From Rhizohabitans arisaemae (GTDB taxonomy: Bacteria; Actinomycetota; Actinomycetes; Streptosporangiales; Streptosporangiaceae), in the NCBI RefSeq assembly GCF_025996515.1, contig NZ_BLRH01000060.1, forward strand, positions 744,001 through 808,000: a stretch of 64,000 nucleotides of DNA. Direction: 5' to 3'. This document shows, piece after piece, positions 1 through 64,000 of the stretch. The notes beneath the pieces were generated by a model that was not told the origin of the DNA, did not search any database, and saw only the letters and a list, made by a program, of their open reading frames with translations. The first letter of the stretch is position 1. Every line of letters begins with the position of its first letter. The translations under genes and the position numbers were made by a program.

Positions 1-783
1 GGCGTGCTTGCCGGCGGTCTTATGGTGGGAGACGTGCAGCGCCGCGCCGCTGAGGCGGGCGATCGCGATCGCCTCCTCCAGTGCCTCCTCGACGCGGGAC
101 ATCTCATCGCGCAGATGCGTGACGTACGGCTTCGCGTGCCGGGCCGCCACCGTGGCGAGGGCGACGACCTCGCTCGTGTCGGCGTAGGTGCCGGGGGTGT
201 AGATGAGCCCGGTGGAGAGCCCGGCCGCCCCGGCGGTGAGTGCCCGGTCGAGCAGGTCGCACATGAGGGCGAGCTCGTCGGGGCTACCCGGCCGGTCGGC
301 GTACCCGATCACCCCGGCGCGCAGGGTTCCGTGCCCGACCAGGGAGACGAGGTGGTTGGCCCGGGGTACGGCGCGCTGCGCCCGTACAAAATCCTCAAAA
401 CTCTGAAATATCCCGATCTGTTCGCCGAATTGGGCCTCGCTCTGCCGGCGCATCGGAGCCATCCGCTCCGGCAGCGCGGGAAACAGGCTGATCCCGCAGT
501 TTCCGCAGATCTCGACGGTCACGCCCTGCCGTACCGAAGCCCGCGACAGCTCGTGGCCGGCCGCACCCAGCAGGGTGACCGCGTCGGAGTGGGTGTGCAC
601 GTCGATGAAGCCGGGGGCCACGATCGCCCCGGTGGCGTCCACGGTCCGCTCGACCTCGACGACGGGTGAGTCGCCGGGAAGGAGGACGATCCGTCCGTCC
701 ACCACCCCGACGTCGGCGCGGCGGAGCGGCCCGCCCGTCCCGTCCGCCACCGTCCCGCCGCGCACCAGCAGGTCCAGGCGCAT
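1..783 (-). CDS. D-aminoacylase-like amidohydrolase, C-terminus cut by window edge
   Basis: Amidohydrolase-superfamily enzyme of the N-acyl-D-amino-acid deacylase type, which hydrolyses N-acyl-D-amino acids or related amides. The first 261 codons are present. The protein begins [17 protein letters not shown]. It has the metal-binding strand GFIDVHTHSD (about residues 56-65) and a CGNCG cysteine motif (about residues 93-97) that is typical of D-aminoacylases. The rest lies beyond position 1. The ATG shares its A with the TGA of the ABC ATPase upstream (TGATG at 785-781), so it is translationally coupled as the last visible gene of a four-gene transport operon. The substrate is inferred; a dihydroorotase or cytosine-deaminase relative is less likely because of the CGNCG motif. 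Confidence 0.8.
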   Translation of the reverse strand, partial: MRLDLLVRGGTVADGTGGPLRRADVGVVDGRIVLLPGDSPVVEVERTVDATGAIVAPGFIDVHTHSDAVTLLGAAGHELSRASVRQGVTVEICGNCGISLFPALPERMAPMRRQSEAQFGEQIGIFQSFEDFVRAQRAVPRANHLVSLVGHGTLRAGVIGYADRPGSPDELALMCDLLDRALTAGAAGLSTGLIYTPGTYADTSEVVALATVAARHAKPYVTHLRDEMSRVEEALEEAIAIARLSGAALHVSHHKTAGKHA

Positions 784-1565
784 CAGACCACCTGACCGAG
801 GAAGGCCCGGGTGCGCTCGTGCCGGGGGTTGCCGAGGACCTCCCGGGGCGGCCCCTGTTCGACGATCACGCCGCCGTCGATGAAGACCAGGTGATCGGCG
901 ACCTCCCGGGCGAAGCCCATCTCGTGCGTGACGACCATCATGGTCATCCCGTCCGCGGCGAGGTCGCGCATGACCGTGAGCACCTCTTGGACCAGCTCCG
1001 GGTCGAGCGCGCTGGTCGGCTCGTCGAACAGCATGAGCTTGGGGCTCATGGCGAGACTGCGCGCGATCGCGACCCGCTGCTGCTGGCCGCCGGAGAGCTG
1101 GGCCGGGTAGTAGTCGGCCCGGTCGGCGAGGCCGACCCGGTCGAGGAGCCGGCGGGCCAGCCGTTCGGCGTCCACCCGGTTGACCCGCTGGACGGTGACC
1201 GGCCCCTCCATCACGTTCTCCAGCGCGGTGCGGTGCGGGAAGAGGTGGAAGCGCTGGAACACCATCCCGATGCTCTCCCGCTGCTTGCACAACTCGGCCG
1301 GTTTGAGCAGGCACAGGCCACGGCGCCGGGAACCGCGCCCGTCGAGCTCCCGGTAGCCGATGAGCTCCCCGTCGACCCAGATCCGGCCCGCGGTGATCGT
1401 CTCCAGCCGGTTGACGCAGCGAAGCAGGGTCGACTTGCCGGACCCGGAGGGGCCGACCACGCAGACCACCCCGCGCTCGGGGACGTCCAGGCTGATGCCC
1501 CGGAGCACCTCGTGCGAGCCGAAACTCTTGCGGACCTGCGAGATCCGCACCATCGCCTCGGTCAT
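783..1565 (-). CDS. Polar amino-acid ABC transporter ATP-binding protein
   Basis: ATPase of a GlnQ/HisP-type amino-acid importer, acting on the inner face of the membrane with the neighbouring permease and binding protein. All motifs are visible: Walker [10 protein letters not shown] at residues 38-46, Q-loop glutamine near 104, signature LSGGQQQR from 157, Walker B LMLFDE from 177, and the H-loop histidine at 214. The length (260 aa) is normal. The segment between Walker A and the Q-loop is long (residues about 74-95), as in HisP rather than GlnQ. The start overlaps the permease stop (ATGA at 1565-1562), and the stop overlaps the D-aminoacylase start. Confidence 0.93.
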
Positions 1566-2467
1566 GCGGTGCTCCTGAAGCCGAAGGGGTTGAGGTTCTT
1601 GCGTACCCGCCGGGTGAGCCCGTCGTAGCCGCGGTTGAACCGCCGCTCGATGAAGTGCTGGCCGACGCTGGCGATCGTGGTGAGCACGAGGTACCAGATC
1701 GAGGCCACGATGAGCAGGGCGATGACCTCGAAGTTCTCCAGGTAGATCCGCTGGGCCACGGTGAGCAGTTCGGCACCGGCGATCACCGAGACCATGGAGG
1801 TCGTCTTCAGCATCGAGATGAACTGGTTGCCGGTCGGCGGGATGATCACGCGCATCGCCTGCGGCAGCACGACGCGGCGCAGCACCTGGGTGTGGCTCAT
1901 GCCGAGCGCCTCGGCCGCCTCCCGCTGGCCGGGGTCCACGGCCCGGATGCCGGCCCGGACGATCTCCGCCATGTAGGCGCCCTCGTTGATCGCCAGCCCG
2001 AGGAGCGCGGCGGTGAACGGGGTGATCAGCTCGTTGGCCTGGAACTCGATCAGTTTGGGCCCGTCGAACGGGATCCCGAAGCTGATCTCGGGAAAGACCA
2101 GGCCGATGTTGAACCAGAAGATCAGCTGGACCAGCAGCGGGGTGCCGCGGAAGAACCAGGTGTACAGGGCCGCGGCCCCCCGGAGCACCGGGCTGTCGGA
2201 GAGCTGGAACACCGCGGTGAGGACGCCGAGCGCCAGGCCGATGGCCATGGAGAGCACGGTGAGCTGGATCGTCACCCAGAGCCCGCCGAGGATCCGGTCG
2301 TCGGTCAGGTAGCCGCCGATGACGTCCCAGTGCAGGTTCTCGTTGACGATGATCGTGTAGGCGAGCCAGACCAGGGCGAGGACCGCCGCCCCGGCCGCCA
2401 CCCAGCGGCCGGGACGGGGCGGGCGCACCGCGCGGATGGTCTCCGCGTCCGGCGTCTTGGTCACCAT
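1562..2467 (-). CDS. Amino-acid ABC transporter permease
   Basis: Membrane subunit (301 aa) of the polar amino-acid uptake system. It has a soluble N-terminus, then hydrophobic segments from about residue 22, and the cytoplasmic EAA-type loop that contacts the ATPase ([19 protein letters not shown], about residues 183-201). The frame stays open further upstream, but ATG 2467 is chosen because it overlaps the binding-protein stop in the string ATGGTGA, the usual coupled arrangement, and gives [10 protein letters not shown] followed by a typical first segment. A single permease gene suggests a homodimeric channel. Confidence 0.9.
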
Positions 2468-3342
2468 GCCTTGGTGTTCACCGTGATCGCGGGGACCGCG
2501 TTGGCGCCGACGCCGTAGCTTTCGAGGATCTTGGTGTACTCCCCGCTCGCCAGCAGCTCCTGCATCGCCTTGGCGACCGCGTCCCGCAGGCCGGTGTTGC
2601 GCTTGTCGATGGCGATGCCCCACGGCCCGGCGTCGTACTGCTCGGGCAGGACCTCGTACTTGCCGCTCTGCTTGGCGTACATCGCCGCCACCGGCGAGTC
2701 CACGATCGTGGCCACGGTCCGGCCGGACTCCACGCTGAGCAGGCCGGTCGGCGCGTCCTCGCTCTGCAGGATCTCCATCTTCTCGGCGCACTTCTCGTTG
2801 GCGCGCTGGCCGATGGCAAGGTTGGAGCTGCCCTTGGCCAGGACGACCTTCTTGCCGCAGAGGTCGGTGATGGTCTTGATGCCCTCGGGGTTGCCCTTCT
2901 TCACCATGATCGCGCCACCGGCGTTGAAGTAGTCGACGAATTCGACGGCGGCCCGGCGCTGCTCGGTGTCGCTGAGCGAGGAGAGCACGATGTCCCAGCG
3001 TCCGCCCTGCAGCCCGGGGATGAGCCCGTCGAAGGCGGCGTTGGTGATGGTGAACTTGAGCCCGAGCTTGTCGGCGATGGCCTTGCCGAGGTCGGGGTCG
3101 ACGCCGGTCAGCTCGCGGGTGCCCTCCTTGTACATCTCCATGGGCGGGTACCCCTCGGAGGTGGCCACGCGGAGCTCACCGGACTGGCGGATCTTGTCGG
3201 GCACCAGGTCGCGAGCGGTCTTCGCCGCCGCGGCGGGGGTGTCGCCCGTCTTCGTCTCGCTGGACGACGAACGTCCGCACCCGCTGACGACCACGGACAG
3301 GGCGAGTGCCGCGCCAATCGCGGTGACCAGGTTCTTTCGCAT
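2461..3342 (-). CDS. Amino-acid ABC transporter substrate-binding lipoprotein
   Basis: Family 3 (polar amino-acid type) extracellular binding protein, 293 aa, and first gene of the operon. The signal peptide ends in the lipobox VSGC with Cys22 as the lipid anchor, followed by a Ser/Thr/Ala-rich linker. The mature domain has family landmarks: [29 protein letters not shown] and [17 protein letters not shown] 3342 is preferred over the in-frame GTG at 3354 because the GGGAGAA ribosome site lies just before it. Ligand identity cannot be read from sequence; the adjacent D-aminoacylase suggests D- or N-acylated amino acids. Confidence 0.92.
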
Positions 3343-3387
3343 GGATTCTCCCACTTTCGCGGCATATTTCGCGACAATGGGCCATAT

Positions 3388-3407
3388 GGTGACAACGCTC
3401 GGTCACC
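3388..3407. promoter_or_regulatory. Inverted repeat between the ABC operon and the decarboxylase gene
   Basis: GGTGAC and GTCACC arms of 6 bp separated by 8 bp lie in the intergenic space between the divergently read binding-protein and lysA-like genes. It could be an operator, but the arms are short and common in GC-rich DNA. Confidence 0.25.
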
Positions 3408-3485
3408 CGCCCAACCGTCGTGACCGCTTGTGAGCCTCAGCGAGCAAGTTTTCGATGCTCGCCCGGCCCGGCCCGGCGCAGCCCG

Positions 3486-3491
3486 TACCGT
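3486..3491 (+). promoter_or_regulatory. -10 box of a leaderless promoter
   Basis: TACCGT lies 6 nt before ATG 3498, and no ribosome-binding sequence precedes that ATG. The geometry places transcription start at or next to the start codon, the common actinobacterial leaderless arrangement. Confidence 0.5.
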
Positions 3492-3497
3492 CACCCC

Positions 3498-4763
3498 ATG
3501 ACCCAGGTCCTTGAGCACGCATGGCCGTACACGGCGGAGCGCGTGGACGGCGAACTCCGCATCGGCGGGATCGGCGTGCGGGCGCTCGCGGCCGAGTACG
3601 GGACGCCCGCCTACCTCCTCGACGAGGCCGATTTCCGCGCCCGCTGCCGGGAGTGGCTCGACGCGCTCCCGGACGGGGACGTGCACTACGGCGGCAAGGC
3701 GTTCGTCTGTCCCGAGCTGGTGCGCTGGCTCGTCGAGCTCGGCCTCCGCCTGGACGTGTGCACCGGCGGGGAGCTCGCCGTGGGCCTGGCGGGCGGGATG
3801 CCCCCCGAGCGGATCACCTTCCACGGGAACAACAAGTCGCCGGCCGAGCTGCGCCGGGCGGTCGAGACGGGGGTCGGCTGCGTGGTGGCCGACTCGTTCA
3901 CCGAGATCGACCGGCTGGCCGCGCTCGCCGCCGGGCTCGGCGTCCGGCAGCGCGTGATGGTCAGGGTCACGCCCGGGGTGGACGCCGCCACCCACGCCTC
4001 GATCGCCACCGGCGGGGAGGACTCCAAGTTCGGCTTCTCGCTCAGCGCGGGCCTGGCCCTCCGGGCCGCGGGCCGGGTGCTGGCCGAACCGGCGCTGGAG
4101 CTCGTCGGCCTGCACTCCCACATCGGCTCCCAGATCCTGGACACGACCTCGTTCGCCGCGGCGGCCCGGCGGATGGCGGGTCTGCTGGCCGAGGTGGAGC
4201 GGGAGTACGGCGTGCGCCTGCCCACCCTCGACCTCGGGGGCGGGCTCGGCATCGCCTACCGGCCGGAGGACCCGCGCCCGCCGAGTCCGGCCGAGCTGGT
4301 GGCGGCGCTGCGGGAGGCGCTGCCGGGCGACGTCCGGCTCGCGGTCGAGCCCGGCCGGTCGATCGCCGGTCCGTCCACGGTCGCGCTGTACGAGGTCGGC
4401 ACGGTCAAAGGCCGATATGTCAGTGTCGACGGAGGTATGAGCGACAATCCCCGCCCGGCGATGTACGGCGCCCCGTACACGGCGGTGCTCGCCTCGCGGG
4501 AGTCCGACGCCGCCGAGTCCGTCGTGACCGTGGTGGGCAAGCACTGCGAGAGCGGTGACGTCCTGGTGCGCAACATCCCGCTCCCCGGCGACCTGCGTCC
4601 CGGCGACCTGCTCGCCGTCCCCGCGTCGGGGGCGTACCAGCGCTCCATGGCGAGCAACTACAACCATGTCGCCCGCCCGCCGGTGATCGCCGTGCGGGAC
4701 GGCGCCGCCCGGGTGGTCGTCCGCCGGGAGACCGAGGAGGACCTGCTCCGCCTGTACCCATGA
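3498..4763 (+). CDS. lysA: Diaminopimelate-decarboxylase-like PLP enzyme
   Basis: Fold-type III PLP decarboxylase of 421 aa. LysA removes CO2 from meso-diaminopimelate to give L-lysine. Visible features are the PLP lysine at residue 67 (VHYGGKAF), the glycine-rich phosphate site LDLGGGLG, the VEPGRS motif and the C-terminal HCESGDVL segment, whose cysteine is the decarboxylase active-site residue contributed across the dimer. An in-frame GTG at 3420 would add 26 residues of unrelated low-complexity sequence; ATG 3498 aligns with the family and has a leaderless -10 box. It is divergent from the amino-acid uptake operon and may serve a pathway other than bulk lysine synthesis, since a second lysA is common in actinomycetes. 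Confidence 0.82.
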   Translation: MTQVLEHAWPYTAERVDGELRIGGIGVRALAAEYGTPAYLLDEADFRARCREWLDALPDGDVHYGGKAFVCPELVRWLVELGLRLDVCTGGELAVGLAGGMPPERITFHGNNKSPAELRRAVETGVGCVVADSFTEIDRLAALAAGLGVRQRVMVRVTPGVDAATHASIATGGEDSKFGFSLSAGLALRAAGRVLAEPALELVGLHSHIGSQILDTTSFAAAARRMAGLLAEVEREYGVRLPTLDLGGGLGIAYRPEDPRPPSPAELVAALREALPGDVRLAVEPGRSIAGPSTVALYEVGTVKGRYVSVDGGMSDNPRPAMYGAPYTAVLASRESDAAESVVTVVGKHCESGDVLVRNIPLPGDLRPGDLLAVPASGAYQRSMASNYNHVARPPVIAVRDGAARVVVRRETEEDLLRLYP

Positions 4764-4790
4764 ACGCCCTAATGGGGGGATGATGCGTCT

Positions 4791-7076
4791 ATGAGCAGGA
4801 AAGCCCCTAAGGACGACTTCTCCGATGAAGGTCTCCGCGTCACACCACCCAAACGGCAAGCCGCCGGAGTCCCCGCCGTGCTGGTGTCGCTGCGCCACGC
4901 CCAGGCGCAGATGGGGGTACGGCGCAGCGTGCGCACCCTGCTGAAGGTGAACCAGAAGGACGGCTTCGACTGCCCCGGGTGCGCCTGGCCGGAGGGCGAG
5001 CACCGCGCCACGGCGGAGTTCTGCGAGAACGGCGCCAAAGCCGTCGCCGAGGAGGCCACCCTGCGCCGGGTCGGGCCGGAGTTCTTCGCCGAGCACCCGG
5101 TCGCCGAGCTCGCCGAGCGGACCGACCACTGGCTGGGGCAGCAGGGACGGCTGACCGAGCCGATGTACCTCGCCCCCGGCGCCACCCACTACACCCCGAT
5201 CGGCTGGGACGCCGCGTTCGACCTGGTCGCCGAGGAGCTCGCGGCGATCGAGCCCGACGAGGCCGCGTTCTACACCTCGGGGCGCACCGGCAACGAGGCC
5301 GCCTTCCTCTACCAGCTCCTCGTCCGCATGTACGGCACCAACAACCTGCCGGACTGCTCGAACATGTGCCACGAGTCCAGCGGATCCGCGCTCACCGAGA
5401 CACTCGGCGTGGGCAAGGGCAGCGTGTCCCTGGAGGATTTGGAGCGGGCCGACCTCGTCTTCGTGGTGGGGCAGAACCCCGGCACCAACCATCCCCGGAT
5501 GCTCACCTGCCTGGAGCGGGCCAAGCGCGGCGGAACGAAGATCATCAGCGTGAACCCGCTGCCGGAGGCCGGGCTGATCCGGTTCAAGAACCCGCAGCGG
5601 CCCTCCGGGGTGCTCGGGAAGGGCACCGGGCTCTCCGACCTGTTCCTGCAGATCCGGCTGAACGGGGACCTCGCGCTCTTCCGCGCCCTCAACCGGCTCC
5701 TGCTGGAGCGCGACGCCGTCGACGCCGGATTCGTCGCGGAGCACACCCACGGCTTCGACGCGTTCGCCGCCGACGTGACCACCACGGGCTGGGACACCGT
5801 GCTCGAAGCCACCGGGCTGAGCCGGGCCGAGATCGAACAGACGCTGGAGCTGGTCCTGGCCGCCGACCGGATCGTGGTCTGCTGGGCGATGGGCCTGACC
5901 CAGCACCGCAACTCGGTGCCCACCATCCGGGAGATCGTCAACTTCCTCCTGCTCCGCGGGAACGTCGGCAAGCCGGGCGCCGGGGTGTGCCCGGTCCGTG
6001 GGCACAGCAACGTGCAGGGCGACCGGACCATGGGCATCAACGAGAAGCCCCCGCGCCCCTTCCTGGACGCGCTCGGCGCCGAGTTCGGCTTCACCCCGCC
6101 CCCGCACCACGGCTACGACGTGGTGGAGAGCATCCGGGCGATGCGCGACGGCAAGGTCAAGGTCTTCTTCGCGGTCGGCGGCAACTTCATCCGCGCCACC
6201 CCCGACAGCGAGGTCACCGAGGCGGCGATGCGCCGGTGCCGGCTCACCGTGCACGTCTCCACCAAGCTCAACCGCTCGCACGCGGTCACCGGGGAGCGGG
6301 CGCTGATCCTGCCGTGCCTCGGCCGTACCGAAACCGACCATCAGGCGGGCGGCCCCCAGTTCGTCACGGTCGAGGACTCCATGAGCGCGGTGCACGCCTC
6401 CTCGGGCACGCTGGAACCGGCCTCACCGCACCTGCTCAGCGAGGTCGCGATCGTCTGCCGCCTCGCCGAGCGGGTGGTCGGCGACTCGGTGCCCTGGCGG
6501 GAATTCGAGGGGGACTACGACCTGATCCGGGAGCGGATCGCCCGGGTCGTGCCCGGCTTCACGGACTTCAACGCGCGGGTACGGCGTCCCGGCGGGTTCG
6601 TGCTGCCGCACGGGCCGCGCGACAGCCGTACCTTCCCCACCGCCACCGGCAAGGCCAACTTCACGGTCAACGAACTCACCGTCCTGCGCGTCCCCGAGGG
6701 CAGGCTGCTGCTGCAGACCGTCCGGTCGCACGACCAGTACAACACCACGATCTACGGCTTGGACGACCGGTACCGGGGTATCCGGCAGGGACGCCGGGTG
6801 GTCTTCGTCAACCCCGCCGACCTGGTGGAGCTGGGACTCGCCGACGGGCAGCGGGTGGATCTGATCGGTGAACACGCGGACGACGCCCCGCGGCGGGCCC
6901 CCGATTTCCGGATCGTCGCCTACCCGACGGCCAAGGGGTGCGCCGCCGCCTACTTCCCCGAGACCAACGTCCTGGTCCCGCTGGACAGCACGGCCGAGGT
7001 CAGTAACACGCCGACCTCGAAATCTGTAGTGGTACGGCTGGTGCCGGCGCACGGAATCGAACAGGAAGCCGAATAG
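4791..7076 (+). CDS. YdeP-type molybdopterin oxidoreductase (FdhF family)
   Basis: Molybdopterin-dependent oxidoreductase of 761 aa, of the group around E. coli YdeP, related to formate dehydrogenase alpha subunits. N-terminal cysteines C61, C64 and C78 (CPGCAWPEGE, then FCENG) mark a putative iron-sulfur site. Further landmarks are HESSGSALTETLG in the cofactor region, GQNPGTNHPRML, GHSNVQGDRTMG and a C-terminal molydopterin dinucleotide-binding domain (RSHDQYNTTIYG onward). The selenocysteine/cysteine of true formate dehydrogenases is not evident; a His-Glu-Ser triplet stands near that region. No electron-transfer subunit gene is adjacent. The substrate is unknown. It follows the lysA-like gene by 27 nt, possibly co-transcribed. 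Confidence 0.87.
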   Translation: MSRKAPKDDFSDEGLRVTPPKRQAAGVPAVLVSLRHAQAQMGVRRSVRTLLKVNQKDGFDCPGCAWPEGEHRATAEFCENGAKAVAEEATLRRVGPEFFAEHPVAELAERTDHWLGQQGRLTEPMYLAPGATHYTPIGWDAAFDLVAEELAAIEPDEAAFYTSGRTGNEAAFLYQLLVRMYGTNNLPDCSNMCHESSGSALTETLGVGKGSVSLEDLERADLVFVVGQNPGTNHPRMLTCLERAKRGGTKIISVNPLPEAGLIRFKNPQRPSGVLGKGTGLSDLFLQIRLNGDLALFRALNRLLLERDAVDAGFVAEHTHGFDAFAADVTTTGWDTVLEATGLSRAEIEQTLELVLAADRIVVCWAMGLTQHRNSVPTIREIVNFLLLRGNVGKPGAGVCPVRGHSNVQGDRTMGINEKPPRPFLDALGAEFGFTPPPHHGYDVVESIRAMRDGKVKVFFAVGGNFIRATPDSEVTEAAMRRCRLTVHVSTKLNRSHAVTGERALILPCLGRTETDHQAGGPQFVTVEDSMSAVHASSGTLEPASPHLLSEVAIVCRLAERVVGDSVPWREFEGDYDLIRERIARVVPGFTDFNARVRRPGGFVLPHGPRDSRTFPTATGKANFTVNELTVLRVPEGRLLLQTVRSHDQYNTTIYGLDDRYRGIRQGRRVVFVNPADLVELGLADGQRVDLIGEHADDAPRRAPDFRIVAYPTAKGCAAAYFPETNVLVPLDSTAEVSNTPTSKSVVVRLVPAHGIEQEAE

Positions 7077-7105
7077 CGGGCCAGCCAGTATAAATTATTC
7101 ACGAG

Positions 7106-7133
7106 GATTTATGTACATTCGTACATATAAATC
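7106..7133. promoter_or_regulatory. AT-rich palindrome upstream of the WXG pair
   Basis: TATGTAC, 4-nt spacer ATTC, and GTACATA form a perfect 7-bp inverted repeat (7110-7127). It extends imperfectly outward as GATTTATGTAC against GTACATATAAATC. The surrounding stretch (7080-7170) is far more AT-rich than the rest of the window, which suits a promoter/operator region for the gene at 7247 or a terminator for the gene ending at 7076. Confidence 0.5.
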
Positions 7134-7246
7134 GAACAATTGATTTTCCATCCTCCGCTAATCTGTGAAGAGATGTTTCCTCGGCGGGGGAATGACGTAC
7201 GTTACCGGGTAAGCGATGATTCACCGTTTCTCGGGGTGGGGGGACG

Positions 7247-7495
7247 ATGGCGGATCCAGAGGCGGTTCAGGCCGCGGTCGCGGTGATCCAGCAGCTCGTC
7301 GACGAGATCAACGTGGCGGTGCACCGGGTCGAGGCGTGGCTCGGCACGCAGACCTGGGTCGGCTCACCGACCCGGCAGTGGGAAGAGGAGTTCGCCGAGC
7401 GACGCGCGGCGCTCGCCGGTTTCCTCGACGGCCCGGTGTCCGCGGAGGTCGACGAGGTGCTGCTCCGAGCGAGCCACATCCATCGCAAGGAGTGA
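7247..7495 (+). CDS. WXG100-like small protein
   Basis: An 82-aa, probably helical-hairpin protein. Its central turn contains WLG (residues 31-33) and WVG (37-39), matching the WxG motif of the WXG100/ESAT-6 family, with amphipathic helices on both sides and no signal peptide. WXG100 proteins are type VII secretion substrates or chaperone-like partners. No EccC or other ESX core gene is in the window, so it would be an orphan. It is followed 5 nt later by a second small protein that may be its partner. The ATG follows a G-rich string (GGGGGGACG). Confidence 0.6.
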   Translation: MADPEAVQAAVAVIQQLVDEINVAVHRVEAWLGTQTWVGSPTRQWEEEFAERRAALAGFLDGPVSAEVDEVLLRASHIHRKE

Positions 7496-7500
7496 CCACG

Positions 7501-7920
7501 ATGACCTTTATCGGCGTGGATCCCCACAATGTCCGGCATCTGGCGATCGAACTCGCCCAGCTCTCCGAGGTTCTTGACCGATGCCTTCCCCGGATAGAAA
7601 ACCTTATTAACGGACACGGCGGACATATCAGCTTAAGCGCGATTAATTTGGTACACGGGGAAATCGAGAAGTCCGCAGGGGAAATGGCGGCGCGGGCCAC
7701 GCTCGCGGAACGGCTGGCCGGCGATCCCTCGCTCCGGCAGCCCGGCCCGATGGTGCGGATCCCCTTCGACGTCGCGGAGGTGTCACGCACCACCGCCGAA
7801 CTCGACGCCCGGGAGCACCCGGCACCCGATCCGGAGCCGCTCGCCCCCGACGCCCCCGGCCGCAGGGCAGATCGCACATCCACCCACACAAGCCTGTGCG
7901 AATCGCCCATATCTGGATGA
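7501..7920 (+). CDS. Hypothetical protein paired with the WXG-like gene
   Basis: A 139-aa protein that I do not recognise. The first 85 residues look helical (FIGVDPHNVRHLAIELAQ onward) and the C-terminal third is Pro/Asp/Glu-rich and probably disordered. The ribosome site AAGGAG lies 8 nt before ATG 7501 and overlaps the end of the preceding gene, so the two are almost certainly one transcript. The arrangement of a WXG protein followed by a longer helical protein with an acidic, proline-rich tail resembles ESX-type heterodimer pairs, but this is inference. Confidence 0.6.
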   Translation: MTFIGVDPHNVRHLAIELAQLSEVLDRCLPRIENLINGHGGHISLSAINLVHGEIEKSAGEMAARATLAERLAGDPSLRQPGPMVRIPFDVAEVSRTTAELDAREHPAPDPEPLAPDAPGRRADRTSTHTSLCESPISG

Positions 7921-7971
7921 CCTTCCGCTGGTCTACCGTGCGGGCATCCGGCACGGCACGTGGAGGACCCG

Positions 7972-9306
7972 ATGCCTCACCCCACGACCAGCGGCACCCC
8001 GATCGGCCACGACGACTACGCGCTGGAGCGCGTCCCCGCCGGTGCCCGCTACTCCTGGATGACCGTCGCCGTCCAGCGGTTCGGACAGCTCTCGGCCCTC
8101 TCCCAGTTCCTGCTCGGCGCGACCCTCGGCCTCGGCATGACCTTCTGGGACGCCGTCCTCGCCATCACCCTCGGCGCGATCATCCTTGAGGTGGTCGCGA
8201 TCTTCGTCGGCATCGCCGGGATGCGGGAGGGGATGTCCACCTCGGTGCTCGCCCGGTGGACCGGTTTCGGCCGGATGGGGTCGGGCCTGATCGGCCTGGT
8301 GCTCGCCATCGCCCTCATCGGCTGGTTCGGGGTGCAGAACGCGGTCTTCGCCGACGGCCTGAAATCCCTGCTCGGCGGTCCGCCGGTCTGGGTGTGGGCG
8401 ATCGTGGCCGGGCTGGCCGTGATCGTCATCGTGGTGTACGGCTTCGCGTCCATGGCGTGGACCGCCTACATCACCGTCCCCGCGTTCCTGGCCCTCGCGG
8501 GCTGGTCGATCTCCGTGGAGCTCTCCCGGCACCCCCTCGGCGACCTGGTCGCCTCCGACCCGGCCGGGGTGATTCTGACCATCCCGGCGGCCACCACGCT
8601 CGTCGCGGGGGGCTTCATCGTCGGGGCGGTCATCACGCCCGACATGACCAGGTTCAACCGGAGCGTCGGCGACGTGGTCAAGCAGACCCTGGTCGGCATC
8701 ACCCTCGGCGAGTACGTCATCGCCCTGATCGGGGTGCTCCTCGCCCACGCGCTCCGGACCGGCGATGTGACCCAGATCGTCAGCACCACCAGCGGCGCGA
8801 TCGGCACCCTCATCCTGATCGCCTCCACGTTGAAGGTGAACGACTGGAACCTCTACTCCTCCTCGCTCGGCATCGTCACGATGATCGACTCGGTGCTGGG
8901 CGTCCGGGTCAACCGGGTGCTGGTCACCGTCGTCTTCGGGGCCGTCGGCACGGTCCTGTCCGCGGTGGGGATCCTCAGCCGCTTCATCGACTTCCTGGTC
9001 CTGCTGAGCGTCGCGGTGACCCCGGTCGCCGCCATCATGGTGGCCGAGTACTTCGTGGTGCGACGGTGGCGGCCGATCCTCGCCGCCTCCCGGGAGTCGG
9101 GGCGCCTCCCCGAGCACGCCCCCACCTGGGTGCCGGCCACCCTGGCGGTCTGGCTCGCCGCGTTCCTCATCGGCTACTACGTGGAGTGGGGCATCCCCGC
9201 CCTCAACGCCCTGGTCTTCGCCTTCGTCGCCTACGCCGCACTGGGCCGCCTCGGACTGATCCGGGGCATCGGCGAACCCCGCGTCCTGGCGGTGTCCGCC
9301 GCGTGA
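7972..9306 (+). CDS. NCS1-family nucleobase permease (cytosine-permease-like)
   Basis: Polytopic membrane transporter of 444 aa with about 12 hydrophobic segments, of the nucleobase:cation symporter-1 type (CodB-like). Recognisable features are the N-terminal ERVPAGARYSWMTVAVQRFG, GATLGLGMTFWDAVLAI, the APDMTRF-like segment VITPDMTRFNRS, and LKVNDWNLYSSSLG. ATG 7972 is chosen over GTG 7960 because the GGAGG ribosome site (7962-7966) lies 5 nt before it. A TACCGT -10-like box stands at 7935-7940. It lies upstream of a HyuA-like protein, two DUF917 proteins and a PucR regulator, so the cargo is likely a pyrimidine, purine or hydantoin compound. Confidence 0.88.
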   Translation: MPHPTTSGTPIGHDDYALERVPAGARYSWMTVAVQRFGQLSALSQFLLGATLGLGMTFWDAVLAITLGAIILEVVAIFVGIAGMREGMSTSVLARWTGFGRMGSGLIGLVLAIALIGWFGVQNAVFADGLKSLLGGPPVWVWAIVAGLAVIVIVVYGFASMAWTAYITVPAFLALAGWSISVELSRHPLGDLVASDPAGVILTIPAATTLVAGGFIVGAVITPDMTRFNRSVGDVVKQTLVGITLGEYVIALIGVLLAHALRTGDVTQIVSTTSGAIGTLILIASTLKVNDWNLYSSSLGIVTMIDSVLGVRVNRVLVTVVFGAVGTVLSAVGILSRFIDFLVLLSVAVTPVAAIMVAEYFVVRRWRPILAASRESGRLPEHAPTWVPATLAVWLAAFLIGYYVEWGIPALNALVFAFVAYAALGRLGLIRGIGEPRVLAVSAA

Positions 9307-9353
9307 GCGCCCGCCTCCCCCGGCCGATCCGGTACGGCGCACGCGGCCCGGGC

Positions 9354-9490
9354 GCCGCAGGCCGTACCGGGCGATCTGCCGGGAACCCCAAGAGCCCGGC
9401 CGGGTACGGCCCCCGCGGCACCCACCCCGCCGCGAACCGTACCCGGCCGACCCCCGGAGCCGGCGGGAACCCGGCCGCAGGCCGTACCGG
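9354..9490 (+). repeat. Two 17-bp direct repeats in the permease-hyuA gap
   Basis: GCCGCAGGCCGTACCGG occurs at 9354-9370 and again at 9474-9490, within a 223-bp gap that is very GC-rich and contains further GTACGG/CCGTAC elements. They may be leftover repeat units or part of a structured region; no gene was seen in the gap. Confidence 0.5.
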
Positions 9491-9529
9491 AGAACGATTG
9501 GAAGGGGTCGACCGGAGAGAGGAGGCGCC

Positions 9530-11092
9530 GTGACGCGCATCGAGCGGACGCTGCGCATCGGGATCGACGTCGGCGGCACCAACACCGACGCCGTGCTGAT
9601 GGACGGGACCGCGGTCCTGGCCGAGGTGAAGACGTCCACCACGGACGACGTCACCTCCGGGATCGTGGCCGCGCTGCGCGGCCTGGCGAGCGCGCGGGAG
9701 TTCGCCCCGGGGCAGATCCAAGCGGTCATGATCGGAACCACGCACTTCACCAACGCGATCGTGGAGGCGAGCCGGCTGACCGAGACCGCGGTGATCCGGC
9801 TGGCGCTCCCGGCGACCCGGGCGCTCCCGCCGATGGTCGACTGGCCGGACCGGCTCCGCCTGGCGATCGGCGACCACGGCTACCTCTGCCACGGTGGACA
9901 CGAGTTCGACGGCCGGGTGATCGCGCCGATCGATCCGGAGGAGATCAAGAAGGTCGCGGCCGACCTGCACGCCAAGGGGGTCCGATCCGTCGCGATCTCC
10001 TCGGTGTTCTCCCCGGTAAGCGCGGAGTTCGAGCAGCTCGCAGCGGACGTGCTCCGCGCCGAGCTGCCCGAGGTGCACATCAGCCTCTCGCACGAGATCG
10101 GCCGGATCGGCCTGCTGGAGCGGGAGAACGCCACGATCATCAACGCCTGCCTGCGGGACCTGGCCGACGGGATCGTGGACGCCTTCGGCACGGCGCTCCA
10201 GACGGTGGGGATCGACGCACCCCTGTTCCTCTCCCAGAACGACGGCACGCTGATGGACGTCGAGTACACCCGGCGCTATCCGGTGGCGACGTTCGCCTCG
10301 GGCCCCACCAACTCGATGCGCGGCGCCGCCTTCCTGTCCGGCCTCGCCGACTGCGCGGTGGTGGACATCGGCGGCACGACCACGGACGTGGGCGTGCTGG
10401 CACGCGGCTTCCCCCGGGAGTCGGCGACCGAGGTCGACCTCGGCGGGGTCCGCAGCAACTTCCGGATGCCGGACGTGCTCTCGGTGGGCATCGGCGGCGG
10501 GAGCAGGGTCCGGGGGACGGCCGTGGGGCCGGACAGCGTGGGGTACGAGCTGACGCGGCGCGCGCTGGTCTTCGGGGGAGACACGCTGACCGCGACGGAC
10601 CTGGCGGTGGCCGGCGGGCTCGCCGAGATCGGGGACCCGGGTCTGGTGGCGCACCTGGATCGGAGCGCGGTCCGGGCGACCCTGGCGCGGATCGCCCGGG
10701 ACGTGGCCGAGATCGTGGACCGGATGCGGACCTCGGCGGCTCCGCTGCCGGTGGTGGTCGTCGGCGGCGGGTCGATCCTGCTCCCCGACGAGCTGCCCGG
10801 CTTCCCCGACGTCCGCCGGCCCGACCACTTCGCGGTGGCGAACGCCATCGGGGCGGCCATCGCGCAGGTCGGCGGGGAAGTGGACCGGATCTTCGCGATC
10901 GGCGTGCTGACCCGGGAGGAAGTCCTGGAGCACGCCAAGGCGGAGGCGCTGGACAAGGCCGTCGCCGCGGGCGCGCGGCCGGAGAGCGCGCAGATCGTGG
11001 AGGTGGACGAGGTGCCGATCGCCTACCTGCCCGGCAACGCGGTCCGCATCAGGGTCAAGGCCGTCGGGGAGCTTGAGGTGGCACGCGCGTGA
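9530..11092 (+). CDS. Hydantoinase/oxoprolinase family protein (HyuA-like)
   Basis: ATP-dependent hydantoinase/oxoprolinase A-type subunit, 520 aa, shorter than the roughly 680-700 aa stand-alone HyuA. The N-terminal ribonuclease-H-like ATPase motif GIDVGGTNTDAVL (residues 11-23), MIGTTHFTNAI, and the second phosphate motif VVDIGGTTTDVGVL are visible. The C-terminal part is short. GTG 9530 follows a strong GAGGAGG ribosome site. There is no HyuB partner; instead two DUF917 genes follow, a pairing seen in other actinobacteria. The likely role is ring opening of a hydantoin-like, oxoproline-like or purine-derived amide. Confidence 0.85.
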   Translation: MTRIERTLRIGIDVGGTNTDAVLMDGTAVLAEVKTSTTDDVTSGIVAALRGLASAREFAPGQIQAVMIGTTHFTNAIVEASRLTETAVIRLALPATRALPPMVDWPDRLRLAIGDHGYLCHGGHEFDGRVIAPIDPEEIKKVAADLHAKGVRSVAISSVFSPVSAEFEQLAADVLRAELPEVHISLSHEIGRIGLLERENATIINACLRDLADGIVDAFGTALQTVGIDAPLFLSQNDGTLMDVEYTRRYPVATFASGPTNSMRGAAFLSGLADCAVVDIGGTTTDVGVLARGFPRESATEVDLGGVRSNFRMPDVLSVGIGGGSRVRGTAVGPDSVGYELTRRALVFGGDTLTATDLAVAGGLAEIGDPGLVAHLDRSAVRATLARIARDVAEIVDRMRTSAAPLPVVVVGGGSILLPDELPGFPDVRRPDHFAVANAIGAAIAQVGGEVDRIFAIGVLTREEVLEHAKAEALDKAVAAGARPESAQIVEVDEVPIAYLPGNAVRIRVKAVGELEVARA

Positions 11093-11106
11093 TTCAGCCG
11101 AATTCC

Positions 11107-11133
11107 TCCGGCGGGCCGGCCGGCCCCGCCGGA
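11107..11133 (+). terminator. Possible hairpin terminator after the HyuA-like gene
   Basis: TCCGGCGGG (11107-11115) and CCCGCCGGA (11125-11133) form a perfect 9-bp stem around CCGGCCGGC, 14 nt after the stop codon. No U-run follows. It could attenuate rather than end transcription, because the next gene is on the same strand. Confidence 0.4.
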
Positions 11134-11276
11134 CGCCGGGTCTCATGGAGCGTCTCGGGCGCACGGTCGGTGAGATCCGGGGAACCCGGAGCCCCGTGGC
11201 CGCGACCGGGGCCTCCGTCCCCCGTCGCCGCCGCGGGGCACCGGTCCGCGGAAGATCGCGACGGGGAGGGACTGCG

Positions 11277-12362
11277 ATGGAGCTGACGCTGGAAGGCCTG
11301 CGGGACACCGCCCGCGGAGCCGCGGTTCTGGGTACGGGCGGTGGCGGCGACCCGTACATCGGCAGGCTCCTGGTGGAGCAGGAGCTGAAGGCGGGTCACC
11401 GCGTCGAGATCATCGGGGTGGACGAGCTGCCCGACGAGGCCCTGGTGCTGCCGTCGGCGATGATGGGCGCCCCCACGGTCTTCGTGGAGAAGCTGCCGAG
11501 CGGGGAGGGCGGCCGCGCCGCGCTGACCGCACTGGAGCGGCGGCTCGGCCGGCGGGCCTCGGCGACGATGCCGATCGAGTGCGGCGGGATCAACTCGATG
11601 ATGCCGCTGCTGCTCGGGGCGCAGCTCGGCCTGCCGATCGTGGACGCCGACGGGATGGGGCGGGCCTTCCCCGAGCTGCAGATGGAGACGTTCAACGTGT
11701 ACGGGGTACCGGGGACGCCGATGTCCATCGCCGGGGACCACGGGGACACCGCGATCATCGAGACCGACGACAACGTCCGGATGGAGTGGCTGGCCCGCGG
11801 CCTGACGATCCGGATGGGCGGCGCCGCCTACATCTGCGACTATCCGATGGACGCGGCGACGGTACGGCGTACCGCGATCCCGGGCACGCTCAGCCTCTGC
11901 CGGACGATCGGCCGTGCGCTCCGCGAGGCGCGGGAGCGGCACGAGGACCCGTTCGCCGCGCTGACCGCGACCCTCGCCGACACCATCTACACCTATGGGG
12001 CGGTGCTGTTCCGCGGCAAGGTGGTGGACGTTGAGCGACGGACGATCGAGGGTTTCGCCCGCGGCCAGGTGACCTTGGAGGGGTTCGACGGGGGCGGCAC
12101 GCTGGTGATCACGTTCCAGAACGAGCATCTCGTCGCCCGGCTGGACGGACAGGTCCGCGCGATCGTGCCGGACCTCATCTGCACCCTGGACTCCGAGACC
12201 GCCGAGCCCGTCACCACCGAGTCGCTCCGCTACGGCCAGCGCATCACCGTGTACACGATCTCCACTCCGCCGATCATGCGCTCCCCGGCGGCGCTGGCGG
12301 TCTTCGGCCCGTCCGCCTTCGGGCTCACCGACCCCTACGTCCCCGTGGAGACCCTCGGGTAA
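11277..12362 (+). CDS. DUF917 family protein, copy 1
   Basis: A 361-aa DUF917-type protein. It shows the family glycine loop VLGTGGGGDPYIG (about residues 17-29), PIECGGINSMMPLLLGAQLG and LPIVDADGMGRAFPELQM. DUF917 proteins usually lie beside hydantoinase/oxoprolinase genes; their activity is not established. ATG 11277 follows GGGGAGGG at a good distance, while the upstream in-frame extension has no ribosome site. It shares fold and motifs with the next gene, suggesting tandem duplication and a heteromeric complex with the HyuA-like ATPase. Confidence 0.85.
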   Translation: MELTLEGLRDTARGAAVLGTGGGGDPYIGRLLVEQELKAGHRVEIIGVDELPDEALVLPSAMMGAPTVFVEKLPSGEGGRAALTALERRLGRRASATMPIECGGINSMMPLLLGAQLGLPIVDADGMGRAFPELQMETFNVYGVPGTPMSIAGDHGDTAIIETDDNVRMEWLARGLTIRMGGAAYICDYPMDAATVRRTAIPGTLSLCRTIGRALREARERHEDPFAALTATLADTIYTYGAVLFRGKVVDVERRTIEGFARGQVTLEGFDGGGTLVITFQNEHLVARLDGQVRAIVPDLICTLDSETAEPVTTESLRYGQRITVYTISTPPIMRSPAALAVFGPSAFGLTDPYVPVETLG

Positions 12363-12390
12363 CCGGGTGGGCCGATCCGCCGGGCGGCTC

Positions 12391-12396
12391 TAGGCT
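12391..12396 (+). promoter_or_regulatory. -10 box of a leaderless promoter
   Basis: TAGGCT lies 7 nt before the GTG start at 12404, without a ribosome site between them. It suggests that DUF917 copy 2 and pucR can be transcribed apart from the upstream genes. Confidence 0.5.
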
Positions 12397-12403
12397 GAAC
12401 CCC

Positions 12404-13444
12404 GTGGAGATCGCCTCAGCCGACCTGGCGGATCTGGCGGCCGGAGCCACCCTGCTCGGCTCGGGTGGCGGAGGCGACACCGTCTCCGCCGCGATCCTGG
12501 TCCGCCGGGTTCTGGAGCGGTACGGGCCGGTCCGGCTGGTCGCCCCGTCCGAGCTGGACCCGGACGACTGGGTGATCACGGTGGCCGCCATCGGGGCGAT
12601 CACCGTGATGCTGGAGCGGCTCCCCGGCGGCGACGAGTTCGTCACGGCGGTGCGGACCCTGGAGCGGTGGCTGGGGGTACGGGCGTCCGCCGTCCAAGGC
12701 ATGGAGGCGGCCGGTTTCAACGCGTTGATCCCGGTCGCGGTGGCGGCCTGGCTCGACCTCCCGCTGGTCGACGCCGACGGGATGGGCCGCGCGTTCCCCC
12801 GGCTCGACCAGACCGTGTTCACCCTGTCCGAGGTGCCTGCGGCGCCCGCCGTCCTGGTCGACCCCTCGGGCGACACGGTGATCATCGGCTCGGGTGACAA
12901 CGCCGCGGTGGAGCGGCTGGCCCGGGCCGCCCTGCCCGCGCTCGGCGCCTGGGCGGCCAGCGCCCTCTACCCGATGCGGGCCGGGCAGGTCGAGCGGGCC
13001 GCCCTGACCGGCTCGTTCAGCCGGGCCATCCGCCTGGGCCGGATGCTGCGCACGGCGCAGCGGACCCGGGCCAGGGCGGGGCTGTCCGCCGAGGGCGGTG
13101 AGATCCTTTTCTCCGGTGCCGTCCTTCAAGTGCGGCAGCGCACGCCGTACGGGCTCGGCGTCGCCACCCTGGAGCACACCCGCGACCGGGAGCGGACGCT
13201 GCGCATCGAATTGGCCGACGAGTTCCTGCTCGCCCTGGACGACGGGTCGATCGTCGGCTGTGTCCCCGATCTGATCAGTCTGGTCGACACCCGCAGCTGG
13301 CAGCCGGTCTCCGCCGACCGGCTGACCCCCGGCCGGCACGTGGACGTCCTCCGGCTCCCGGCGCCCGCGCGCTGGCACGAACCGGCGGGGCGGGCGCTGG
13401 CGGGCCCGGCCGCGTTCGGCCTCTACCTCCCGGAGGGGATGTGA
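12404..13444 (+). CDS. DUF917 family protein, copy 2
   Basis: A 346-aa paralogue of the preceding protein. It keeps the glycine loop LLGSGGGGDTVSAA and LPLVDADGMGRAFPRLDQ, but diverges in the middle: the PIECGGINSMMP segment of copy 1 reads GMEAAGFNALIP here. GTG 12404 fits a leaderless promoter. The gene ends in GTGA shared with the pucR start, so the two are translationally coupled. Exact function is unknown; the context is the hydantoinase/NCS1 permease island. Confidence 0.82.
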   Translation: MEIASADLADLAAGATLLGSGGGGDTVSAAILVRRVLERYGPVRLVAPSELDPDDWVITVAAIGAITVMLERLPGGDEFVTAVRTLERWLGVRASAVQGMEAAGFNALIPVAVAAWLDLPLVDADGMGRAFPRLDQTVFTLSEVPAAPAVLVDPSGDTVIIGSGDNAAVERLARAALPALGAWAASALYPMRAGQVERAALTGSFSRAIRLGRMLRTAQRTRARAGLSAEGGEILFSGAVLQVRQRTPYGLGVATLEHTRDRERTLRIELADEFLLALDDGSIVGCVPDLISLVDTRSWQPVSADRLTPGRHVDVLRLPAPARWHEPAGRALAGPAAFGLYLPEGM

Positions 13445-14961
13445 GCACGACCGTCACCGTCCGCGACCTGCTCGCCGACGACTCCCTGCGGGCCGGGGAG
13501 CTGCTCGGCGGGGCCTCCGGGCTGGATTCGGCCGTACGCGAGGTGATCCTTGTCACCGGCGGGCGGGAGCTGGACAGCGCGCCTCCGGGCGCGGCCGCGG
13601 TGCTCGACCTGACCGGCGCCGGGGGGCTCACCCATACCGAGCACCTGGTGGAGCTGGTGTGCCGCCGACTCCGGGGACGCTCGGGCCGGCTCCTCGTGGT
13701 CGCCGGGGGACGGGCGCACGCCGCCATGTCGACCGGCCGGCTCGCCGACCGGCTCGGGCTTCCGGTGCTGACCGTGGCGGAGGGCTTGAGCCCGCCCGTC
13801 CTCGCCTGCCGGCTGCTCGCCCTGGTACGCCGACCGGAGATCACGCTGGCCCGTACGCTCAACCTGGCGACCCGCAGGCTGCACGCCGCCGCCGGAGACC
13901 TGACCCGGATCCTCGCCGCCGTGGACGTGAGCCTGCGCGGCCGTACCGCCCTGGTGACCTCGGGCGGATCGGCGATCGCGGGCCCCGCCCCCGAGTGCGG
14001 GCATCTGCTCGCGGAGGCGTCGGCCGAGTTCGCCGAGCGCGCCGGCTCGCTGAACGTGGCGGCCTGCCCGGCCGGTGACCTCTGGGTGGTCTGCGAGGCG
14101 GCCGCGGGCGGGCCGCTCTGGCGGGACGCCGCCTTGGCCGTACTCCGTCCGGCGAGCGCGTACGTGACCGCGTGGCTGGCCGGCGAACGGCTCGCGGCGG
14201 AACGGGACGCGCGGCGCCGGAGCCAGGTCCTCGCCGAGCTCCTCCATGTGGAGGGCGAGGTCCCGATTTACCTCAACGAGCAGGCGGCCAAGCTCGGCTG
14301 GCGGCTGGAGGGCTGGCACAGCGGGATCCACATCGCGGTCGTCGGGGAGGCCGGGCATCCGCCGACGGTGACCGAGCGGCTCACCGGCGAGCTCGCCGCG
14401 CACGGGGTGGCCGGACCGGTGGCCGAGCTGGCCGGAGGCTGGTCGACCTGGGTGACCAGCCCCTCGCCGGCCTGGGGCCGGGAGCTGCCCGCGGCGGTCC
14501 GGTCGGCGCTCGCCTCCTTCCGTCGAGGGGGAAACCGGCCGGTGCTGGTCGCCGGGATCGGACAGCCCGCGCAGGGGCCCCGGGGGATCTCCTCGACGCT
14601 CGCCGAGGCGAGGCAGGCGGCGGTGGTGTCGGCGTCGTCGGGCGAGCCCGGGACGGTGAAGCATGTGGACGAGCTCGGCGCGAAACGGCTGCTGCTCGGG
14701 TGGTACGGCTCCGCGGCCTTCCGGGACTACGCCCGGCAAATCCTCGATCCGCTGCTGGGGGAGCCCGGACTGCTGCGCACGATCGAGGTCTATCTGGACT
14801 GCGGGTGCTCCCCCTCGGAGGCGGCGCAGCGGCTCGGCCTGCACCGGAACACGGTGAGCCAGCGGGTCAGGCGGGCCGAGTCGCTGCTCGGCACGGCGCT
14901 CGCCACCCCGGACGACAGACTCGCGCTGCAGCTGGCCTGCCGGGCGATCAGGGTGGGCTAG
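13441..14961 (+). CDS. PucR-family transcriptional regulator
   Basis: A 506-aa regulator with the PucR architecture: an N-terminal purine-catabolism-regulator-like domain (VTVRDLLADD, then RELDSAPPGAAAVLDLTGAG), a middle GGDEF-like degenerate region, and a C-terminal helix-turn-helix (CGCSPSEAAQRLGLHRNTVS, near residues 457-476, followed by QRVRRAESLLG). PucR proteins control purine, allantoin or hydantoin catabolism genes. It is coupled to the DUF917 gene upstream and probably controls the island from the NCS1 permease onward. The stop codon overlaps that of lipB on the other strand. Confidence 0.9.
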   Translation: MSTTVTVRDLLADDSLRAGELLGGASGLDSAVREVILVTGGRELDSAPPGAAAVLDLTGAGGLTHTEHLVELVCRRLRGRSGRLLVVAGGRAHAAMSTGRLADRLGLPVLTVAEGLSPPVLACRLLALVRRPEITLARTLNLATRRLHAAAGDLTRILAAVDVSLRGRTALVTSGGSAIAGPAPECGHLLAEASAEFAERAGSLNVAACPAGDLWVVCEAAAGGPLWRDAALAVLRPASAYVTAWLAGERLAAERDARRRSQVLAELLHVEGEVPIYLNEQAAKLGWRLEGWHSGIHIAVVGEAGHPPTVTERLTGELAAHGVAGPVAELAGGWSTWVTSPSPAWGRELPAAVRSALASFRRGGNRPVLVAGIGQPAQGPRGISSTLAEARQAAVVSASSGEPGTVKHVDELGAKRLLLGWYGSAAFRDYARQILDPLLGEPGLLRTIEVYLDCGCSPSEAAQRLGLHRNTVSQRVRRAESLLGTALATPDDRLALQLACRAIRVG

Positions 14962-15617
14962 GGCTGGGGCACCACGTCGAAGGCGTCGCGGATGGCCAGG
15001 CGCAGGTCTGCGGCGCCGGGCACCTCCCGTCCCTCCTCGATGAGCTCCCGGGCGATGGAGGTGGTGTCGGTCGCGGGCATGCCGCAGGCGACCGCCCAGT
15101 CCCAGGGGGTGAGGTCGCCGTCGTGGTTGATGGCGAACCCGTGGCTGGTGACGCCCCGGCTTGCCCGCATCCCGATCGAGGCGATCTTCCGGCCGGTACG
15201 CCGGGTCCACACCCCGGTGAGCAGTTGCTCCCCGGGGGGAGTCTCCCGGCGTTCGGCCGCCACGCCGAGCTTGTCGCACGCCAGGACGAGGCGGTTCTCG
15301 ACCTCGCGGACGTAGTCGACGACGCCCTCGTCCCGGCGGAGCTTGACGATGAGGTAGCCGACGAGCTGGCCGGGGCCGTGGTAGGTGAGCTGCCCGCCCC
15401 TGCCGGTGGCGATGACCGGGATCCCGTGTTCGGGTGCGGGCAGGTGCTGCCCGAGGGTCCGGGCCCCGGCGGTGAAGACCGGGTGGTGGCTGAGCAGCCA
15501 GAGGGTGTCGGGGATCGCGTCCTCTTGCCGGCGCTTCACCAGCTCGGCCATGCGCGCCATGGCCTGCTCGTACTCCACCAGGTCGTCGTCGAGCAGAGAA
15601 AGCCGCCGCTCCCGCAT
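14958..15617 (-). CDS. lipB: Lipoyl(octanoyl) transferase LipB
   Basis: Transfers octanoate from acyl carrier protein to lipoyl domains of 2-oxoacid dehydrogenases and GcvH, in the cytoplasm. The 219-aa product has the family signature RGGQLTYHGPGQ (residues 73-84), the catalytic lysine 144 in RKIASIGMRASRGVTSHG, and the acyl-accepting cysteine 178 in WAVACGMP. ATG 15617 is chosen because AAGGAG lies 6 nt upstream and the protein then starts at the usual place; the frame stays open to 15728 without support. The last codon is TAG in the palindrome CTAG, which is also the stop of the convergent pucR gene. Confidence 0.95.
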   Translation of the reverse strand: MRERRLSLLDDDLVEYEQAMARMAELVKRRQEDAIPDTLWLLSHHPVFTAGARTLGQHLPAPEHGIPVIATGRGGQLTYHGPGQLVGYLIVKLRRDEGVVDYVREVENRLVLACDKLGVAAERRETPPGEQLLTGVWTRRTGRKIASIGMRASRGVTSHGFAINHDGDLTPWDWAVACGMPATDTTSIARELIEEGREVPGAADLRLAIRDAFDVVPQP

Positions 15618-15684
15618 GCCGGGCTCCTTCCCCGTTGACAGGTTCCACCCAGAGCTTACGACGGACAAAACAGTCAAATGTCTC

Positions 15685-16296
15685 TTAGGTCTTCTTGCTC
15701 TTCCGCTTAGGCGCGATACTCGCCCCACCGAAGAGGGCGAACCCCTTGATCACCAAAACCGGGGCGCCGAGCGGCGGATCGTCGTCCTGCTGGGCGTCGA
15801 TCCCGCCGAAGATCCCGATCGCCTCGTTCCGGACCTCGACCCCCTCGGGAAGCGTGATGTTGATCCCGCCGAAGACCGCGGTCATCTTGATCTCGACGAC
15901 CGGTGCGTCGAACACGGCCGAGGTCATGTCCAGATCCACCCCGCCGAAGACCGTGACGACCTTGCTCCGGCGCCGCACCCGCCAGCGGCCCGTACGCCGC
16001 GTCCCGCCGAACACCGCGATCATCGTGTCGGTCCCGTCGGCGGAGCCGTCGGGGTCCACCGCCGGAGCGACCGGGGTCTTCCGCTCCCCGGCGACCTGCG
16101 GCAGGTCCCGGGTGATCGGCTCAAGCTCGCCGATGGTCTTCGCCAGGTAGACGGCGTCCAGACGCTCGGAGTGCTCGTAGACGGTGAGCCGTCCCATGGC
16201 GAGCGCCTCACCGAGTATCTGAATCGTGCGATCCCGATCGGCGTCGGAGGCCCGCATTTCCAGCCACGCCTCACGGCGTTGCGGCGAATTCTCCAT
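15685..16296 (-). CDS. DUF1707 domain protein with LiaF-like C-terminal region
   Basis: A 203-aa cytoplasmic or membrane-peripheral protein. The N-terminus carries the DUF1707 (SHOCT-like) motif MRASDADRDRTIQILGEALA with GRLTVYEHSERLDAVYLAKT (about residues 14-60). The C-terminal half has repeated FGG turns (AVFGGTRR, TVFGGVDLDM, AVFGGINITLPEG, IFGGIDAQ, ALFGGASI), the beta-repeat pattern of LiaF/cell-wall-stress-responsive domains. No transmembrane helix separates the halves. ATG 16296 has a leaderless -10 box (TATCGT at 16308-16303). The basic tail APKRKSKKT is the C-terminus. Function is unknown, probably envelope stress sensing. Confidence 0.8.
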   Translation of the reverse strand: MENSPQRREAWLEMRASDADRDRTIQILGEALAMGRLTVYEHSERLDAVYLAKTIGELEPITRDLPQVAGERKTPVAPAVDPDGSADGTDTMIAVFGGTRRTGRWRVRRRSKVVTVFGGVDLDMTSAVFDAPVVEIKMTAVFGGINITLPEGVEVRNEAIGIFGGIDAQQDDDPPLGAPVLVIKGFALFGGASIAPKRKSKKT

Positions 16297-16302
16297 ATCT
16301 GC

Positions 16303-16308
16303 ACGATA
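16303..16308 (-). promoter_or_regulatory. -10 box of a leaderless promoter
   Basis: TATCGT, read on the minus strand, stands 6 nt upstream of ATG 16296 and decides that start over the TTG at 16323. Confidence 0.5.
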
Positions 16309-16370
16309 GCGGGGTACATCCAATTCTGCGGTATCCGTTAGCTATCGAAAAACCAGGGCAGACGAGACCC

Positions 16371-16520
16371 ATGGCTACACTGCTTTGGATCATCGCCGTC
16401 ATCCTCGTCATCTCCGGGATCTACTCGATCCTGGCCAAGCGGGAGTTCCTCTGGGGCATCGTCCTCATCGTCCTCGGCTTCCTGGTCGGTCCCGGGGGCA
16501 TCAGCATCTTCGACGTCTAG
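16371..16520 (+). CDS. GPGG-motif small membrane protein
   Basis: A 49-aa peptide beginning MATLLWIIAVILVISGIYS. It has two hydrophobic segments separated by a short polar turn (LAKREF), and ends with the motif GPGGISIFDV that names this actinobacterial family. It is divergent from the DUF1707 gene, with 74 nt between the starts. The function of the family is unknown. The match to the conserved motif, the clean ATG and the short length make it a convincing gene. Confidence 0.8.
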   Translation: MATLLWIIAVILVISGIYSILAKREFLWGIVLIVLGFLVGPGGISIFDV

Positions 16521-16584
16521 TCCGTACCGTCCACCGGGCGCGTCGTTCCCATGAAATCCCAGGTCAAAGGGGTAGACATGAGGC

Positions 16585-17268
16585 ATGGTGGTCAACAGTG
16601 CGGCGCATCGAGCCCTTGATGGGCACCGGTTCGACGTGCGGGGCCCCCTCGATCTGGGGTCGCCCGCCACGTCCGTCGTACAGGTCTCCCTCGGCGACCG
16701 GCTCCACGAGTTCACCTCGGGGGATCTGGCGTTCGGCCGGGCCTGGGCCCGGGACATGGGGGTCCTCGCCTTCAGCGAGGGCTTCACCACCCAGGGCGGA
16801 CGGCTGCGCATCGGATACACCCAGGTCGGCGACCGCGGCCTGAGCGAACGGATCCTCGCCGCGGTCTGGGAAGGCAAGCGCCACAGCCTGGGCACCCACC
16901 TCTACCACGCCGGGACGGCCGACGCCGTCCGGCTCTTCTCCTGCCTCACCATCAGAGAGCACGAGGACGGCCTCTCCATCCTGCCCAGAACGGGCACCTT
17001 CGCCGAGTCGGCCGAGCTGCTCAAGGAGGTGCCCGAGATCGGCCTCCTGGAGATCGCCACCCTCAACGGGCGGACGGCCAAGCGGCTCCCCACCTGGAAG
17101 GGCACGGCGACCCGGGCCTTCGAGCTCTTCCAGGACACCCTCACCAGCGGTGACCCCTACTTCGTCCTGGTCAACGAGACCACCTGCGTCACGGTCCTGC
17201 CGCACGCCCACGCCGTGCCCCGGATGCGGCAGCTGGCGGACCGCCTCACCGTGACGGCGGGGTTCTAG
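16585..17268 (+). CDS. Hypothetical protein at the head of the MauE/MauD-like operon
   Basis: A soluble 227-aa protein that I cannot assign. It has no signal peptide. Noticeable segments are FDVRGPLDLGSPATSVVQVS, EGFTTQGGRLRIGYTQVGDR and a C-terminal EIATLNGRTAKRLPTWKGTA. Its last base is the first base of the next start (TAGTG), so it is coupled to the MauE-like gene. A TAGACA box 6 nt before the ATG could be a leaderless promoter. Its place in a thiol-redox operon suggests a role in maturing or sensing the exported Cys-rich protein, but this is inference. Confidence 0.7.
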   Translation: MVVNSAAHRALDGHRFDVRGPLDLGSPATSVVQVSLGDRLHEFTSGDLAFGRAWARDMGVLAFSEGFTTQGGRLRIGYTQVGDRGLSERILAAVWEGKRHSLGTHLYHAGTADAVRLFSCLTIREHEDGLSILPRTGTFAESAELLKEVPEIGLLEIATLNGRTAKRLPTWKGTATRAFELFQDTLTSGDPYFVLVNETTCVTVLPHAHAVPRMRQLADRLTVTAGF

Positions 17269-17756
17269 TGCTCGCCGCCGCGGTCTGCGTGGTCTGCCTG
17301 GGGTCGGCCCTCGGCCACCTGCGTCGACCGGCCGCCCTGACCGCCGCCATCCGGGCGCACGCCGTGATCCCCGCCGCCCTGGCCGTCCCCGCCGCCGTCG
17401 CGACGATGCTCGCCGAAGCCGCGATCGGCCTCGGCGGGGTGCACGCGCTGCTCTCCGGCTCCCTGTGGCTCCACCCGATCACGGTGGCCGCCGCCGCGCT
17501 GATGGCGGCGTTCACCCTCTACACCCTGCTCACGTTGCGTACGGGCGGCGCCGTCCCCTGCGGCTGCTCCGCCGACCGGCACCCGGTGAGCCGCTGGACC
17601 GCGTGGCGCGCCGGCGCCTTGGCGGTGCTCGCCCTCTCCGGCCCGCTCCTGCCCGCGCGGACGGCCTCCGAGCTCGCGATCACCCTGATCGCCGGGCTGG
17701 CCTTCGCGACCCTGTTGTGGCATCTGCCCTCGGCCATGGAGGTCCGTGCACCGTGA
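17268..17756 (+). CDS. MauE/DoxX-like redox membrane protein
   Basis: A 162-aa integral membrane protein with four hydrophobic segments. A CGCS motif (VPCGCSADRHPVSRWTAWRA, from about residue 98) is typical of MauE/DoxX-type proteins that pass electrons to a periplasmic thioredoxin. GTG 17268 overlaps the previous stop, and the gene ends in GTGA shared with the thioredoxin-like gene. In methylamine-utilisation operons MauE and MauD are needed to form the six disulfides of the small dehydrogenase subunit; here a 12-cysteine exported protein lies two genes downstream. Confidence 0.78.
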   Translation: MLAAAVCVVCLGSALGHLRRPAALTAAIRAHAVIPAALAVPAAVATMLAEAAIGLGGVHALLSGSLWLHPITVAAAALMAAFTLYTLLTLRTGGAVPCGCSADRHPVSRWTAWRAGALAVLALSGPLLPARTASELAITLIAGLAFATLLWHLPSAMEVRAP

Positions 17757-18166
17757 GCTTCACGACAACCGCCGTCCTGCTGACCTGGGTGGCCATCCTC
17801 CTCCTCGGCCTGGTGGTGTCCGGGCTGATCCGCCAGGTGCACGCCTTGACGGGCGCGCCGAGCGCGCTGGGGCCGGCCCCGGGCACCGCGTTCCCGGGGT
17901 TCACCGGCCCGGCGCTCCTGCTCTTCCTGGATGAGGGATGCCCGGTCTGCTCCGAAGTCCTCGCCGAATCCGCAAAAGTACGGGCATTGCCGGTCCGGGC
18001 CCTGTTCGCCCACGAGGATCCCGGCCTGTTCGACCGGCACTCGATCCCGGTCGCGCCCTTCGGCGTCGTCCTCGACGCGGCGGGACGGGTCCGCGCCGCC
18101 GGACCGCTCGGGTCCGCGGACGCCGTACACGAACTCGTCGGCAAGGCCTTGGAGCCGGTGCCGTGA
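17753..18166 (+). CDS. Membrane-anchored thioredoxin-like protein (MauD-like)
   Basis: A 137-aa protein with an N-terminal transmembrane anchor (residues about 5-25) and an extracytoplasmic thioredoxin-like domain holding the redox motif CPVC in FLDEGCPVCSEVL, then VPVAPFGVVLDAAGRV with the cis-proline-like VAPF. This matches a short MauD/TlpA-type disulfide donor or isomerase. GTG 17753 is coupled to the preceding MauE-like gene, and the gene overlaps the next one by GTGA. It probably oxidises or proofreads the 12-Cys protein encoded next. Confidence 0.78.
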   Translation: MSFTTTAVLLTWVAILLLGLVVSGLIRQVHALTGAPSALGPAPGTAFPGFTGPALLLFLDEGCPVCSEVLAESAKVRALPVRALFAHEDPGLFDRHSIPVAPFGVVLDAAGRVRAAGPLGSADAVHELVGKALEPVP

Positions 18167-18663
18167 CGGGGATCATGCCGCTGCGGGGAGCCTGGCCGGA
18201 GGGGGCCGTCAAGGCGCACCGGAGGGTCCGGTTCCCCGCCCCGGTGAGCCGGCGTTCGATCTTCCGGGTGGCGCTGGCCGGAGCCACCAGCCTCGGGCTG
18301 GTCGCGTTGACGGTCTTCCCCGCGGCCAGGACCGCCTTCGCCGCGGGGTACCGGATCCTGCCCTACCCGTGCCCCTCGTACGCGACGGACCACAACTGCA
18401 GCCCCGGATGCGGGCCGAGCCGGGTCTGCCTGGACTGCTGCGACATCGACGGCTGGCATCGCCGGCGGGGCGACTTCCGGCTGCGGCCGAACCAGTGCGC
18501 CTCCGGGGTCTACGACGGCTGGCTCTGGGCCTACTCGGGGCCCTGCGGGCGATGCCGCGGCGGGGTCACCTACCGGTGCCACGACGGGTACCGGCGGGTC
18601 GGCCACTGGTGGTCCCGGACGATCTGCCGGGCGACCGTCCGCTGCAGGAGGCCGGTATTTTAG
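18163..18663 (+). CDS. Tat-exported 12-cysteine protein, methylamine-dehydrogenase-light-chain-like
   Basis: A 166-aa protein with a twin-arginine signal (VSRRSIFRVALAGATSLGLV, about residues 28-47, ending near TAFAA) and a mature domain of about 105 residues with 12 cysteines (PYPCPSY, HNCSPGCGPSRVCLDCC, NQCASG, PCGRCRG, YRCHDG, TICRATVRC). The methylamine dehydrogenase light chain also has 12 cysteines in six disulfides, a long export signal, and MauD/MauE partners. Tryptophans (GWLWAY, HWW) that could form a tryptophylquinone are present, but no heavy-chain gene lies nearby. Start GTG 18163 is coupled to the MauD-like gene; ATG 18175 is an alternative. Confidence 0.72.
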   Translation: MTGIMPLRGAWPEGAVKAHRRVRFPAPVSRRSIFRVALAGATSLGLVALTVFPAARTAFAAGYRILPYPCPSYATDHNCSPGCGPSRVCLDCCDIDGWHRRRGDFRLRPNQCASGVYDGWLWAYSGPCGRCRGGVTYRCHDGYRRVGHWWSRTICRATVRCRRPVF

Positions 18664-18809
18664 CCACCCGGCTGCGGAGCCTCTTCTCCTTCGCCCCCCT
18701 GGCGCTGCTGGGGGGTGTCGCCCTGGCCGCCTCGGCCCAAAAAAGCCCGCTCCTGTGCTGGGCGGTGCTGGCGGCCCTCGCAGGCTACGCCCTATCCGGC
18801 TCGGTTTGA
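18609..18809 (+). CDS. Small membrane protein, start uncertain
   Basis: A short open frame whose C-terminal 45 residues form two hydrophobic segments (FSFAPLALLGGVALAAS and LLCWAVLAALAGYALSG). It overlaps the end of the 12-Cys gene. GTG 18609 gives 66 aa. However, an AGGAG ribosome site (18646-18650) is placed for a rare ATT start at 18657, which would give 50 aa. Tight packing with neighbours and membrane-like composition support a gene, but it is not certain. Confidence 0.4.
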   Translation: MVPDDLPGDRPLQEAGILATRLRSLFSFAPLALLGGVALAASAQKSPLLCWAVLAALAGYALSGSV

Positions 18810-18827
18810 ACGCTTAACAGCAACTAC

Positions 18828-19349
18828 GTGTTGTTCTCGTCAGGTTGGCGGGGTTCGGTGCTCGCCCTCTTCAGCGGAGGGCTCCTGGTCGGCGGTGCCG
18901 TGAGCGGTACGGCCCTGTGGGCGCTGTCCGGGCTCACCGAACCGCTCCCCGGCCCCTGGCGGGCCTGGCCGCCCGTGCTCGCCGCCGCCCTCGGCGTCCT
19001 CCGCGAAGCGGGGGTTCTCCGGATCGCCCTGCCCCAGAACGCCCGGCAGATCCCGCAGGCGGTGCTGCAGCGGGACGTGCGGCGCGGGGCGCTCCGGTTC
19101 GGCTTCGAGCTGGGCACCGGAGTCCGCACCTACGTCTCCTCCACCGCGCCCTACGTGCTCGCCGCCGGGCTGCTCTTCGCCCGGCCGGACCTGCCCGCGG
19201 CCCTGCTCATCGGGGCCTGCTTCGGCGCCGGACGGGCGCTGACCGCGCTGCTCGGCTCACTGCGCGGCCCGGTCGACCGGCTCCGGGCGATCACCGTCGC
19301 GATCACGGTCGTCACGCTCGTCTCGCTCACGCTTCTCCTGCTCGGCTGA
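18828..19349 (+). CDS. Hypothetical membrane protein
   Basis: A 173-aa protein with four or five hydrophobic segments and a basic central cytoplasmic loop (LPQNARQIPQAVLQRDVRRG). The end reads RAITVAITVVTLVSLTLLLL. I do not recognise the family. It is the last gene of the MauE/MauD-like operon, starting 18 nt after the small membrane frame. The final 93 nt overlap the end of the convergent MFS gene, which is an unusually long tail-to-tail overlap. Confidence 0.65.
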   Translation: MLFSSGWRGSVLALFSGGLLVGGAVSGTALWALSGLTEPLPGPWRAWPPVLAAALGVLREAGVLRIALPQNARQIPQAVLQRDVRRGALRFGFELGTGVRTYVSSTAPYVLAAGLLFARPDLPAALLIGACFGAGRALTALLGSLRGPVDRLRAITVAITVVTLVSLTLLLLG

Positions 19350-20609
19350 GCCGAACTCGATCCGGCGCAGGTTCCTGATCGCGGGTACCGAAAGCAGCAG
19401 CATCGGTACGGCAAGGGCGACCCCCGCCCCGACCAGGAGCAACTCCTCCACACCCGCGACCAGCGCAACCGGTCCGGCCAGCACCTGGCCGAGGGGAATC
19501 GCCGCGTTGGAGCCGGTCACCTCGTAGGCGTGCACCCGGTTCAGCACCGGTGCGGGGATCTGGGTCTGCACGCTGGTCGCCCACATCACGCCCCAGAACG
19601 CCGCGCCGATCCCCGCGGCGAAGAAGGACGCCGCCAACGCGGGCGCCGGGAACCCCAGCGCGGGACCGAGCGGGTAGAGGGCGAAGGCGAACATGGCGAC
19701 CGCCCCGGCGGCCAGCGGCCGCGACGGCCGAAGCCGCATGGCGAGCAGCCCGCCGACCAGGCTTCCCGCGCCGAACGCGCCCATCACCAGACCGTAGACG
19801 GACTCGCCGAGCCGGGGCACCGTGATCGCGGAGATGAGTGGCAGGCTCGGCCCGAAGACGATCAGGCCGTGCACCGTCCAGATCACGATGACCCCCCAGA
19901 GCCACGTCCGCGAGGAGAACTCCTGCCACCCCTCGGCGAGGTCGCGCAGCATCGAGGTGCGGACGAGGGGTGCCGAAGGCGGCCTCACCCGCAGGGCCAG
20001 CAGCAGGAGCGCGCTGAGCAGGAAGGTGACCGAGGTGATCCCGATCACCCACCCGGCCCCGCCGAACAGGACCACCAGGACGCCGGCGAGGGCCGGACCG
20101 GTCATGTGGGAGAGCGCGTCGGACATCCGGAGCACCCCGTTGGCGCCCTGGACGTCCCGGGCGACCTGGGGAATGAGGCTGGCGGTGCCCGGCTGGAACA
20201 TGGCGGAGGCGACCCCGCTGACGATCTCAAGGCAGATGATCTGCCAGAGCACGGGCTTGCCGGAGATGAAGGCGAAGGCCATGATCCCATGGGTGACCAC
20301 GCGGACCAGGTCGGCGAGGACCATCATCCTGCGCGGGCTGAACCGGTCGGCGAGCACCCCGCCGAAGAGCATGAACAGGATCGACGCCGCCATCCATGCG
20401 CCGAGCGCGGCCCCGACGCCGCCGGCGCCGTACCCCGCGCCCAGCAGGCCGATCGAGATCACGACCGGCATCATCGAGTCGCCGGCCAGAGCGACGGTCC
20501 GGGCGCCGAAGTACAGAGAGAAGTTCCGCGACCACAGCGCGGGCGTCGCCGTGGTCACACCGGCCGCCGTCTCCACGAACCCCCCGAAACCCGCTCCCCC
20601 AGCGAGCAC
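19257..20609 (-). CDS. MFS transporter
   Basis: A 450-aa major-facilitator protein of the MFS_3/enterobactin-exporter type with 12 hydrophobic segments. The loop motif is GGVLADRFSPRRMMVLADLV (about residues 83-102), and SRNFSLYFGARTVALAGDSM marks the first helix. It ends in a charged tail rich in Arg/Asp (EKRERDERDDRDRDGDRPEP) encoded over the end of the convergent membrane gene. GTG 20609 is used; GTG 20558 (giving MTTATPALW) is an equally reasonable start. The substrate is unknown; such proteins export drugs or siderophores. Confidence 0.82.
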   Translation of the reverse strand: MLAGGAGFGGFVETAAGVTTATPALWSRNFSLYFGARTVALAGDSMMPVVISIGLLGAGYGAGGVGAALGAWMAASILFMLFGGVLADRFSPRRMMVLADLVRVVTHGIMAFAFISGKPVLWQIICLEIVSGVASAMFQPGTASLIPQVARDVQGANGVLRMSDALSHMTGPALAGVLVVLFGGAGWVIGITSVTFLLSALLLLALRVRPPSAPLVRTSMLRDLAEGWQEFSSRTWLWGVIVIWTVHGLIVFGPSLPLISAITVPRLGESVYGLVMGAFGAGSLVGGLLAMRLRPSRPLAAGAVAMFAFALYPLGPALGFPAPALAASFFAAGIGAAFWGVMWATSVQTQIPAPVLNRVHAYEVTGSNAAIPLGQVLAGPVALVAGVEELLLVGAGVALAVPMLLLSVPAIRNLRRIEFGSAEQEKRERDERDDRDRDGDRPEPVDRAAQ

Positions 20610-20717
20610 GGCGAGACAGCGCCATGTCGCGAATTACGGATAAACCATAAATAAACCTAACAGAACCCGACAAGTCGATATCTCCCGGCCTCCCTGGAAA
20701 AGCGCAATGATCCAGAG

Positions 20718-22175
20718 GTGGCAGACATACCGCGCATACTTGGGCGACTGCTCCCCACGTTCCGGAGGGACTCCCCCGGCGACTCCCTCAGCCCGGCCGA
20801 ACGCAAGGTCTGGGACGCCTACCCGACCGGAGCCTGGGTCGAACTCGACGGCGAACCCGTCCGCGCCGAACTGATCGCCTCGCTCCTGCTGGGGGTCCGG
20901 GACGCCGCGCCCGGCCAGGTGCCCGCCGTACGGCTGCGCGGCGCCCGCGTCACCGGAACCCTGACCATCCTGGGAGGATCCATCGGCTGCGAACTCAGTC
21001 TGGATCGCTGCGAACTGGAGGGACGACCGGACTTCACCGAGTCCACAACGAAGACCATCCGGATTGTGAACTCCCGCATGCCCGGCTTCTGCGGGGGCGG
21101 CGTCCGGATGGACGGACATCTCAGCCTCTCCGGTTCGGAGATCTCCGGTGAGGTACGGCTGCCGCGAGCCCAGATCAACGGCGGCCTGCGCATGCTCGGC
21201 ACCACGGTGCGCAACCTCGGCGAATGGGCGATCTTCTCCGGCTCACTCGTCGTGGAGGCAGGGGCCTTCCTTGATAATGCCGACATATCTGGCGGAGTCC
21301 GGCTGGTGGGCGCGCGGATGAACGGAGGCCTGTTCCTCCGGGGCACCACCCTGCGCAACCCCGGCGGCGACGCCCTCCTCGCGGACAACCTGATCGTCGA
21401 GGACGTGATGGAGTGCACCGAGGGGTTCACCGCCGAAGGCGCGATCGGGCTCCGCGGCGCCCGGGTGAACGGGACTCTCTCCTTCCGGGACGGTGAGCTC
21501 CAGGGCGACCTGAGGTGCGCCTTCCTGGAGGCCAGGGAGCTTGTCCTGCACTTTGCCACGCCGATCGAGGGCACGGTCAACCTCGTCTACTCCAAGATCG
21601 GGATCATCTTCGACGACCCCGCCGTCTGGCCCGAACGACTCCGCCTCAACGGGGCCGTCTACGAGGCGTTGCGCGGAAACGGGATCGAGGACCGCGTCCG
21701 CTGGGTGGCCCGCGACCCCCAAGGGTTTCGGCCGCAGCCCTACGAGCAACTCGCCGCCTGGTACATCAGGGACGGCAACGAGGAGCTGGCCCGCCGGACC
21801 CAGCTGGCCAAGCTGCGGGCCAGGCGGGCGACGCTGCGCCCGGGCGGCCGGTTCTGGGGCCGGGTCCTCGACGTGACGGTCGGGTACGGCTACCGCCCGT
21901 GGCTCGCCTGCGTGTGGTTCGCGCTGCTGCTCACCGCCGGCACCGTCACGTTCACCCTCGTCGAGCCCCGGCCCATCAAGCCCGCCGAGTCCCCGCGGTT
22001 CAACGCCTTCGCCTACACCCTGGACCTGCTCATCCCGATCAACGCGTTCGGGCAGCGCGGCGCCTTCGACCCGGTGGGCTGGACGCCCTGGCTCGCCTAC
22101 GCCTTGATCGCGTCAGGCTGGATCCTGGCCACCGCCCTGATCACCGGGGCGGCCCGGGTGCTCCGGCGCGGCTGA
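20718..22175 (+). CDS. Membrane-anchored beta-helix protein of unknown function
   Basis: A 485-aa protein. Residues about 65-310 are a repetitive right-handed beta-helix-like region with recurrent turns such as RLRGARVTGTLTILGGSIG, LSLSGSEISGEVRLPRAQIN and VRLVGARMNGGLFLRGTTLR. They are followed by a linker containing EQLAAWYIRDGNEELARRTQ and two transmembrane helices near the C-terminus (WLACVWFALLLTAGTVTFTL; WLAYALIASGWILATALI). Streptomycete relatives are often mislabelled oxidoreductases. GTG 20718 lies close to the divergent MFS gene. The C-terminal stop is 5 nt from the lepB stop on the other strand. Confidence 0.78.
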   Translation: MADIPRILGRLLPTFRRDSPGDSLSPAERKVWDAYPTGAWVELDGEPVRAELIASLLLGVRDAAPGQVPAVRLRGARVTGTLTILGGSIGCELSLDRCELEGRPDFTESTTKTIRIVNSRMPGFCGGGVRMDGHLSLSGSEISGEVRLPRAQINGGLRMLGTTVRNLGEWAIFSGSLVVEAGAFLDNADISGGVRLVGARMNGGLFLRGTTLRNPGGDALLADNLIVEDVMECTEGFTAEGAIGLRGARVNGTLSFRDGELQGDLRCAFLEARELVLHFATPIEGTVNLVYSKIGIIFDDPAVWPERLRLNGAVYEALRGNGIEDRVRWVARDPQGFRPQPYEQLAAWYIRDGNEELARRTQLAKLRARRATLRPGGRFWGRVLDVTVGYGYRPWLACVWFALLLTAGTVTFTLVEPRPIKPAESPRFNAFAYTLDLLIPINAFGQRGAFDPVGWTPWLAYALIASGWILATALITGAARVLRRG

Positions 22176-22180
22176 CCCGG

Positions 22181-22933
22181 CTACTTCTTCAGGCCGGGCT
22201 GGCCGAACGTCTTGGGGATGTCCAGCACCCCCCAGCGGGCAAACGGCCACATCCGGACGAAGGCCCGGCCGATCACCGCGTCCTCGGGGATCGTCCCGGC
22301 CCCCGGGTCGCCCACCTCCTGGTGGTAGCGCGCGTCCTGGGAGAGGTCCCGGTGGTCGCCCATCACCCAGAGCCGCCCCTCGGGCACCTTCACCTCGAAG
22401 AACTTCTCCGACGGCACGTTCCCCGGGAAGAGGTACTCCCCCTCGTCGAGGGGTACACCGTTGACCGTGATGCGATTCTGCGCGTCACAGCACTTGACGA
22501 CGTCCCCGCCGACCCCGATGACCCGCTTGATGTAGTCCTTCTCCCCCGGCACCAGCCCGAACAGCACGCCGACCCAGTTCAGGGCGGCCGAAACGGGATT
22601 GCCCGAGTCGACCGAGGCCACGTCCGGATTCCGATCCCACGAACCCTCACCGGAGAACACCACGATGTCCCCCCGCTCGATGTCCCGGGTCAGGTACACC
22701 AGCTTGTTGACCAGGACCCGGTCCTGCTCAAGCAGGGTGTTCTCCATCGACGGCGAGGGAATCCAGAACGCCTGGATCACGAAAGTCTTGATCAACAAGG
22801 CGAGGCCGAGCGAAACGGGCACGAGAATCAGGAGCTCCCTGAGGAAAGATCCCTTCTTCTCCTTTTTTCGCTTCTTCTTCCCCTTTTCCTCGTCGACCTC
22901 TTGCTCATTCCTGTCGTCGATGGCTTCACGCAT
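22181..22933 (-). CDS. lepB: Signal peptidase I
   Basis: Membrane-bound leader peptidase that removes signal peptides from Sec and Tat precursors (family S26). The catalytic serine 62 (IPSPSMENTL) and general-base lysine 136 (DYIKRVIGVGGD), numbered from ATG 22933, are present, as are the later GDHRDLSQDARYH motif and one transmembrane helix (about residues 33-57) after a strongly basic stretch (GKKKRKKEKKGS). An upstream in-frame ATG at 23011 would add 26 residues (MGTPRSYPPVSN) and cannot be excluded. A CCD pair in the beta-rich insert is a local oddity. It is divergent from the L,D-transpeptidase gene. Confidence 0.92.
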   Translation of the reverse strand: MREAIDDRNEQEVDEEKGKKKRKKEKKGSFLRELLILVPVSLGLALLIKTFVIQAFWIPSPSMENTLLEQDRVLVNKLVYLTRDIERGDIVVFSGEGSWDRNPDVASVDSGNPVSAALNWVGVLFGLVPGEKDYIKRVIGVGGDVVKCCDAQNRITVNGVPLDEGEYLFPGNVPSEKFFEVKVPEGRLWVMGDHRDLSQDARYHQEVGDPGAGTIPEDAVIGRAFVRMWPFARWGVLDIPKTFGQPGLKK

Positions 22934-23163
22934 GTCGTCGGCCTGCCTACCTTCCGCGGTCACAACCACCTCAACGTTCGAGACCGGCGGATAGCTCCGC
23001 GGCGTCCCCATTCTCACGATGCCCAACAGGACCGGCAACCGCGAGCGCCGCAACAGCATAAATCCACCGAGTACCCAACTTTTCCTGCCAGGACAGCGTC
23101 CTACGGTGCAGGTAACCGGTAACAATCATCCCCGCTCCCACCCCATCCCCCTCGGAGGCGCCC

Positions 23164-24399
23164 ATGAACCGCCGCTCACCGTCACGCCGTGATCCGATGA
23201 CGTTTCGTGGTCTCCGTACCGTGACGGCGGTCATCATCGCACTGGTCACGCTGCTCGCCTCCGGGTGCCAGTCCGACTCCGGCCCGGACCCCGCCCCGAC
23301 GGCGGCGCCGCAGCCCGCCAAGCCGGACACCCGGATCGCGGTGGTCCCGGCGGACGGCACCGCGGCGGCCCGGCCCGACCGCGGGGTGACGGTGAGCGCG
23401 ACCGGAGGCACCCTCGTCGACGTCACGGTGAGCACCGGCGGGAAGGCGGTCGAGGGAAGCTACAGCGCGGACCGCACCACATGGCGGTCCACCTGGACGC
23501 TCGCCCCCGGCGCCCAGTACACGGTATCGGCCCGGGCGACGAACACCGCGGGAACCCCCGTCACCGTGACCAGCGCATTCCGTACCCAGCAACCGAGCCA
23601 GACCATCGCGGCCTCGCTCGACTGGGTGCTCGCCGCCAACGAGGGCAAGACGTACGGCGTCGGCCTGCCGATCGTCCTGCACTTCTCCCGCGAGGTCTAC
23701 AACCAGGCCGAGGTGGAGCGGGCCCTTGAGGTGATCGCCGAGAAGCCGGTCGAGGGCTCGTGGTACTGGATGGATCGCAGGCGGGTCGTGTACCGGACCA
23801 AGCGGTACTGGCCCGCCCACCAGACCGTCAGGCTGATCGCCCACATGACCGGGGTCCGAGCCGCCAAAGAGGTCTACGGGACCGAGGACCTGACCTGGAC
23901 CTTCAAGATCGGCGCAGATCAGCGGAGCGTCGCGGACGCCCGTACCCACACCATGGTCGTCCGGCGGGACGGCCGGAAGGTCCGCACCATGAAGGTGAGC
24001 CTGGGCAACGGCACCACCCGCGAGTACACCACCGCCGCCGGCGTCCACCTCACCATGGAGAAGGGCAACCCCACCCGGATGCGGGCCCCCGGCCGTAAAA
24101 AGGGCGACAACGGGTGGTACGACAGGCAGGTGGGCTGGGCGGTGCGGATCTCCAGCCGCGGCGAGTACGTGCACGCCGCCCCCTGGTCGATCCGGTCCCA
24201 GGGCCGGGCCAACGTCAGCCACGGCTGCGTCAACGCCCACCCGACGGACGCCAAATGGTTCTACGAGATGTCCCAGCCCGGCGACATCGTCGACGTCAAG
24301 GGCACCGACCGCCCCCTGGCGCAGGAGTGGGAGAACGGCTGGATGTACTGGGAGAAACCATGGAGCGAGTGGCTGAAAGGAAGCGCGCTGAATGCCTGA
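23164..24399 (+). CDS. L,D-transpeptidase lipoprotein
   Basis: Cell-envelope enzyme of 411 aa that forms 3-3 peptidoglycan cross-links. The lipobox LASGC (Cys35) follows a signal peptide. Next come Ig-like beta domains (about 50-260: TRIAVVPADGTAAARPDRG, FSREVYNQAEVERALEVI) and a C-terminal YkuD domain with the catalytic SHGCVN motif (Cys355) preceded by VHAAPWSIRSQG. This matches the Ldt architecture of actinobacteria, including the C-terminal aromatic tail (GWMYWEKPWSEWL). ATG 23164 follows a GGAGG ribosome site. The next gene overlaps its end by 8 nt. Confidence 0.93.
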   Translation: MNRRSPSRRDPMTFRGLRTVTAVIIALVTLLASGCQSDSGPDPAPTAAPQPAKPDTRIAVVPADGTAAARPDRGVTVSATGGTLVDVTVSTGGKAVEGSYSADRTTWRSTWTLAPGAQYTVSARATNTAGTPVTVTSAFRTQQPSQTIAASLDWVLAANEGKTYGVGLPIVLHFSREVYNQAEVERALEVIAEKPVEGSWYWMDRRRVVYRTKRYWPAHQTVRLIAHMTGVRAAKEVYGTEDLTWTFKIGADQRSVADARTHTMVVRRDGRKVRTMKVSLGNGTTREYTTAAGVHLTMEKGNPTRMRAPGRKKGDNGWYDRQVGWAVRISSRGEYVHAAPWSIRSQGRANVSHGCVNAHPTDAKWFYEMSQPGDIVDVKGTDRPLAQEWENGWMYWEKPWSEWLKGSALNA

Positions 24400-24910
24400 C
24401 CGACGCGACGACCTGACCATCCGGAACGGCGACGGCGGGGACGCCGACCTGGTCCTGGCCATGTTCGACCGTGCCGTGGCCTGGCTGGTCTCCCGGGGAC
24501 AGACCGGGCAATGGGGTGAGGTCCCGTTCTCGCGGCGCCCCGAGCGGGTCGCCGCCGCCCACCGGTGGGCCGAAAGCGGCGGACTCCGCATCGCCGAGGT
24601 CGCCGGGGTTCCCGCGGGCGCGATGGTCGTGGGGCCCCCGGTGCCGTACGCGCCCCCGGCGGCCGAGCCGGAACTCTACGTCCAGGCGCTCGTCACCGAC
24701 CGGCGCCGGGCCGGGCTGGGGGTGGGTCGGGCGCTCCTGGATCGGGCCAGGCGGGAGGCCGAGGACCTCGGGGTACGCCTGCTCCGGGTGGACTGCTGGG
24801 CCGGGGCGCAGGAGAGACTCGTCGGGTACTACGAAAGCGCCGGCTTCGTCCGCGAAGCGCCGTTCGCCGTGGACAACTGGCATGGGATGGTGCTCGCCCA
24901 GCGCTGGTGA
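24392..24910 (+). CDS. GNAT-family N-acetyltransferase
   Basis: A 172-aa GNAT enzyme. The acetyl-CoA-binding motif A is RRRAGLGVGRALLDRARREA (about residues 104-123), followed by RVDCWAGAQERLVGYYESAG and a FVREAPF strand, the usual motif B. The ATG overlaps the last 8 nt of the L,D-transpeptidase gene, so the two are coupled. The substrate cannot be predicted; a small amine or a peptidoglycan-related amine is possible from context only. Confidence 0.85.
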   Translation: MPDRRDDLTIRNGDGGDADLVLAMFDRAVAWLVSRGQTGQWGEVPFSRRPERVAAAHRWAESGGLRIAEVAGVPAGAMVVGPPVPYAPPAAEPELYVQALVTDRRRAGLGVGRALLDRARREAEDLGVRLLRVDCWAGAQERLVGYYESAGFVREAPFAVDNWHGMVLAQRW

Positions 24911-24916
24911 GCCCGA

Positions 24917-27316
24917 TCAGATCGCGTGGTGCCGCTGGAGATAGGCGAAGGACGCCCAGCCGGGAAGGACCGGAAACCAGAAGGTGAGCAGCCGGAAGAG
25001 GAGCACGGCCGAGGTGGCGGTCGGCCCGGGCAGCCCGGCCAGGGTGAGTCCGAGGACCAGGGCCCCCTCGACCGCGCCGAGTCCGCCGGGGGTGGGCGCC
25101 GCCGAGCCGATCGCGTTGCCGGCGAGGAAGACGACGGCCACCGAGGCGAAGCTCATCGACCCCCCGAAAGCCCGGATGGACGCGTCCAGGCACACCACGA
25201 AGGCGATGGTGAGCAGCAGCGTCCCGCCGAACCCCTCAAGGATCTTCCGCGGTGACTGCAGGACGTCCAGGAGCCGCGGGATGACCCCGGCGAAGAGCGC
25301 GCGGCCCTTGGCGGCGGTGAAACGGCGCAGCCGGGGGATGGCGAGCCCCACCACGACCAGGATCGCCACGGCAAGGATCCCGATGATCACCCCGCGGGAG
25401 GGGGCGAGGGAGGGCGTGCTCTCCTGCCCCGTGATGTAGGCGAAGGTGAACAGCAGCGCGATGTGGAAGACGAGACCGGTCAGCTGGGAGGCGCCGACGC
25501 TGGCGACCGCCTGGCCCGAGGGCACCCCCATCCGGGTGAGGAAGCGCGTGTTGATCGCGACCCCGCTCACCGCCGCGGGCGCGACGAGCTTGACGAAGGA
25601 CCCGGCGAGCTGGGCGAGGACGGTCTTGAACAGGGGCAGCCGCTCCGGGACGAATCCGCGGAGCATGAACGCGGCGGCGAGGTAGCTCACCGCGGCGGCG
25701 ACCGCGGCGACCAGCCCCCAGCCCCACTGGGCGGTGGTGACGGTCGCGCGGAGGTCGACCTGGCTGAGCTGGGAGAGCAGGAAGTACGCGCCGAGGGCCA
25801 GCGCGATGATGCTCACCACGGTACGCGGCCGGAACCGTTCGAGTTTGACCGGTTCGACGGCGACCTGGGGGACGAGCGCCAGCACCTGCTCGCGGATCCG
25901 CGACAGCAGGTCCTTCTCCTTGCGCAGCGCCGATCTGGTGCTCCGGACCAGCACCACGGACTGCAGGAGCGGAACCGCCCCCGCGAGGGTGTCCGCGCCG
26001 AGCACGTCGGCGGCGAGCCGTACCGACCGCTCGGGCCCGACCCGCATCGCGAGGAAGGTGAGCAGCTGGGCCACGTCCATCCGGAGCACGATGTCGCCGG
26101 CGGCGATCTCGCCGGAGCGGACGTCGAGCAGGCGCACCTGCCCGGTGTCGTCGACCAGGATGCTGTCGCCCACCAGCCGCCGGTGGGCGAGCCGCGCCGC
26201 ATGCAGGACCCGCACCTCGTGCCAGATCTGGCGGAGCAGTTCGTCGGTGAGGCGCTCGTCGGGGAGGTTGTCGAGGATCTCCCCGTCCACGTGCTCGTAG
26301 GCGAGCATGGCGGTGTCCGCGCCCAGATCGCTCGTCGCCACCAGCCGCTTGGTGTGCGCCCCCGCGGCCGCGGCGGCGTAGGCCATGAGCGCCTCCCGCT
26401 CCAGCTCCCGCCGGAGCGGGCGGACGGGGCGGCGCCGGGCCGCCGAGTTGAGCCTGATCCACCGCCAGATCCGGTAGAGCATCCCCGCGACCTGCTGGTC
26501 CCGGTCGAGCACGGTCACGTCGAGCTGCCGGCCGTCGGCGATCCGTACGGCGTAGCGGCGGCTGCCTTCGGCGTCGTCCTCGATCCGCCGGGCGCTCACC
26601 GGGGGCAGGGCGAGCCGCCGCAGCGCCGCGACCACCGCGCCCCCCGGCGGCCGGGTGTTCGGGCTGCCGACCAGGTACAGGGTCGTGTATCCGACCGCGC
26701 GGGCGATCAGGAAGGTGACGATGAGGGCGAGGGGGGTGGTCCGGCCCGCGGCGAGGATCGCGACCATGTCCAGGGCGATCGCCGTCCACATCACGGCCTG
26801 CCAGCGCGGCCAGCGGCCGACGCGTACGGTGGTGACGTAGGCGATCACCGAAGCGATCATGGTGTGTACCGGCTCGGTCAGCTGACCCCCGCCCTGCGGC
26901 TCCCGGGTCAGCGCGTTCACCAGGGGCACCTCGGGGTTGAGGGAAAGCAGCCACCAGTCGATGACCAGGGACACCAGCAAGGCGAGGGTGGCGGCGATCA
27001 GGCCGCCGACCACCCGCAGGCCGTCCCGGCGCAGCACCCGGTCGACGGCGAACGCCACCGGGACCATCAGGACCACGATGCCGCCGAGGAAACCGCCCAG
27101 CGACACCAGCACGCTCGGAGCCTGACGGGTGCCCTCGGCGACGTCGCTCTCCAGGCCGCTGAACGTCCCCGGCGCCACCACGGGCAGGAAGAGGGCGATC
27201 GCCAGCGCCACCACGGTGATGAGGAACCGCAGCGCGTCGGACGGTCGCCGGATACGCCGGGGCAGGACGGGTTCGACGACGACGACCGTCCCCTGTTCGG
27301 GAACGCCGGAGGTCAC
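24917..27316 (-). CDS. UPF0104/LPG-synthase-like membrane protein with kinase-like middle domain
   Basis: A protein of about 799 aa. The N-terminal part has six or seven hydrophobic segments. A soluble middle domain resembles a degenerate protein kinase: YEHVDGEIL, LAHRRLVGDSILVDD in place of the HRD loop, and VRLLDVRSG in place of DFG. The C-terminal part has about eight helices of the lysylphosphatidylglycerol-synthase transmembrane (UPF0104) type, with PAAVSGVAINTRFLTRMG and SAAPTPGGLGAVEGALVLGL. It is probably a lipid flippase or envelope protein. GTG 27316 is chosen because GAGGA lies 4 nt upstream; GTG 27346 and GTG 27373 are alternatives. Its stop lies 6 nt from the convergent GNAT gene. 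Confidence 0.8.
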   Translation of the reverse strand: MTSGVPEQGTVVVVEPVLPRRIRRPSDALRFLITVVALAIALFLPVVAPGTFSGLESDVAEGTRQAPSVLVSLGGFLGGIVVLMVPVAFAVDRVLRRDGLRVVGGLIAATLALLVSLVIDWWLLSLNPEVPLVNALTREPQGGGQLTEPVHTMIASVIAYVTTVRVGRWPRWQAVMWTAIALDMVAILAAGRTTPLALIVTFLIARAVGYTTLYLVGSPNTRPPGGAVVAALRRLALPPVSARRIEDDAEGSRRYAVRIADGRQLDVTVLDRDQQVAGMLYRIWRWIRLNSAARRRPVRPLRRELEREALMAYAAAAAGAHTKRLVATSDLGADTAMLAYEHVDGEILDNLPDERLTDELLRQIWHEVRVLHAARLAHRRLVGDSILVDDTGQVRLLDVRSGEIAAGDIVLRMDVAQLLTFLAMRVGPERSVRLAADVLGADTLAGAVPLLQSVVLVRSTRSALRKEKDLLSRIREQVLALVPQVAVEPVKLERFRPRTVVSIIALALGAYFLLSQLSQVDLRATVTTAQWGWGLVAAVAAAVSYLAAAFMLRGFVPERLPLFKTVLAQLAGSFVKLVAPAAVSGVAINTRFLTRMGVPSGQAVASVGASQLTGLVFHIALLFTFAYITGQESTPSLAPSRGVIIGILAVAILVVVGLAIPRLRRFTAAKGRALFAGVIPRLLDVLQSPRKILEGFGGTLLLTIAFVVCLDASIRAFGGSMSFASVAVVFLAGNAIGSAAPTPGGLGAVEGALVLGLTLAGLPGPTATSAVLLFRLLTFWFPVLPGWASFAYLQRHHAI

Positions 27317-27705
27317 CGTTTCCTCACGTGTCCGTATCTCCCTCACCGCCAGTGCGCTCTTGGGTGTCACCCCCCGTCTAGTCCTTCCCCGGGCACCAGG
27401 TGTCACCACGGCACCCCGCCTTCGCCATCCTTCCTCCCACAACACCCGTCCCACCGAGACGCCTCCGGCAGGTGCTCCCCATCCTGCGTCAAATTCCCGG
27501 TGAATGGGGACACGACATCCACCCCAATACGTTGTGTAAGTTGATCTTTTTGCGCCGGTACCCCGTTGGTGGGGATCTCACCCACCTTGTCGAGAGAAAT
27601 CGCGAACTTCCCTGGGGTATAACGCCAAAACCCGGTGACGGACACGCCGAAACCCCGCATCGCACCGAATCGTGAGCGGGGTCTCGGCGATCTCGGGAGC
27701 GGCTT
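27317..27705. other. 389-nt intergenic region with a hairpin near the RHH gene end
   Basis: No convincing gene was found. The stretch 27520-27640 is less GC-rich than its surroundings and probably contains the promoter of the UPF0104 gene (minus strand). A hairpin with ACCCCGC/GCGGGGT arms (27652-27658 and 27676-27682, loop 17 nt), extended by CGA/TCG, lies 20 nt beyond the RHH gene stop and could end the SPFH-RHH transcript. Confidence 0.45.
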
Positions 27706-27885
27706 TCACTCCTCGGGCTCCGGCTCCTCCCGCTTGGTCACCTCCCGGCCGACCTGCCGCAGCGCCAGTCGCAGTGCGAATTCGATCTGTGCGTTGACGC
27801 TACGCAGGTCGTCGGCGGCCCACTTCGCCACGGCGTCGTATATCGCCTGGTCGAGGCGGAGAAGCAGCTTCTTACGCTCAGGCAT
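27706..27885 (-). CDS. Ribbon-helix-helix (Arc-type) small DNA-binding protein
   Basis: A 59-aa protein with the Arc/MetJ-like pattern: a short N-terminal strand with alternating residues (KKLLLRLDQAIYDAVAKWAA), then two helices (DDLRSVNAQIEFALRLALRQ) and an acidic tail. Such proteins bind DNA as dimers, often as antitoxins; no toxin gene follows. ATG 27885 overlaps the SPFH gene end (ATGCCTGA), so it is coupled to it. It may autoregulate through the palindromes upstream of the SPFH gene. It is too short to rely on length, but the pattern is convincing. Confidence 0.78.
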   Translation of the reverse strand: MPERKKLLLRLDQAIYDAVAKWAADDLRSVNAQIEFALRLALRQVGREVTKREEPEPEE

Positions 27886-28729
27886 AGAGGCTGCCGGTGT
27901 TCACCACCGGCTGCACGGCTCGGTCACCGCAGAGCACGACCAGCAGGTTGGAGACCATGGCGGCCTTCCGCTCCTCATCCAGTTCGACCACACCCTCATC
28001 CCTGAGTCGGCCCAGCGCCAGCTGGACCATCCCGACCGCGCCTTCCACGATTCTCGACCGTGCCGCGACCACCGCGGTCGCCTGCTGGCGGACGAGCATC
28101 GCCTGGGCGATCTCCGGAGCGTACGCGAGATGGGTGATCCTGGTCTCCAGGACCTCGACGCCGGCCAGGCTGATCCGCTCGCGAAGCTCGGCGGTGAGCT
28201 CCTCGGCGACGTGGGCGCCGTCCCGCAGGCTGGCCCGCTCCTCCTCGTGGGCGTCGTAGGGGTAGCTGGTGGCCAGGTGCCGCACCGCGGCCTCGGACTG
28301 GATCGCGACGTACTCCTCGTAGTTGTCGACGCCGAAGGAGGCCTGCGCGGTGTCCACCACCCGGTAGACGACGACGGCGGCGATGTCCACGGGGTTGCCG
28401 TCCGCGTCGTTCACCTTGAGCTTGGCGGTCTCGAAGTTCCGCACCCGCAGGCTCACCTTCTGCCGGGCCGAGAAGGGCACGACCCAGTAGAAGCCCGCGT
28501 CGCTCACGGTCCCGACGTAGCGCCCGAAGAACTGCACCACGCTTGCCTCGTTGGGATTGACCACGATGAAGCCGCTGGCCACGACGGCGATGATCACGAC
28601 GACCACCCCGCCCGCCACCGCGAGCGCCTCCGGCCCGAACGGAAAGGCAACGCCCCACGCCGCGCCGGCGACCACCAGCAACAACGCCACGAACACGAAA
28701 CCGGGCAACCGGAACGCGCGGGTCTCCAT
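27878..28729 (-). CDS. SPFH-domain (stomatin/prohibitin-like) membrane protein
   Basis: A 283-aa protein with two N-terminal hydrophobic segments (about residues 9-30 and 35-55) followed by an SPFH/band 7 domain ([59 protein letters not shown]). SPFH proteins organise membrane microdomains and often associate with proteases. Ribosome site AGGAG lies 5 nt before ATG 28729. It is co-transcribed with the RHH protein and divergent from a secreted M28 peptidase; two strong palindromes stand in its promoter region. Confidence 0.88.
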
Positions 28730-28740
28730 GAGTTCTCCTA

Positions 28741-28768
28741 GCTATCGAAGTGATATCACCAAGATAGC
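28741..28768. promoter_or_regulatory. Nested palindromic operator upstream of the SPFH gene
   Basis: The perfect palindrome GTGATATCAC (28750-28759) is flanked symmetrically, 3 nt away on each side, by GCTATC (28741-28746) and GATAGC (28763-28768). The whole 28-bp dyad lies 12-39 nt before the SPFH start, where a repressor would block transcription. A further GTGATATC occurs at 28902-28909. Confidence 0.6.
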
Positions 28769-28803
28769 CCCTGGCAAGGGTCATGGGAAGGGGCGCCGAA
28801 GGT

Positions 28804-28822
28804 GGTGTAGGTCACCTACACC
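28804..28822. promoter_or_regulatory. 19-bp perfect inverted repeat in the divergent promoter region
   Basis: GGTGTAGGT, one C, ACCTACACC: a perfect 9-bp-arm dyad, 36 nt from the nested GATATC palindrome. It looks like the site of a second dimeric regulator. Confidence 0.6.
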
Positions 28823-29097
28823 CCCGAAAACCCACAACACCCAACCAACAACAGCTTGTTGCCATATCATCACTCTCAGCCACCAAAGGGTCGACGTTTG
28901 GGTGATATCTACCAACTATTTCCCAATTCGGACTTATGCAGTGAGCCGGGGGACAAACCACCGGAACATGATTCGCAAATCCCTGTTTTTAACGGAATAT
29001 GCTCAAGGTCTTCCTCATCAAGACTGTTCCGGTTACGTTCCACCCAGCACGAATACTGCGGATACATGTGGGATTCGGACCTGTTAGAGGAGTGTAA

Positions 29098-30642
29098 ATG
29101 CGCCTGCCCAAAAAGGGCTTGTTCGCCACCGCCACCGCGGTCACCGCCCTCATGCTCAGTGTGGGATCGGCCGTCCCCGCAAACGCGGCCCCCGATCCTC
29201 GCTCCTTCAGCCAGGGCATCAAAGCATCACAGGTCAAGCGCCACCTCCAGGCGTTCCAGGCCATCGCCGACGCCAACGGGGGCACCCGTGCCTCAGGCAC
29301 CCCCGGCTACGACGCATCCGTTGACTATGTGGCCGGAAAACTCCGTGCGGCCGGGTACAACGTGACCCTCCAGCCGTTTGAATTCAACTTCTACCGCGAG
29401 TTGGCCACCCCGACATTCCAGCGGCTCACCCCCACCGCCCGGACTTACACACACACCGGCGGGAACCCCGCCGGGGATTTCACCACCCTGGACTATTCGG
29501 GCTCGGGCAATGTGACCGGAACCGTCCAGGCGGTCGACGTCATCCTCCCGCCGCCGCCCACCCCGGGCTCCACGAGCGGCTGTGAGGCGAGTGACTTCGC
29601 CGGGTTCACCCCGGGCAACGTCGCCCTGATCCAGCGGGGTACCTGCACCTTCGAGGCGAAGGCGCAGAACGCCGTCGCCGCGGGCGCCAGCGCCGTGATC
29701 ATCTTCAACGAGGGGCAGCCGGGCCGTACGGCCGCCTTCGGCGGCAACGGCGGATCGCCGCACCCGGTCCCGGTGATCGGCGCCAGCTTCGCCGTCGGCA
29801 ACGAGCTCGCCGGCCTCGCCGGCGCCACGATCCGGCTCCAGACGACGACCGAGAGCGAGCCGCGGATCACGAACAACGTCATCGCCGAGAGCAGGTACGG
29901 GCGCGCCGACAAGGTCGTCATGGCCGGCGCCCACCTCGACAGCGTGATCGCCGGGCCCGGCATCAACGACAACGGCTCGGGGAGCGCGGCCCTGCTGGAG
30001 GTCGCCCTGAAGCTGGGCGGCCGGCTCCCGACCCTGAACCGGATGCGGTTCGCCTGGTGGGGTGCCGAAGAGGTCGGGCTGGTCGGCTCCGAGCACTACG
30101 TCGGCGCGCTCTCCCCCGCCGAACAGGCCAAGATCGCGCTCTACCTCAACTACGACATGGTCGGCTCGACCAACTACATCTTCGGCATCTACGACGGTGA
30201 CAACTCCGACAACGTCGGCTCCCCGGCCGGTCCGCCCGGATCCGACCAGATCGAGAAGGTCTACGAGAAGTACTTCGACACGATCCGCCAGCCCCGGATC
30301 GGCACCGACTTCACCGGGCGCTCGGACTACGGCCCGTTCATCGCCGTCGGCATCCCGTCAGGCGGCCTGTTCACCGGTGCCGACGGCGCCAAGACCGCGG
30401 CCGAGGTGGCCCTGTTCGGCGGGACCGTGGGCGACGCCTACGACCTCTGCTACCACCAGGCCTGCGACACCATCGCCAACATCAGCGACAAGGCGCTCGC
30501 CGTGAACACCGGTGCGATCGCCACCGCGGCCGTGGTGTTCGCCTACACCTACAACCTCCCCGGCCAGGGCGCGGCCCGCCCGGCGGCCGGCCTCCGCTCG
30601 GCCGAGGCCGGTCACGACGACCACGGCGGCCTGACCTCGTAA
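29098..30642 (+). CDS. Secreted M28-family aminopeptidase with PA domain
   Basis: Exported zinc aminopeptidase of 514 aa, resembling the Streptomyces/Saccharopolyspora M28 aminopeptidases and yeast aminopeptidase Y. A Sec signal peptide runs to about residue 31 (ending VPANAA). A protease-associated domain is inserted (about 120-250: CEASDFAGFTPGNVALIQRG). The zinc ligands are H279 (AHLDS), D291 (GINDNGSG), the E324/E325 pair (GAEEVG), D353 (NYDMVG) and H453 (CYHQACDT), a complete M28 set. The ribosome site AGAGGAG precedes ATG 29098. It probably supplies amino acids from extracellular peptides. Confidence 0.93.
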   Translation: MRLPKKGLFATATAVTALMLSVGSAVPANAAPDPRSFSQGIKASQVKRHLQAFQAIADANGGTRASGTPGYDASVDYVAGKLRAAGYNVTLQPFEFNFYRELATPTFQRLTPTARTYTHTGGNPAGDFTTLDYSGSGNVTGTVQAVDVILPPPPTPGSTSGCEASDFAGFTPGNVALIQRGTCTFEAKAQNAVAAGASAVIIFNEGQPGRTAAFGGNGGSPHPVPVIGASFAVGNELAGLAGATIRLQTTTESEPRITNNVIAESRYGRADKVVMAGAHLDSVIAGPGINDNGSGSAALLEVALKLGGRLPTLNRMRFAWWGAEEVGLVGSEHYVGALSPAEQAKIALYLNYDMVGSTNYIFGIYDGDNSDNVGSPAGPPGSDQIEKVYEKYFDTIRQPRIGTDFTGRSDYGPFIAVGIPSGGLFTGADGAKTAAEVALFGGTVGDAYDLCYHQACDTIANISDKALAVNTGAIATAAVVFAYTYNLPGQGAARPAAGLRSAEAGHDDHGGLTS

Positions 30643-30657
30643 CCCCGGATCGCCACG

Positions 30658-30686
30658 ACGGCCGCCCGCAGCCGGCGGGCGGCCGT
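30658..30686 (+). terminator. Hairpin terminator after the M28 peptidase gene
   Basis: ACGGCCGCCCGC and GCGGGCGGCCGT form a perfect 12-bp stem with a 5-nt loop, 16 nt after the stop codon. There is no long U-run, as usual in this GC range. Confidence 0.8.
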
Positions 30687-30752
30687 TCCCGTCCGTCCCG
30701 ATCAGGGACAACACCCCAGCACAGGTGGTTACCGGATAAATCGGGCATGAGC

Positions 30753-30758
30753 TACCGT
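30753..30758 (+). promoter_or_regulatory. -10 box of a leaderless promoter
   Basis: TACCGT lies 7 nt before ATG 30766 and no ribosome site is present. Confidence 0.5.
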
Positions 30759-30765
30759 CACTGGC

Positions 30766-32790
30766 ATGAGCTCGGAGTTGAAGGTCCTCGGCGCCTGCCC
30801 GCTCGACTGCCCGGACGGCTGCGCCTGGGTCGTCACCGTCCAGGACGGGCGCGCGGTACGGCTCCGCGGCAACCCCGAGCATCCGTACACCCGGGGCGCG
30901 CTCTGCGTGAAGGTCAACCGCTATCTCGAACACACCCAGGCGCCGGATCGGATTCTCCATCCGCTGCGCCGGACCGGGCCCAAGGGTTCGGGCACGTTCG
31001 AACGGATCAGCTGGGACGAGGCGCTCGACGAGATCGCCGAGCGGCTGACCGGCGTGATCGAGGAGTTCGGCGGCGAGGCCGTCTGGCCGTACTCCGGCAC
31101 GGGAACCCTCGGCTACCTGCAGGGCCTGGAGGGTATGGCCGGGCGCCGCCTGTGGAACGTGCTCGGCGCCTCCCACCACGACGCCGACATCTGCTCCCAG
31201 GCGGGCAACGAGGGGCTCCGCCGAGTCCAGGGCTCACCCGGTGGCATGGATCCCGAACTCTTCGCCGAATCCAAGCTCATCCTGCTCTGGGGGACGAACA
31301 CCCTGACGACCGGCCACCACCTGTGGAAGTTCATCCAGGACGGCCGGCACGCCGGAGCCCACGTGGTGGCGATCGACCCGATCCGCACCCGCACCGCCGA
31401 CCAGGCCGACGAGCACCTGGCGCCGCTCCCCGGCACCGACGCCGCGCTCGCCCTGGGCCTGCTGCACGTGGTCGTGTCCGAAGGGGCCGAGGACCGGGAG
31501 TTCATCCAGGCGCACACCCACGGCTGGACGGAGTTCCGAAAGCGGATCATGGAGTTCCCGCCCGCTCGCGTCGCCGGGATCACCGATCTCCCGGTGGACC
31601 GGATCGTCGGCCTCGGGCTCCGGCTCGCCCGTACCAGGCCCACCGCGATCCGGGCCACGATGGGCCTGCAGCGGCACGCGGGCGGGGGCGCCGCGCTGCG
31701 GACGATCGCCGCCATCGCGGGGGTCACCGGGGACTGGCGGTACCCGGGCGGGGGCGTCGTCTACTCGACCAGCGGGCACAGCCCCCTCGACCGGACGGCG
31801 CTGTACCGGGACGATCTGCTGGAAAAGCCGGTCCGGACCCTGCGGATGACCCGGCTCGGCGAGGGGCTGCTGGACCTGGACGACCCGCCCGTCAAGGTGC
31901 TCTGGGTCACCGCCGCCAATCCGATGGGCAGCACCTCCCACCAAAACAAGATCCGTCGAGGGCTGCTCCGCGAGGACCTCTTCACCGTGGTGGTGGAGCA
32001 GTTCCCGACGGACACCGTCGACTACGCCGACATCGTCCTGCCCGCCACGACGCAGATCGAGCACCGGGACCTGCACGACGGGTACGGACACCTCTACCTG
32101 ACCTGGAACGAACCGGCGGTCGCGCCGCCCGGCGAGTGCCTCCCCACCGCCGAGACCTTCCGCAGGCTCGCCCGCCGGCTGGGGCTCACCGAGCCGGCGC
32201 TCTTCGACGACGACCTCACCCTCGCCGAGCAGGCCCTCGGCTCCGGCCACCCCGCGCTGGAGGGGATCACCCTCGATCGGCTCCGCAAAGAGGGCTGGGT
32301 GCGCATGGCGCTGCCCCGGCCCTTCCTCCCGTACGCCGAAGGGTTCCCGACCGCCTCGGGCCGGATGGAGTTCGTCACCGGCGACGGCCCGGACCGGATG
32401 CCGGACTTCGTCCCCCCGGCGGACCCGCCGGACTACCCGCTGACGCTGATCTCCGCCGCCTCGCACACCTTCCTCAACACCACGTTCGGCAACAACCCCG
32501 AGCTGCGCCGCCGGGCCAAGGGGCCGTACGTCATGGTCCACCCGGACGACGCCTCCGCCCGGGGTCTCACCCCCGGGCAGCGGGTGCGGGTGTTCAACGA
32601 CCGAGGATCGTTCGAGGCCGAGGTGGAGATCAGTGATCGGGTACGGCCCGGGGTGGCGGCCTCCCCCAAGGGCCACTGGCCCAAGTTCAGCCCCGGCGGC
32701 ACGAACGTCAACGCCACCGTCGACGAACGGACCGCCGATCTGGGCGGTGCCGTCTACCACGACAACCGCGTGGAGATCGCCCCACTCTGA
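30766..32790 (+). CDS. Molybdopterin oxidoreductase with N-terminal [4Fe-4S] motif
   Basis: Cytoplasmic DMSO-reductase-superfamily enzyme of 674 aa, without a Tat signal. C11, C15, C19 and C47 (ACPLDCPDGCAW, then RGALC) form the iron-sulfur site. Domains II/III run through NVLGASHHDADICSQAGNEG, whose Cys143 stands near where a molybdenum ligand is expected. The C-terminal molydopterin dinucleotide-binding domain starts around PLTLISAASHTFLNTTFGNN. Families with this look include assimilatory nitrate reductase-like and formate dehydrogenase-like enzymes; no partner subunit, cofactor or nitrate genes are adjacent, so the substrate is unknown. The start is supported by the leaderless -10 box. 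Confidence 0.87.
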   Translation: MSSELKVLGACPLDCPDGCAWVVTVQDGRAVRLRGNPEHPYTRGALCVKVNRYLEHTQAPDRILHPLRRTGPKGSGTFERISWDEALDEIAERLTGVIEEFGGEAVWPYSGTGTLGYLQGLEGMAGRRLWNVLGASHHDADICSQAGNEGLRRVQGSPGGMDPELFAESKLILLWGTNTLTTGHHLWKFIQDGRHAGAHVVAIDPIRTRTADQADEHLAPLPGTDAALALGLLHVVVSEGAEDREFIQAHTHGWTEFRKRIMEFPPARVAGITDLPVDRIVGLGLRLARTRPTAIRATMGLQRHAGGGAALRTIAAIAGVTGDWRYPGGGVVYSTSGHSPLDRTALYRDDLLEKPVRTLRMTRLGEGLLDLDDPPVKVLWVTAANPMGSTSHQNKIRRGLLREDLFTVVVEQFPTDTVDYADIVLPATTQIEHRDLHDGYGHLYLTWNEPAVAPPGECLPTAETFRRLARRLGLTEPALFDDDLTLAEQALGSGHPALEGITLDRLRKEGWVRMALPRPFLPYAEGFPTASGRMEFVTGDGPDRMPDFVPPADPPDYPLTLISAASHTFLNTTFGNNPELRRRAKGPYVMVHPDDASARGLTPGQRVRVFNDRGSFEAEVEISDRVRPGVAASPKGHWPKFSPGGTNVNATVDERTADLGGAVYHDNRVEIAPL

Positions 32791-32862
32791 CCGAGCCCGG
32801 CAACCGATGATCGAGTACGGCCGTACGGCGGCCACCGGAACCTGCTGCACGTCGGATGGGTG

Positions 32863-33315
32863 CTAGTCGAGGGCGAGCTTGAACCCCTCATGGGAGGCGG
32901 TGAAGCCGAGTGAGGTGTAGAAGCGCAAGGCCGCACCCCGGGTCTTGTCACTGGTCAACTGGACCAACCGGCAACCACGAGCGCGGGCCCGCCCCACCGC
33001 CCAGTCGATCATGGCGCGGCCGTGGCCCTGGCCGCGCAGGATGGAGTCGATCCTGACCGCCTCGATCAGCAGCCGCTCGGATCCCCTCCGGGAGAGCCCG
33101 GGGATGTAGGTGAGCTGCATCGTCCCGACGACGGCGCCGCCGACCTCGGCCACGATGAGCTCGTTGCGGGGGTCGGCGGCGATCGCGTCGAAGGCGTCCA
33201 GGTAGACGCCGAGATCGGCCTCCGTCTCCCGTTCCGCGCCCAGCCGGTCGGCGACGAGCAGGGCGACGATCCTGGGAACGTCCTCACGTTTGGCCTCGCG
33301 GAACACCACAGACAT
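32863..33315 (-). CDS. GNAT-family N-acetyltransferase
   Basis: A 150-aa single-domain GNAT. The acetyl-CoA loop is SILRGQGHGRAMIDWAVGRA (about residues 91-110), preceded by RLLIEAVRIDS and followed by LVQLTSDKTRGAALRFYTSL with the typical ALRFYTSLGF end. ATG 33315 has a leaderless -10 box (TATGGT at 33327-33322). The pattern is close to amino-acid or aminoglycoside-type acetyltransferases; the substrate is not inferable. Confidence 0.88.
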   Translation of the reverse strand: MSVVFREAKREDVPRIVALLVADRLGAERETEADLGVYLDAFDAIAADPRNELIVAEVGGAVVGTMQLTYIPGLSRRGSERLLIEAVRIDSILRGQGHGRAMIDWAVGRARARGCRLVQLTSDKTRGAALRFYTSLGFTASHEGFKLALD

Positions 33316-33321
33316 GGGGGA

Positions 33322-33327
33322 ACCATA
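33322..33327 (-). promoter_or_regulatory. -10 box of a leaderless promoter
   Basis: TATGGT, read on the minus strand, lies 6 nt before ATG 33315. Confidence 0.45.
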
Positions 33328-33389
33328 TCGGGGGTCGATCAGGGACTTCCCCTATGTGCTCACGCCGCCGCGCGAGGCAGCATGAAGTC

Positions 33390-33842
33390 ATGACAGAACT
33401 ATCGAGAAGCGATGAAATGTCACTGGCCGGGGCCGCGCTGCGTGGCGCGCCGTGGAAGCTCGCCGCGTTCACCGGTGGCGGTGTGGCCGCGGTGAACATG
33501 CTGATCGGGCTGGTCTTCTCCGGCGCCGATCCGGGGGGCGCGCTCAGCCTCGGCGCCGGTCTCTTCTTCATCGTGGCGGCGGCGGGTGCGCTGTTCAACC
33601 CGGGCGCGTCCGGGATCGACCGCGTCACCAGGAACGCCCGGGCCTGGTCGCTCAAACATCCGTGGCGGTTCGCGCTCCTGCCGGCCGCGGCGACGGCGGC
33701 CGTGACCTACCCCATCCAGCTGATCCTGGACGGCGAAGGCATCTTCGGCAGCCTGTTCGACGCGCTGTGGGGCGGTGCGCTCGTCTACCTCGTCGTCGGT
33801 CTCCTCGGCGTCGCCGTGAAGGGACGCGCCCGGAACTCGTGA
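33390..33842 (+). CDS. Hypothetical membrane protein
   Basis: A 150-aa protein with about four hydrophobic segments: FTGGGVAAVNMLIGLVFSG, LSLGAGLFFIVAAAGALF, FALLPAAATAAVTYPIQLIL and LFDALWGGALVYLVVGLLGV. No known family is recognised. ATG 33390 is used; the frame is open from GTG 33354 and a second ATG lies at 33414. It is monocistronic between divergent and convergent neighbours and ends just before a bidirectional terminator. Confidence 0.65.
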   Translation: MTELSRSDEMSLAGAALRGAPWKLAAFTGGGVAAVNMLIGLVFSGADPGGALSLGAGLFFIVAAAGALFNPGASGIDRVTRNARAWSLKHPWRFALLPAAATAAVTYPIQLILDGEGIFGSLFDALWGGALVYLVVGLLGVAVKGRARNS

Positions 33843-33860
33843 GGACCTGTGGCGGCCCGG

Positions 33861-33915
33861 CGCGTGATCCGGGCGCCGTCGTCCTCCCGGAGAAGGGCGG
33901 CGCCCGGCTCACGCG
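33861..33915. terminator. Bidirectional hairpin terminator
   Basis: A 17-bp inverted repeat with one mismatch: CGCGTGATCCGGGCGCC at 33861-33877 and GGCGCCCGGCTCACGCG at 33899-33915, loop 21 nt. It lies between the convergent membrane-protein gene and the VOC gene and overlaps the last codons of the latter. Confidence 0.75.
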
Positions 33916-34289
33916 CCGTCGCGCTCGGCCTGGCTCCGGCAGACGCAGAACTCGTTGCCTTCCGGGTCGAGCAGGGTGACCCAGCCGGTGCCGTCCGCCC
34001 TCCGGTGGTCCTGGAGTTGAGTGGCGCCCAAGGCGAGCAGGTGCTCGACCGCTTCGTCCCGAGTTCTGCCGTCCGTCGGCATCACGTCGAGGTGGAAGCG
34101 GTTCTTGGCCGTCTTTCCTTCGGGCACCCGGATGAACAGCACCTGCGGCCCGCCGGGCGGGATGAGCCGGATCTCGTCGTCGCCGGGCTCGGATTCCGGA
34201 TCAAGCGTCCAGTCGGTGGCCGCCTGCCAGAAGGCCGCCAGTCGGTACGGCTGCGCGCAGTCGAAGGTGACCGCATGAATCCCCATCAT
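33909..34289 (-). CDS. VOC-family (glyoxalase-like) protein
   Basis: A 126-aa vicinal-oxygen-chelate protein with two beta-alpha-beta-beta-beta modules. Metal-site candidates are H5 (MGIHAVTFDC), H66 in NRFHLDVMP, and the glutamate of LLDPEGNEFCVC near the end. It belongs to the single-domain glyoxalase-like group common in actinomycetes, with functions from drug resistance to unknown. The start at ATG ATG (34289) is supported by the domain beginning immediately. Confidence 0.85.
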   Translation of the reverse strand: MMGIHAVTFDCAQPYRLAAFWQAATDWTLDPESEPGDDEIRLIPPGGPQVLFIRVPEGKTAKNRFHLDVMPTDGRTRDEAVEHLLALGATQLQDHRRADGTGWVTLLDPEGNEFCVCRSQAERDGA

Positions 34290-34354
34290 GGCCCACAGCC
34301 AACATCGACACCACCAATCACGTCAAGCAGGTTTCGCGACGACCGTGCCCGGGC

Positions 34355-34678
34355 TCAGTGCGCCGCCCCCGCGAGGTTCAGACCGATCACCCCGAAGACG
34401 ATCAGCGCCAGCGAGATCAGCTTGAGCGCCGAGGCGTTGTCGCCCATGACCAGGATCCCCACGACGGCGGTGCCCGCCGCGCCGATCCCGGTCCACACCG
34501 CGTAGGCCGTACCGACCTCCAGCTGCTTCAACGCCACGCTCAGCAGTCCGAAGCTGAGCGCGGCGAAGACGAAGAACCCGACGGAGGGCAGCAGCTTGGA
34601 GAAGCCGTCGCTGAGTTTCAGCGACATCGCCATGGCGATCTCGAAGAGTCCGGCGATGATAAGAAGCACCCAGGCCAT
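34355..34678 (-). CDS. gdx: SMR-family guanidinium exporter
   Basis: A 107-aa small multidrug resistance protein with four transmembrane helices. It has the essential glutamate 13 (AGLFEIAMAMSLKLSDGF) and the SugE/Gdx-type sequence AYAVWTGIGAAGTAVVGILV. Gdx proteins exchange guanidinium for protons. Assignment to the guanidinium group rather than the multidrug EmrE group is strongly supported by the guanidine-III riboswitch in its leader (34772-34728). ATG 34678 is preceded by a GGGGCGG ribosome-site-like string inside the riboswitch expression platform. The frame stays open upstream but has no start there that fits the riboswitch. Confidence 0.93.
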   Translation of the reverse strand: MAWVLLIIAGLFEIAMAMSLKLSDGFSKLLPSVGFFVFAALSFGLLSVALKQLEVGTAYAVWTGIGAAGTAVVGILVMGDNASALKLISLALIVFGVIGLNLAGAAH

Positions 34679-34686
34679 GACCGCCC

Positions 34687-34718
34687 CGTTCGCGTCTGAA
34701 CGCGGGTGACTTTCACCC
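34687..34718 (-). promoter_or_regulatory. Expression platform hairpins of the guanidine-III riboswitch
   Basis: Between the aptamer and ATG 34678 lie two hairpins: GGGTGA/TCACCC (34718-34704, 3-nt loop) and CGTTC/GAACG (34702-34687, 6-nt loop), the latter adjacent to the ribosome site. They are placed to couple ligand binding to translation. Confidence 0.55.
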
Positions 34719-34727
34719 ACGTGTCCC

Positions 34728-34772
34728 GAGCGTCGTCTTTCCTTCCGGGTACGGCGCTCACTCCTCGTCCGG
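34728..34772 (-). ncRNA. Guanidine-III riboswitch aptamer (ykkC-III)
   Basis: The RNA-sense sequence matches the class III guanidine aptamer known from Thermobifida fusca: the conserved strings CCGGACGAGG, then GCGCCGTACCCGG, then GGA..AAGACG. P1 is CCGG (34772-34769) with CCGG (34748-34745). The pseudoknot is GAGCG (34759-34755) with CGCTC (34732-34728). The pseudoknot arms differ from the T. fusca sequence in both strands but still pair, which is covariation support. It controls the SMR guanidinium exporter. Confidence 0.9.
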
Positions 34773-34797
34773 GGCACCGATCGGGTACCTGCTCTAG

Positions 34798-34803
34798 CTA
34801 TAG
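34798..34803 (-). promoter_or_regulatory. -10 box for the riboswitch transcript
   Basis: TATAGC (34803-34798, minus strand) overlaps the stop codon of the upstream methyltransferase gene and is 26 nt before the aptamer, a suitable place for the promoter of the riboswitch-gdx transcript. Confidence 0.45.
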
Positions 34804-35607
34804 CACATCCCACCAGAGCGTCACCCAGCGCGCCCGCGGTGCGGGCCAGATCCCGAGCTCCCGTGCGACCCGCGCCACCTCGGGCGCGCGATCGGCGGGC
34901 AGGCACAGCCGGACGCAGACGCGGTCGGCCAGTTCCTCCAGCGAGTGATAGTGGTCGTCGGAGGCGGCCGAGACGGCCGATCGGACCCGGTATCCCAGGG
35001 ATCGAGCGATTTCCGCCACGTCCTCGGCGGTCGGGCTGTCGGGCCGGTCCAGCCCGTGGAAGTGCTCCCAGAGCGGGTTGAGCCAGGTCATCGGATGGCG
35101 TTCGCTCAGTTCCAGCACGACCCGCCGCCGGGCGTGCCCGGTGAGTGCGGTGAGAAATCCCACCAGATCGGGCACGTTGTAGACGACGTGCGAGCACACC
35201 GCCACATCGGCCGCCGGGGTGCGGTCGGCCACCTCGGGCCAGCTTCCCTCGACCGCGACCAGTCCGACGCCCGGGGGCACCCTCGCGGCGAGTTCCCCGA
35301 GCATGACGGCCGAGACGTCGACCGCGACGATCTCCGCGGCCTCCTTCGCCAGCGGCAGGCAGGCGGCGCCCGTACCGGCCCCGACGTCGAGCACGCTCCC
35401 GCCTGGGGGCAGCGCCTCGCGGGCCCGTTCGTAGAGCGGCCCGGACGGCGCCTCGACCAAGCCCTCGGTACGGCGGATGAAGTTGTCCGGCCGGTGTCCC
35501 CAGGGCGATCGGGGGGCGGCGTCGACGATCGCCTGGGGGATCCCCCAGCCCGCCAGTTCGGCCTGCCAACGAGCGCCCAACCGACCAGAAGGTCCATCAA
35601 TCTCCAT
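34798..35607 (-). CDS. Class I SAM-dependent methyltransferase
   Basis: A 269-aa Rossmann-fold methyltransferase. Motif I GSVLDVGAGTGAACLPLA (about residues 70-87), the acidic VDVSAVMLGELAARV, motif II-type DVAVCSHVVYNVPDLVGFLT and GHARRRVVLELSERHPM are visible. The C-terminal part contains a long helix-rich segment (SLEELADRVCVRLCLPADRA). The substrate is unknown; it is a small-molecule type (Methyltransf_11/25). ATG 35607 fits. The gene is divergent from fadE. Confidence 0.85.
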   Translation of the reverse strand: MEIDGPSGRLGARWQAELAGWGIPQAIVDAAPRSPWGHRPDNFIRRTEGLVEAPSGPLYERAREALPPGGSVLDVGAGTGAACLPLAKEAAEIVAVDVSAVMLGELAARVPPGVGLVAVEGSWPEVADRTPAADVAVCSHVVYNVPDLVGFLTALTGHARRRVVLELSERHPMTWLNPLWEHFHGLDRPDSPTAEDVAEIARSLGYRVRSAVSAASDDHYHSLEELADRVCVRLCLPADRAPEVARVARELGIWPAPRARWVTLWWDVL

Positions 35608-35651
35608 GGAAACAGCCTAAAAGCCCATAGCCCATCAGAGGTGGCAAGAAG

Positions 35652-35693
35652 GGTTACCGGCGAGTAGCATAGGAGTTAGGTTACTCGTCAGTA
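35652..35693 (+). promoter_or_regulatory. Two tandem operator-like boxes upstream of fadE
   Basis: GGTTAC, 5 nt, AGTA occurs twice, at 35652-35666 and 35679-35693, 27 bp apart. The second contains the dyad TACTcgtcAGTA. The spacing and dyad form suit cooperative binding of a TetR-type fatty-acid regulator. Confidence 0.5.
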
Positions 35694-35724
35694 CGAACGG
35701 CAGACCGGGCCAAGGAGCACCCTG

Positions 35725-37554
35725 ATGGGCCACTACAAAAGCAACGTGCGCGACCTCGAATTCAACCTTTTCGAGGTCTTCGGCCGACGCGACGTCCTCG
35801 GCAGCGGACCGTTCGCCGATCTCGACGAGGAAAGCGTCCGGGGCATCATCGACGAAGTGAACCGGCTCGCCACCGGGGTACTCGCCGATTCGTTCGAAGA
35901 AGGCGACAGGCACCCTCCGGTCTTCGACCCGGCGACCGCCTCGGTCATCATGCCTGACGGGTTCAAACGGTCCTTCGCCGCGTTCGTCGACGCCGGATGG
36001 GCCAACGTCGACCTCCCCGAAGAGCTCGGCGGCCCCGGATTCCCCCGCAGCGTGGCCTGGGCGCTCGCCGAACTCGTGCTCGGCGCCAACCCGGCGGTCT
36101 GGATGTACTCCTGCGGCCCCGCGTTCTCCCTGGTCCTCCACAAGATCGGCACCCCGGACCAGAAGCGGTTCGCCGAACTCGCGATCGAACGGGAGTGGGG
36201 CGCCACCATGGTGCTGACCGAGCCCGACGCCGGATCCGACGTCGGCGCGGGCCTGGCCACGGCCGTACCGCAGCCTGACGGAACCTGGCACATCGAAGGC
36301 GTGAAGCGATTCATCACCAGCGCCGAGCACGACATGGCGGAGAACATCTTCCACCTCGTCCTCGCCCGCCCCGAGGGGCACGGCCCGGGGACCAAGGGCC
36401 TGTCGATGTTCCTCGTCCCCAAATACCTCGTCGACCTGGAGACGGGCGAAACCACCGGGCGCAACGGCGTCTACGTGACCGGCGTCGAGAAGAAGATGGG
36501 CCTGAAGGTCTCCACCACCTGCGAACTCACCTTCGGCAACAAGCACCCCGCCGTCGGCACGCTCATCGGCGACGTGCACGAGGGCATCAAGCAGATGTTC
36601 ATGATCATCGAGCACGCCCGGATGATGGTCGGGACCAAGGCGATCGCCACCCTGTCCACCGGCTACCTCAACGCGCTGGAGTTCGCCAAGACCCGGGTGC
36701 AGGGGGCCGACCTCACCCAGATGACCGACAAGACCGCCCCGCGGGTGACGATCACCCACCACCCCGACGTACGGCGCGAGCTGATGCTGCAGAAGTCCTA
36801 CGCCGAAGGCATGCGGGCGCTCGTCCTGTTCACCGCGACCTTCCAGGACGCGGTCCAGCTGGCCGCCGCGGAGGGCCGCGTCGACCGCGAAGCCGAGCTC
36901 ATCAACGACCTGCTGCTCCCGATCGTCAAGGGGGTCGGCTCGGAGCGCTCCTACGAACTGCTCTCCCGCTCCCTGCAGACCCTCGGCGGATCCGGCTACC
37001 TGCAGGACTACCCCATCGAGCAGTACATCCGGGACGCAAAGATCGACTCGCTCTACGAGGGCACCACCGCCATCCAGGGCCTGGACCTGTTCTTCCGGAA
37101 GATCCTGCGGGACAACGGGGCCGCGTTCGGCTCCCTCCACCGCCGGATCGTCGAGTTCGCCGACTCCGAGGCCGGGAACGGCCGGCTCAAGCAGGAGCGC
37201 GCCCTCCTCGCCGAGGCCGCCGGACACCTGAAGGCGATGATCGACACCCTGACCACCTGGTCGTTCGGCTCGCTGGAGGCACCGAAGGAGATCTACCGGG
37301 TCGGCCTCAACAGCACCCGGCTGCTGCTCGCGCTCGGCGACCTGATCATCGCCTGGCTCCTGCTCCGCCAGGCCGAGATCGCCCTGACCGCCCTCGGCGG
37401 TGAGGTCTCCGCCGCCGACCGCGCCTTCTACACCGGCAAGGTCGGGGCGGCGTCGTTCTTCGCCACCACCGTGCTCCCCCGTATCGCGGCTGAACGCCGG
37501 ATCCTGGAGAACACCCGGCTGGATCTCATGGACCTTCCAGAAGAAGCGTTCTGA
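35725..37554 (+). CDS. fadE: Acyl-CoA dehydrogenase, FadE5-like
   Basis: FAD-dependent first step of fatty-acid beta-oxidation. The 609-aa length and N-terminus ([20 protein letters not shown]) match mycobacterial FadE5 and its actinomycete homologues, which have extra N- and C-terminal domains relative to the 380-aa family core. Motifs are [20 protein letters not shown], the FAD region [18 protein letters not shown], and the C-terminal [20 protein letters not shown] with [20 protein letters not shown], which carries the catalytic glutamate region. The ribosome site AAGGAG lies before ATG 35725. It is likely controlled by the tandem boxes upstream and ends at a strong terminator. A copy of its 3' end is found at 44500-44557. 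Confidence 0.95.
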
Positions 37555-37567
37555 ATCCACCTGAGCG

Positions 37568-37598
37568 ATGCCCGCCCCAATTCTCCCGGGGCGGGCAT
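37568..37598. terminator. Hairpin terminator after fadE
   Basis: ATGCCCGCCCC (37568-37578) and GGGGCGGGCAT (37588-37598) form a perfect 11-bp stem with a 9-nt loop, 13 nt after the fadE stop. It may also serve the convergent regulator gene. Confidence 0.8.
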
Positions 37599-37696
37599 TC
37601 GCCTGCCCCTCACCTGGTACGGGCTCCGCGTTCAGGCGGGTATGGACTCCACAGCTCATCCGGCACCGCCGTACCCCGCCTGTGCGGCGGAGTCCG

Positions 37697-38407
37697 CTAA
37701 CGGACTTCCCCGGTGCCGTGCCGGTGCTCGGCTGCGCGGATCATGTCTTCGCTGAGGTGCCGGAGGAGCCGACCCATGTCCCGGAGCCGGGCTCCGGCGG
37801 GGGTGGCGGGGCCGAGGGCTTCGGCGCCGCCGTGGGCGACGTCGGCGAGCATGGCGTTCTTCCGGGCGCTGGCCAGCCAGGACTGGTACCAGATATCTCC
37901 GTCGATGACATACCGGTCGCGCCGCCGCCGGGGATCGCGCTCGCGCCGGATCAGGTTCTGCTGTTCGAGCTGGCCGACGGCCTTGGAGACGGACGCCGGG
38001 CTGACCTGGAGGCGGCGGACGAGTTCGGCGGCGGTGAGGCTGCCGTCGTCGGTCAGGTACAGGCAGGCGAGCACCCGGCCGGTCGTACGCGGCAAGCCGG
38101 TGTCGACGAGCATGGCGGTGAAGCGCTCCTCCAGCCTGCGGATCGTCTCCGGGTCCCGGCCGTGCTCGGCGGTGACCGCGGGCGCCGGACGGGGTGTGGC
38201 CGCCTTGCCCCGGCGGGCTCGGAGCACGGTCGCCTGGTGGGCCCGGCCGGCGTGGTAGCCCCCCGCCCCGCCGTTGCGGATCACCTCGCGGGTGATTGTG
38301 GAGATCGGCCGGTCCAGGCGCCTGGCGATCTCGGTGTAGGTGAGGCCATCGGCCAGCCCCCCGGCGATGTCCTCGCGTTCCCGCTGAGTCAGCCTGCCAC
38401 CCGGCAT
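37697..38407 (-). CDS. Transcriptional regulator: HTH_38-like domain fused to MarR/GbsR-like domain
   Basis: A 236-aa regulator with two different DNA-binding regions. Residues 1-50 (GGRLTQREREDIAGGLADGL, then TYTEIARRLDRPISTITREV) form the helix-turn-helix seen at the start of IS30-type transposases. Residues about 85-185 form a winged helix of the MarR/GbsR type (TTGRVLACLYLTDDGSLTAA, ELVRRLQVSPASVSKAVGQL, RRERDPRRRRDRYVIDG). It may control membrane export or osmolyte genes, or itself. The ribosome site GGGAGG lies 10 nt before ATG 38407. The upstream region has an array of ATTGC boxes. Confidence 0.82.
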   Translation of the reverse strand: MPGGRLTQREREDIAGGLADGLTYTEIARRLDRPISTITREVIRNGGAGGYHAGRAHQATVLRARRGKAATPRPAPAVTAEHGRDPETIRRLEERFTAMLVDTGLPRTTGRVLACLYLTDDGSLTAAELVRRLQVSPASVSKAVGQLEQQNLIRRERDPRRRRDRYVIDGDIWYQSWLASARKNAMLADVAHGGAEALGPATPAGARLRDMGRLLRHLSEDMIRAAEHRHGTGEVR

Positions 38408-38446
38408 CGGTGATCTGCCTCCCGCCTTTCCCGTCGGATCACCAGT

Positions 38447-38508
38447 ATTGCGTTCGCTGACATCTCATTGCAAGTCCATTTTGCATTTGCCTACATCATC
38501 ATTGCAAT
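38447..38508. promoter_or_regulatory. Array of ATTGC/GCAAT boxes upstream of the MarR-fusion regulator
   Basis: ATTGCGTT (38447), ATTGCAAG (38467), TTTGCATTTGC (38480) and the perfect palindrome ATTGCAAT (38501-38508) are spaced about 20, 13 and 21 bp apart in a locally AT-rich promoter region between the regulator and the divergent serine hydrolase gene. They are probable operators for the regulator. Confidence 0.5.
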
Positions 38509-38610
38509 AACCTTTATAAACACGACGATCTATGTTGACGAATAACTGAAAGCAAAGTAGCTTTTGCGATCGAGCGAACACGTAATATCTCGTCTACCAG
38601 AGGATTCGGC

Positions 38611-39726
38611 GTGATCAAATCCCTTCTCCTCGCCACGGTGCTGGCGACGGACCCCACCCACGTCCAGGCCGCACTCGATCAGGCCCTGACCCGGTACGGC
38701 GCCCCCGGGATCGCCGCCGAGGTGCGCGACGGGCGCGAGCGATGGTTCGGCTCGGCGGGATTCTCCGACACCGAGACGGGTCGCGAGAGGCGGGCCGACG
38801 AGCGCTTCAGGATCGGCAGCGCCACCAAGTCGTTCACGGCCACCGTGGTCCTGCAACTGGCCGGCGAGGGCAAGCTGAGCCTGGACGACCGGGTGGAGCG
38901 CTGGCTCCCCGGGCTCGTGCGGGGCAACGGCCACGACGGCACCCAGATCACCGTCCGGCAGCTGCTCAACCACACCAGCGGGATCTTCAACTACGTCAAC
39001 GACCCGGAGCTTTTCGCCAAGGCGCAGGGTACGGCCTGGCTGGAGCACCGCTACGACACCTACACCCCGAAGCAACTCGTGCGGATCGCGATGCGCAACC
39101 CGCGTCACCTCCCGCCGGGTACGGGCTTCGCCTACTCCAACACCAACTACATCCTGGCCGCGATGATCGTCGAGAAGGCGACGGGCCGTGGCTTCGGCAC
39201 GGAGGTCACCCGGCGAATCATCCGGCCGCTGAAGCTCACCGGGACCTACCTGCCCGGAACCGAGGCGAAGATCCGGGGACCGCACCCCGTGCACTACTCC
39301 ACGCTCTTCTCCCAAGAGCCCGATCCCACGATCCACGACGCGACCGCCATGAACCAATCCGCGACCTGGTCCGCGGGCGGCATGGTCTCGACCCTCGGCG
39401 ACCTCAACCGATTCATGGGCGCGCTGCTGGGCGGACGGCTGCTCCCCGCCGCACAGCAGAAGGAGATGTTCACCACCGTCGAAACCACGGGCGGGCCCCC
39501 GTGGATCCCCGACACCCGCTACGGCCTGGGGGTCTTCACCCAGAAGCTCCCGTGCGGCGTCTGGGTCTGGGGCAACGGCGGGGCCACCTACGGCTCGTGG
39601 ACCTACGCCATGGGCGCGCGAGACGGCAAGCACCTGCTCGCCACCGAGGTCAACGGCGACTGGAGCGGCCTCGGCGTCTTCACCGACGTCCTCTCCGCCG
39701 AGTTCTGCCCGCGCACATCCCGATAG
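38611..39726 (+). CDS. Serine hydrolase, class C beta-lactamase / D-Ala-D-Ala carboxypeptidase family
   Basis: A 371-aa penicillin-recognising enzyme of family S12. The three active-site elements are present: SATK (S70-K73), YSN (175-177, FAYSNTNY) and a third motif GNGG near 321 (WVWGNGGATYG) in place of HxG/KTG. The N-terminus (MIKSLLLATVLATDP) looks like a short signal peptide. GTG 38611 follows AGAGGA. It is divergent from the MarR-fusion regulator. Part of its 3' end is duplicated as a decayed copy at 44373-44499. The exact substrate (D-peptide, ester or antibiotic) is open. Confidence 0.88.
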   Translation: MIKSLLLATVLATDPTHVQAALDQALTRYGAPGIAAEVRDGRERWFGSAGFSDTETGRERRADERFRIGSATKSFTATVVLQLAGEGKLSLDDRVERWLPGLVRGNGHDGTQITVRQLLNHTSGIFNYVNDPELFAKAQGTAWLEHRYDTYTPKQLVRIAMRNPRHLPPGTGFAYSNTNYILAAMIVEKATGRGFGTEVTRRIIRPLKLTGTYLPGTEAKIRGPHPVHYSTLFSQEPDPTIHDATAMNQSATWSAGGMVSTLGDLNRFMGALLGGRLLPAAQQKEMFTTVETTGGPPWIPDTRYGLGVFTQKLPCGVWVWGNGGATYGSWTYAMGARDGKHLLATEVNGDWSGLGVFTDVLSAEFCPRTSR

Positions 39727-39914
39727 GCCCACCCCTCATCTGATACGAGCCATCCGGCGTTATCCGGTGCCGTCGTCCTCCGACTTTCCCGTCACCACGC
39801 GAAGATGCGGCAGGACTTCGCCCTGGAGCCGGCCGGACGGGCTCGGATCATCGACCCGTCCACGTCCACCCGGTCACATGCCGGTGAGCTGGACCCCGCC
39901 ATGTGGGTACGGGA

Positions 39915-40354
39915 TCAACGCGTGGCGTGCCGCACCGCGCGGACAGCGAACGTGAGCGCCGGTAGAGCGAGCGCAAGTCCGGCTGTGAGCAGCGGCGACT
40001 GCCCCGCCGGGAGGCCGTTCCGAAGGACGACGCCCATGTAGTCCACGAAGGCCACCCGGTTGAGCGCGGCGTAGACGGCTCGGAACATGCGGTGGGTACG
40101 GCTGAGCGTGCCGAGCACGAGCGCGAACGACGGGATGAACAGCGCGCCGCCCGCCCAGGCCGCCATGCCGGGGACGTCGGCCGAGACGGCCATCCGTACC
40201 AGAGGCCCCACTCCGGACAGCGCCGTGACGGCGACACCGGTCGCCCATTCGGCGCCCACCGCCTGGAACGTCCGAGGGTATGAGCCGAGCAAGGTCTCCA
40301 GGCCGTTCTGGATACTCCAGCAGCATCGTGCGATGCCCCCGTCTCACCGCCGGC
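39915..40354 (-). pseudogene. Remnant of a membrane permease gene
   Basis: About 145 codons of membrane-protein-like sequence in one frame, beginning after a TGA near 40355. It reads WSIQNGLETLLGSYPRTFQA, later ALSGVGPLVRMAVSADVP and GMAAWAGGALFIPSFALVLG, and ends PALTFAVRAVRHATR. It resembles the C-terminal part of an ABC-2-type transporter permease. There is no ribosome site or plausible start, and the upstream part is missing. Its 5' edge overlaps the next gene. I read it as a truncated gene; a real small membrane protein starting at TTG 40292 is the alternative. Confidence 0.45.
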
Positions 40355-40775
40355 GGCTCTGGGATTGGCGGGATCTCGTCGTGTCGCCCACAGCGTAGGC
40401 GATGTTGATGGCCGAGATGGCGATCCAGACCACGGTCAGCCCGAGTACCCCGGCCGGCCGCTCCCCGGCTCCGACGGCGATCGCGCTGATCGGGGTCCCC
40501 AGGATCAGGGACCAGATCGCCAGCGACCTGGGCGACCCGGCCAGCCTCCGCTTGGACCGAGCGGGCGGTTGATCGGCCTGTATGGACGCCAGCCGCGCGT
40601 CGATCTCCCGGCCAACCCGGTCGAGAAACGAGTCGATCACCGCATCCCGGTAGGCGGGACCGAGATCACGGTAGGTTTCCGCGGCTGCGCGGATCTGCTC
40701 ACGAGAAAGCGAACCGGTCACGTCAGCGCTTCCGAATCTGCCGTAATCGTGAAATTGCGGTGATGTCGACTCCAT
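40344..40775 (-). CDS. Hypothetical membrane protein with soluble N-terminal helix
   Basis: A 143-aa protein. Residues 1-75 are charged and helical (REQIRAAAETYRDLGPAYRD, then FLDRVGREIDARLASIQ), like the permease-prefix or DUF1707-type segments of actinobacterial membrane proteins. Two transmembrane helices follow (LAIWSLILGTPISAIAVGAG and VLGLTVVWIAISAINIAYAV). ATG 40775 has no clear ribosome site. It lies directly before the permease remnant; the two may once have formed one transporter locus. Confidence 0.65.
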   Translation of the reverse strand: MESTSPQFHDYGRFGSADVTGSLSREQIRAAAETYRDLGPAYRDAVIDSFLDRVGREIDARLASIQADQPPARSKRRLAGSPRSLAIWSLILGTPISAIAVGAGERPAGVLGLTVVWIAISAINIAYAVGDTTRSRQSQSRRR

Positions 40776-40951
40776 ATCGAGTGAGGTCCCCCCACTAATC
40801 GTGCAGACTGCGGGATCGGCCGCCGGACTGCCGGGGCATGCGCCGCGCGACGGCCTGGGACCGTCCGCGGTTCCGCGTCGCTCGTCGGCACGGCGGCCGC
40901 GGCATTAGGAAATCACGCCGCATATGTTCCGGCACTACAGGCAGGCACCGG

Positions 40952-40974
40952 AATTGAGGTATGCCTAGCCCTAC
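40952..40974 (+). promoter_or_regulatory. 23-nt element shared with 43358-43380, copy 1
   Basis: The element reads AATTGAGG then TATGCCTAGCCCTAC. It differs at only 3 of 23 positions from the second copy. It lies 87 nt before the histidine kinase start and contains the direct repeat CCTAGCCCTAC. It is a candidate binding site of the response regulator encoded downstream, or a shared promoter. Confidence 0.6.
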
Positions 40975-41047
40975 GCCCCGCCCGGGCAAGTTTTGCAACT
41001 CGGCGACAAGAGCCCGTCTCGTCGCCACCCGACCGGGAAAATCGGGT

Positions 41048-41053
41048 TAGGGT
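41048..41053 (+). promoter_or_regulatory. -10 box of a leaderless promoter
   Basis: TAGGGT lies 7 nt before GTG 41061 and decides this start over the GTG at 41052, which overlaps the box itself. Confidence 0.45.
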
Positions 41054-41060
41054 GATTTAC

Positions 41061-42401
41061 GTGCGCACAGGAAAGCCGCAGGCACTGCTGGAGGCGGTGA
41101 CCTGGCGCAGGCTGCTGATCAGCAGGTGGCCGTGGCGGGCGGCGGGCTATTTGATCACGACGATACCGGTGGCGATGCTCCCTGCCGCCGTGCTGGCGGT
41201 CCCCTGGATGGTGCTGGCGATACGGCTGGCGGCCGGCGACCACCGGCTCGACGCGATCGTGCTGCTGATCCTCCTCGGGGGCTTGTTGATCGTCACGCTC
41301 GGACCGTTGATCGCAACGCCGGTGGCCGCGCTGGAGCGCAGGCGGCTGCGTATGGTGGACGACCGCCCGATCGGTGCCCGCAGCCACAGCGTGCCGTCCG
41401 GCGGACCGGTGCGGCGGCTGCGGGCTCACTACGCCTCACCGGCGACGTGGCGCGAGGTCGGCTACGCCTGCCTGCTGGCCACCGTGGCACCCGTCCTGTC
41501 CGTCACCGCGCTGGGCGCCGTGCTGGTGGCCGGGACCTTTGTCGCCAGTCCGCTGCTGATCCTGGCGCAACGGCCGGGCGGTGGCTCCGTGGCCCTGGCG
41601 TTCGGCGAGGCCGCGACCGTGGAGCAGACTCTGCCGTACGTCGTGATCGGAGTCCTGCTGCTCGCTCTGGTTCCGTACATGCATACGCTGCTGGCGGGCG
41701 GGCATGCCACGGTGGCGCGAACGCTCCTGTGCGAGACAGGTGACCGGTTGCGCGCGAAGCTGGTCGAGGTGTCACGTTCCCGCGCCCGCCTGGCGGACGC
41801 CTTCGAGGCCGAGCGCCGGCGGATCGAACGCGACCTGCACGACGGCGCCCAGCAGCGGCTGGTCAGTCTCACCCTGCAGATCGGGCTGGCCCGGCTCGAC
41901 CTGCCGCCCGGCTCGCCCGCGGCTGAGACGATCACCGCTGCGCATGACCAGGCCAAGCGGTTGATGGCCGAGCTACGCGAGCTTGTTCACGGGATCCAGC
42001 CGCAGATCCTGACCGACCTCGGGCTCCCCGCCGCACTGGGCGAGCTCGCCGACCGGTCCCCCATCCCGGTGACCGTCCGGGCGAGCCTGCCGGGCAGACC
42101 ACCCGCCCAGATCGAGAACACGGCCTACTTCGTGGTGGCCGAGGCCCTCACCAACATCGCCAAGCACAGCGGCGCGACCGGCGCGACCGTGACCGTGGGC
42201 CATCGCCGCGGTGTGCTCGGCGTCGAAATCCGCGACGACGGCCGCGGCGGGGCCGACCCGGACCGCGGCACCGGATTGACCGGCCTGGCCGATCGGGTCG
42301 CCGTGATCGACGGCCGGATGTCGTTGTGCAGCCCGGCCGGCGGACCGACACTCCTGCACGTGGAGATTCCATGCCCTCAGAAACAGCTGTCATCCGGGTA
42401 G
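41061..42401 (+). CDS. NarL-type sensor histidine kinase
   Basis: Membrane sensor kinase of 446 aa. Five or six hydrophobic segments lie in the first 210 residues. A HisKA_3 dimerisation domain follows with phosphorylated H260 (RRIERDLHDGAQQRLVSLTL), then a HATPase domain with N-box VVAEALTNIAKHSG and G-boxes IRDDGRGGAD and GTGLTGLADRV. It has no extracellular domain, so it probably senses a membrane or lipid signal, like LiaS/VraS-type intramembrane kinases. The response regulator gene overlaps its end by 31 nt. Confidence 0.92.
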   Translation: MRTGKPQALLEAVTWRRLLISRWPWRAAGYLITTIPVAMLPAAVLAVPWMVLAIRLAAGDHRLDAIVLLILLGGLLIVTLGPLIATPVAALERRRLRMVDDRPIGARSHSVPSGGPVRRLRAHYASPATWREVGYACLLATVAPVLSVTALGAVLVAGTFVASPLLILAQRPGGGSVALAFGEAATVEQTLPYVVIGVLLLALVPYMHTLLAGGHATVARTLLCETGDRLRAKLVEVSRSRARLADAFEAERRRIERDLHDGAQQRLVSLTLQIGLARLDLPPGSPAAETITAAHDQAKRLMAELRELVHGIQPQILTDLGLPAALGELADRSPIPVTVRASLPGRPPAQIENTAYFVVAEALTNIAKHSGATGATVTVGHRRGVLGVEIRDDGRGGADPDRGTGLTGLADRVAVIDGRMSLCSPAGGPTLLHVEIPCPQKQLSSG

Positions 42402-43066
42402 TCCTGGCCGAGGACGGGGTCCTGCTGCGGGAGGGGCTCGCCGGCCTGTTTGAAAGGTTCGGGTTCGAGACGGTCGGGGCGGTGGGTGACGCCGCGGCGC
42501 TCAAGGCCGCGGTCGCCGAGCACTCACCCGATCTGGTGGTCACCGACATCAGGATGCCCCCGGGGTTCACCGACGAGGGGCTGCGAGCCGCCGTGGAGCT
42601 CCGGCACGCACACCCCGGGCTGGCTGTGGTCGTGCTCAGCCAGTACGTTCGGTACAGCTACATCTCCGACCTACTGGACTCCGGGGACGGCCGGGGCCTG
42701 GGCTACCTGCTCAAGGACCGGGTGGTCGACGTCGAGGAGTTCGTGGCCGCGTTGCGCCGGGTTGCCGCCGGCGAGACCGTCGTCGATCCCCAGGTGATCA
42801 GCCAGTGGGTGCGTCACCGCAGCAGCCCTCTCGCCTCCTTGTCCGCGCGCGAACGTGCGGTCCTCGCCCTCATCGCCGAGGGCCACTCCAACGCCGAGAT
42901 CGCCCGGCGGCTGGTCGTCTCCGAGGCGGGCGTCGGCAAACACATCGGCAACATCTTCGACAAGCTCGGCCTGCCACAGACCGACAACACCAACCGGCGC
43001 GTACTGGCCGTGCTCGCCTACTTCAAAGCGACAACGGATGGTGAAGCGCCGGGCACCGGCATATGA
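42371..43066 (+). CDS. LuxR/NarL-family response regulator
   Basis: A 231-aa regulator. The receiver domain has acidic residues at the start (VVLAEDGVLLREGL), phosphoacceptor D59 (VVTDIRMPPG) and a later lysine in GYLLKDRV. The C-terminal LuxR helix-turn-helix is LSARERAVLALIAEGHSNAE plus IARRLVVSEAGVGKHIGNIF. ATG 42371 follows GGAG and lies inside the kinase gene, so the pair is coupled. The MPPG after D59 is typical of this actinobacterial LuxR subgroup. Likely targets are its own operon and the DUF4097 lipoprotein gene, which share a 23-nt upstream element. Confidence 0.93.
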   Translation: MPSETAVIRVVLAEDGVLLREGLAGLFERFGFETVGAVGDAAALKAAVAEHSPDLVVTDIRMPPGFTDEGLRAAVELRHAHPGLAVVVLSQYVRYSYISDLLDSGDGRGLGYLLKDRVVDVEEFVAALRRVAAGETVVDPQVISQWVRHRSSPLASLSARERAVLALIAEGHSNAEIARRLVVSEAGVGKHIGNIFDKLGLPQTDNTNRRVLAVLAYFKATTDGEAPGTGI

Positions 43067-43564
43067 AATGTTGCCCGATGTCGGCTTCTTGTCTGGCTGA
43101 GCACGTTTTGCAGGCCGACCCATCGAATTCATCACTGTGCTTCGGGCTGGAAGAACTTGATAATCCGGTCGAATCCCGTTGTGCCGATCGACGTAAATGA
43201 GCACGGCGATTAACTGGAGCCGTTGGCAGTAGACCTAAGACCGAAGGGCGCTGTGAACGTCAGGGAGTTAGTACGCACACACCGTGTCAAGGCGGCCCCG
43301 GCGACTCGCCGGAATGCGAAACAGAGCGATTGCCGCGAATTCTGAAGTGCAAGCGGCAATCGGGGTATGCCTAGACCTACCTGTATTCCGATAGCTGGGC
43401 ATAGTGATGATGTGCCGGCTCCGTGATTGCCTTGAAGGAAGCAAAGTCCCCGGGCAGGCGGGCCGACACGTTTACGCGGAACTCCGTGGGTGCCCCCCGC
43501 CCGTCGCACCGCTTATGCCCGCCACCCCGCCCGGTGGATCATCGTGAGCCAAGGAGAGCGACTC
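43067..43564. other. 498-nt intergenic region before the DUF4097 lipoprotein gene
   Basis: No convincing gene was found; short open frames here lack ribosome sites and family features. The stretch has lower GC content (43100-43260) and holds the second copy of the 23-nt element at 43358-43380. The lipoprotein gene has a good ribosome site (AAGGAGAG) 8 nt before its ATG, so its leader is about 190 nt if transcription starts near the element. Confidence 0.6.
43358..43380 (+). promoter_or_regulatory. 23-nt element shared with 40952-40974, copy 2
   Basis: The element reads AATCGGGG then TATGCCTAGACCTAC. A run of 11 identical bases (GGTATGCCTAG) plus CCTAC is shared with the copy upstream of the histidine kinase gene. 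It lies 185 nt before the lipoprotein ATG. Confidence 0.6.
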
Positions 43565-44317
43565 ATGGACATCCGCCGAGCATTCGCCTACACCACGGCG
43601 GCGACCGTGACCCTGATAGCCCTGAGCGCCTGCGCCGGCAAGGGCTCCGGCGACACCGCCTCCGAGGAGAAGTCCTTCAACCTCCGCGGGAATCGACTGG
43701 TCATAGACGCCCGCTCGGTCGAACTCAAGGTCTTGCCGGGCGACGGCTCCGGCATCCATGTCCAGCGGTGGCTCAGCGGGACGGCGGCCGAACCGGGCAA
43801 CTCGTCGTGGACGCTCGACGGTGACACGCTGAAGCTCAGCGTGAACTGCTCCGGGCTGGTCCTCGACTGCGGTGGCAGACATCAGGTGAGTGTGCCGGGC
43901 GATCTGTCGTTGGTCGTGCGTTCCGGGGACGGCGAGTATCACCTCTCCGGCCTCTCGGGCTCCGTCGTCGTCGAAGGCGGCAGCGGACCCGTCCGCGCCG
44001 ACGCGATGACCGGGGATCTCAGCATCACCACTCAGGAGGGCGAGATCACGGTTTCGAACGTCCGATCCCGCACCCTGCGGGCGTCGTCGGACCTCGGAAA
44101 CGTGGATGTCGACTTCACGGCGGCGCCGCAACTCGTCGACATCACGTCCAACGCCGGGGACATCACGGTCAAGGTTCCGACCACCGGACAGCGGTACCAG
44201 GTCTCGATCGACAGCGGCACGGGCCAAGGCGGGTCGCGGGTGCCCCACGACAGTCGGAGCCGCAACGTGGTGAAACTGCACTCCGCCGAGGGTGACGCGA
44301 CCTTGTTCCCCTGTTGA
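43565..44317 (+). CDS. DUF4097-type beta-repeat lipoprotein
   Basis: A 250-aa surface lipoprotein. The signal peptide ends in the lipobox LSAC (Cys23). The mature protein is a repetitive beta structure with phrases such as LSLVVRSGDGEYHLSGLSGS, VVEGGSGPVRADAMTGDLSI and TTQEGEITVSNVRSRTLRAS, the DUF4097 (adhesin-like) repeat found in LiaG-like proteins. The ribosome site AAGGAGAG precedes ATG 43565; the open frame upstream is not supported. It lies just downstream of the two-component system, with a shared upstream element, so it is a probable regulon member. Confidence 0.8.
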   Translation: MDIRRAFAYTTAATVTLIALSACAGKGSGDTASEEKSFNLRGNRLVIDARSVELKVLPGDGSGIHVQRWLSGTAAEPGNSSWTLDGDTLKLSVNCSGLVLDCGGRHQVSVPGDLSLVVRSGDGEYHLSGLSGSVVVEGGSGPVRADAMTGDLSITTQEGEITVSNVRSRTLRASSDLGNVDVDFTAAPQLVDITSNAGDITVKVPTTGQRYQVSIDSGTGQGGSRVPHDSRSRNVVKLHSAEGDATLFPC

Positions 44318-44372
44318 CCACAGCGATATCGAGGAAGAAGGTGAGGTCGCCTCGCCCTCCTCTCACACCATC

Positions 44373-44557
44373 GGCCATGCGGGTCCCTACGCCCTGGGGT
44401 CGCGTGACGGAAAGCACCATCGAGGTCAACGGCGACTGGAGCGGCCTGTGTGTCTTCACCGACGTCCGCTCCGCCGAGTTCTGCCCACGCGCATCCCGGC
44501 TCCCCCGCATCGCGGCCGAACGCCGGATCGTGGAGAACACCGGACTGGACCTCATGC
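44373..44557 (+). pseudogene. Chimeric remnant: serine hydrolase 3' end joined to fadE 3' end
   Basis: Nucleotides 44373-44499 are a decayed copy of the serine hydrolase end (39585-39720). The shared translation is VNGDWSGL, then CVFTDVRSAEFCPRASR here against GVFTDVLSAEFCPRTSR, with a small deletion after the first part. At 44500 the sequence switches directly to a copy of the fadE end (37474-37530): [19 protein letters not shown] against [19 protein letters not shown]. There is no start or complete domain. It marks a rearrangement that joined two genes which are not adjacent in this order today. Confidence 0.75.
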
Positions 44558-44576
44558 AGGTCGCGTGTTCGAGTGG

Positions 44577-45980
44577 TCAGACCAGGCGGGGTGGAGGATG
44601 GGGAGTGGAGCGTTCGGTCTCCGCGGCGGGAGGTGTCGAGCGCAGCAGACGCAGGACCGCCGCGCAGGCGAGGTAGGTGATCAGCGCGGCCCACGGCATC
44701 CCCGAAGCGGTTGGAGCGGTGCTCGGCCACAGGCTGTTGGAGAGCAGGGCGAAGGCGACTCCTGCGAATCCCGCGATGGTCAGCGGTAGCCGGACAGCCT
44801 GACAGGACACCATGCGGGCCAGGCCGGCCGGTGTGGGGAGCGAGCGGCGGCGGGACCGCTCTGCACCGCGCACCTCGACCGGGCCGAAGATCGCGATGAG
44901 CAGCGCCAGGACGGCGCTGAGCATGACCAGCAACGGGATCCGCCAGGCCAGCCACGCGGCCGATCCGGCCTCGGGGGTCGGGAGCAGGCCCGCCACGTGC
45001 AGCGCGGCGACAAGCAGGATCACGGCGGAGATGTGCCAGAGAAAGATCGTCATAATCACCGAGTTGACGGCGACCACTGCCTTCCACCGGCTGGTGCGCC
45101 GCAACCATCGCTCGGTCCGATCCCGCAACAGCAGCGCCACGCCGAGCTGGGCGGTGGCGACCGCGAGCAGAGCCAGACTCGGTGGGGACATGTTGTGCAG
45201 TCGCTCGCCGGGCACATTGATCATGCTGATCGGATAGGGGCCGACGAGGGTAAGGAGGAGCAGCACGCCGATCCCGGCGAGCAGCAGCGGTACGGCGACA
45301 CGAGGGCGGGCCGGCAGCAGCCCGTCCCGCCAGACGAAACCCATCTGGTGGATGGCCAGCCAGCCGAACAGGAAGTTGCCGTTACCCCAGAAGTCATGGC
45401 CGAGGAGGCGTGCCACATCGCCCGCGGCGACGAGCCCCACCAGCACCGGCGGGACGGCGAGTCCGTACCGGCGGTGGAGGGCGTACATAGGCGGGGTCAG
45501 CGCGACCACGATCAGGTAGACCACGAGGAACCACAACGGGATCGAGGCGAGCCAGACGATCATGCGGACCCTGGCGGGATCGGCGTCGAAGAGGCGAGCC
45601 ACCAACGCGCCGCCTCCCATCACCAGCACCAGGGCCGTGGTCGGCGGGACCAGCCGACCGCTCCGCGCGATAAGCCACTCGGTGGCCTTCCCTCCACGGC
45701 GTCGTTCCGCGGCCAGGGAGACGGCGTTGGCGTATCCGCCGACGAAGAAGAACACGGGCATCACCTGGACCAACCAGGTGAGCGGCTGCGCCCACGGCAG
45801 GTCCGGCAGCGCCGAACGGCCGATCAACTCGCCGTTCTCGTCGTAGCCGATCACCGTCACCAGCCAGTGCCCGAGGACCACCGCGACGATCGACACGGCT
45901 CGCAGCAGGTCGATGAACCGTTCCCTCGATGGCGGCGTCTGCTCCGCGAGCCGCCGGATCTCTCGAAACGTCCTGCCCAT
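44577..45980 (-). CDS. Acyltransferase-3 family membrane protein
   Basis: A 467-aa integral membrane acyltransferase with about ten hydrophobic segments. The N-terminus ERFIDLLRAVSIVAVVLGHW holds the family histidine in the first helix (GHW), and MPVFFFVGGYANAVS follows. These enzymes transfer acetyl or other acyl groups from cytoplasmic donors to sugars, antibiotics or surface polysaccharides. ATG 45980 is used although the ribosome site is weak. Neighbouring genes do not reveal the acceptor. Confidence 0.85.
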   Translation of the reverse strand: MGRTFREIRRLAEQTPPSRERFIDLLRAVSIVAVVLGHWLVTVIGYDENGELIGRSALPDLPWAQPLTWLVQVMPVFFFVGGYANAVSLAAERRRGGKATEWLIARSGRLVPPTTALVLVMGGGALVARLFDADPARVRMIVWLASIPLWFLVVYLIVVALTPPMYALHRRYGLAVPPVLVGLVAAGDVARLLGHDFWGNGNFLFGWLAIHQMGFVWRDGLLPARPRVAVPLLLAGIGVLLLLTLVGPYPISMINVPGERLHNMSPPSLALLAVATAQLGVALLLRDRTERWLRRTSRWKAVVAVNSVIMTIFLWHISAVILLVAALHVAGLLPTPEAGSAAWLAWRIPLLVMLSAVLALLIAIFGPVEVRGAERSRRRSLPTPAGLARMVSCQAVRLPLTIAGFAGVAFALLSNSLWPSTAPTASGMPWAALITYLACAAVLRLLRSTPPAAETERSTPHPPPRLV

Positions 45981-46285
45981 GTCCTGGATGTTCCCCAGCA
46001 GACGTAGAGGTCACCGGCGGATGAAAGCCCTGCGACGTTGGGCGCGGTGTCGGAGCTGATGGAGCAGCGCGGGTGGGGCCGGCTTGGCGTGAGCTCATTC
46101 CAGACCTACTGGCCGGATGCTCCCCGTGCCTGCAACTCGTCGCCGCACACAGCTCAAGCAGGCCGCAAAGGGCGGTTCAGGTCCATACCGCTGGGCTCCT
46201 GCGTAGGCGGGCGAGGTGCCCGCGGTGGCAGGAGGCGTGATCACCGTTCGGACCAAGCCGGGTCTCGGAACGCCGAGAGCAGGTC
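45981..46285. other. 305-nt intergenic region, no gene seen
   Basis: Only short frames without ribosome sites occur. A small hairpin TCTCGG-AACG-CCGAGA at 46263-46278, just beyond the Dabb gene stop, may be part of the terminator of the long minus-strand operon. Confidence 0.45.
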
Positions 46286-46579
46286 CTAAAGCTCGTACTG
46301 GACCGCCGCCCGGGACGCCAGGATCGGCTTGATGTGGTCACGGATGACCGCTTGATGCGCGGGGTGGTCCCGGTAGACCAGAAAGGACTCGACGTCGTCG
46401 AAGTCGGCGACGAGGGCGAACTGCTGGTTTCCGGGGCTGATCCCGAGGTCGTCGCCGAGCCGGTAGTCCCGGATCTGCTCGATGATCCCCGGGAGCTTGG
46501 ACAACTCCGCGGCGACCGTCTTCCGCTGCTCGTTAGTGGCCTCATCGGCCCAGGTGAACAACACCACGTGCCGGATCAT
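46286..46579 (-). CDS. Dabb-family (stress-responsive alpha/beta barrel) protein
   Basis: A 97-aa dimeric alpha-beta barrel protein. It begins MIRHVVLFTWADEATNEQRK and has the family core RDYRLGDDLGISPGNQQFAL and FLVYRDHPAHQAVIRDHI. Dabb proteins include heme- or stress-related proteins and small cyclases such as olivetolic acid cyclase; the role here is unknown. ATG 46579 has GGGAG 5 nt upstream; ATG 46597 in frame is less well placed. It follows the 605-aa gene by 53 nt and may be the last gene of that operon. Confidence 0.85.
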   Translation of the reverse strand: MIRHVVLFTWADEATNEQRKTVAAELSKLPGIIEQIRDYRLGDDLGISPGNQQFALVADFDDVESFLVYRDHPAHQAVIRDHIKPILASRAAVQYEL

Positions 46580-46632
46580 CGCATCTCCCTCGCTCATGAG
46601 CCGCTGCCCCGGCGATGGTATCCCGGGCCGGG

Positions 46633-48450
46633 CTACGGGGCGGGCGGGGTGTCGGCGATCCGGTCGAAGGCGAGTCCGCTCGATCCTTCCCCACGGCCGG
46701 TGGTGCGGTGGGCGCTCAGCCACACCACGGGCCGGCCGTCCTGCCCCCGCGTGCGGTTGAAGGCGAGGACGACCCTGGTCCCGGCCCTCGGCACCTCCTC
46801 CTCGTGGACGAAGTAGGCGTGCTGCGGAGTGACGTCGAGCCCGTCCCGGAGCAGGCTGGTCCGCGGCCGTACCTTCTCGGGCGGGACGGGTCCGCCGGGC
46901 AGAACACGGGGCAGCGCGGCCCGCTGGAGTTGGATCTCCCGGTTGTCCCCGGGCAGGTGAACCGGGATGAACGGGATCCAGTTCTCCGGCACCGTGTTCA
47001 TCGCCTCATACGCGATCACCGCCGCGGGCTCGGGCGGGGTGACCGGGGGCAGCAGCCGACGCCGGTGGGCGAGGGTCTCCGCCGCGGTCTCGGCGCCCCG
47101 GCGCCCCTCCCCAAGCACGATCGGGACGGTCCGCTCGACCCCCCAGACCATGTTGGCGTTCTCGTCGCGGATGAGCACCACCTCTTCCAGCGGCGGTCCC
47201 TCGGCCGTCTTGGGCACGCTCGCGGGGAGGAAGACACCGGTGTCCGCGGTCACCGGGGCGGTGCCGGCGATCGTCAGGTTGAACATCGACCAGCGCTGCC
47301 AGTCGTCGTCCGCCCCGGACCCGGCCGGGGTGATCCAGAAACGCTGCCCGAACACGTCGGTCACCGCGAGCCCCTTCAGCGCCGCGAGCGTCCCCGCCGG
47401 CAGGTCGCAGGGGAGCAGGAACCAGTCGTTGCTGAACACCAGGGCGAACTCGCAGAACAGCAGCCGGGCCAGGTCGGTGGTGTCGGGCGTGATCGCGCCG
47501 AAGTTGGTCCGCCCGTCCTCGAACGCCCAGAACCTGGGGTGCGGCATGCCGGAGTACCCCACCGGTCCGGGCAGGACCGTCCGGGTCACCGAGGCGCGCA
47601 CCGACGGGTCGGCCGCGCCGAGCGGCGGCGCGTCCGTGTCGATGGAGAACGCGTGCCAGTCGAGCCGGCCCCCGGGGTATTCCTCCGCGGTGAGCACCCG
47701 CTCCCCGTCGGCGGTCGGCGCACCGAGGGCGAACCTGTGTTCAAGCCGCTGCGGATCCCAGGCGGCCGGGCCGCCGGGCTGCGTGATCAGACCTTCGAAC
47801 CAGGCGACGAAGAGCGGCGCCGCCTCGTCCAGCTCGTCCTTGTGCCCGTGCGGGACGTGCATGCCGTCGTACGGGCGTCCGCCCGCTTTGAGGTGCCGGT
47901 AGAGCAGGTAACCGTCCATCGCCCGCCCGGCCACCGCGGCCACTCCGGCCCAGGTCTGCGGGTCGGAGACGATCGCGGTGTCGGCCGCGGCCGCCGGGTC
48001 GGGCGGCTTGATCGCATAGTGCTCCGTGAACTCGTCCCGGAGCGATCGATGGATCATCTTCAGCCAGCGGCGGCCGAGGATCAGCCGAAGGTCGAGGCTC
48101 ACCGGGTCGGCGCCGACGGTGAACGGCACCGGCCGCCGCTCCACGACCGCCTCCAGCGGATCGCCGGGGAGGTCCGCCGGAGGCGCGTCTCCGGCCCGGA
48201 AGCGGGTCGGCCGGGTGGTGTTGAGGTGGTACTGGGCGGTGACCGGCGATCCCGCGTCCTCGCCGCGGAACTCGCCGAACTGCCACTGCCTGGTGAGCTG
48301 CCACAACGCGTCCCGGACCTCGGCCCGCAACGCCCGCCCGAACTCGGTGGTCCTCGGCCGCCCCTCCACCCGGTTCCACACGGTGACGGTCGGGAAGGTC
48401 CGCTCGGCCATCGCCGCCCGGATGTCGGTGATACGAATCGGCTCACTCAT
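46633..48450 (-). CDS. Large conserved protein of unknown function (605 aa), giant-gene operon
   Basis: A soluble 605-aa protein without signal peptide or membrane segments. Recognisable phrases are TFPTVTVWNRVEGRPRTTEF, ALWQLTRQWQFGEFRGEDAG, RRWLKMIHRSLRDEFTEHYA and FALVFSNDWFLLPCDLPAGT. I recall similar unannotated proteins in several bacterial phyla but no described function. The ribosome site GGAGG lies 5 nt before ATG 48450. The gene lies 116 nt after the 1728-aa gene in the same direction. Its aromatic-rich N-terminal third suggests a structural or binding role rather than an enzyme. Confidence 0.75.
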   Translation of the reverse strand: MSEPIRITDIRAAMAERTFPTVTVWNRVEGRPRTTEFGRALRAEVRDALWQLTRQWQFGEFRGEDAGSPVTAQYHLNTTRPTRFRAGDAPPADLPGDPLEAVVERRPVPFTVGADPVSLDLRLILGRRWLKMIHRSLRDEFTEHYAIKPPDPAAAADTAIVSDPQTWAGVAAVAGRAMDGYLLYRHLKAGGRPYDGMHVPHGHKDELDEAAPLFVAWFEGLITQPGGPAAWDPQRLEHRFALGAPTADGERVLTAEEYPGGRLDWHAFSIDTDAPPLGAADPSVRASVTRTVLPGPVGYSGMPHPRFWAFEDGRTNFGAITPDTTDLARLLFCEFALVFSNDWFLLPCDLPAGTLAALKGLAVTDVFGQRFWITPAGSGADDDWQRWSMFNLTIAGTAPVTADTGVFLPASVPKTAEGPPLEEVVLIRDENANMVWGVERTVPIVLGEGRRGAETAAETLAHRRRLLPPVTPPEPAAVIAYEAMNTVPENWIPFIPVHLPGDNREIQLQRAALPRVLPGGPVPPEKVRPRTSLLRDGLDVTPQHAYFVHEEEVPRAGTRVVLAFNRTRGQDGRPVVWLSAHRTTGRGEGSSGLAFDRIADTPPAP

Positions 48451-48566
48451 CGTCGCCTCCGGTCAAGCCTCCACGAACCCTGAACACATCCGGTACGGGC
48501 GGAGCCGGCTCCATCCCATGCCCCCTCCCATCGCGTCTTCGTCGGCACAGGGCCGTCGTGGACGGC

Positions 48567-51500
48567 TCACCCATCGTCGTCCTCGGCGAGGTTGTTCCGG
48601 ACCAGGTCGGTGGAGATCGTGATGGGCTGCCTGGTGGCGGTCAGCACGGTGGCGGGGAGCAGCTGCCCGTACGCCGAGTCGTCCAGCTGAGTGGGCTCCA
48701 CGGCCCGTGCTTTGGCCAGGTCGAGGGTCTCCCCGAGCGCGGCCACCAAGTCCTCCCACGCCCATTTCCCGGTCCGGCGAGGTGGGACGACCAGCAAGAA
48801 CGCCTGCGGCGGTTCCGATCCCGGCCGGTCGTAGTGGAACGCGATCCCGGTCGTCTCCTCGGCCGCCGGGATCACCTCGGTCCACTCGTCGAGCAGCACC
48901 CCGCACACCGGATGACCGCTGCTGATCTGCTCGGTGTAGTGCGCGGTGTACAGCAACCGGTCGTCGTCGACGGTGTGCCCTTCGGGCAGTTCCAGACCAA
49001 GCCAGGGGTAGTCCCGGGTGAAGGGGAACTGTACGGGGGTGAGCTCGGGCTCGTCCCGGCCGAACGCGGCGGCGAGCAGGGTGATCCGCTCCCAGAGCCG
49101 CGCCTTGTCCCGTACCCTCGCCACTCCGTGCAGCCAGTCGTCCACGGGGAAGTCCCGGCTCAGATGCCGGGTGGGCCGCCCGGACTCGGTCTCCTGAAGC
49201 GCCTTGCGCCACTCCGTGATCACCGGGCCCGGTGGACTGCAGGAGGGGAAGACCAGGGCGTCCGCGCCGAGCATGGCCTTGAGCGCCTCGGTGGCGGCGG
49301 CCACCCGCTCCGGCCCGGTGCCGGCCGCGTCGTAAGCGGTGATCGCCGCGTCGGCGGCGGCGAGCCTGGTGAGGATCTCGGCGTGTACGGCTCGCGCCCG
49401 GCCGAGCAGATCCGCGCAGAAGGCGATCACCCTGTCCTCGTGCGGGGCGAGGTCCAGCCCGACGGCGTCGAACGCGCCTATGGGCAGGAGTTCGCGTACA
49501 TCCGCCAGGAGCCCGCTGATCGTGGTGCGGGAGCTTGAGGCGATGTCCCGCAGCCGGTCCAGCCGGTTGTCGAAGGCGTTGCGCCGGTTTCGCACGATGG
49601 TGCGCAACTGGGACGGGCTGTTCGGGCGCGGGCTGGTGGGGGTCGTGGTCAGGAGGCGTTCGGCCTGCTGGAGGAGGCGGAAGCGTTCGGCCGCCGGGGT
49701 GGCGGACGGCAGGTCGTCGTAGACCTCCAGGATCGCTTCGGCGGCGGCGAGCGAGGCGGCCATCCGGTCCGCGGCCTCGTCCACGGCGGCGAGCACGTCA
49801 AGGTATCCGGTCCGCCGCCACGCGGTCAGCTCCCCCCAGCCGCTGCGGACCAGGCCGAAGTTTCCACAGGTGGTGAGGAGTTTGGCCAGCCGGGTCAGAA
49901 AGACGTCCACCCCGGCCAGCAGCTGGGCGCGGCGGCCGGCCGGGTCGGCGACGAGGGGCGCGAGGTCGGCGATGTAATCGGCGAGCTCGTCCCGGAGGTC
50001 GCGGAGCTCCCTGCGGACCTCGACCGGCCGATCCCGGTCGAGGCTCACCGCGTCGTCGAGCCCGGGCTGGACGAGTTCGCCGCTCGCGGGACGGGACAGG
50101 TCGCTCGGCCGCAGGGCCCTGGAGGTGGAGAGCAGGGTGCGCGCCGCCGCGATCAGCGGCGAGAGCTCGAAGAACGTGATCCTGCCGTCGACCCGGCGGG
50201 TGTGCTCGATGGCGAGTACGGCGTCCGGCCGGGGATTTCGCCGGGTGACCACCTCGCCGACGATCCGGTCGTCGAGGTCGGTCATCGCCGTCTCGTCGGT
50301 CGGCCGGACCAGCGCGAGCAGATCGACGGAGCCCAGGTCGAGGTCGTCCTGGGTGACGGTCTCGCTCCGCGGCGCCCCGCTGACCGGGTCGGTCCAGGTG
50401 ACCCGGACGGCGACGTCGTGGTCGGAGGGGAGCAGATCGTCCAGCCAGTCGTCGACGGCCGGTTCGCCTTTCCCCCGCGGGGAGCGGAACCCGTGGCCCG
50501 GGTCGGCGTCGTGCCTGAGGTGGAGGCTGAGCCGGTGGGTGAGGGACACCCCGCTCCGTGGGGTCTCCACCACCGCGGGGTCGGGCGGGAACCCCGCCTT
50601 GGCGTAGGCGTCCAGGGTGGCGGCGGCCCGTTCGGAGTTGCCGAGCGCCGCCTGGTGGACGCTCTCGGCGAGGGCGAGGTCGGCGAGGGCGTCCTCGATG
50701 TCGAGGAGCCGTGCCACCTCCGCGTTGATCGCGAGCTTCTGGGTGCCGTCCGCGGGGGGCAGCCCCGACCGGCCGAACGGATACTCGGTCTCTCCCGACC
50801 TGGTCACCTCTTGAACCAGGGCGAGCCCGTCCACGACGTTGCGGGCCTCGATCGACTCGATCGGGGTGCCCGGCGGGGGCGGCTGGGTGCCCAGCTTCCC
50901 CGACACCAGGGGGAACTCACGCCGCAGCGCGGAGATGAACACGTCCACCTCGGCGAGGTCGTGCCGGTCGTGCAGGCCCCGCTCGAACTGGTACCCGAGG
51001 AGCGCGCCGAGCGGCTGCCCGCCGCGGATTCCCTCCAGGAAGGAGAGCGCGATCCGGACCCGTTCGGAGCTGAGGTTGACCGAGAGCGTGCCCGGGTTGG
51101 CCGAGGAGGCGTCGGCGAGGTATCCGGCACGCAGGATCGCCGCGGTGGCCGCGTGGTTGAGCGAGAGCGCGTGGATGTGCCCGCCGCCCGCCGGGTCGTG
51201 CACGAGCGGGCCGGCGCCGGGCGGGGTGAAGATCTGGGCGAGTTCACCGGTGAGGGTGACCGGGGTCGGCTGGACGGTACGCGGCCGGACGTCCTCCAGC
51301 CAGCCGTACATGCCGAGGTACAGCCCGCGGACCGGTGCGGCCTGCCCGGTGTACCGGAGTTCGGCCAGCCGTTCGTTCGCCAGTCCGAGCCGCCAGGCGT
51401 CGAGCCGGTAGGCGCAGCAGTCCAGGTGCTCGACGAGGACCCGCTCCAGCCTGGCGGTGGGGACGTCGCGCAGCAGCTCGATCGCGGTGAGCTGGTCGGC

Positions 51501-53753
51501 GAGCCCGCGGGTGGCCGGGTGCGTCCCGAGGACGCCGGGGATGAAGTCGGCCACGATCCGGTCGGGGGCGCCGGTCACGGCCGGGTCGGGCGAGTAGAGC
51601 CGGCGGTACCCGCTCTCGCTGATCTCGGTGCGCTCGCTCACGTGGATGAAGAGCGGATCGGCGTAGCTGAGCGCCAGCTCGGCCGGGGTAAGCCCACCGG
51701 CCGCCGCGGCGAGCAGCCGGGCGGTGTCCGCCCAGCCGAGGAGTACGGCGTGTCGCAGCAGCAGGTAGAGCAGGGCCGCAGGGGGCCGGTCGTCGGCGAA
51801 ACCGGTCTCGTTGCGCACGGTGTCCAGCGCGGTCCGCCCGTACTCGGCGAGCCAGGCGAGATAGTTCTTCCCGTCTGCGGTGTACGCCCGGATCGGGGTG
51901 CTCTCCGAGAGCGGCAGGTCGTCCACGAGCGGCCCATGCAGCGGATACTGCACCCCGGTGAAGAGTCTCCGGCTGAGCGCGGGGTCGGGTCCGGCCGCGG
52001 GATAGCCGAGCCGGGTGAGCACAGAACGGATCTTGGCCGGCATCTCCAACCGGGTGAGCGCGGTGAGGACCCGGCCTCCGCTCCCGTTGAGGTTGTACCG
52101 GTTGAAAAGGTCCTCGACGCTCTGCGCGTACCGGTGGTGGAATTCCGCCGAGGTCGGGTGGAGACCGAGGATGCCGAGGAGCAGCCGGTGTCCGTCCCCC
52201 TCCGCGCCCAGGTGCGGGACGTCCTCGGCGAGCTCGGCCCAGTCGGCCGCCGCCGCGGCCAGCAGGGTCTGCAACCCCCGCCGATGGGTCGCCGTCTCCG
52301 GGTAGACGAGCCGGGAGAACGCGGTAGTCGGGAGGATCCCGTACGGCTGACGCCCGATCCGCACCGCCGGTACCGGGCCGCGTCCGCTCACCTGGCCGGT
52401 GAAGAACTCCCTGGTCTTCTCGACCGTCTCCGGGGAGAGCGCCGGATGCGCCGGCGTCTTGAGATGGTTGCCCCAGGTGGCCGGCCACAACGCGACGGCG
52501 GCGGCCCTCGCCTCCCGTTGGTCGGTGCCGTCCGCGCCGGGGACGTCGTCGAGCACGGCGGGATCGATGCCGAGGAGTTCGGCGAACCGCTGCCCGTCGG
52601 TCGTCGCGGTCCAGTCGCCGACGGCCCCCGCGGAGTCCGCGGGGGCGAGCCGACGGAGGAAGAGCGCCTCGCTCTCCTGACCGGGATCGGTCCCCGCCGA
52701 AGCCTGCTCGGTGTTGTTGGTGGGGGTGCCCTGCGGGATCAGACTCAGCCCGGCGGGGCTGCGCAGCAGGTGGGAAAGGTGCGTCTCCAGCTCGGCCTTG
52801 GCTTCCTGCGGATCCGATTTGAGGCGGAGTCCGAGGACGAGCAGCCGGTCCAGACCGCCGCGGATCTGCTCGGTGAGCGGGACCCGAAAGCCCATGCCGA
52901 CCTCGACCGCGCGGGTGAAGTCGGTCAGCCAGCGCAGATCCTGGGGGATGTGCAGTCCGCCGTCGACCGGGCGGAGCTGGTCGGCGGCGGACGGGTCCGG
53001 GCTGACCACGAGGTTGTCCGGGACGGCCGCGCCCACCTGGGAGACGACCTGTGCGCCGCCGGCGAATCCGACGACGACGAACCGGTCCGGCAGCAGCTTC
53101 GCCCTGGCCGCCCGGGTCCAGGAGGCGGGTGCGGGCTCGACCTCGCCGGGCGGGGTGGTTTCGGGGTCGGCGAGGTCGCGGGTGCCCTGTTCGGCGAGGA
53201 GCCAGGCGGCCCGGCCGGGGCCGATCCGGTCGGTCAGGTCGCGCCAGGCGGCGAGCCGGGTGATCGGGTCGGCCCGATGGCAGACGCGCCGATAGCGGTT
53301 GACGGCGCCGAGCTCGGACTCCGACGGCCGGGGTTCGTGGGCGTCGACGGCCCAGTCGTCGGGGAAGATCCGGATGAGCAGTTCGGTCGCGGTGAAGCGG
53401 GTCTCCACCCGGACCGGGCCGAGCAGCACCGGGAAGGCGTCGCTCATCTGCTCCGCCTCCTGCCTGGGGTCGGCCAGGGCGGTGAAGGCGGTGAGCGCGT
53501 CGGACTCCTCGGCCGTGAGCCGGGCGGAACGCTCCGCCGTGGCCCGGGCGTCGTCCTGTGCCCGGCGCAGCTCGACGTCGAGGTCGCCCTCGAAGTCACG
53601 GGCACCGTCCCCTTCGGCGAACCGCATGTACCTGTCCCGCACCGCGGTGACCCGGGCGACACGCTCGGCGGCCAGCGCCGCCTCCTCCTTGGCCCGGGCC
53701 GCGACGTCCACAGCCCGGCGGACCGCCGTACGCCTCTCCTCAAACTCACCCAT
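48567..53753 (-). CDS. Giant protein of unknown function (1728 aa)
   Basis: One of the largest genes in the window. Residues 1-105 form a probable coiled coil (EERRTAVRRAVDVAARAKEE, then ELRRAQDDARATAERSARLT). The remainder is soluble and mostly alpha/beta. Landmarks are FPVLLGPVRVETRFTATELL, LLIRIFPDDWAVDAHEPRPS, VPAVRIGRQPYGILPTTAFS near residue 520, PLGALLGYQFERGLHDRHDL, and near the C-terminus FPFTRDYPWLGLELPEG and PPQAFLLVVPPRRTGKWAWE. No enzymatic motif is recognised. ATG 53753 is used: the frame stays open to 54182, but that part is a duplicated boundary with a LacI fragment. The ancestral start was probably the ATG now at 54186, overlapping the 1060-aa gene. Confidence 0.75.
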   Translation of the reverse strand: MGEFEERRTAVRRAVDVAARAKEEAALAAERVARVTAVRDRYMRFAEGDGARDFEGDLDVELRRAQDDARATAERSARLTAEESDALTAFTALADPRQEAEQMSDAFPVLLGPVRVETRFTATELLIRIFPDDWAVDAHEPRPSESELGAVNRYRRVCHRADPITRLAAWRDLTDRIGPGRAAWLLAEQGTRDLADPETTPPGEVEPAPASWTRAARAKLLPDRFVVVGFAGGAQVVSQVGAAVPDNLVVSPDPSAADQLRPVDGGLHIPQDLRWLTDFTRAVEVGMGFRVPLTEQIRGGLDRLLVLGLRLKSDPQEAKAELETHLSHLLRSPAGLSLIPQGTPTNNTEQASAGTDPGQESEALFLRRLAPADSAGAVGDWTATTDGQRFAELLGIDPAVLDDVPGADGTDQREARAAAVALWPATWGNHLKTPAHPALSPETVEKTREFFTGQVSGRGPVPAVRIGRQPYGILPTTAFSRLVYPETATHRRGLQTLLAAAAADWAELAEDVPHLGAEGDGHRLLLGILGLHPTSAEFHHRYAQSVEDLFNRYNLNGSGGRVLTALTRLEMPAKIRSVLTRLGYPAAGPDPALSRRLFTGVQYPLHGPLVDDLPLSESTPIRAYTADGKNYLAWLAEYGRTALDTVRNETGFADDRPPAALLYLLLRHAVLLGWADTARLLAAAAGGLTPAELALSYADPLFIHVSERTEISESGYRRLYSPDPAVTGAPDRIVADFIPGVLGTHPATRGLADQLTAIELLRDVPTARLERVLVEHLDCCAYRLDAWRLGLANERLAELRYTGQAAPVRGLYLGMYGWLEDVRPRTVQPTPVTLTGELAQIFTPPGAGPLVHDPAGGGHIHALSLNHAATAAILRAGYLADASSANPGTLSVNLSSERVRIALSFLEGIRGGQPLGALLGYQFERGLHDRHDLAEVDVFISALRREFPLVSGKLGTQPPPPGTPIESIEARNVVDGLALVQEVTRSGETEYPFGRSGLPPADGTQKLAINAEVARLLDIEDALADLALAESVHQAALGNSERAAATLDAYAKAGFPPDPAVVETPRSGVSLTHRLSLHLRHDADPGHGFRSPRGKGEPAVDDWLDDLLPSDHDVAVRVTWTDPVSGAPRSETVTQDDLDLGSVDLLALVRPTDETAMTDLDDRIVGEVVTRRNPRPDAVLAIEHTRRVDGRITFFELSPLIAAARTLLSTSRALRPSDLSRPASGELVQPGLDDAVSLDRDRPVEVRRELRDLRDELADYIADLAPLVADPAGRRAQLLAGVDVFLTRLAKLLTTCGNFGLVRSGWGELTAWRRTGYLDVLAAVDEAADRMAASLAAAEAILEVYDDLPSATPAAERFRLLQQAERLLTTTPTSPRPNSPSQLRTIVRNRRNAFDNRLDRLRDIASSSRTTISGLLADVRELLPIGAFDAVGLDLAPHEDRVIAFCADLLGRARAVHAEILTRLAAADAAITAYDAAGTGPERVAAATEALKAMLGADALVFPSCSPPGPVITEWRKALQETESGRPTRHLSRDFPVDDWLHGVARVRDKARLWERITLLAAAFGRDEPELTPVQFPFTRDYPWLGLELPEGHTVDDDRLLYTAHYTEQISSGHPVCGVLLDEWTEVIPAAEETTGIAFHYDRPGSEPPQAFLLVVPPRRTGKWAWEDLVAALGETLDLAKARAVEPTQLDDSAYGQLLPATVLTATRQPITISTDLVRNNLAEDDDG

Positions 53754-53786
53754 GACTGAGCATCTCCCTGGCGTGGACGGCGACGA
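53713..53786. repeat. Duplicated gene-boundary repeat, copy 1
   Basis: The core 53725-53786 is identical to 54158-54219 at 55 of 62 positions, with a 28-nt perfect run. It contains the start of the 1728-aa gene and a vestige of the last codons of the 1060-aa gene (AVHAREMLS). Confidence 0.85.
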
Positions 53787-54145
53787 CTGAGGAAACCCGG
53801 TTCCCGGCACGCTGTATCCATGAGCGTCGAGCCCGCGTGTCCACGGACCCGGCACCGCCTCCGGCGGCCGGAACCGGTTCCGCTTGCGGACCGTGGTGAG
53901 CGGGGGTCGACGAAGGCGACCAGCGGTGAGTCGTCGAACCCGACGACCGAGACATCCCCGGGCACGGCCAGGCCGCAATCCCGAACCGCGGCGATCCGAC
54001 CACGGCCCGCTCACCGGGCAACCCCGGCCACCGCGTGGAGGTGCGCCGAGTCGTCCGTACCGCGGCTGTTCCGGTCCCGGCATACGCGGGTTTTCGCCGG
54101 GGGTGACCGGGTGTGGAGCGAGGTGCCTGGCAGCGGAAGCCGGTT
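53787..54145 (-). pseudogene. LacI-family regulator fragment between the duplicated boundaries
   Basis: Read on the minus strand, 53969-53929 encodes VPGDVSVVGFDDSPLVAFVD, the highly conserved effector-domain segment of LacI/GalR regulators. The expected continuation PLTTVRKR is present but in another frame (about 53907-53884), so at least one frameshift has occurred. Upstream, HAVAGVAR followed by a stop and GRIAAVRDCGLA looks like the preceding helix. There is no DNA-binding domain. It lies exactly between the two copies of the 62-74 bp repeat and is foreign to the surrounding operon. Confidence 0.65.
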
Positions 54146-54219
54146 TCCCGGCGAGCCGCCGTACACCGCTCCCCGAACTCACTCATGGCTGAGCATCTCC
54201 CTGGCGTGGACGGCGATGA
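54146..54219. repeat. Duplicated gene-boundary repeat, copy 2
   Basis: The partner of 53713-53786, offset 433 bp. This copy holds the true end of the 1060-aa gene and an intact-looking but now unused start (MSEFGERCTAARR) that parallels MGEFEERRTAVRR of the 1728-aa gene. Confidence 0.85.
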
Positions 54220-57200
54220 GCACGGGCGCCTGGTAGAGGATGTAGGCGACGTCGGAGGCGCTGATGTCCTTGTGCCAGGTGAGCTTCCTGTCCTCGTCGT
54301 ACTGTTCTTTCTTGATATGGCCGACCCCCGGGTCGGTGAGGGTGCGGGGGGTGGTGCCCGGGTCGAGTGTGATGTGACTCGCCCCGGCGGGCAGCACGTC
54401 CGGCCAGGCCAGGTCGTTCCACACCTGGAGTGGGCCGGAGCTCGCCGCGTCGAGGCCGAAGCGGGGTTCGCCGGGCCGCTCCTTGATCACGAAGAACCAG
54501 CCGGGGTCGTCGGCCGGGTTCTGGCCGGTGCCGCCGCGGGCCTCCTCCTCGGTGAGGTCGAAGCCGAGGAAGGTGATGTCGGGGTCGGCCTTGGCCTCGT
54601 ACAGCGGCATCAGCACCTTGGTCGGCGGCGGATCGGCCTCCTCAGCGGGGGTGAGCGGCGCCAGGAACCGGGGTTTGGTCGGATCGATCACGTTTCCGGT
54701 CATCCGCCAGGCGGCGCGATGCGCGTAGATCACCGCGGTGGGATACCGCTTCAGCAGCTCGCCCCGGATGACCAGCACCAGCTCGTCCTCGGGGGCTCCC
54801 CCGGCCTCGCGGTGGTCGTGGTCGCCGAGCGCCGAGTCGGGTTCCCAGCGGTCCAGCGGCGGGATGTCGCGGAGCCGCTCCCGGCGCAGCGCGGGATGCT
54901 CCCCCGGCCTCGGCAGCACCGTGCTCACATCCCAGAACTGCCGGAACGGCGTGCCGCGCTGGTCGGTCGGGTACTCCCGCCAGAGCAGTTCCCGCGCCAT
55001 CTCGTGGTTGAGGCCGACCAGGTAGGACTCGATGAACCGCTGGTTGGTCTCGACCAGGGTGATGCTGTTCTGCGGGACGAGGTTGATGTTCGGCAGGAAG
55101 AACTCGGCGGACAGGTCGAGCAGCGGCCGGTACATCGGCACGTCGAACACCGGGTAGGCCATCACCTCGGTGAGCGGCTCGGACCCGCCCGCGAGCAGCC
55201 CGAGCCCCGGGGACGGCCGGAACCGGGAGGGGAGGAAGATGCCGCCGGCCACCCGGCGGGGGATGGTCAGATCCGGGTCGAGCCCGGTGTCGGTCAGCTC
55301 GCCGAGTTCGGTGAGGTTGAGCGCGGTACGGGCGGGGACCGCCCCCGCCTCGGCCGCCTCCCGCAGGCCGCGGTAGATCTCGCGAAGCCCGTTCTTGAAC
55401 CGGATCGCCTCGGGGCTGTCGTGGGCGCCGGCGGTCGGGGTCACCCCTTCGCCCGGGAGGGAGACGACGAAGTCCGGGCTCTTCGGCAGCAGGTCCACCG
55501 GATCCGTGGGGGTGTCCGCGGTGGAGGACGGCCCGGCGAACCGCCGGACCAGCCGCTGCAGGCGCGGCGGGGGCGGTGGGGGCGGGTTGAGCTCCCGGTC
55601 CAGCCGCTCCACGGTGACCACGCCGGGTGGGGCCGTCTTGGGCGGGGCGGCCTGGACCTGTCCGGCGTTCATCTTGCTCAGCAGCAGCTCCGGGGGTTCC
55701 TCGCCGAACGGGAGGCCGCGGATGAGCCGGGATCCGGGACGAGTGGTACGGCGCATCGCGGCGGAGAGCGGGGCGCCGGCCACGGTGCTCTCGGCCACCC
55801 GGGACGACACGGTGAGCTCGCTGTCGTTCAGCCGGGAGTGGGCGAGGGCGGTGACGGCGAGGGCCCGGCCGGGGGCGACCTCGGCGAGCGGCCTCAGGTG
55901 CGCCGAGTGCAGGACGAAGGCCACCTCGCGGGAGAGCTGGGCGGCCCGGATCCGCCGGTTCGCCTCCAGTACCTCGCCGAGCTGGGCCCAGGCGGCGGCC
56001 ATGAACTCCTCCTGCCGCGCCTGGACCACCTTGGTGCCGAGCCCGGCGGCGACCCGGAAGCGCGGGTCGAGGTTGAGTTCGTGGACCCAGTTGTCGTCGT
56101 TCTCCACGGGGGCGCCCTGCCGGTCGAGCAGGAGCCGCGAGGTGAGCGCGTGCCAGCGGCCGTACAGCGGCGGGGTGATCAGCGGATCGGGGTCCCCGCC
56201 GGGCGGCACGTCCGCGCCCGGCTCCGCGGCGACGAGCGCGTGGAAACCCTGGTTGGCGGTGAGAGCCGTCTCCGTCGCGTAGTCGTCGGCGAGGTTGATC
56301 AACGCGGCGAGCGCCCGCTGGAACGGGTGGGGATAGGGCTGGTCCCAATTCTCGTACTTCTGCGCCTCGGCGAGTTCCTCCGGGCTGAGCGCGGTGTCGG
56401 GGACCTTGAGCGCGCCGCCGAGCCGGAGCACTCCGCCCAGCTCGTGGTCGTCGATCGCGGGCAGATTGGCCCCGGGCCGAAGTACGTCGATGTCCCGGTT
56501 GCCCACCCGGGCGCCCAGGGTCCGCGGCTTGAGCAGCCGTACCAGCGACTCGAAGTCGCCCGCGCCCCCGGTCCGGAACCGCCAGCGGTGGTAGTGGCAG
56601 AGCCGGAGCGACTCCGGCCGGTTCTGGTAGGGAACCCAGCTCCCGTGCAGCGCGCCGGGTGAGCGGGCCGGGTCGAGTCCGAGCCCGGCGAGCCGCCCGG
56701 TTTCGAACGCGGGCACAAGGAACGCGTGGTAGACGGTGTCGGATTCGAGGCGGCGCGGGCAGACGATCCGGGACGAGGCGAGGTCGGGGTTCTCGGTGAG
56801 CACCGCCTGGAGCCTGGTGAGCGCGGCGGCGACGTCCGGAGCCTCGGTGTCACCGCCGGTGACGGACCGGTTGACGTGGACGTGGGCCCAGGCCCCGAGC
56901 TGATCGGCCGGGGGAAGCAGGGCCAGGTCGGTGAGGGTGACGAAAGGAAGCGGGCGATCCGGCGCGGAGCCGTCGGTGAACTCGTCCTCGCGGAGGACGA
57001 TCAAGGCCAGCCAGGGGCGGAGCCGCTTGGTGGTCGCATCGGGCGGGGCCGGGCTGTACCGCCACGGGAAGTCCTCGTCGTAGAACTCGATGTGCGCGAG
57101 GTAGTCGGGCTCGAAGTCGGTGATCTGATGCCGGGGCTCGATACGGACGACCGCCCTGGGGTCGACGCCCACGACGTCGCCGGGGCCGTAGAGCTGGACC

Positions 57201-57361
57201 GTCTGCGTCACATCGCGGGTGAGCGGGGCACCGCCGGAGACAGGGGTGCCGGTGAGCCGGAGTGTGACGGACACCCCGGCTCTGGCCGAGGTGCCGGGGT
57301 CGGCGGTGATCCGGGTGGCGATGCCACGTCGAAGCCAGGGCAGAAACGAGTAGGCGCTCAT
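54179..57361 (-). CDS. Giant protein of unknown function (1060 aa)
   Basis: A soluble protein without signal peptide. It begins MSAYSFLPWLRRGIATRITA and has DPRAVVRIEPRHQITDFEPD, a proline run with PPPPPP near residue 590, VMAYPVFDVPMYRPLLDLSA, and the distinctive NHEMARELLWREYPTDQRGT plus PFRQFWD. It ends with AYILYQAPVLIAVHAREMLS. The N-terminal 150 residues look like a beta-rich capping domain. I recall similar unannotated proteins but no function. ATG 57361 overlaps the stop of the 1139-aa gene (ATGA). Its own stop once overlapped the start of the 1728-aa gene by 8 nt, indicating strict co-expression. Confidence 0.75.
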   Translation of the reverse strand: MSAYSFLPWLRRGIATRITADPGTSARAGVSVTLRLTGTPVSGGAPLTRDVTQTVQLYGPGDVVGVDPRAVVRIEPRHQITDFEPDYLAHIEFYDEDFPWRYSPAPPDATTKRLRPWLALIVLREDEFTDGSAPDRPLPFVTLTDLALLPPADQLGAWAHVHVNRSVTGGDTEAPDVAAALTRLQAVLTENPDLASSRIVCPRRLESDTVYHAFLVPAFETGRLAGLGLDPARSPGALHGSWVPYQNRPESLRLCHYHRWRFRTGGAGDFESLVRLLKPRTLGARVGNRDIDVLRPGANLPAIDDHELGGVLRLGGALKVPDTALSPEELAEAQKYENWDQPYPHPFQRALAALINLADDYATETALTANQGFHALVAAEPGADVPPGGDPDPLITPPLYGRWHALTSRLLLDRQGAPVENDDNWVHELNLDPRFRVAAGLGTKVVQARQEEFMAAAWAQLGEVLEANRRIRAAQLSREVAFVLHSAHLRPLAEVAPGRALAVTALAHSRLNDSELTVSSRVAESTVAGAPLSAAMRRTTRPGSRLIRGLPFGEEPPELLLSKMNAGQVQAAPPKTAPPGVVTVERLDRELNPPPPPPPRLQRLVRRFAGPSSTADTPTDPVDLLPKSPDFVVSLPGEGVTPTAGAHDSPEAIRFKNGLREIYRGLREAAEAGAVPARTALNLTELGELTDTGLDPDLTIPRRVAGGIFLPSRFRPSPGLGLLAGGSEPLTEVMAYPVFDVPMYRPLLDLSAEFFLPNINLVPQNSITLVETNQRFIESYLVGLNHEMARELLWREYPTDQRGTPFRQFWDVSTVLPRPGEHPALRRERLRDIPPLDRWEPDSALGDHDHREAGGAPEDELVLVIRGELLKRYPTAVIYAHRAAWRMTGNVIDPTKPRFLAPLTPAEEADPPPTKVLMPLYEAKADPDITFLGFDLTEEEARGGTGQNPADDPGWFFVIKERPGEPRFGLDAASSGPLQVWNDLAWPDVLPAGASHITLDPGTTPRTLTDPGVGHIKKEQYDEDRKLTWHKDISASDVAYILYQAPVLIAVHAREMLSHE

Positions 57362-60300
57362 TCCGGACTCACCACGACTCTCTGTTCCACGCTGGGGATG
57401 ACGTGCAGGGTTCCGGCGAGCCGCGGGTTGGCGGCGACGCGGGCGGCGAGGTCGTCGCGGGCGGCCGTCTCGCTGCCGAACGACTCGCCCAGGGCGATGT
57501 TGTCGCGGACGGAGGCGACCGAGAACCGTTCTCCGGACATCCGGATCGTGTCCTGGAACGGCTGACGCCGGTCGGCCTGGCTCTTGGCGAGTACCGAGCG
57601 GCTGACGCTGTTGCCGTTCAGCAGGTGGGTGAACAACCCCGCCGGATAGTTGACGAACCGCTCGGGCGCCGGGCTCGGCACGGTGTCGACGATGATCTGC
57701 TCGTAGCGGGCGCTGCGCCGCAGGGCCCGGCTGGAGGCGATCGCACCGCCGTCCGCCGCCAGCTCCACACCCCCGTGCTGGGGCTCGTACGGCCGCCGGG
57801 AGAGCTTGGCCGCGTCGTCCATCTCCTGGAACTGGGCGAGCGCGAACTGCTCGTCCACGTCCGCCCGTTTGATCAGCCCGCTGCCGGCGACCGTCACGCT
57901 CACCTGGCCCACGTCCCGCGGACGCTGTGAGCCGATCTTGTCCAGCCGCAGGTCGAGCGGGACCGCGCGCTGCCGGACGAAGAGGGTTCCCAGGGGGTGC
58001 AGGATCAGGTCGTCCTCGCTGTCGGGGAGCTGCCGCAGGCTGACCAGCGCGCCCGCGCCGCCGGGGGTGAAGGTCCGCCAGCCTTCGAGTTTGGCGAACT
58101 CCGCGGCGAGGATGGGCAGCACGTCCACCGCGGGCAGGGCGGTGTCGCGCTCCTCTCCCCAGGTGATGTCGAAGTCGGCGGAGACGTCGAAGAAGAAGAA
58201 CGAGATGGAACCCCTGCCGCGGGCCCGCCACGGGGTGGGCCCCTCCAGGCTGAAGGCGAGCCTGATGCTGAAGACGCCGACGCCGAACACGCGCAGGGAG
58301 ACCGAGGCGGAGATCTGGATGAGGAAGGAGAACGGGGAGAACCGGAACAGCGCGTCGAACGCGATGTGGCCCTTGAGGCTGATCGCGCTGAATCCGAAGT
58401 ACATCTCGGCCCGTGCGCCGAACTGCGCGGTGTTGCTGGTCACCGCGAAGTAGCCGGAGACGGTGATCCGGCCGATGCCGCTGTTGAGCAGGTCGAAGGA
58501 GACTCTGCGCGGGGCCGGGAAGGGCAGCGGCGGCGGGGTGTACGACGGGTGGAAGCCGCCTACGGTGAGCACCAGGTTGGGGTTGTCGCCCCAGGCGATG
58601 AGGATCCCCATCTCCCCGTCGATCGTGATGGTCAGCACCCGGGACTCAAACAGCGAGGCGAAGAACCAGAGCCGCTGCTTGTCGGGCTCGACGGCGCCGA
58701 GGAAGTTCACCTGGAGGACGATGATCGGGGCTTCCTCCACCGGGAGCGCGACCTTGAGCACGCCCACGATCGCGATGCTGCCGGGGATCTCGATGATCAC
58801 GCCGACCGAGACGCTGATCAGCGTGGGGGTACCCCAGCCGATCTTGAGCATCGGGCCGATCAGGAACCGGCCCTCCTGCGGGGGGAAGAAGGCGCGCAGG
58901 TCGCTGAGGATGCGGGGCGCGTTGGCCACGACGTCGGTGGGGAACATGACCGACTCGATCGCCCCGCTGCGCACCCCCTCGGCCAGCGCGTCCAGCCGCA
59001 TGGTCCGGTTGAGCCCGACGAGCCCGCCCACCGCGAGCAGGCGGAAGCCGTACCCGAGCTGCAGCCCGCCCCCGGCGAACTCGGCGGTCAGCACGAGGAG
59101 CAGGGAGAACCCCTTGGAGCCGTCCGGCATCCGGGTGGTGATCAATCCGAGCGCCTTGATCGCCAAGAAGCCGGCGAGCTCCAGTTCGAGCGTCCCCGAG
59201 TACTCCCCCCGCTCCGGATCGATGTTCAGGTAACCGCCGCCGGTGAGTATCCCGACGTCGATGGAGAGACCCACCCCGTTCGGCGGCTTGAACGCGAAGC
59301 CCAGGTCGGCGGGGCCGAGGTTGCCGCCCCCTTCGGGAAACCCGAGCTCCACCAGGACGCCGAGCCGGTCGACACTGCCCTTGATCGGCCCGAGGGAGAT
59401 CGACAGACCGGCCGACAACTCCAGCGGCACCGTACGCCCCGCGATCTTGGCCAGCAGGTGGATCGCCTGAACCTCGACCGGGCCGAGCTCGATGTGGACC
59501 GGGAGGGAGACCTCCAGCGCGCCGCTGCCGTCGAACCGCAGGCCGGTGACGGGGTCGAAGGCGAAGCCCACGTCGAACGCGGACTCGATCCGGGCGCCCC
59601 CGAGCACGGTGGCGATGAACCCGTCTCCGGAGCCCACGTCGATGACGAGCCGCCCCCCGGTGACCTCGCCCTTGAGCGCCGGCCCGCCGACGGCCCGGCC
59701 GGTGGCCGTGTCGAACCCGAGGGCGACCCCGGCGTCCAGGCTGAACGCGCCGAACTCCAGACGACTCCCGCCGGCCTGGCCGAGCACCAGGAACGGGCTG
59801 TCCGGCGCCGCCCGGAGCCCGACGGTGAAGGTCGCGTCGAGCCGCCCGGAGGGCGGGGTCAGCTCGATGTGGAAGGGCGGCCGGATGGAGCCCTGGGTGG
59901 CCGCGGCGAGGGCGCCGTGTACGGCGATCCGCGCGGTCCAGGTCGGCGGTGAGACCGGGAACTCGAACTCGGTGTCGAGCGAGCCGGGAAGCACCACCTC
60001 CACCGCGAGCCCGGTGCCGTCCGGGGTGGGGGTGAGGTCGAGGGCGAACATCTGCAGCCTGGGCGGGGTGCCCGGCCCGGGTGGGATGAGCAGCACCGGC
60101 AGCCCAAGCCGGCCGAGCGCCCCTTCCAGCACGGTGAGGAAGCGGAGCGCGTCGAAGCCCGCCGTACCCCAGCCGTACAGTTCCCGTAGATGCCCGGCCG
60201 GGTCGGTGATCGCCGGGAGGAGCCGGTCCAGGTGGACGGCGAGCCGCTCATGCGGCGGGCGGCTCGGGGAGGTGCCCGGCTGGAAGGTCCGTTCCAGCAC

Positions 60301-60777
60301 GCCGAAGACCGCCAGCACCGCCGCTGCGGCGGAGGAGAGCTCCAGCAGGTCGGCGACGAGCAGGTCCGTCAGTTTGCCGGGCAGCCCGTCGACCAGCTCG
60401 GCGATCTGCGCAGGGGTGATCCCGGGCAGGGTGGGTCCCCGGCTCTGGATCGCCCCGGCCAGCTCGGGGAAGGCGGCGCCGACCCGCCCGCACTGGGTGA
60501 GCAGGGCGAGTCCGGCCGCGGCCATGGCCGCGGCGTCCCCACCCTCGATCGCGTCGCCCAGCCGGACGATCAAAGTGTCCAGCTCGGCGGTGACCGTGAT
60601 GATCGTGGTCCGGGCGGCCCTGATGGCCGGTTCGGTGAGGAACTCGTCGGGGAAGCGGACACCCAGCTCCTCAAAGGTATCCAGGGCTTTCTCGTCGCTG
60701 AGCCGTCCGGCGATCCGGCGCAGCACATGGGCGAACTCCAGGGCGAGCCGCTCCAGGGAACCGGCTTGCTCGGCCAC
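57358..60777 (-). CDS. Giant beta-rich protein, DUF6603-like (1139 aa)
   Basis: Residues 1-190 are helical and coiled-coil-like. From about 240 to 900 the protein is a long series of amphipathic beta strands: ELTPPSGRLDATFTVGLRAA, FAFDPVTGLRFDGSGALEVS, GVGLSIDVGILTGGGYLNID, LVLTAEFAGGGLQLGYGFRL, FSFLIQISASVSLRVFGVGV. The core with GLQLGYGFRLLAVGGLVGLN resembles proteins with DUF6603, as far as I remember. The alternating hydrophobic pattern would suit a large beta sheet or groove that binds lipid or packs against partners. It has no signal peptide. GTG 60777 follows GAGGAG. It overlaps the next gene by 4 nt. Confidence 0.75.
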   Translation of the reverse strand: MAEQAGSLERLALEFAHVLRRIAGRLSDEKALDTFEELGVRFPDEFLTEPAIRAARTTIITVTAELDTLIVRLGDAIEGGDAAAMAAAGLALLTQCGRVGAAFPELAGAIQSRGPTLPGITPAQIAELVDGLPGKLTDLLVADLLELSSAAAAVLAVFGVLERTFQPGTSPSRPPHERLAVHLDRLLPAITDPAGHLRELYGWGTAGFDALRFLTVLEGALGRLGLPVLLIPPGPGTPPRLQMFALDLTPTPDGTGLAVEVVLPGSLDTEFEFPVSPPTWTARIAVHGALAAATQGSIRPPFHIELTPPSGRLDATFTVGLRAAPDSPFLVLGQAGGSRLEFGAFSLDAGVALGFDTATGRAVGGPALKGEVTGGRLVIDVGSGDGFIATVLGGARIESAFDVGFAFDPVTGLRFDGSGALEVSLPVHIELGPVEVQAIHLLAKIAGRTVPLELSAGLSISLGPIKGSVDRLGVLVELGFPEGGGNLGPADLGFAFKPPNGVGLSIDVGILTGGGYLNIDPERGEYSGTLELELAGFLAIKALGLITTRMPDGSKGFSLLLVLTAEFAGGGLQLGYGFRLLAVGGLVGLNRTMRLDALAEGVRSGAIESVMFPTDVVANAPRILSDLRAFFPPQEGRFLIGPMLKIGWGTPTLISVSVGVIIEIPGSIAIVGVLKVALPVEEAPIIVLQVNFLGAVEPDKQRLWFFASLFESRVLTITIDGEMGILIAWGDNPNLVLTVGGFHPSYTPPPLPFPAPRRVSFDLLNSGIGRITVSGYFAVTSNTAQFGARAEMYFGFSAISLKGHIAFDALFRFSPFSFLIQISASVSLRVFGVGVFSIRLAFSLEGPTPWRARGRGSISFFFFDVSADFDITWGEERDTALPAVDVLPILAAEFAKLEGWRTFTPGGAGALVSLRQLPDSEDDLILHPLGTLFVRQRAVPLDLRLDKIGSQRPRDVGQVSVTVAGSGLIKRADVDEQFALAQFQEMDDAAKLSRRPYEPQHGGVELAADGGAIASSRALRRSARYEQIIVDTVPSPAPERFVNYPAGLFTHLLNGNSVSRSVLAKSQADRRQPFQDTIRMSGERFSVASVRDNIALGESFGSETAARDDLAARVAANPRLAGTLHVIPSVEQRVVVSPE

Positions 60778-60803
60778 GGCATCTCCTCACACGGTGTCGG
60801 GGG

Positions 60804-62315
60804 TCACCCGGCTTCGAGCGCCGAAATGATCTGTGGATAGGTGCGGCCGGGCAGATCGGGCAGGAGTGCCCGTGCTCTGGCCAGGTCGGCCGCGAGCCGG
60901 GTCCCGGCGAACCTGGTGAACACCTCCTGCAGCCGGTCCAGGCACTCGGCCAGCGGCTGTCCGTTCAGCGTGTGCGGAAGCGCCAGATCGGGATACGAGA
61001 TCATCCGGGTGGCCAGCTGGAAGAGGGCCGCGCCACCGCCGCGGTGCCAGGCGATGGTGACCCGCCGGTTGCGGTTGACCAGCCGGAGCAGCTCCTCCTG
61101 GTGCTCCAGCCAGAAGGTGATGAAGAACCGCCCGGTCGCCGAGCGGTCCAGATCGCCCTGGAGGGAGGAGAACCCCGGCGGGGCCGGACCGGTGAACCAG
61201 GGCTGGGCGGCCGGGGCGTAGACCGGGCCGACGGCCGCCGCCCCGGTGAGCGCCGCCACGGCCTCGGGCGGTACGGCGACCAGGGCGGCTCCCGGCACGG
61301 TCTGGACCTGGCCGGGGGCGGTGGCGGTGGCGACGTCCACGGGCAGGTGTTCGATCGCGCCGAATCTAGCGAGCACCCCGGCGATCGGATGGGCGAGGCC
61401 GAGTCCGAGGGTGGTCCGGGCGTAGACCAGCCCCACCACCTTGTCGTCGTCGTTGACGAGCGCGGAGCCGGAGTCCCCTTCGTAGGCGAAGAAGACGATC
61501 GTTCCCGGCGCGGGGGCCGGGACCGGCGGATTGGGGGTGATCATCAGTACGTTGTCGGCGGTGGTGGTCGAGGCCCGCAGTGAGCTGATCTTCCCTCCGG
61601 TCAGCTTGGTGCGGGCTCCGCGCTTGCGGACCGGATAGGTGCCCGGCTGCGCGTCGGCGGGTGTGATCGTGTACTTGCCCTTGATCACACCGATCTCGGT
61701 GATCTCCGCGAGCCACTCCGTGCCCGGGGCCAGCTGGACCAGGGCCTCGTCCCGGTCCCCCGTCATCCCGCCGCCCGCGTACCGGCCGATGATGTCGCTG
61801 CAGCACTTGGTGCAGCTGTCGCTCCCGACCGGCTGTCCCACCTTGGTGACGCCGACGGCCGGTGCGGGAACGTCGGGTGCCGCGATCACGTGGTAGTTGG
61901 TCAGCGCGTAGTGCTTGGCGGTGTCGGCGGTGTGCCGGAGCACACAGCCGAGGGTGCCGACGTATCCGCTGGACTCCACCGCCAGCTGCGACCCGCCGAT
62001 CAGCGGCCGGAAACGTGTGTCGTCGTACTCCAGCAGCTCAGGATGGATCACACCCGTCGGGGCGGCGAGCAGCACGATGTCCCCGGATTCGATCACATCG
62101 GTGGGCACGCCCTCGATCCGTTCGGGGATGAGCTCACCGGCCGACACCAGGGCGGCCGGAAGCTTCTCCCGGACGTACACCTTGATCACAAGCTCGCCGG
62201 TGGGCTCCCCGCCCACCTCCTTGCTGCCGAGCCCGACGGCGACCACCCCGGGAAGGGCGAGGAGCGCAGGGGTGGCCCGCCTCTTGATCGCGTCGATGTC
62301 TTCGTCGCTTGGCAC
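60804..62315 (-). CDS. Trypsin-fold serine protease-like protein, paralogue 2
   Basis: A 503-aa protein. The N-terminal domain (1-80: LLALPGVVAVGLGSKEVGGE, GELVIKVYVREKLPAAL) looks like a small alpha/beta module of Nal1-like proteases. The central chymotrypsin-fold domain has an intact triad: H142 (ALTNYHVIAAP), D189 (DRDEALVQLAPG) and S283 (EGDSGSALVNDDDKVVGLVY). A CTKCC motif lies at about 161-165. The C-terminal 100 residues (FWLEHQEELLRLVNRNRRVT, then LPHTLNGQPLAECLDRLQEV) are shared with the upstream paralogue. There is no signal peptide, so it is a cytoplasmic protease. GTG 62315 follows AGGAGG. Confidence 0.82.
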   Translation of the reverse strand: MPSDEDIDAIKRRATPALLALPGVVAVGLGSKEVGGEPTGELVIKVYVREKLPAALVSAGELIPERIEGVPTDVIESGDIVLLAAPTGVIHPELLEYDDTRFRPLIGGSQLAVESSGYVGTLGCVLRHTADTAKHYALTNYHVIAAPDVPAPAVGVTKVGQPVGSDSCTKCCSDIIGRYAGGGMTGDRDEALVQLAPGTEWLAEITEIGVIKGKYTITPADAQPGTYPVRKRGARTKLTGGKISSLRASTTTADNVLMITPNPPVPAPAPGTIVFFAYEGDSGSALVNDDDKVVGLVYARTTLGLGLAHPIAGVLARFGAIEHLPVDVATATAPGQVQTVPGAALVAVPPEAVAALTGAAAVGPVYAPAAQPWFTGPAPPGFSSLQGDLDRSATGRFFITFWLEHQEELLRLVNRNRRVTIAWHRGGGAALFQLATRMISYPDLALPHTLNGQPLAECLDRLQEVFTRFAGTRLAADLARARALLPDLPGRTYPQIISALEAG

Positions 62316-62328
62316 GTCGGCCTCCTGA

Positions 62329-63912
62329 TCAGCTTGCGCCGAGCGCGTCGATGATCTGTGGATAGGTGCGCCCGGACGGGTCGGGCAGAAGCCTGCGGGC
62401 CTGATCCAGGTCCCTCCGGAGCGCGGGACTGGCGAACCGGGCGAACACCTGATGCAGCCGGTCCAGCCGCTCGGGCAGCGGTTCGCCGTCCAGGGTGTGC
62501 GGGAGCGCGAGCTCGGGCCGGCTCAGCATCCGGATCAACATCTGGAACAGCGCCGGGCCGCCACCCCGGTGCCAGGCGACGGTGACCCGGCGGTTGCGGT
62601 TCACCAGGTCGAGCAGCTCACGCTGGTGACTCAGCCAGAGCCTGATCAGGTGCCGCCCGGCGGTGGAGCGATCCAGGTCCCGCTGGAGCCCGGCGAAGAG
62701 CGCGGGCGGCGGGGGGTCAACACCCGGCGGCCATCGGGCGGCGGCGGGCGCCTGCGCTGTTTCGGCGGGCGCCGACACGGCTTCGGCGGCCCGGTGGCCG
62801 GCGAGGGCCTGAGCCAGCTCGGCGGGCACCGCCACCGCGGCGGCGCCGGGCACGGTGTTGACGATTCCGGGAACGGCGGCGGTGGCCACCTCCACGGGGA
62901 TGCCCTCCACCGCCTGGAACCGGCTGATCACCACGTCGATGGCGACCGCCGTCGCGTTGCCCCGCCCCGGCTGCCCCGGCCTCAGCACCGCGGAGAAGAC
63001 CAGCCCGACCACCTCGGCCGCGGCGTTCACCAGGGCGCTGCCCGAGTCGCCGTGCTGAGCAAAGAAGATCTGCGTCCCGCCCGGAACGCCGTCGTTGGGG
63101 TGGGGCTTGACCAGGATCGTGTTGGTGACGCTGACCCCGGCCACATTGGTGGTGGCGTTGATCGCCTGGACGGTCCCCCCGGTGAGCCGGGAGCGGATAC
63201 CGCGCTTGCGCACCGGGTAGGTCTGGGTCGCCGCCTCCGCCTGGGTGATCTTGTGTATCCCGCGGACCGCGCCGATGTCCAGGATGTCCGCCTGCCACTC
63301 GGTGCCCGGGTTCAGCTGGATCAGCGCCGCGTCACGCGTGGTGTCGAGCGCACCCCCGGCGTACCTGCCCACGATCGAGGAGCAGCACTTGGTGACGGAG
63401 TCCTGATTGGTGGGCTGGCCGACCTTGGTCGCCCCGACCACGGACCTGGCGCCGCCGTCGCCGTCCCCGATGATGTGCCAGTTGGTCAGCGCGTACACCT
63501 TGCTCGGATCGGTGCGGTGCTTCAGCAGACAGGCAAGCGTGCCGTCGCCCACCCAGGTCAGATCGGCCATGACCGCGCAGCCCCCGAGCAGGGGACGCCG
63601 GCGGGCCGTGTCGGTGTCCATGTCGGGCACCTCCGGCTTGCCGGGAGGCGGCGGCGGGTTGCCGAGCAGGTCCTGCTCCCCCATCTCGACCAGGTCCGTG
63701 CCGACGCCCTCGAACGACGCCGGGATCAGCTCCCCGGCGGCGAGCTCGGCGGCAGGGCGCTTTCGCTGCACGAAGACTTTGATGACCAGCTCACCGGTGG
63801 GCCGTCCGGCGCGCTCCCGGCCGCCTATGCCGACGGCGGTCACCCCGGGGAGGGCGAGAAACCGCGAGGCCGCGCGGTCCTTGATCTCGATTAGTCGGGC
63901 ATCGTCGGGCAT
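62329..63912 (-). CDS. Trypsin-fold serine protease-like protein, paralogue 1
   Basis: A 527-aa paralogue of the downstream protein with the same three-part layout. N-terminal FLALPGVTAVGIGGRERAGR and GELVIKVFVQRKRPAAELAA are followed by a protease domain with H146 (ALTNWHIIGDG), D194 (TRDAALIQLNPG) and S290 (QHGDSGSALVNAAAEVVGLV), and SVTKCC matching CTKCC. The shared C-terminal module contains LWLSHQRELLDLVNRNRRVT and LPHTLDGEPLPERLDRLHQV. A linker rich in Ala/Pro (about 370-400) is unique to this copy. ATG 63912 is preceded by AGGGGG. The genes are separated by 13 nt. Processing of the giant proteins is a plausible role. Confidence 0.82.
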   Translation of the reverse strand: MPDDARLIEIKDRAASRFLALPGVTAVGIGGRERAGRPTGELVIKVFVQRKRPAAELAAGELIPASFEGVGTDLVEMGEQDLLGNPPPPPGKPEVPDMDTDTARRRPLLGGCAVMADLTWVGDGTLACLLKHRTDPSKVYALTNWHIIGDGDGGARSVVGATKVGQPTNQDSVTKCCSSIVGRYAGGALDTTRDAALIQLNPGTEWQADILDIGAVRGIHKITQAEAATQTYPVRKRGIRSRLTGGTVQAINATTNVAGVSVTNTILVKPHPNDGVPGGTQIFFAQHGDSGSALVNAAAEVVGLVFSAVLRPGQPGRGNATAVAIDVVISRFQAVEGIPVEVATAAVPGIVNTVPGAAAVAVPAELAQALAGHRAAEAVSAPAETAQAPAAARWPPGVDPPPPALFAGLQRDLDRSTAGRHLIRLWLSHQRELLDLVNRNRRVTVAWHRGGGPALFQMLIRMLSRPELALPHTLDGEPLPERLDRLHQVFARFASPALRRDLDQARRLLPDPSGRTYPQIIDALGAS

Positions 63913-63932
63913 TGCGCGGCCCCCTACTCGCC

Positions 63933-64000
63933 GTCAAAGCCACCACCGGTCCAGCCGGTCGATCACGGCGTTGCGGCGCCGCCCCGTCTCGCTCAAGCTT
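63933..64000 (-). CDS. C-terminal end of a further gene in the giant-gene operon
   Basis: The last 21 codons of a minus-strand frame, reading SLSETGRRRNAVIDRLDRWW plus L and a TGA at 63935-63933, 20 nt before the protease start. The clean helix-like end and the spacing match the operon, but the fragment is too short for identification. Confidence 0.4.

Follow-up and report, generated by a model that had tools for sequence, protein, structure and literature searches.

A candidate selenocysteine-containing MauF homologue encoded with MauE, a MauD-like thioredoxin and a Tat-exported 12-cysteine protein in Rhizohabitans arisaemae

Organization of the locus

The window analyzed here, 64,000 nucleotides of DNA from Rhizohabitans arisaemae, carries a forward-strand operon (16585-19349) composed of four genes followed by a mauF homologue that is interrupted by a UGA codon (Table 1). 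The genes are tightly coupled. The GTG start codon of the MauE-like gene overlaps the stop codon of the preceding 227-amino-acid gene by one nucleotide, and four-nucleotide overlaps link the MauE-like gene to the MauD-like gene (at 17753) and the latter to the gene for the 12-cysteine protein (at 18163). A scan for promoters and terminators found none. An earlier sequence-only reading had described a MauE-like protein containing CGCS, a CPVC thioredoxin anchored in the membrane and a 12-cysteine protein exported by Tat as products of coupled genes lacking a heavy chain, amicyanin or MauG nearby. Our analysis confirms this arrangement over positions 17268-18663, and none of the latter three proteins is encoded among the operon genes, including a heavy chain of family PF06433. 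That description of the locus missed a third Mau protein, MauF, whose gene crosses the right edge of the region described; the end coordinate given there, 18809, is the last base of the UGA, and the gene continues past it.

Table 1. Features of the operon in the window
Feature	Position	Strand	Evidence
First gene, encoding a 227-aa cytosolic protein	16585..17268	+	AlphaFold2, structure comparison, locus conservation
MauE homologue, membrane protein	17268..17756	+	PF07291, hhalign, invariant CGC
MauD-like membrane-anchored thioredoxin, CPVC, 137 aa	17753..18166	+	hhalign, invariant C63/C66
Tat-exported 12-Cys protein in the mauA position, 166 aa	18163..18663	+	Invariant RR, Cys counts
mauF homologue, proposed single gene through the UGA	18642..19349	+	Frame, alignment, hhalign; start uncertain
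UGA, putative selenocysteine codon; lines up with the conserved Cys in WSPCG of MauF	18807..18809	+	Frame, alignment
Hairpin 1 after the UGA	18818..18833	+	Alignment A7 columns 12-27, 96.2% of cells paired
Hairpin 2, proposed SECIS stem-loop	18836..18852	+	Alignment A7 columns 30-46, 91.2% of cells paired

Of 22 named loci, which come from Actinomadura, Spirillospora, Actinoallomurus, Micromonospora and Streptomyces, 21 keep the six ORFs in this order, and the remaining locus is cut by a contig end. This recurrence of gene order is more than chance. The genes that flank the operon at the Actinomadura loci reflect lineage synteny only.

The first gene is present in every named locus that is not cut by a contig end. 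AlphaFold2 predicts the structure of its product with a pLDDT of 93.5, and the best VIA-align matches of the model are Tli4/TplEi (Z 6.8), PsbP (5.6), EagT6 (5.3), DcrB (5.2) and LpqN (4.8), all of them below the Z value of 8 under which a match counts as weak. To judge from this model and these weak matches, the fold resembles a tandem pair of Mog1/PsbP-type domains. EagT6 is a secretion chaperone, and for this reason a holding role, as a chaperone or adaptor, is a possible guess for the 227-amino-acid protein. The 170-amino-acid GWEG proteins encoded at loci that we term type C have no detectable relation to it.

The assignments of the next two genes are firmer. The MauE homologue matches PF07291 with an E value of 1.7e-15 and 57.9 bits, passing the Pfam gathering cut-off of 27, and it reaches 97.3% in hhalign comparison with MauE from genuine mau clusters; residues C98, G99 and C100 are invariant in its family. 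The MauD-like protein has one N-terminal transmembrane segment and invariant cysteines at positions 63 and 66, and hhalign aligns it with genuine mau-cluster MauD over 155 columns at 98.7%. Its score against the MauD equivalog TIGR02661, 22.3 bits over the N-terminal part only, lies below the cut-off of 188.6. Genes for MauF-MauE and MauE-MauD fusions occur in other genomes, which supports a direct partnership of these proteins.

A mauF homologue with an in-frame UGA

The last gene encodes a membrane segment of about 50 residues that ends at the UGA, followed in the same frame by a 173-amino-acid membrane ORF (18828-19349). The start codon, CTG at 18642, is a proposal from alignment with homologues. 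The family of the 173-amino-acid ORF has no Pfam or NCBIfam name. In hhalign comparison with three genuine MauF proteins, proteins of the window type score 94.4% and the divergent copies from actinobacteria 99.2%, compared with at most 11.5% for block-shuffled MauF (40 trials) and 0.75% for reversed MauF. The divergent copies also match Pfam DsbD_2 (PF13386) with E values of 0.001-0.002, below the curated cut-off. Given the homology to MauF and the constant TGA, we dropped the description of the two parts as a 50-amino-acid transmembrane protein and a 173-amino-acid protein, both of them unknown.

Two ORFs in a single frame, separated by TGA alone, are found in all 26 loci of the window type and of the type encoding an 8-cysteine protein, and also in the divergent types. 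The residues around the codon are conserved: the window type has ..LSGSV(U)TRNS.. and the other types ..RSTWSP(U)GESMLSSI.., while genuine MauF has ..LLSTWSPCGYSSIS.. at this site. Four actinobacterial copies (L091, L094, L125 and L127) carry WSPCG with a TGC codon, and three proteobacterial MauF proteins likewise have cysteine there. Only five columns of a 17-sequence alignment are invariant, and the one with the UGA is among them; all sequences that lack the UGA have cysteine there.

A search with the joined alignment yielded 55 matches in 50 of 201 sampled genomes of the family. TGA is present in 55 of 55 (one contains two), and TAA, TAG or an uninterrupted copy in none. Among 148 genomes of another class, the 34 matches comprise 24 with TGA and 10 without a stop codon, some of these partial, and again none with TAA or TAG. 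These patterns point to MauF being a selenoprotein in these bacteria, with selenocysteine at the one conserved cysteine of MauF, and we hold this to be highly probable as part of the joint explanation set out below.

Conserved hairpins downstream of the UGA

Two stem-loops begin 8 and 26 nucleotides 3' of the UGA. Over both hairpins, 93.3% of the cells are paired among 26 distinct ungapped sequences, and double changes occur in 10 of the 12 base pairs, including six of the seven pairs in hairpin 2. The covariation score is 0.690, compared with 0.228 (sd 0.027) for shuffled alignments and values of 0.238 or less for slid controls; this signal is largely a contrast between two clades, and the divergent clade alone still gives 0.347 against 0.122. 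The G in the apical loop of hairpin 2 (column 37, position 18843) is invariant, and bacterial SECIS elements have a conserved apical G (PMC1794560). A downstream hairpin with an apical G, as looked for in a SECIS element, is thus seen here through covariation and the invariant G. The RNA of the window alone is not unusually stable, with a z score of -1.27, or -0.76 under synonymous shuffling, and a covariance model of the SECIS trained on other clades did not find the element of the window.

Selenocysteine machinery in host genomes

The best Rfam scores for tRNA-Sec fall into two groups, one of at least 59.7 bits and one of at most 48.7 bits. High-scoring tRNA-Sec genes are present in all 40 genomes with a UGA-containing mauF or a 12-cysteine operon, the UGA having been seen directly in 32 of these. 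By comparison, they are found in neither of the two genomes whose mauF has cysteine (G432 and G312) and in 10 of 33 genomes that lack mauF. The association (40 of 40 versus 10 of 35) has a Fisher p of 3.5e-12, uncorrected for the relatedness of the genomes.

One contig of the host genome itself (C33) carries selA, a selB-like gene, tRNA-Sec and a second UGA-containing mauF within about 6 kb, the latter with its own neighbors encoding MauD-like and P4-like proteins. The selA gene scores 334 bits. The selB-like gene, which lies in the same cluster, scores 232 bits, just below the curated cut-off of 242. The tRNA-Sec was detected by both ARAGORN and Rfam. An operon for an 8-cysteine protein in a different genome (L054) has tRNA-Sec about 2 kb away.

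The exported 12-cysteine protein

The gene in the mauA position begins with GTG and encodes a protein with an SRRSIF signal and exactly 12 cysteines. The twin arginine is invariant in all 36 homologues whose N-terminus is covered. Among 38 distinct homologues the number of cysteines in the mature protein is always even: 12 in 35, 10 in two and 14 in one. Cys89 and Cys92 are jointly missing in all five homologues that lack either one, which suggests that these two residues form a pair, although the few genera involved imply few independent losses. No family in Pfam or NCBIfam and no solved structure in a PDB sequence search matches the protein. With a pLDDT of only 40 the AlphaFold model is uninformative, and the fold is therefore left without comparison. 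Phages yielded no match and plasmids only chance-level matches. Three relatives from Streptomyces and Micromonospora have extra C-terminal repeats, which are PG_binding_1 domains in both of the two that were scanned. Since some relatives are fused to peptidoglycan-binding domains, a role of the exported protein in the cell wall is suggested.

The sequence-only reading had raised the possibility of a new quinoprotein related to the light chain of methylamine dehydrogenase (MADH). In favor of a light-chain-like protein with tryptophylquinone or another cofactor derived from amino acids are its position after MauE and MauD, as in mauA, its 12 cysteines and Tat signal, and the invariance in 38 of 38 homologues of W120 and W122, a W-x-W pair and the only invariant tryptophans (W150 is kept in 31 and replaced by Tyr or Ala in seven). 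The comparisons proposed in that reading nonetheless speak against it. A profile search with the light-chain family PF02975 gave no match at an E value of 1 in any of 17 members of the 12-cysteine family, and hhalign comparison with nine light chains of MADH or AADH gave 0.7-1.4%; by this method, Thermomicrobium light chains are linked to MADH at 97%. The sequence contexts of the two cofactor tryptophans are likewise missing, with no tryptophan immediately ahead of a cysteine or in a W-x3-C setting. The operon is devoid of a heavy chain, and a search of the genome for the heavy-chain family found no match, with control genomes equally silent. Cargo proteins of the actinobacterial type C loci were considered as a bridge and rejected: they reach 17% against MADH and Thermomicrobium light chains together and less than 1% against the 12-cysteine family. 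We therefore assign the quinoprotein only a very slender chance, and the explanation that we favor takes the exported protein to be something other than a tryptophylquinone enzyme. Because it shares with MauA its gene position after MauE and MauD, its Tat signal and its cysteine number, it may by analogy cooperate with its helper proteins in the way that MauA does.

A proposed maturation cassette

The other possibility raised by the sequence-only reading, an exported disulfide-rich protein with a dedicated maturation system of the MauE/MauD type, is supported by the profile matches to genuine MauE and MauD. We consider it highly probable that the operon serves as a MauF-MauE-MauD cassette for the maturation of the exported 12-cysteine protein and that its MauF is a selenoprotein. 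The product of the first gene may hold the precursor ahead of export, and the 12-cysteine protein would then exit via the Tat pathway. Outside the membrane, MauE, with its CxC motif, and MauD, a CxxC thioredoxin, would form or correct six disulfides. Selenocysteine-containing MauF, a putative relative of electron conduits of the DsbD/CcdA type, might exchange thiol or selenol equivalents with MauE and MauD across the membrane. A selenol at the only conserved cysteine of MauF would make this residue the redox center of the relay in the membrane, with a flow that could be oxidative or reductive. We infer how electrons would flow, and that selenocysteine-containing MauF serves the 12-cysteine substrate, from gene order and by analogy with the mau cluster.

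Two other readings of the UGA deserve consideration. It could be an ordinary stop codon, in which case a split MauF would consist of a short membrane protein plus an independent 173-amino-acid membrane protein. Both ORFs have plausible starts, the genes of the operon are closely packed and the RNA fold of the single sequence is weak, as would fit with this arrangement. Against it, every interrupted copy keeps the frame and uses TGA, the stretch between the UGA and the apparent second start is conserved (T-R-N-S or G-E-S-M), there are uninterrupted copies with TGC at the same codon, and tRNA-Sec tracks the UGA form; we judge it very improbable. Alternatively, near-cognate suppression might insert tryptophan or cysteine without any use of selenium, as high-GC actinobacteria are known to read through UGA codons. 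The confinement of the UGA to one conserved redox cysteine codon, the covarying hairpins downstream and the linkage to tRNA-Sec and to SelA and SelB all argue against this, and the prospect that it is correct seems minimal.

A further alternative concerns the product rather than the codon. The cluster could make a RiPP or a bacteriocin, with MauE and MauD acting to modify its cysteines, in the manner of candidate RiPPs reported for Streptomyces by decRiPPter, which lists three mauE families, one of them with mauD, next to precursors with at least 8 cysteines (PMC7794033). A RiPP cluster would be expected to contain a short precursor with a leader and a modifying enzyme. What we find is a Tat precursor of 166 amino acids, redox proteins and the unmatched 227-amino-acid protein, with no known RiPP-modifying enzyme in the operon; MauF, MauE and MauD are themselves redox proteins. 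Moreover, what Tat exports here is a domain of about 105 residues whose cysteines are conserved and even in number, and in some genomes it is fused to peptidoglycan-binding domains. A RiPP is thus improbable in our estimation, and the maturation cassette remains the preferred reading.

Comparison with known systems

The closest described counterpart is the mau cluster of Paracoccus denitrificans (mauFBEDA..., NC_008688), with which the operon shares homologues of MauF, MauE and MauD and the succession of E, D and then a Tat-exported protein with 12 cysteines. It differs in the lack of a heavy chain, amicyanin and MauG, in having mauF last and with a UGA, in the extra first gene for the 227-amino-acid protein and in an exported protein that is not demonstrably related to MauA. 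In the mau system the light chain needs MauE and MauD, and MauE has been suggested to aid the formation of its disulfides (PMC7794033). In the decRiPPter clusters, that paper recognized no other mau genes beside mauE (once with mauD) and the precursor of at least 8 cysteines, and its passages on these clusters make no mention of selenium or Tat export. We think it likely that these MauE/MauD clusters represent cassettes of this type.

DsbD/CcdA-type conduits have a Pro-Cys motif in an early transmembrane segment. MauF shares this feature, and its divergent copies give the weak, below-cut-off profile match to DsbD_2 noted above; in contrast to DsbD/CcdA, it has only one conserved cysteine or selenocysteine. 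With known bacterial selenoproteins that are homologues of thiol oxidoreductases (PMC1794560), the UGA form of MauF would share selenocysteine at the position of a redox cysteine, homologues with cysteine, a downstream hairpin with a conserved apical G and linkage to selA, selB and selC. MauF is absent from the 25 selenoprotein families in Table 1 of that work. In the open-access literature we found no paper that joins MauF with selenium or selenoproteins; about 90 selenoprotein families are cited in PMC5029168.

Implications

UGA-containing mauF appears to represent an undescribed selenoprotein family that has escaped notice since its gene looks like two small ORFs with no relation to each other. 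It is present in 50 of 201 sampled genomes of the family, and mauF occurs in its UGA or cysteine forms in 31 of 148 genomes of another class. Elsewhere in the phylum, the neighborhoods of mauF encode other Tat-exported cysteine-rich proteins with 8, 10 or 20-28 cysteines, in some of which FG-GAP repeats follow. Such cassettes could constitute a general, selenium-dependent folding pathway in Actinomycetota, and MauF, carrying selenocysteine within an electron conduit of the membrane, could be a main reason for the retention of selenocysteine coding in many of these bacteria, a tentative proposal to which we give slightly less than even weight. The cargos in that reading are unrelated-looking proteins with 8, 10, 12 or 20-28 cysteines, some with FG-GAP or peptidoglycan-binding fusions.

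What MauF, MauE and MauD do has been poorly understood, the classic methylamine system included. The pathway proposed here becomes testable by selenium depletion, with the 12-cysteine exported protein as a likely client, and it predicts that candidate RiPP clusters encoding MauE and MauD would be folding cassettes rather than peptide-modification clusters.

Variant cargo proteins and Mau gene arrangements

Coordinates of the features discussed (locus-internal for L092 and L100)
Feature	Location	Strand	Description
DUF1707/LiaF-like protein	window 15685-16323	-	just 5' of operon
~50-aa membrane ORF	window 16372-16521	+	just 5' of operon
Tat-exported Cys-rich proteins	L092:5322-6698, L100:5762-7087; relatives L105-L133		~20-28 Cys
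Tandem MADH-light-chain-like proteins	L063, Thermomicrobium roseum plasmid NC_011961.1:483628-499852		
P4-like/MauD-like/UGA-mauF set	L090, G000 contig C33:549000-557500		with selA, selB-like gene, tRNA-Sec

Neither gene upstream of the window operon shows any sign of membership in the conserved operon. Immediately downstream of selA, the selB-like gene and tRNA-Sec, the same genome carries a second P4-like/MauD-like/UGA-mauF set, in which no Cys-rich protein is visible and MauE is absent; this set is possibly a decayed copy. Between genomes G716 and G091, we noted three mauF copies in a single genome, each with TGA, and two in-frame TGA codons within a single mauF match. MauF-MauE and MauE-MauD occur as single-gene fusions at L102:4094-5236 and L094:3552-4415.

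The 12-Cys domain is followed by C-terminal repeats in three Micromonospora and Streptomyces loci (L002, L006 and L015); Pfam assigns two PG_binding_1 domains to the repeats of L002 and L006, and the L015 gene is near-identical in sequence to that of L006. The Tat-exported proteins with ~20-28 Cys, found in 29 of 148 genomes of one bacterial class, carry a light-chain-like motif (N-x-CPPGT..GWW..C..YYxDC). Comparison by hhalign with methylamine dehydrogenase (MADH) plus Thermomicrobium light chains gave 17%. FG-GAP repeats follow the protein in L092. A further mauF-linked Tat protein (L104:4887-5357), with 22 Cys in ~110 residues, showed no similarity to other cargo types.

The T. roseum light-chain-like proteins retain the W-C motif and alternate with ~400-aa propeller-like hypothetical proteins. 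It is possible that this locus is an array of tryptophylquinone-type enzymes, undescribed so far.
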